Source: Candidatus Latescibacterota bacterium
GTDB lineage: Bacteria; JAAXHH01; JABIQT01
Direction: 5' to 3'
NCBI GenBank assembly: GCA_018667995.1
Contig: JABIQT010000300.1
Location: 1 to 8,356, forward strand
Length of the DNA: 8,356 nt
The position numbers and the translations under genes are program-made. The notes under the pieces were generated by a model. It saw only the letters and a program-made list of their open reading frames with translations, was not told the origin of the DNA and ran no database searches. Position 1 is the stretch's first letter. Each line of letters opens with the position of its first letter. Below, piece after piece: positions 1 through 8,356 of this stretch.

Positions 1-182
1 ACCCCGATCTGTTTCAAAAAACTGAGATCGGCCGGCCTATGGAGCCAATCGGGACTGATTCTCGTGCCTATCTTCATCATTCGACAACTCCAATCTGGGG
101 CAGTGATCCCGGACTTTTCATGGATCGAATGGGAGTCGCGGATCCCGCCTCACTCAGACACGATTTCGTCTATGGATTGTAG
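1..182 (+). CDS. 3' end of an unidentified protein, truncated by window edge
   Basis: The frame whose codons begin at base 3 is open from the left edge to a TAG at 180-182, giving 59 C-terminal residues that end in HDFVYGL. The fragment contains hydrophilic, protein-like stretches such as HHSTTPIWGSDPGLFMDRMG. I choose this frame over the other open frame (bases 1-249) because it shows more coding bias: about a third of its codons start with G and few with T, whereas the rival has fewer G-starting and more T-starting codons. I do not recognise the family. It lies 81 bases upstream of the metallophosphoesterase on the same strand. A promoter-like sequence just after its stop suggests the next gene may be transcribed separately. 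Confidence 0.55.
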   Translation, partial: PDLFQKTEIGRPMEPIGTDSRAYLHHSTTPIWGSDPGLFMDRMGVADPASLRHDFVYGL

Positions 183-184
183 AC

Positions 185-214
185 TTGATCCTAACGCAGA
201 GCTGCCACTATTAT
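185..214 (+). promoter_or_regulatory. Candidate sigma70 promoter for the metallophosphoesterase
   Basis: TTGATC at 185-190 and TATTAT at 209-214 are separated by 18 bases, matching four and five of six consensus positions respectively. The predicted start near 221 would give a short leader of about 40 bases. A 6-bp perfect hairpin, ATCGTT-TGT-AACGAT (213-227), overlaps the -10 and the predicted start. This is pattern matching only. Confidence 0.35.
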
Positions 215-263
215 CGTTTGTAACGATGCAATCTATCGGCCGAGAATAACAAAAGGAATAATC

Positions 264-1151
264 ATGGAAGAATGGACTTTTGTGCACGTGACTGATATCC
301 ATGTCGGTTCGCCCGATTCTTTTCGTTTCGCTCCAGCATGGAACGAAAATTGGAAGACCGCACGCAGTCAAATCATTGCTGCAGATCCTGACTTCCTGCT
401 TGTGGGCGGGGACGTGGCACGCGATGGCCTGCTTCATCGCTCCGAGCTTGAGCAGATAAAGGCTGATCTCGACAGTTTACCATTCCCGTACCACGTAATC
501 CCGGGGAATATGGATATTGGCAACAAGTATACGGATATTGCCGGCCCTCGGCGGGATGATCCCTCACTAAATGTAACTGAGAAAGGTCTGGCCCAGTTCG
601 AATCGATATTCGGTCCTTTGTGGTGGTCATTCGACCACAAGAATATTCGGTTCTCGGGACTTTCCGACATTGCTATTAACTCAGGACTCCCGCAGGAAGC
701 CCGCCTCTGGCGTTGGGTGGAGGATCAGAATGTCCGTCCGCATGCGGCTCGTCATGTCTGGCTATCCCACCATGCGCCTTTTATAGACAGCCCTGACGAG
801 CCCAATTTCAACATCGCTGAGCCAGGTCAGTATCACGACTGGTACTTTGGAATCGATGAGCCCGGACGGGGGCGCCTGCTGGAGTCTTTCAAACTAACCA
901 GAGCAAATATCGTTTTGAGTGGTCATATTCACTGTCGCCACAAACAGAAATTTGACGCAATTGAATACTATAAAGGCCCTTCCACAGCGTTCTCCCAATG
1001 GGGAGATAGATGGCCTGAGGGAGATGATACGTTGGGCTTCCAGAGATTTGATGTCTCAGGATCGCAGATACGCCAATCATTTGTTCCTCTGACGCAATTC
1101 TCCAGTTCGACGGGTTATGGGCCAGGTGGTCATCCTCGGCCATCGACTTGA
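264..1151 (+). CDS. Calcineurin-like metallophosphoesterase
   Basis: A 295-residue protein of the calcineurin-like phosphoesterase fold, which hydrolyses phosphomono- or diesters at a two-metal centre. Family motifs appear in order: TDIHVG (D11, H13), GGD (D50), PGNMD (N82), SHH (H169) and SGHIH (H221, H223), which together supply the expected metal ligands. The usual GNHD motif reads GNMD, so the histidine that normally assists catalysis is Met83. There is no signal peptide or membrane segment, so it is probably cytoplasmic. The start is fixed by AAGGAA at 253-258, five bases before the ATG. The substrate cannot be read from the sequence; relatives include cyclic-nucleotide and other phosphodiesterases. 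The 3' end overlaps the convergent DUF1415 gene by 22 bases, and its last residues (glycine/proline-rich) look like a weakly constrained tail. Confidence 0.9.
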   Translation: MEEWTFVHVTDIHVGSPDSFRFAPAWNENWKTARSQIIAADPDFLLVGGDVARDGLLHRSELEQIKADLDSLPFPYHVIPGNMDIGNKYTDIAGPRRDDPSLNVTEKGLAQFESIFGPLWWSFDHKNIRFSGLSDIAINSGLPQEARLWRWVEDQNVRPHAARHVWLSHHAPFIDSPDEPNFNIAEPGQYHDWYFGIDEPGRGRLLESFKLTRANIVLSGHIHCRHKQKFDAIEYYKGPSTAFSQWGDRWPEGDDTLGFQRFDVSGSQIRQSFVPLTQFSSSTGYGPGGHPRPST

Positions 1152-1684
1152 TCTTGTGAACGTTCAGGTAGCCCGCGTTCACGCAGTGTTCGAATGTTAC
1201 GCTCGGGGATCTTTTCTACGTCCGGATAGGTCGCCACGGCATGGTCTACACTCGCCTCCCGAAGAAGATGCAACATGGGATACGGGGAGCGGTTCGTGAA
1301 ATTCTCGATGGCATCAGGATGCGATCCCGCGAATTGGTAGTCTGGGTGGAAGCTCGCAACCTGTATGATCCCCGACATGTCTGCATCCAGAATGGCCTGA
1401 TCCACAACATCCAGAAAGTCATTGTACTGGTGGAAGTCGTTGAGAACAAAGGGATGAATCAGGAGCGTCGTCTCGATTTCTTTAATCTCTGTTTCGGCCA
1501 GTTTCTTTAACTCGAACGCGAGATCTTCCAGCAGACTCGGAGGGCCGTCTGCTACGCTGACCGAGAAGCGAATAAGATTGGACGCAAGTACGCTACGTGC
1601 GAAGGGACATATATTCCAATCGACCACGAAGTCACTGATCCAACTAATCGTTTGATTGATCACTTCCTGCTTCACAGTCGACAT
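1130..1684 (-). CDS. DUF1415 family protein
   Basis: A 184-residue protein recognisable as DUF1415, a family of unknown function. Supporting features are the N-terminal WNICPFAR motif (about residues 23-30), the central SFHPDYQFAG stretch (111-120) and the NRSPYPMLHLLRE block (131-143). The conserved Cys and His residues in these blocks suggest a catalytic or metal-binding role, but that is inference. I prefer the ATG at 1684 over an in-frame ATG 27 bases upstream because GAGG lies a few bases before it and the protein then begins MSTVKQEV without a spurious leader. It sits 94 bases downstream of the methionine aminopeptidase on the same strand and may be cotranscribed with it, although a TATATT box at 1723-1728 could give it its own start. 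It is soluble and cytoplasmic by composition. Confidence 0.85.
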   Translation of the reverse strand: MSTVKQEVINQTISWISDFVVDWNICPFARSVLASNLIRFSVSVADGPPSLLEDLAFELKKLAETEIKEIETTLLIHPFVLNDFHQYNDFLDVVDQAILDADMSGIIQVASFHPDYQFAGSHPDAIENFTNRSPYPMLHLLREASVDHAVATYPDVEKIPERNIRTLRERGLPERSQDQVDGRG

Positions 1685-1778
1685 AATCACCTCACGAAGA
1701 TGACGGCACATCAGAGAACCGAAATATAGACATGGCCATAGGATCTTTTCTGTGGTATGGTCGCCAGATCCAATGGCA

Positions 1779-2519
1779 TCAAGCTGTCAGAATTATGGGC
1801 GAGTCCTGTGTAATCACGATAGTATGTTCAAAATGTGCGGATGGACTTCCATCGATGGATTTTACCGTCCAGCCGTCGTCAGCTTCGTACCATCCTGTGG
1901 CCCCGGAAGTTACAATAGGTTCTACGGTGATGACCAGTCCTTCAGTAAGTGGCGCACGATCACGTTCGTCATAGAAATTGAGTACCATGGGATCCTCATG
2001 AATCGATCGTCCCACACCATGTCCCCCGAGATCTGGGATCACCGCGAAACCGAATTCACGCACTCTTTCTTCTACCGCTCGACCAATCACATGGATGGGC
2101 TCGCCCGTCCTGGCAACAGCAAGCGCGTCCGATAATGCGGTTTCCGCACAGTCACGCAGGTCCTGATACAATTCACAGGCTGGTTCGACAGTAATCGTCA
2201 TGGCAGCGTCGGCGATAAAATCGTCCAATTCGGCTGTAACATCGATGGTGACCAAGTCTCCTGGTTGCACTACACGTCTTCCAGGTACACCGTGCACGAT
2301 CTCATCATTTATGCTGATTAAGTTGGTCCCTGGAAACCCGTACTCAAGCTGCGGCGCCGACTTTGCCCCATGGCTGCGCAAGACCATCTCACCAATGGTA
2401 TCGAGTTCACCTGTGGTGATCCCGGGAATTAGGGATTGGCGCATCCCGTCCAGTGCCTCACGGACAACGCTACCCACGCGTTTCAGACAAACCAAATCGT
2501 GCTCGGTGTCTACAGACAT
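1779..2519 (-). CDS. map: Methionine aminopeptidase, type I
   Basis: This enzyme removes the initiator methionine from new proteins in the cytoplasm using a two-metal centre. Numbered from the GTG at 2525, all five pita-bread-fold ligands are present: D95 in TIDVT, D106 in FIADAA, H169 in GGHGVG, E202 in VEPIV and E233 in FEHTI. The catalytic histidines are also present (H78 in NDEIVHGVP and H176 in SIHEDP). I place the start at the ATG at 2519 (246 residues), because GGAG then lies five bases upstream. The in-frame GTG two codons earlier would overlap the SD. The length is slightly below the roughly 264 of E. coli Map, and there is no N-terminal zinc finger. The gene is not next to adk/secY/infA as housekeeping map often is, so it may be a second copy, though this cannot be settled here. 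It has its own candidate promoter and probably leads DUF1415. Confidence 0.93.
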   Translation of the reverse strand: MSVDTEHDLVCLKRVGSVVREALDGMRQSLIPGITTGELDTIGEMVLRSHGAKSAPQLEYGFPGTNLISINDEIVHGVPGRRVVQPGDLVTIDVTAELDDFIADAAMTITVEPACELYQDLRDCAETALSDALAVARTGEPIHVIGRAVEERVREFGFAVIPDLGGHGVGRSIHEDPMVLNFYDERDRAPLTEGLVITVEPIVTSGATGWYEADDGWTVKSIDGSPSAHFEHTIVITQDSPIILTA

Positions 2520-2578
2520 GCCCACTCCAAAGCATCAAGATCGTACAGTGGCAGCTCGTTTCTTGGGACTGAGTCAGT

Positions 2579-2607
2579 AACATAGTGTATCAAAATCGAT
2601 CTGGCAA
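2579..2607 (-). promoter_or_regulatory. Candidate sigma70 promoter for methionine aminopeptidase
   Basis: On the minus strand TTGCCA (2607-2602) and TATGTT (2584-2579) are 17 bases apart, matching five and four of six consensus positions. The predicted start near 2572 leaves a leader of about 50 bases before the ATG at 2519. It is divergent from the oxidoreductase promoter about 150 bases away. Confidence 0.45.
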
Positions 2608-2631
2608 AGAATACGAGGATCATTCTTTTAC

Positions 2632-2677
2632 ACCCAATCTGCCGGTGAAATCCCATCCAATCACCACTGGATTGGGT
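2632..2677. repeat. Two-tier inverted repeat between divergent genes
   Basis: ACCCAATC (2632-2639) and GATTGGGT (2670-2677) form an 8-bp perfect outer stem. GGTGA (2644-2648) and TCACC (2661-2665) form a 5-bp inner stem. The two 4-base internal bulges (2640-2643 and 2666-2669) are of equal length, so the element is symmetric about one axis. A second CCAATC at 2657-2662 could instead pair with GATTGG (2670-2675). It lies between the two divergent promoter candidates, so it could be an operator for a regulator of either gene or a structured element. No T-tract follows, so it does not look like a terminator. Confidence 0.55.
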
Positions 2678-2726
2678 ACTGCTAGTATGGAGAAAAGAGT
2701 AGACTCGGTCAGGCAGTGTGTTGGGC

Positions 2727-2755
2727 TTGCTACCGAATGGCCACGATGATATATT
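2727..2755 (+). promoter_or_regulatory. Candidate sigma70 promoter for the Gfo/Idh/MocA gene
   Basis: TTGCTA (2727-2732) and TATATT (2750-2755) are separated by exactly 17 bases. Predicted transcription would start near 2762, giving a leader of about 54 bases that contains the strong SD GAGGAG at 2805-2810. Confidence 0.45.
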
Positions 2756-2815
2756 CTCAAAAACAGGATTACGCTTAGCAATTCACGGACAACCAGTACG
2801 AGCTGAGGAGGCTCT

Positions 2816-3943
2816 ATGACGGCGATATACCGAGCAGGTATTGTGGGTGCCGGCCAAATTGGTCGGGCGCACGCTTTGGGATACCAGGGCGTCGATTCTG
2901 TCGAAATCGTTGCAGTCACCGAACCGAATGACCGAGTGAGGAGTGAGTTTCAGGAGCAATATCAAATCCCTACCGGATACACAGACATTAAGGAAATGAT
3001 GGACCAGGAAGATCTTGATTTTGTCAGTATCTGCACCTGGCATCTGTTGCATGAACCCCAGACGTTACTGGCAGCATCTTATTTACCCAAGGCGATAATC
3101 TGCGAGAAGCCTATGACTGTAGGCACGGCCTCCGCGGACAGAATGATCGCCGAATGTGAAGAAAAGCATGTAAAACTGGTCATCGGACATCAGCGGCGAT
3201 TCTACCACTCCTGGACCAGAGCGCGAGATCTCATTCTCGAGGGTGTGATAGGAGTACCTCAGATGGTAACGACGAAGTCCGGGGAAGGACTTCTGAACTG
3301 CGGGACTCATGTTATTGATGCCTGCAGGTATCTCGTTGGCGATCCTGAAACTGATTGGGTCATGGGGGCACTGGAGCGTAAAACAGATCGCTATGAGCGA
3401 GAAGTCCGTATAGAAGATTGTTGCATGGCACTGATTCAGTTCGAAGGCGGCAGCCAAGCCTTGGTTCAGTCGGACCTGACTCCAGAAAGATGGTCCGTAG
3501 AAGAATACCAGGTACGGGGAACTGAGGGCGTGCTTGAGACCGATGCCAGGTCCGTCCGGTATCTGAACGGACAGACAGCTAGCTGGATTGAGCTCGACCT
3601 TCCAACGGAGGACCCGTGGGTACTCCAGGCTCAGGCCACGGTGGCATGGTTCGAGGGAGGAGACGGTCACAGGGGCGAGGCACGCCAGGCACGTAAGGCG
3701 GTCGATATCATGATGGCGTTGTATCAATCCGCTCGGGATCATGAAGTCGTGAGAATGCCCATGGAAGAAACTGGATATCCGATGGACGAAATGTTCGCGG
3801 AAGGCAAACTGCCCGTACTGGAAGCGGGTGCCTATGACATCCGGTCCTTCCTGGCCATGGAACCCGACGACCGAGCACGTTATAATGAGATGCGCGGCCA
3901 GGGGATGCGCCATAAAGACATCGCCGATGCGATGAACAGATAA
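2816..3943 (+). CDS. Gfo/Idh/MocA-family NAD(P)-dependent oxidoreductase
   Basis: A 375-residue dehydrogenase of the family that oxidises sugars, inositols and related polyols or reduces the keto forms. The N-terminal Rossmann fold shows GAGQIG (G11, G13, G16) and an acidic residue after strand two (E36 in VTEPND), which favours NAD. The family EKP signature is at 97-99. The C-terminal substrate domain carries NCGTHVIDACRYLVGD (161-176), whose H165 and D168 are the likely catalytic pair. GAGGAG lies five bases before the ATG. There is no signal peptide, so it is probably cytoplasmic. After the usual fold it ends in an unusual basic tail (residues 350-375) that reads like a short helix-turn-helix. 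The substrate is not identifiable. It has no same-strand neighbour within the window and appears monocistronic. Confidence 0.92.
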   Translation: MTAIYRAGIVGAGQIGRAHALGYQGVDSVEIVAVTEPNDRVRSEFQEQYQIPTGYTDIKEMMDQEDLDFVSICTWHLLHEPQTLLAASYLPKAIICEKPMTVGTASADRMIAECEEKHVKLVIGHQRRFYHSWTRARDLILEGVIGVPQMVTTKSGEGLLNCGTHVIDACRYLVGDPETDWVMGALERKTDRYEREVRIEDCCMALIQFEGGSQALVQSDLTPERWSVEEYQVRGTEGVLETDARSVRYLNGQTASWIELDLPTEDPWVLQAQATVAWFEGGDGHRGEARQARKAVDIMMALYQSARDHEVVRMPMEETGYPMDEMFAEGKLPVLEAGAYDIRSFLAMEPDDRARYNEMRGQGMRHKDIADAMNR

Positions 3944-3981
3944 CAATTGAGCCCGTTGACAATCAATCTCGGGCCCAATTG
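3944..3981. terminator. Inverted repeat in convergent gap, possible bidirectional terminator
   Basis: CAATTGAGCCCG (3944-3955) and CGGGCCCAATTG (3970-3981) pair at 11 of 12 positions around a 14-base loop, starting immediately after the oxidoreductase stop codon. It lies in the 92-base gap between two convergent genes, where a terminator is expected. There is no run of Ts on either side, so it is not a textbook intrinsic terminator. The rest of the gap to 4035 shows nothing recognisable. Confidence 0.5.
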
Positions 3982-4035
3982 CACCTACTGTAATCGCACG
4001 TGCGAGACCAGTCCGGTGTCTTTAGGTTTTTCGCA

Positions 4036-4611
4036 CTACCAGTAAATATATCGAAGGTATTTCTCCCGGTCTGCTTTAGGCAGTTCGCGGATATCTTGAA
4101 TTACGTACCGATTGTCAGAGACGTCCAACAGGACTTTACTGTGGTCACCATAGTCCTGTGCGCGATCCACCTGCCACCGCATCTGGAATTCCAATCGTCC
4201 CTGGGTCGTCTCCACATCGAAGAACAGAAGATGAAACTTCCATGTGACACCATATATCCTGGTGATGGAATATTCGAAGTACTGCGCCATCAGAGATTCG
4301 TGAATCAATTCCTGTGCGGCGGCAGGAAACTCGCTTATGTCCATAATCAGACCGACTTCCTGATCAATTCCAATTTCGTCGGGGTACTTCAGGACGATAT
4401 ACTCATTGGGGGAAGAAACGGGAAAAGCTCTAACGGCATGTACGGCCCGGTAGAGCCCTAAACCGTCCTCATCGTCCGCCACCTGAACGTGGAGCAGACT
4501 GTGCAGCCCCTTGAACATTTTGCACGTCTCGGGACGGAGGACACGGACGCCAGAGAAAGGGCCGGCGTCGAGTGACTGAGTGGAAATCGGTTCCGCGATC
4601 GAAGCGGTCAT
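4036..4611 (-). CDS. DUF1854 family protein, partner of the ABC exporter
   Basis: A 191-residue soluble protein that I recognise as DUF1854. Characteristic stretches are the early HVQVADDEDGLGLYRAVHAVRAFP region (about 41-64, with the family's acidic and hydrophobic alternation), the PNEYIVLKYPDEIGI segment (68-82) and a C-terminal YVIQDIRELPKADREKYLRYIYW-type ending with many aromatic residues. Its biochemical role is unknown. In beta-proteobacteria the family is annotated as cyanophycin-metabolism-associated because it sits with an ABC transporter next to cyanophycin synthetase. The start is supported by AAAGGA seven bases before the ATG. It lies 36 bases downstream of the ABC gene on the same strand, so the two very probably form one operon. 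No cyanophycin gene is visible in the window. Confidence 0.85.
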   Translation of the reverse strand: MTASIAEPISTQSLDAGPFSGVRVLRPETCKMFKGLHSLLHVQVADDEDGLGLYRAVHAVRAFPVSSPNEYIVLKYPDEIGIDQEVGLIMDISEFPAAAQELIHESLMAQYFEYSITRIYGVTWKFHLLFFDVETTQGRLEFQMRWQVDRAQDYGDHSKVLLDVSDNRYVIQDIRELPKADREKYLRYIYW

Positions 4612-4647
4612 TATTGAATCCTTTGACTCTATCTGAGTTCTATCGGC

Positions 4648-6873
4648 TCAGAGTTCGAGTGAGGTCAACTGGGTTTGAATCCTAACCAGACGGTGATAAA
4701 TCCCTTCATAGTCCATCAGCTCGTGATGACTACCCTCCTCTGCAAGTCGTCCGTTGTCGATCACCAGAATGCGATCGGAATCACGTAATGTACTGAGTCG
4801 ATGTGCGATGGCTATCGTCGTTCGGTTTTTGCACAGTATGGCAAGTGCATCCTGTATCTGTTGTTCTGATTCGGTATCCACACTCGAGGTGGCTTCGTCG
4901 AGGATCAGTATCGCCGGGTCACACAACAAGGCGCGCGCAATGCTGACTCGTTGGCGTTCGCCTCCCGAAAGTCCGGCTCCTTGTTCCCCGAGAATTGTGT
5001 CATAACCTGCAGGTTGACGCATAATGAAATCATGCGCATTGGCCGCCTTGGCCGCATTGATGATATCCTCCAACTTGGCGTCGGGTCGGCCGTAGGCTAT
5101 GTTGTCAGTAATGCTGGCTCGAAAAAGAAAAGGTTCCTGTAATACCAGTCCAATATGCCGACGTATATCCTGTCGCCGAATATCCCGCACATCATGCCCG
5201 TCGATCTTTACGCCACCTTCCTGCACATCATAAAACCGGCACAAGAGGTTGATTAACGTCGACTTTCCACTGCCACTCCGTCCAACAATTCCGATCATCT
5301 CCCCAGGATTGATCTTGAATGAGACCTCGTGGATCACCGGGTTGTAAGGGTCGTAGCCGAAAGACACTTCGCTGAACTCTATCTCACCCTCTATGCGGTT
5401 CATGGGTTTCGCGTCGGGGTTATCGTGGATACCGGGATCCACGTCAAGTATCTCAAACACTCTCTGGCTGGCCGTCATAAATGACGTCAACCAGTTGGAG
5501 AACTGTGTGAGGCTGGAAAGTGGCCCGTAGAACATGCCGAGGTAGCCAAGGAAGGCCATGAGCGTTCCCAAGGTGATCCGATCGGACAGGACGTTCTGTC
5601 CCCCCACAAACCAGATAATCAGACCTCCAAGCCCAAAGACGTAGGCCATGATCGGAGAGAAGGTACCGACGCTCATGTCCACGTGTCGACGCGAGTCTCT
5701 CAGATCATTGTTGGTTTTTGTGAACCGTTCAGCTTCACGGGCTTCCTGGGCGAACGCCTTTACCAACCGGATTCCGGACAGTGTGCTGTTTATAGTCGAC
5801 GACAGCTTCGATTGTGTATCGGACAGCTTGTAGTATCTGGGATATATTCGCTTATAGAAATAGACAGTACCCCCTACTACAAAGGGCACGGGAATAAGCA
5901 CATACATCGCGAGCTGGGCATCGAGGTAGAAGAGCATCACACCGATGGATCCGATCATCAAGATGTTTATGAGGAAGCCTTGCGCAAGCTGGTTTACGAA
6001 TCCCTGCAGCGCCTCTACATCAGCGATACACCGATTCATCAACCGCCCCACCTCCATGCGGTCGTAATAGTCTATCGACATTTGTTCGAGTTTGGCGAAC
6101 AATTGCTGCCTGACATCCGTCGTGATCCTCGTTCCGATTAGACTGGATAGCCGCGCCACAAAAATGTTGACGACGCTTCTCAGCATGGCCGCACCTGCGA
6201 GACTCAAGACCAACCACGGCAGCCAATCGGTATGGTCCCGGCTCGTCAGGACATCGTCGACGAGGATGCGAGTCAGGTAAGGAGGGAGTAGATCGAAGGC
6301 TATTCCGACCAGCATAAGTGCGAATAGGGCCACCGCCCACGAGCCGTAACCACTCAACAGGCGAAATGTACGCCAGAATATGGCGCCCTGATTTACGCAA
6401 CGCGGGCACGGAGAGCCCACCGCAGGCAGAATGAGACCACAGGAGTCACAAAAGCGTGGATCCTGCTTCTGCAGAAGGTCGGGCTGGAATCCGGTGCCCT
6501 CACGCAGGCGCTTCATTTGTGTGAGCACACGCTGAAAGCGTTCTCTATGCCGATTGGTGAATCGTACGAGATCTACTGGCAAGCCTTCGAGGACAACCTG
6601 CAACGAGGCGCTTCCTACGGAATTCCGTATCCGGAAGTCCTCTATGGATTCCATAGAATACGGCCCGGACACCGGCTGTTCGGCAGACAAGGGGATACTT
6701 GATACGGAGGATTCGGTAACAATCAACCAGATCGGCTCTATGCGCCCGAGGTCATCCAGATCACCTTCTACGGCAATAAGGACATCATCGACTCGAATGT
6801 GAGCCTGTGATAGCCTGGTATATATTTCAGATGGAATGGTCGCAGTGGCTGCGAGTATAGTTGGGGCCGACAT
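4648..6873 (-). CDS. ABC exporter half-transporter with N-terminal PH-like region and zinc ribbon
   Basis: A 741-residue inner-membrane ABC protein with fused permease and ATPase. Residues 25-120 resemble a bacterial PH-like domain (WLIVTESS strand near 49-56, then FTNRHRERFQRVL near 105-117). Four cysteines, C142-x2-C145 and C156-x2-C159, form a zinc ribbon. Residues about 175-450 carry the exporter transmembrane domain, with around six hydrophobic segments. The nucleotide-binding domain has Walker A GRSGSGKST (531-539), Q-loop Q579, signature LSGGERQR (635-642), Walker B ILILDE (655-660, catalytic E660), D-loop SSVDT and switch H691, so it should be ATP-active, probably as a homodimer. At roughly 580 residues for a standard half-exporter, the extra length is all N-terminal. 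The SD is weak (AGG, about eight bases before the ATG). The substrate is unknown. The downstream DUF1854 partner links it to a transporter family known from cyanophycin loci. Confidence 0.92.
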   Translation of the reverse strand: MSAPTILAATATIPSEIYTRLSQAHIRVDDVLIAVEGDLDDLGRIEPIWLIVTESSVSSIPLSAEQPVSGPYSMESIEDFRIRNSVGSASLQVVLEGLPVDLVRFTNRHRERFQRVLTQMKRLREGTGFQPDLLQKQDPRFCDSCGLILPAVGSPCPRCVNQGAIFWRTFRLLSGYGSWAVALFALMLVGIAFDLLPPYLTRILVDDVLTSRDHTDWLPWLVLSLAGAAMLRSVVNIFVARLSSLIGTRITTDVRQQLFAKLEQMSIDYYDRMEVGRLMNRCIADVEALQGFVNQLAQGFLINILMIGSIGVMLFYLDAQLAMYVLIPVPFVVGGTVYFYKRIYPRYYKLSDTQSKLSSTINSTLSGIRLVKAFAQEAREAERFTKTNNDLRDSRRHVDMSVGTFSPIMAYVFGLGGLIIWFVGGQNVLSDRITLGTLMAFLGYLGMFYGPLSSLTQFSNWLTSFMTASQRVFEILDVDPGIHDNPDAKPMNRIEGEIEFSEVSFGYDPYNPVIHEVSFKINPGEMIGIVGRSGSGKSTLINLLCRFYDVQEGGVKIDGHDVRDIRRQDIRRHIGLVLQEPFLFRASITDNIAYGRPDAKLEDIINAAKAANAHDFIMRQPAGYDTILGEQGAGLSGGERQRVSIARALLCDPAILILDEATSSVDTESEQQIQDALAILCKNRTTIAIAHRLSTLRDSDRILVIDNGRLAEEGSHHELMDYEGIYHRLVRIQTQLTSLEL

Positions 6874-6913
6874 ACCGAGTACCTGAAGGAATGAAACATC
6901 CCTCTAGAGAGAA

Positions 6914-6941
6914 AGCACACTGTCTGCAGCGACTGTGTGCT
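6914..6941. repeat. Hairpin upstream of the ABC gene
   Basis: AGCACACTGTC (6914-6924) and GACTGTGTGCT (6931-6941) pair with a 7-bp and a 3-bp stem separated by a single T-T mismatch, around the 6-base loop TGCAGC. If the minus-strand promoter at 7059-7086 is used, this structure lies in the 5' leader of the ABC mRNA about 40 bases before its ATG. There it could affect translation or stability. No T-run follows on that strand. Confidence 0.55.
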
Positions 6942-6942
6942 C

Positions 6943-6975
6943 TTTAAAAAGCTTGTAGTTAGGTATCTTTTTAAA
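6943..6975. repeat. AT-rich perfect inverted repeat next to a TATAAT box
   Basis: TTTAAAAAG (6943-6951) and CTTTTTAAA (6967-6975) are perfect 9-base complements separated by 15 bases. The right arm ends three bases before the TATAAT at 6979-6984, so the repeat covers the -35 region of the putative plus-strand promoter. That position would suit an operator, but its low GC content also makes a chance occurrence fairly likely. Confidence 0.5.
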
Positions 6976-6978
6976 CGA

Positions 6979-7006
6979 TATAATCGATCCCCGCCACTTG
7001 AGGCGG
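6979..7006 (+). promoter_or_regulatory. Perfect -10 box and adjoining hairpin, candidate ThuA operon promoter
   Basis: TATAAT at 6979-6984 is a consensus -10. The -35 is poor: TAGTTA at 6956-6961 with 17 spacing, or TTGTAG at 6953-6958 with 20. Transcription would begin at about 6991, exactly at the 5-bp perfect hairpin CCGCC-ACTTGA-GGCGG (6991-7006). The mRNA would then carry a structured 5' end and a leader of about 270 bases before the ThuA start. The weak -35 suggests an activator-dependent or false promoter. Confidence 0.35.
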
Positions 7007-7058
7007 ATGTTTCAATTCGTGTGCATGCTCAATCATACTTCTTATGAAAAGTTGCCGA

Positions 7059-7086
7059 AATATAGGGTGTAAGTTCTCTAATGCAA
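7059..7086 (-). promoter_or_regulatory. Candidate sigma70 promoter for the ABC/DUF1854 operon
   Basis: On the minus strand TTGCAT (7086-7081) and TATATT (7064-7059) are 16 bases apart. The -10 matches five of six positions and the -35 begins with TTG. The leader to the ABC start at 6873 would be about 180 bases and would include the hairpins at 6943-6975 and 6914-6941. Confidence 0.3.
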
Positions 7087-7264
7087 GTAAAAAATCTCAT
7101 GTTCTTAGTTTTTCTGCGATCGGGACCCGTTCGTATTCAAAAACCCGACGCCGGTTGCTCCTCGTTCATGTTGGATTTAGCTTGCCTTCCACGTGCACGC
7201 GGCCTATCGTACGTCCAATCTAAAATGAGTCCATGATCAAGGTCTTTTACCTGGAGGAATGCCC

Positions 7265-7897
7265 ATGTCGAAATACAATACTCTGGTTTTTGCGGGCGGT
7301 CAGATTCATGACTACAAAAGCACGGGGCCAGCCATAATGAATGCCCTTTCCGAGTGTAAGGATCTGACGCTCACATATGTAGAGGAAGACCTCGATGTGC
7401 TGATTTCGCCGAATCTGGATCAGTATGATCTGATTGTGTTTTACTACACCGTGGGAGAGATCAGCGACGCCCAGAAGAATGGATTGTTGAATTGGGTTGC
7501 CAGCGGAAAGGGATATGCAGGAGTTCACAGTGCCGCGGATTCATTTCGAACCTGTCCCGAATACCGAGCCATGGTAGGGGGGCACTTTGTTACCCACCCC
7601 CACTACCGGGATTATCAAGTCAGTGTGATCGACCAGGAGCACGCCATCACTGAAGGACTTACCGAATTCACGGTGACGGACGAACAGTATATCCTCGACT
7701 ACGACCCACGGAATCAGGTCCTGTGCTCCGCTCTTTATAACGGTCGCGCCGTGCCTGTCGCGTGGACGAAATCGTGGGGTGAAGGCCGCGTTTTCTATCT
7801 CGCGCTGGGCCACGATGGTAAAGCTTGTGAGCATGAGAATTTTCGGTCCATACTCCAACGAGGAGCAACCTGGGCTGCACAGCCATTGGAGGCCTGA
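7265..7897 (+). CDS. ThuA-like domain protein
   Basis: A 210-residue protein of the ThuA family, which has a class I glutamine-amidotransferase-like fold. Family features are the N-terminal strand and HDY motif (LVFAGGQIHDY, residues 7-17), GYAGVHSAADSF (83-94), GGHFVTHPHYRDY (105-117), the DEQYILDYDP segment (139-148) and the C-terminal PVAWTKSWGEGRVFYLALGHD (164-184). Members occur in sugar-catabolism loci such as trehalose utilisation, but their reaction is not established. The protein is short and has no signal peptide, unlike many secreted ThuA proteins, so it is probably cytoplasmic. I choose the ATG at 7265 because GGAGG (7253-7257) lies seven bases upstream; the in-frame ATG at 7259 would be only one base from it. 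It is the first visible gene of an operon with a zinc-ribbon protein and a diol dehydratase subunit. Confidence 0.9.
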   Translation: MSKYNTLVFAGGQIHDYKSTGPAIMNALSECKDLTLTYVEEDLDVLISPNLDQYDLIVFYYTVGEISDAQKNGLLNWVASGKGYAGVHSAADSFRTCPEYRAMVGGHFVTHPHYRDYQVSVIDQEHAITEGLTEFTVTDEQYILDYDPRNQVLCSALYNGRAVPVAWTKSWGEGRVFYLALGHDGKACEHENFRSILQRGATWAAQPLEA

Positions 7898-8052
7898 TGC
7901 GAGCCTGCCCCAAATGCTCACACAACCCCGTACACCAGTCTACCTTTGGTCCATTTGACTATCTAAGGGCCCCGTTTCGATGGGGTACCTGTCCCTACCG
8001 GTGTGACAGCTGTGGTCACAAATTCTGGAAACCATGGACCTGGGTAGGTTAG
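7897..8052 (+). CDS. 51-residue zinc-ribbon protein
   Basis: A small protein starting MRACPKC and ending FWKPWTWVG. C4-x2-C7 and C36-x2-C39 form a zinc-ribbon pair, with an additional C32 in TCPYRCDSCG. The short aromatic and basic tail (HKFWKPW) follows the second knuckle directly. The ATG shares its A with the TGA stop of the ThuA gene (TGATG), and GGAGG at 7888-7892 lies four bases upstream, inside the last ThuA codons. Both indicate translational coupling, and the spacing of cysteines argues against a chance frame. The role is unknown: such ribbons may bind nucleic acid, mediate protein contacts, or deliver or sense metal. The diol dehydratase gene begins 26 bases after its stop, so it is part of the same operon. 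Confidence 0.75.
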   Translation: MRACPKCSHNPVHQSTFGPFDYLRAPFRWGTCPYRCDSCGHKFWKPWTWVG

Positions 8053-8078
8053 TATATCCCCGCCAAGCAGGAGTTAGA

Positions 8079-8356
8079 ATGGTCCATCCCAATGGCCAAA
8101 ATCCCAAACGTTCCAGACGATTTAAAATACTCGCGGATCGCGACGTAAATCAGGATACCTACGTCCACGAATGGCCCGAGGCAGGCCTCATTATCACCGG
8201 GAGCCCTAACGATCCTAAGCCTTCGATCCGTGTGGAAAATGGTATGATAGAAGAGCTCGACGGCCGCGAGTGTCGTGAATTTGACATGATCGATCGGTTT
8301 GTCGCTACGCATTGTATCGATCCATCCATAGCCGCGGAGTCCATGGCAATGGACTC
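8079..8356 (+). CDS. pduC: Diol/glycerol dehydratase large subunit, N-terminal part, truncated by window edge
   Basis: The first 92 residues of the large (alpha) subunit of adenosylcobalamin-dependent propanediol/glycerol dehydratase, which converts 1,2-propanediol or glycerol to propionaldehyde or 3-hydroxypropionaldehyde. The match to PduC/DhaB1 N-termini is strong: RRFKILADRDVNQD, then SPNDPKPSI, then ELDGR, then FDMIDRFVA, then MAMDS, in family order and spacing. The catalytic TIM-barrel residues and B12 contacts lie beyond the window. AGGAG (8069-8073) lies five bases before the ATG. The gene is preceded by ThuA and a zinc-ribbon protein rather than by microcompartment shell genes such as pduA/pduB. 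I cannot tell propanediol from glycerol preference from this piece. The medium and small subunits and the reactivase are expected downstream. Confidence 0.92.
   Translation, partial: MVHPNGQNPKRSRRFKILADRDVNQDTYVHEWPEAGLIITGSPNDPKPSIRVENGMIEELDGRECREFDMIDRFVATHCIDPSIAAESMAMD

Follow-up and report, generated by a model that had tools for sequence, protein, structure and literature searches.

Fused dhaB1-dhaB2 dehydratases without a reactivation factor have been described in Mesorhizobium, Mycobacterium, and Hyphomicrobium, and it was remarked for these enzymes that reactivation may not exist or may take another route (PMC4777399). An engineered fusion was reported to be slower to inactivate in lysate (PMC7674605). 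The present locus bears on the means by which such fused B12 enzymes escape or undo suicide inactivation when no reactivase is encoded (PMC4777399; PMC7674605). With regard to microcompartments, the poribacterial shell loci that have been sequenced are satellite-like and have no core locus (PMC4207490), and for Latescibacteria SAGs with such shells a propanediol dehydratase was noted as missing (PMC4454575). The new part of the present locus is the link between a dehydratase and a tiny ribbon-like protein; the fused, reactivase-free dehydratase itself is already known.

The window, which is the whole stretch of DNA that was analysed, comprises an entire contig (G000:C308) of 8356 bases from a MAG of 6.06 Mb in 1165 contigs, 85% complete. 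The genes for the ThuA, ribbon, and dehydratase proteins all lie on the plus strand at its right end, and the following features were recognised:

264-1151, plus strand: metallophosphoesterase, also near the dehydratase in relative G013 (65%)
1130-1711, minus strand: DUF1415 protein, with a counterpart close to the dehydratase in G013 (51%)
1779-2525, minus strand: type I methionyl aminopeptidase, housekeeping (TIGR00500, 246.7 bits)
2816-3943, plus strand: Gfo/Idh/MocA oxidoreductase, whose 78% ortholog heads the dehydratase operon in G013
4036-4611, minus strand: DUF1854 protein, paired with the ABC exporter, in synteny with relative G001 (58%)
4648-6873, minus strand: ABC exporter, divergent from the adjoining ThuA gene, in synteny with G001 (70%)
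7265-7897, plus strand: ThuA-family protein of 210 residues (PF06283), with a 72% ortholog at the same place in G001
7897-8052, plus strand: four-cysteine (CPKC...CDSC) ribbon-like protein of 51 residues, directly 5' of the dehydratase in all four genomes
8079-8356, plus strand: large subunit of a B12-dependent diol/glycerol dehydratase, N-terminal 92 residues, the gene being cut by the contig end

The ThuA gene (ATG at 7265, TGA stop at 7895-7897) is preceded by GGAGG at 7253-7257, and the ribbon gene (ATG at 7897, TAG stop at 8050-8052) by GGAGG at 7888-7892, so that the stop of the former and the start of the latter share one base (TGATG). The dehydratase start (ATG at 8079) lies 26 bases past the ribbon gene behind AGGAG at 8069-8073, and its frame stays open to the last base. 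The earlier note, which described three co-directional genes with a one-base overlap, a 26-base gap, and a Shine-Dalgarno sequence each, is correct. The arrangement is not confined to one genome: G001, which belongs to another family, keeps the order Gfo/Idh, DUF1854, ABC exporter, ThuA, ribbon, dehydratase, and the dehydratase frame, as read in relatives, runs on unbroken past the point at which the window ends. Neither a cobalamin riboswitch nor another known RNA was found near the locus, and the promoter scan there gave nothing above shuffles. Poribacteria were considered as the host phylum: the POR1130 target site was missing from 15 genomes of the order with up to one mismatch allowed, a result that is not decisive given that 16S is often lacking in MAGs and that the probe covers the phylum only in part.

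The dehydratase fragment of the window matches positions 1-83 of PF02286 with 108.3 bits. Its own assembly (G000) yielded no more of the large subunit than this 83-position fragment, and the intact enzyme was read in genomes from three further genera of the order, namely G001 (locus L011), G011 (L010), and G013 (L012, a contig of 18,803 bases). Each of the three encodes large and medium subunits as a single protein of 746-752 residues with no inner stop, 72-77% identical to the G001 copy, and the two that were scanned (G001 and G013) score 863-890 bits for PF02286 and 91-102 bits for PF02288. The PF02287 small subunit follows as the next gene in each. Of the large, medium, and small subunit domains that stand together in the relatives, the window thus holds only the start of the first. 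Since only 92 residues of the enzyme lie within the window, the relatives are the basis on which its gene is taken to be the start of a fused large-plus-medium dehydratase. Among the subunits that had been expected further to the right, the small one is indeed there in the relatives, and a separate medium one is not, being fused to the large subunit. The seven substrate- and metal-site residues (Q H E E Q D S), which fall past the window end, are identical in every row of the alignment, the three intact relatives included; we take them to be Gln141, His143, Glu170, Glu221, Gln296, Asp335, and Ser362 of diol dehydratase, with roles as in 1DIO. The fused dehydratase scores 729-756 bits against the solved diol and glycerol dehydratase alpha chains, and its nearest solved structures are the Klebsiella-type glycerol and diol dehydratases; further near entries of recent date (9vi2 and others) have the alpha and beta parts in a single chain.

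To canonical unfused enzymes the fused dehydratase shows 53-58% identity. The only fused relative among the plasmid records listed, on a plasmid of the alphaproteobacterium Shinella zoogloeoides (NZ_CP132313.1, L080), shows 43% identity, and no ribbon gene is annotated next to it; its operon holds a sugar-type ABC transporter, a kinase, a phosphatase, and a dehydrogenase, and no reactivase is annotated there. In the tree, which has long branches, a single origin of the fusions was neither shown nor rejected (p-AU 0.36), and the same holds for descent from the rhizobial/mycobacterial fusion.

A reactivase had also been expected to the right of the dehydratase, and none lies there in the relatives. 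At E 0.001 the DDR reactivase family PF08841 was detected in none of the 14 genomes of the order, which are incomplete MAGs; a weak match of 15.8 bits in G001, one of the four dehydratase genomes, stays below the cut-off. The positive controls, five genomes whose dehydratase is unfused (two of them Halanaerobium), gave 507-547 bits, and a reactivase encoded at a distance was rejected as a candidate, being undetected though these controls worked. The ATP:cobalamin adenosyltransferase family PF01923 is present in G000, G011, and G013, which makes a supply of the coenzyme plausible; none was seen in G001, a genome that is 83% complete.

The ribbon gene lies directly 5' of the dehydratase gene in four of four genomes (G000, G001, G011, and G013), and in a profile search of 384 genomes full-length matches to its product were confined to these four. 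The protein carries two CxxC pairs and is 51-57% identical to its three relatives in a codon-for-codon alignment, with 22 of 51 residues and all four knuckle cysteines invariant. Differences are fewest at second codon positions (e.g. 21/15/32 by codon position), and on this pattern of substitution the ribbon is a protein that evolves under constraint. Its matches to ribbon families stay below the cut-offs (16.8 of 34.4 bits in Pfam, 18.7 of 31.3 in NCBIfam), and the predicted structure, a low-confidence model with a pLDDT of 62, places two strands around the second knuckle. Solved structures yielded only zinc-finger look-alikes, matched through the CPYxCxxC stretch, and these were rejected as relatives. 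Short ribbons with a YxCxxCxxRFW-like motif that are related to the 51-residue protein were also seen at L074-L079 (G063, G013, G000, G011, and G001). In those that were readable a membrane helix then follows, and ribbons of this kind are among the weaker partial matches of the profile search, some of them in the same genomes. A limited search of the open literature gave no description of a ribbon protein together with a diol dehydratase.

The surroundings of this pair were mapped by tblastn of the nine window proteins on the three relatives. The ThuA protein, which matches PF06283 with 156.7 bits against a cut-off of 33.4 (positions 3-209 of 209), is encoded at the dehydratase locus in two of the four genomes, the window and G001, where one opposite-strand TPR gene stands between it and the ribbon gene. 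At the loci of G011 and G013 it is absent, and the best ThuA elsewhere in these genomes is about 38% identical. The Gfo/Idh oxidoreductase is linked in three of four (the window, G001 with 71%, and G013 with 78%), and in G013 its gene runs into the ribbon start (ATGA), an overlap like that of the ThuA gene in the window. The ABC exporter and DUF1854 genes are linked in the window and G001, those for the metallophosphoesterase and the DUF1415 protein in the window and G013, and the methionyl aminopeptidase had no tblastn match in L010-L012. The G011 locus retains the ribbon, fused dehydratase, and small subunit genes, with neither ThuA nor Gfo/Idh. Therefore, the stable unit on this conservation map is the ribbon plus the fused dehydratase plus the small subunit, and varying genes have been coupled in front of the ribbon and dehydratase. 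As for the other neighbours, the ABC exporter and DUF1854 proteins (4036-6873, minus strand) resemble the cyanophycin-associated families NF052233/NF052234 below their cut-offs (616 of 880 and 49.5 of 150 bits), and the exporter has a CxxC...CxxC stretch of its own in its N-terminal part.

The linkage of ThuA in two and of Gfo/Idh in three of the four genomes marks ThuA as a neighbour and not an obligate part. Of the proposal that a polyol dehydratase is accompanied by a ribbon accessory and a ThuA protein of the same pathway, the former half is supported by the linkage in all four genomes and the latter is not supported, ThuA being absent from the G011 and G013 loci. A single pathway for polyols derived from sugar or inositol, with ThuA and Gfo/Idh producing or processing the substrate of the dehydratase, could be argued from the retained synteny of both genes, from the translational overlaps with the ribbon gene in the window and G013, and from the Shinella operon with its sugar-type transporter, kinase, and dehydrogenase; it is nevertheless quite improbable in our judgement, as G011 keeps the whole stable unit with neither gene at the locus. 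Nothing pertinent to ThuA with 3-keto sugars was found in the open literature. The ribbon, for its part, might have nothing to do with the dehydratase, as a passenger or as a regulator acting on other genes, and stand beside it only by descent within one order. Its linkage is known from four genomes of a single order, relatives that combine a ribbon with a membrane helix occur elsewhere in the same genomes, and the ribbon stands at changing distances from the dehydratase (26, 95, 169, and 205 bases). However, no other neighbour persists across the four genera, the surrounding genes having been replaced, and the ribbon is missing from genus g3 together with the dehydratase, so that we consider a passenger role very improbable. 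The gene position in these four genomes instead points to a dedicated accessory of the dehydratase.

The third alternative concerns the cellular location of the enzyme. Shell genes had been anticipated to the right of the dehydratase; none were found near it in L010-L012, and they lie instead on other contigs of the same genomes. The genera with PF00936 genes are precisely the four that have the dehydratase, and the ten g3 genomes searched gave no hit to this family. Where the contigs were readable, the shell loci hold a class II aldolase (PF00596), a CoA-acylating aldehyde dehydrogenase, PduL, acetate kinase, and EutN/CcmL, contents that resemble PVM-type compartments (PMC4207490). These loci, L048-L055, are on G000:C649 and C700, G001:C232 and C80, G011:C185 and C6, and G013:C2, and a second shell locus holds a GlcD/GlcE-like FAD protein, a group 22 nickel-pincer isomerase, and an RpoD-like sigma factor. 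The dehydratase might be cargo of such an unlinked PVM-like microcompartment, in which the lactaldehyde from a fucose/rhamnose aldolase would be reduced to 1,2-propanediol and then turned by the dehydratase, within the shell, into propionaldehyde for use by the aldehyde dehydrogenase and PduL encapsulated there. The shared occurrence in four genera, the enzymes of the shell loci, the propanediol dehydratase noted as missing in shell-bearing Latescibacteria SAGs (PMC4454575), and the satellite-like poribacterial loci without a core locus (PMC4207490) speak for this role, and the shared occurrence is a point against the cytosolic reading. All negatives come from one genus, though, and the co-occurrence may therefore reflect one joint loss in g3. 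Moreover, the two systems share no locus. Amphipathic helices of the encapsulation type were seen by eye at the N-terminus of the aldehyde dehydrogenase, the C-terminus of the aldolase, and the N-terminus of PduL, and the dehydratases of Listeria, Halanaerobium, G210, and G322 carry such helices on their medium and small subunits, but none was found between the fused dehydratase domains or on the small subunit of the three relatives. Because the dehydratase has no such helix, a cytosolic enzyme is favoured, and a role as cargo appears unlikely, if worth keeping in mind.

The explanation that we hold to be probable is thus a cytosolic, AdoCbl-dependent fused polyol dehydratase with a separate small subunit, which would work without a canonical reactivase and with the ribbon as its dedicated accessory. 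Such an enzyme would remove water from a small polyol (1,2-propanediol or glycerol) by a cobalamin-dependent radical 1,2-elimination, and the resulting aldehyde could be oxidised by enzymes from the distant microcompartment loci, namely CoA-acylating aldehyde dehydrogenase, PduL, and acetate kinase. The ribbon would be made just before the dehydratase, probably together with it, and may help in its folding, in metal or cofactor loading, or in its upkeep. ThuA and Gfo/Idh would be neighbours from sugar or polyol oxidation; some lineages probably transcribe them together with the module, which would not depend on them. A bolder proposition, to which we lend little credence, is that the 51-residue ribbon acts as a maintenance factor of a new type, thanks to which a fused B12 diol dehydratase can dispense with the ATP-driven DdrAB/PduGH reactivase; it might then aid metal or cofactor loading or stabilise the holoenzyme.

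A tiny protein tied to such an enzyme in four genera is a directly testable candidate for how fused dehydratases cope in the absence of a reactivase. The locus also shows that a candidate-phylum lineage with shells can possess a diol dehydratase, an enzyme reported missing in shell-bearing Latescibacteria (PMC4454575), and fused, inactivation-resistant dehydratases are of interest for the production of 1,3-propanediol and 3-hydroxypropionate.

Among known systems, the ThuA proteins of trehalose-type sugar catabolism share PF06283 with the window protein across its whole length, a likeness seen from sequence alone, whereas no thu transporter stands beside the latter. The same genomes carry the aldolase, aldehyde dehydrogenase, PduL, and acetate kinase shell system of PVM and PVM-like microcompartments (PMC4207490), whose signature enzyme is the aldolase and not a diol dehydratase; here the dehydratase is unlinked and without targeting helices. 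With PduCDE of PDU microcompartments the enzyme has the Pfam subunits and the active-site residues in common, but its subunits are fused and it comes without encapsulation helices and without linked shell or reactivase genes. The Mesorhizobium, Mycobacterium, and Hyphomicrobium enzymes (PMC4777399; PMC7674605) share with it the fusion of large and medium subunits, the separate small subunit, and the lack of a detected reactivase gene, and in comparison with this fused class it is the ribbon partner that is new here.
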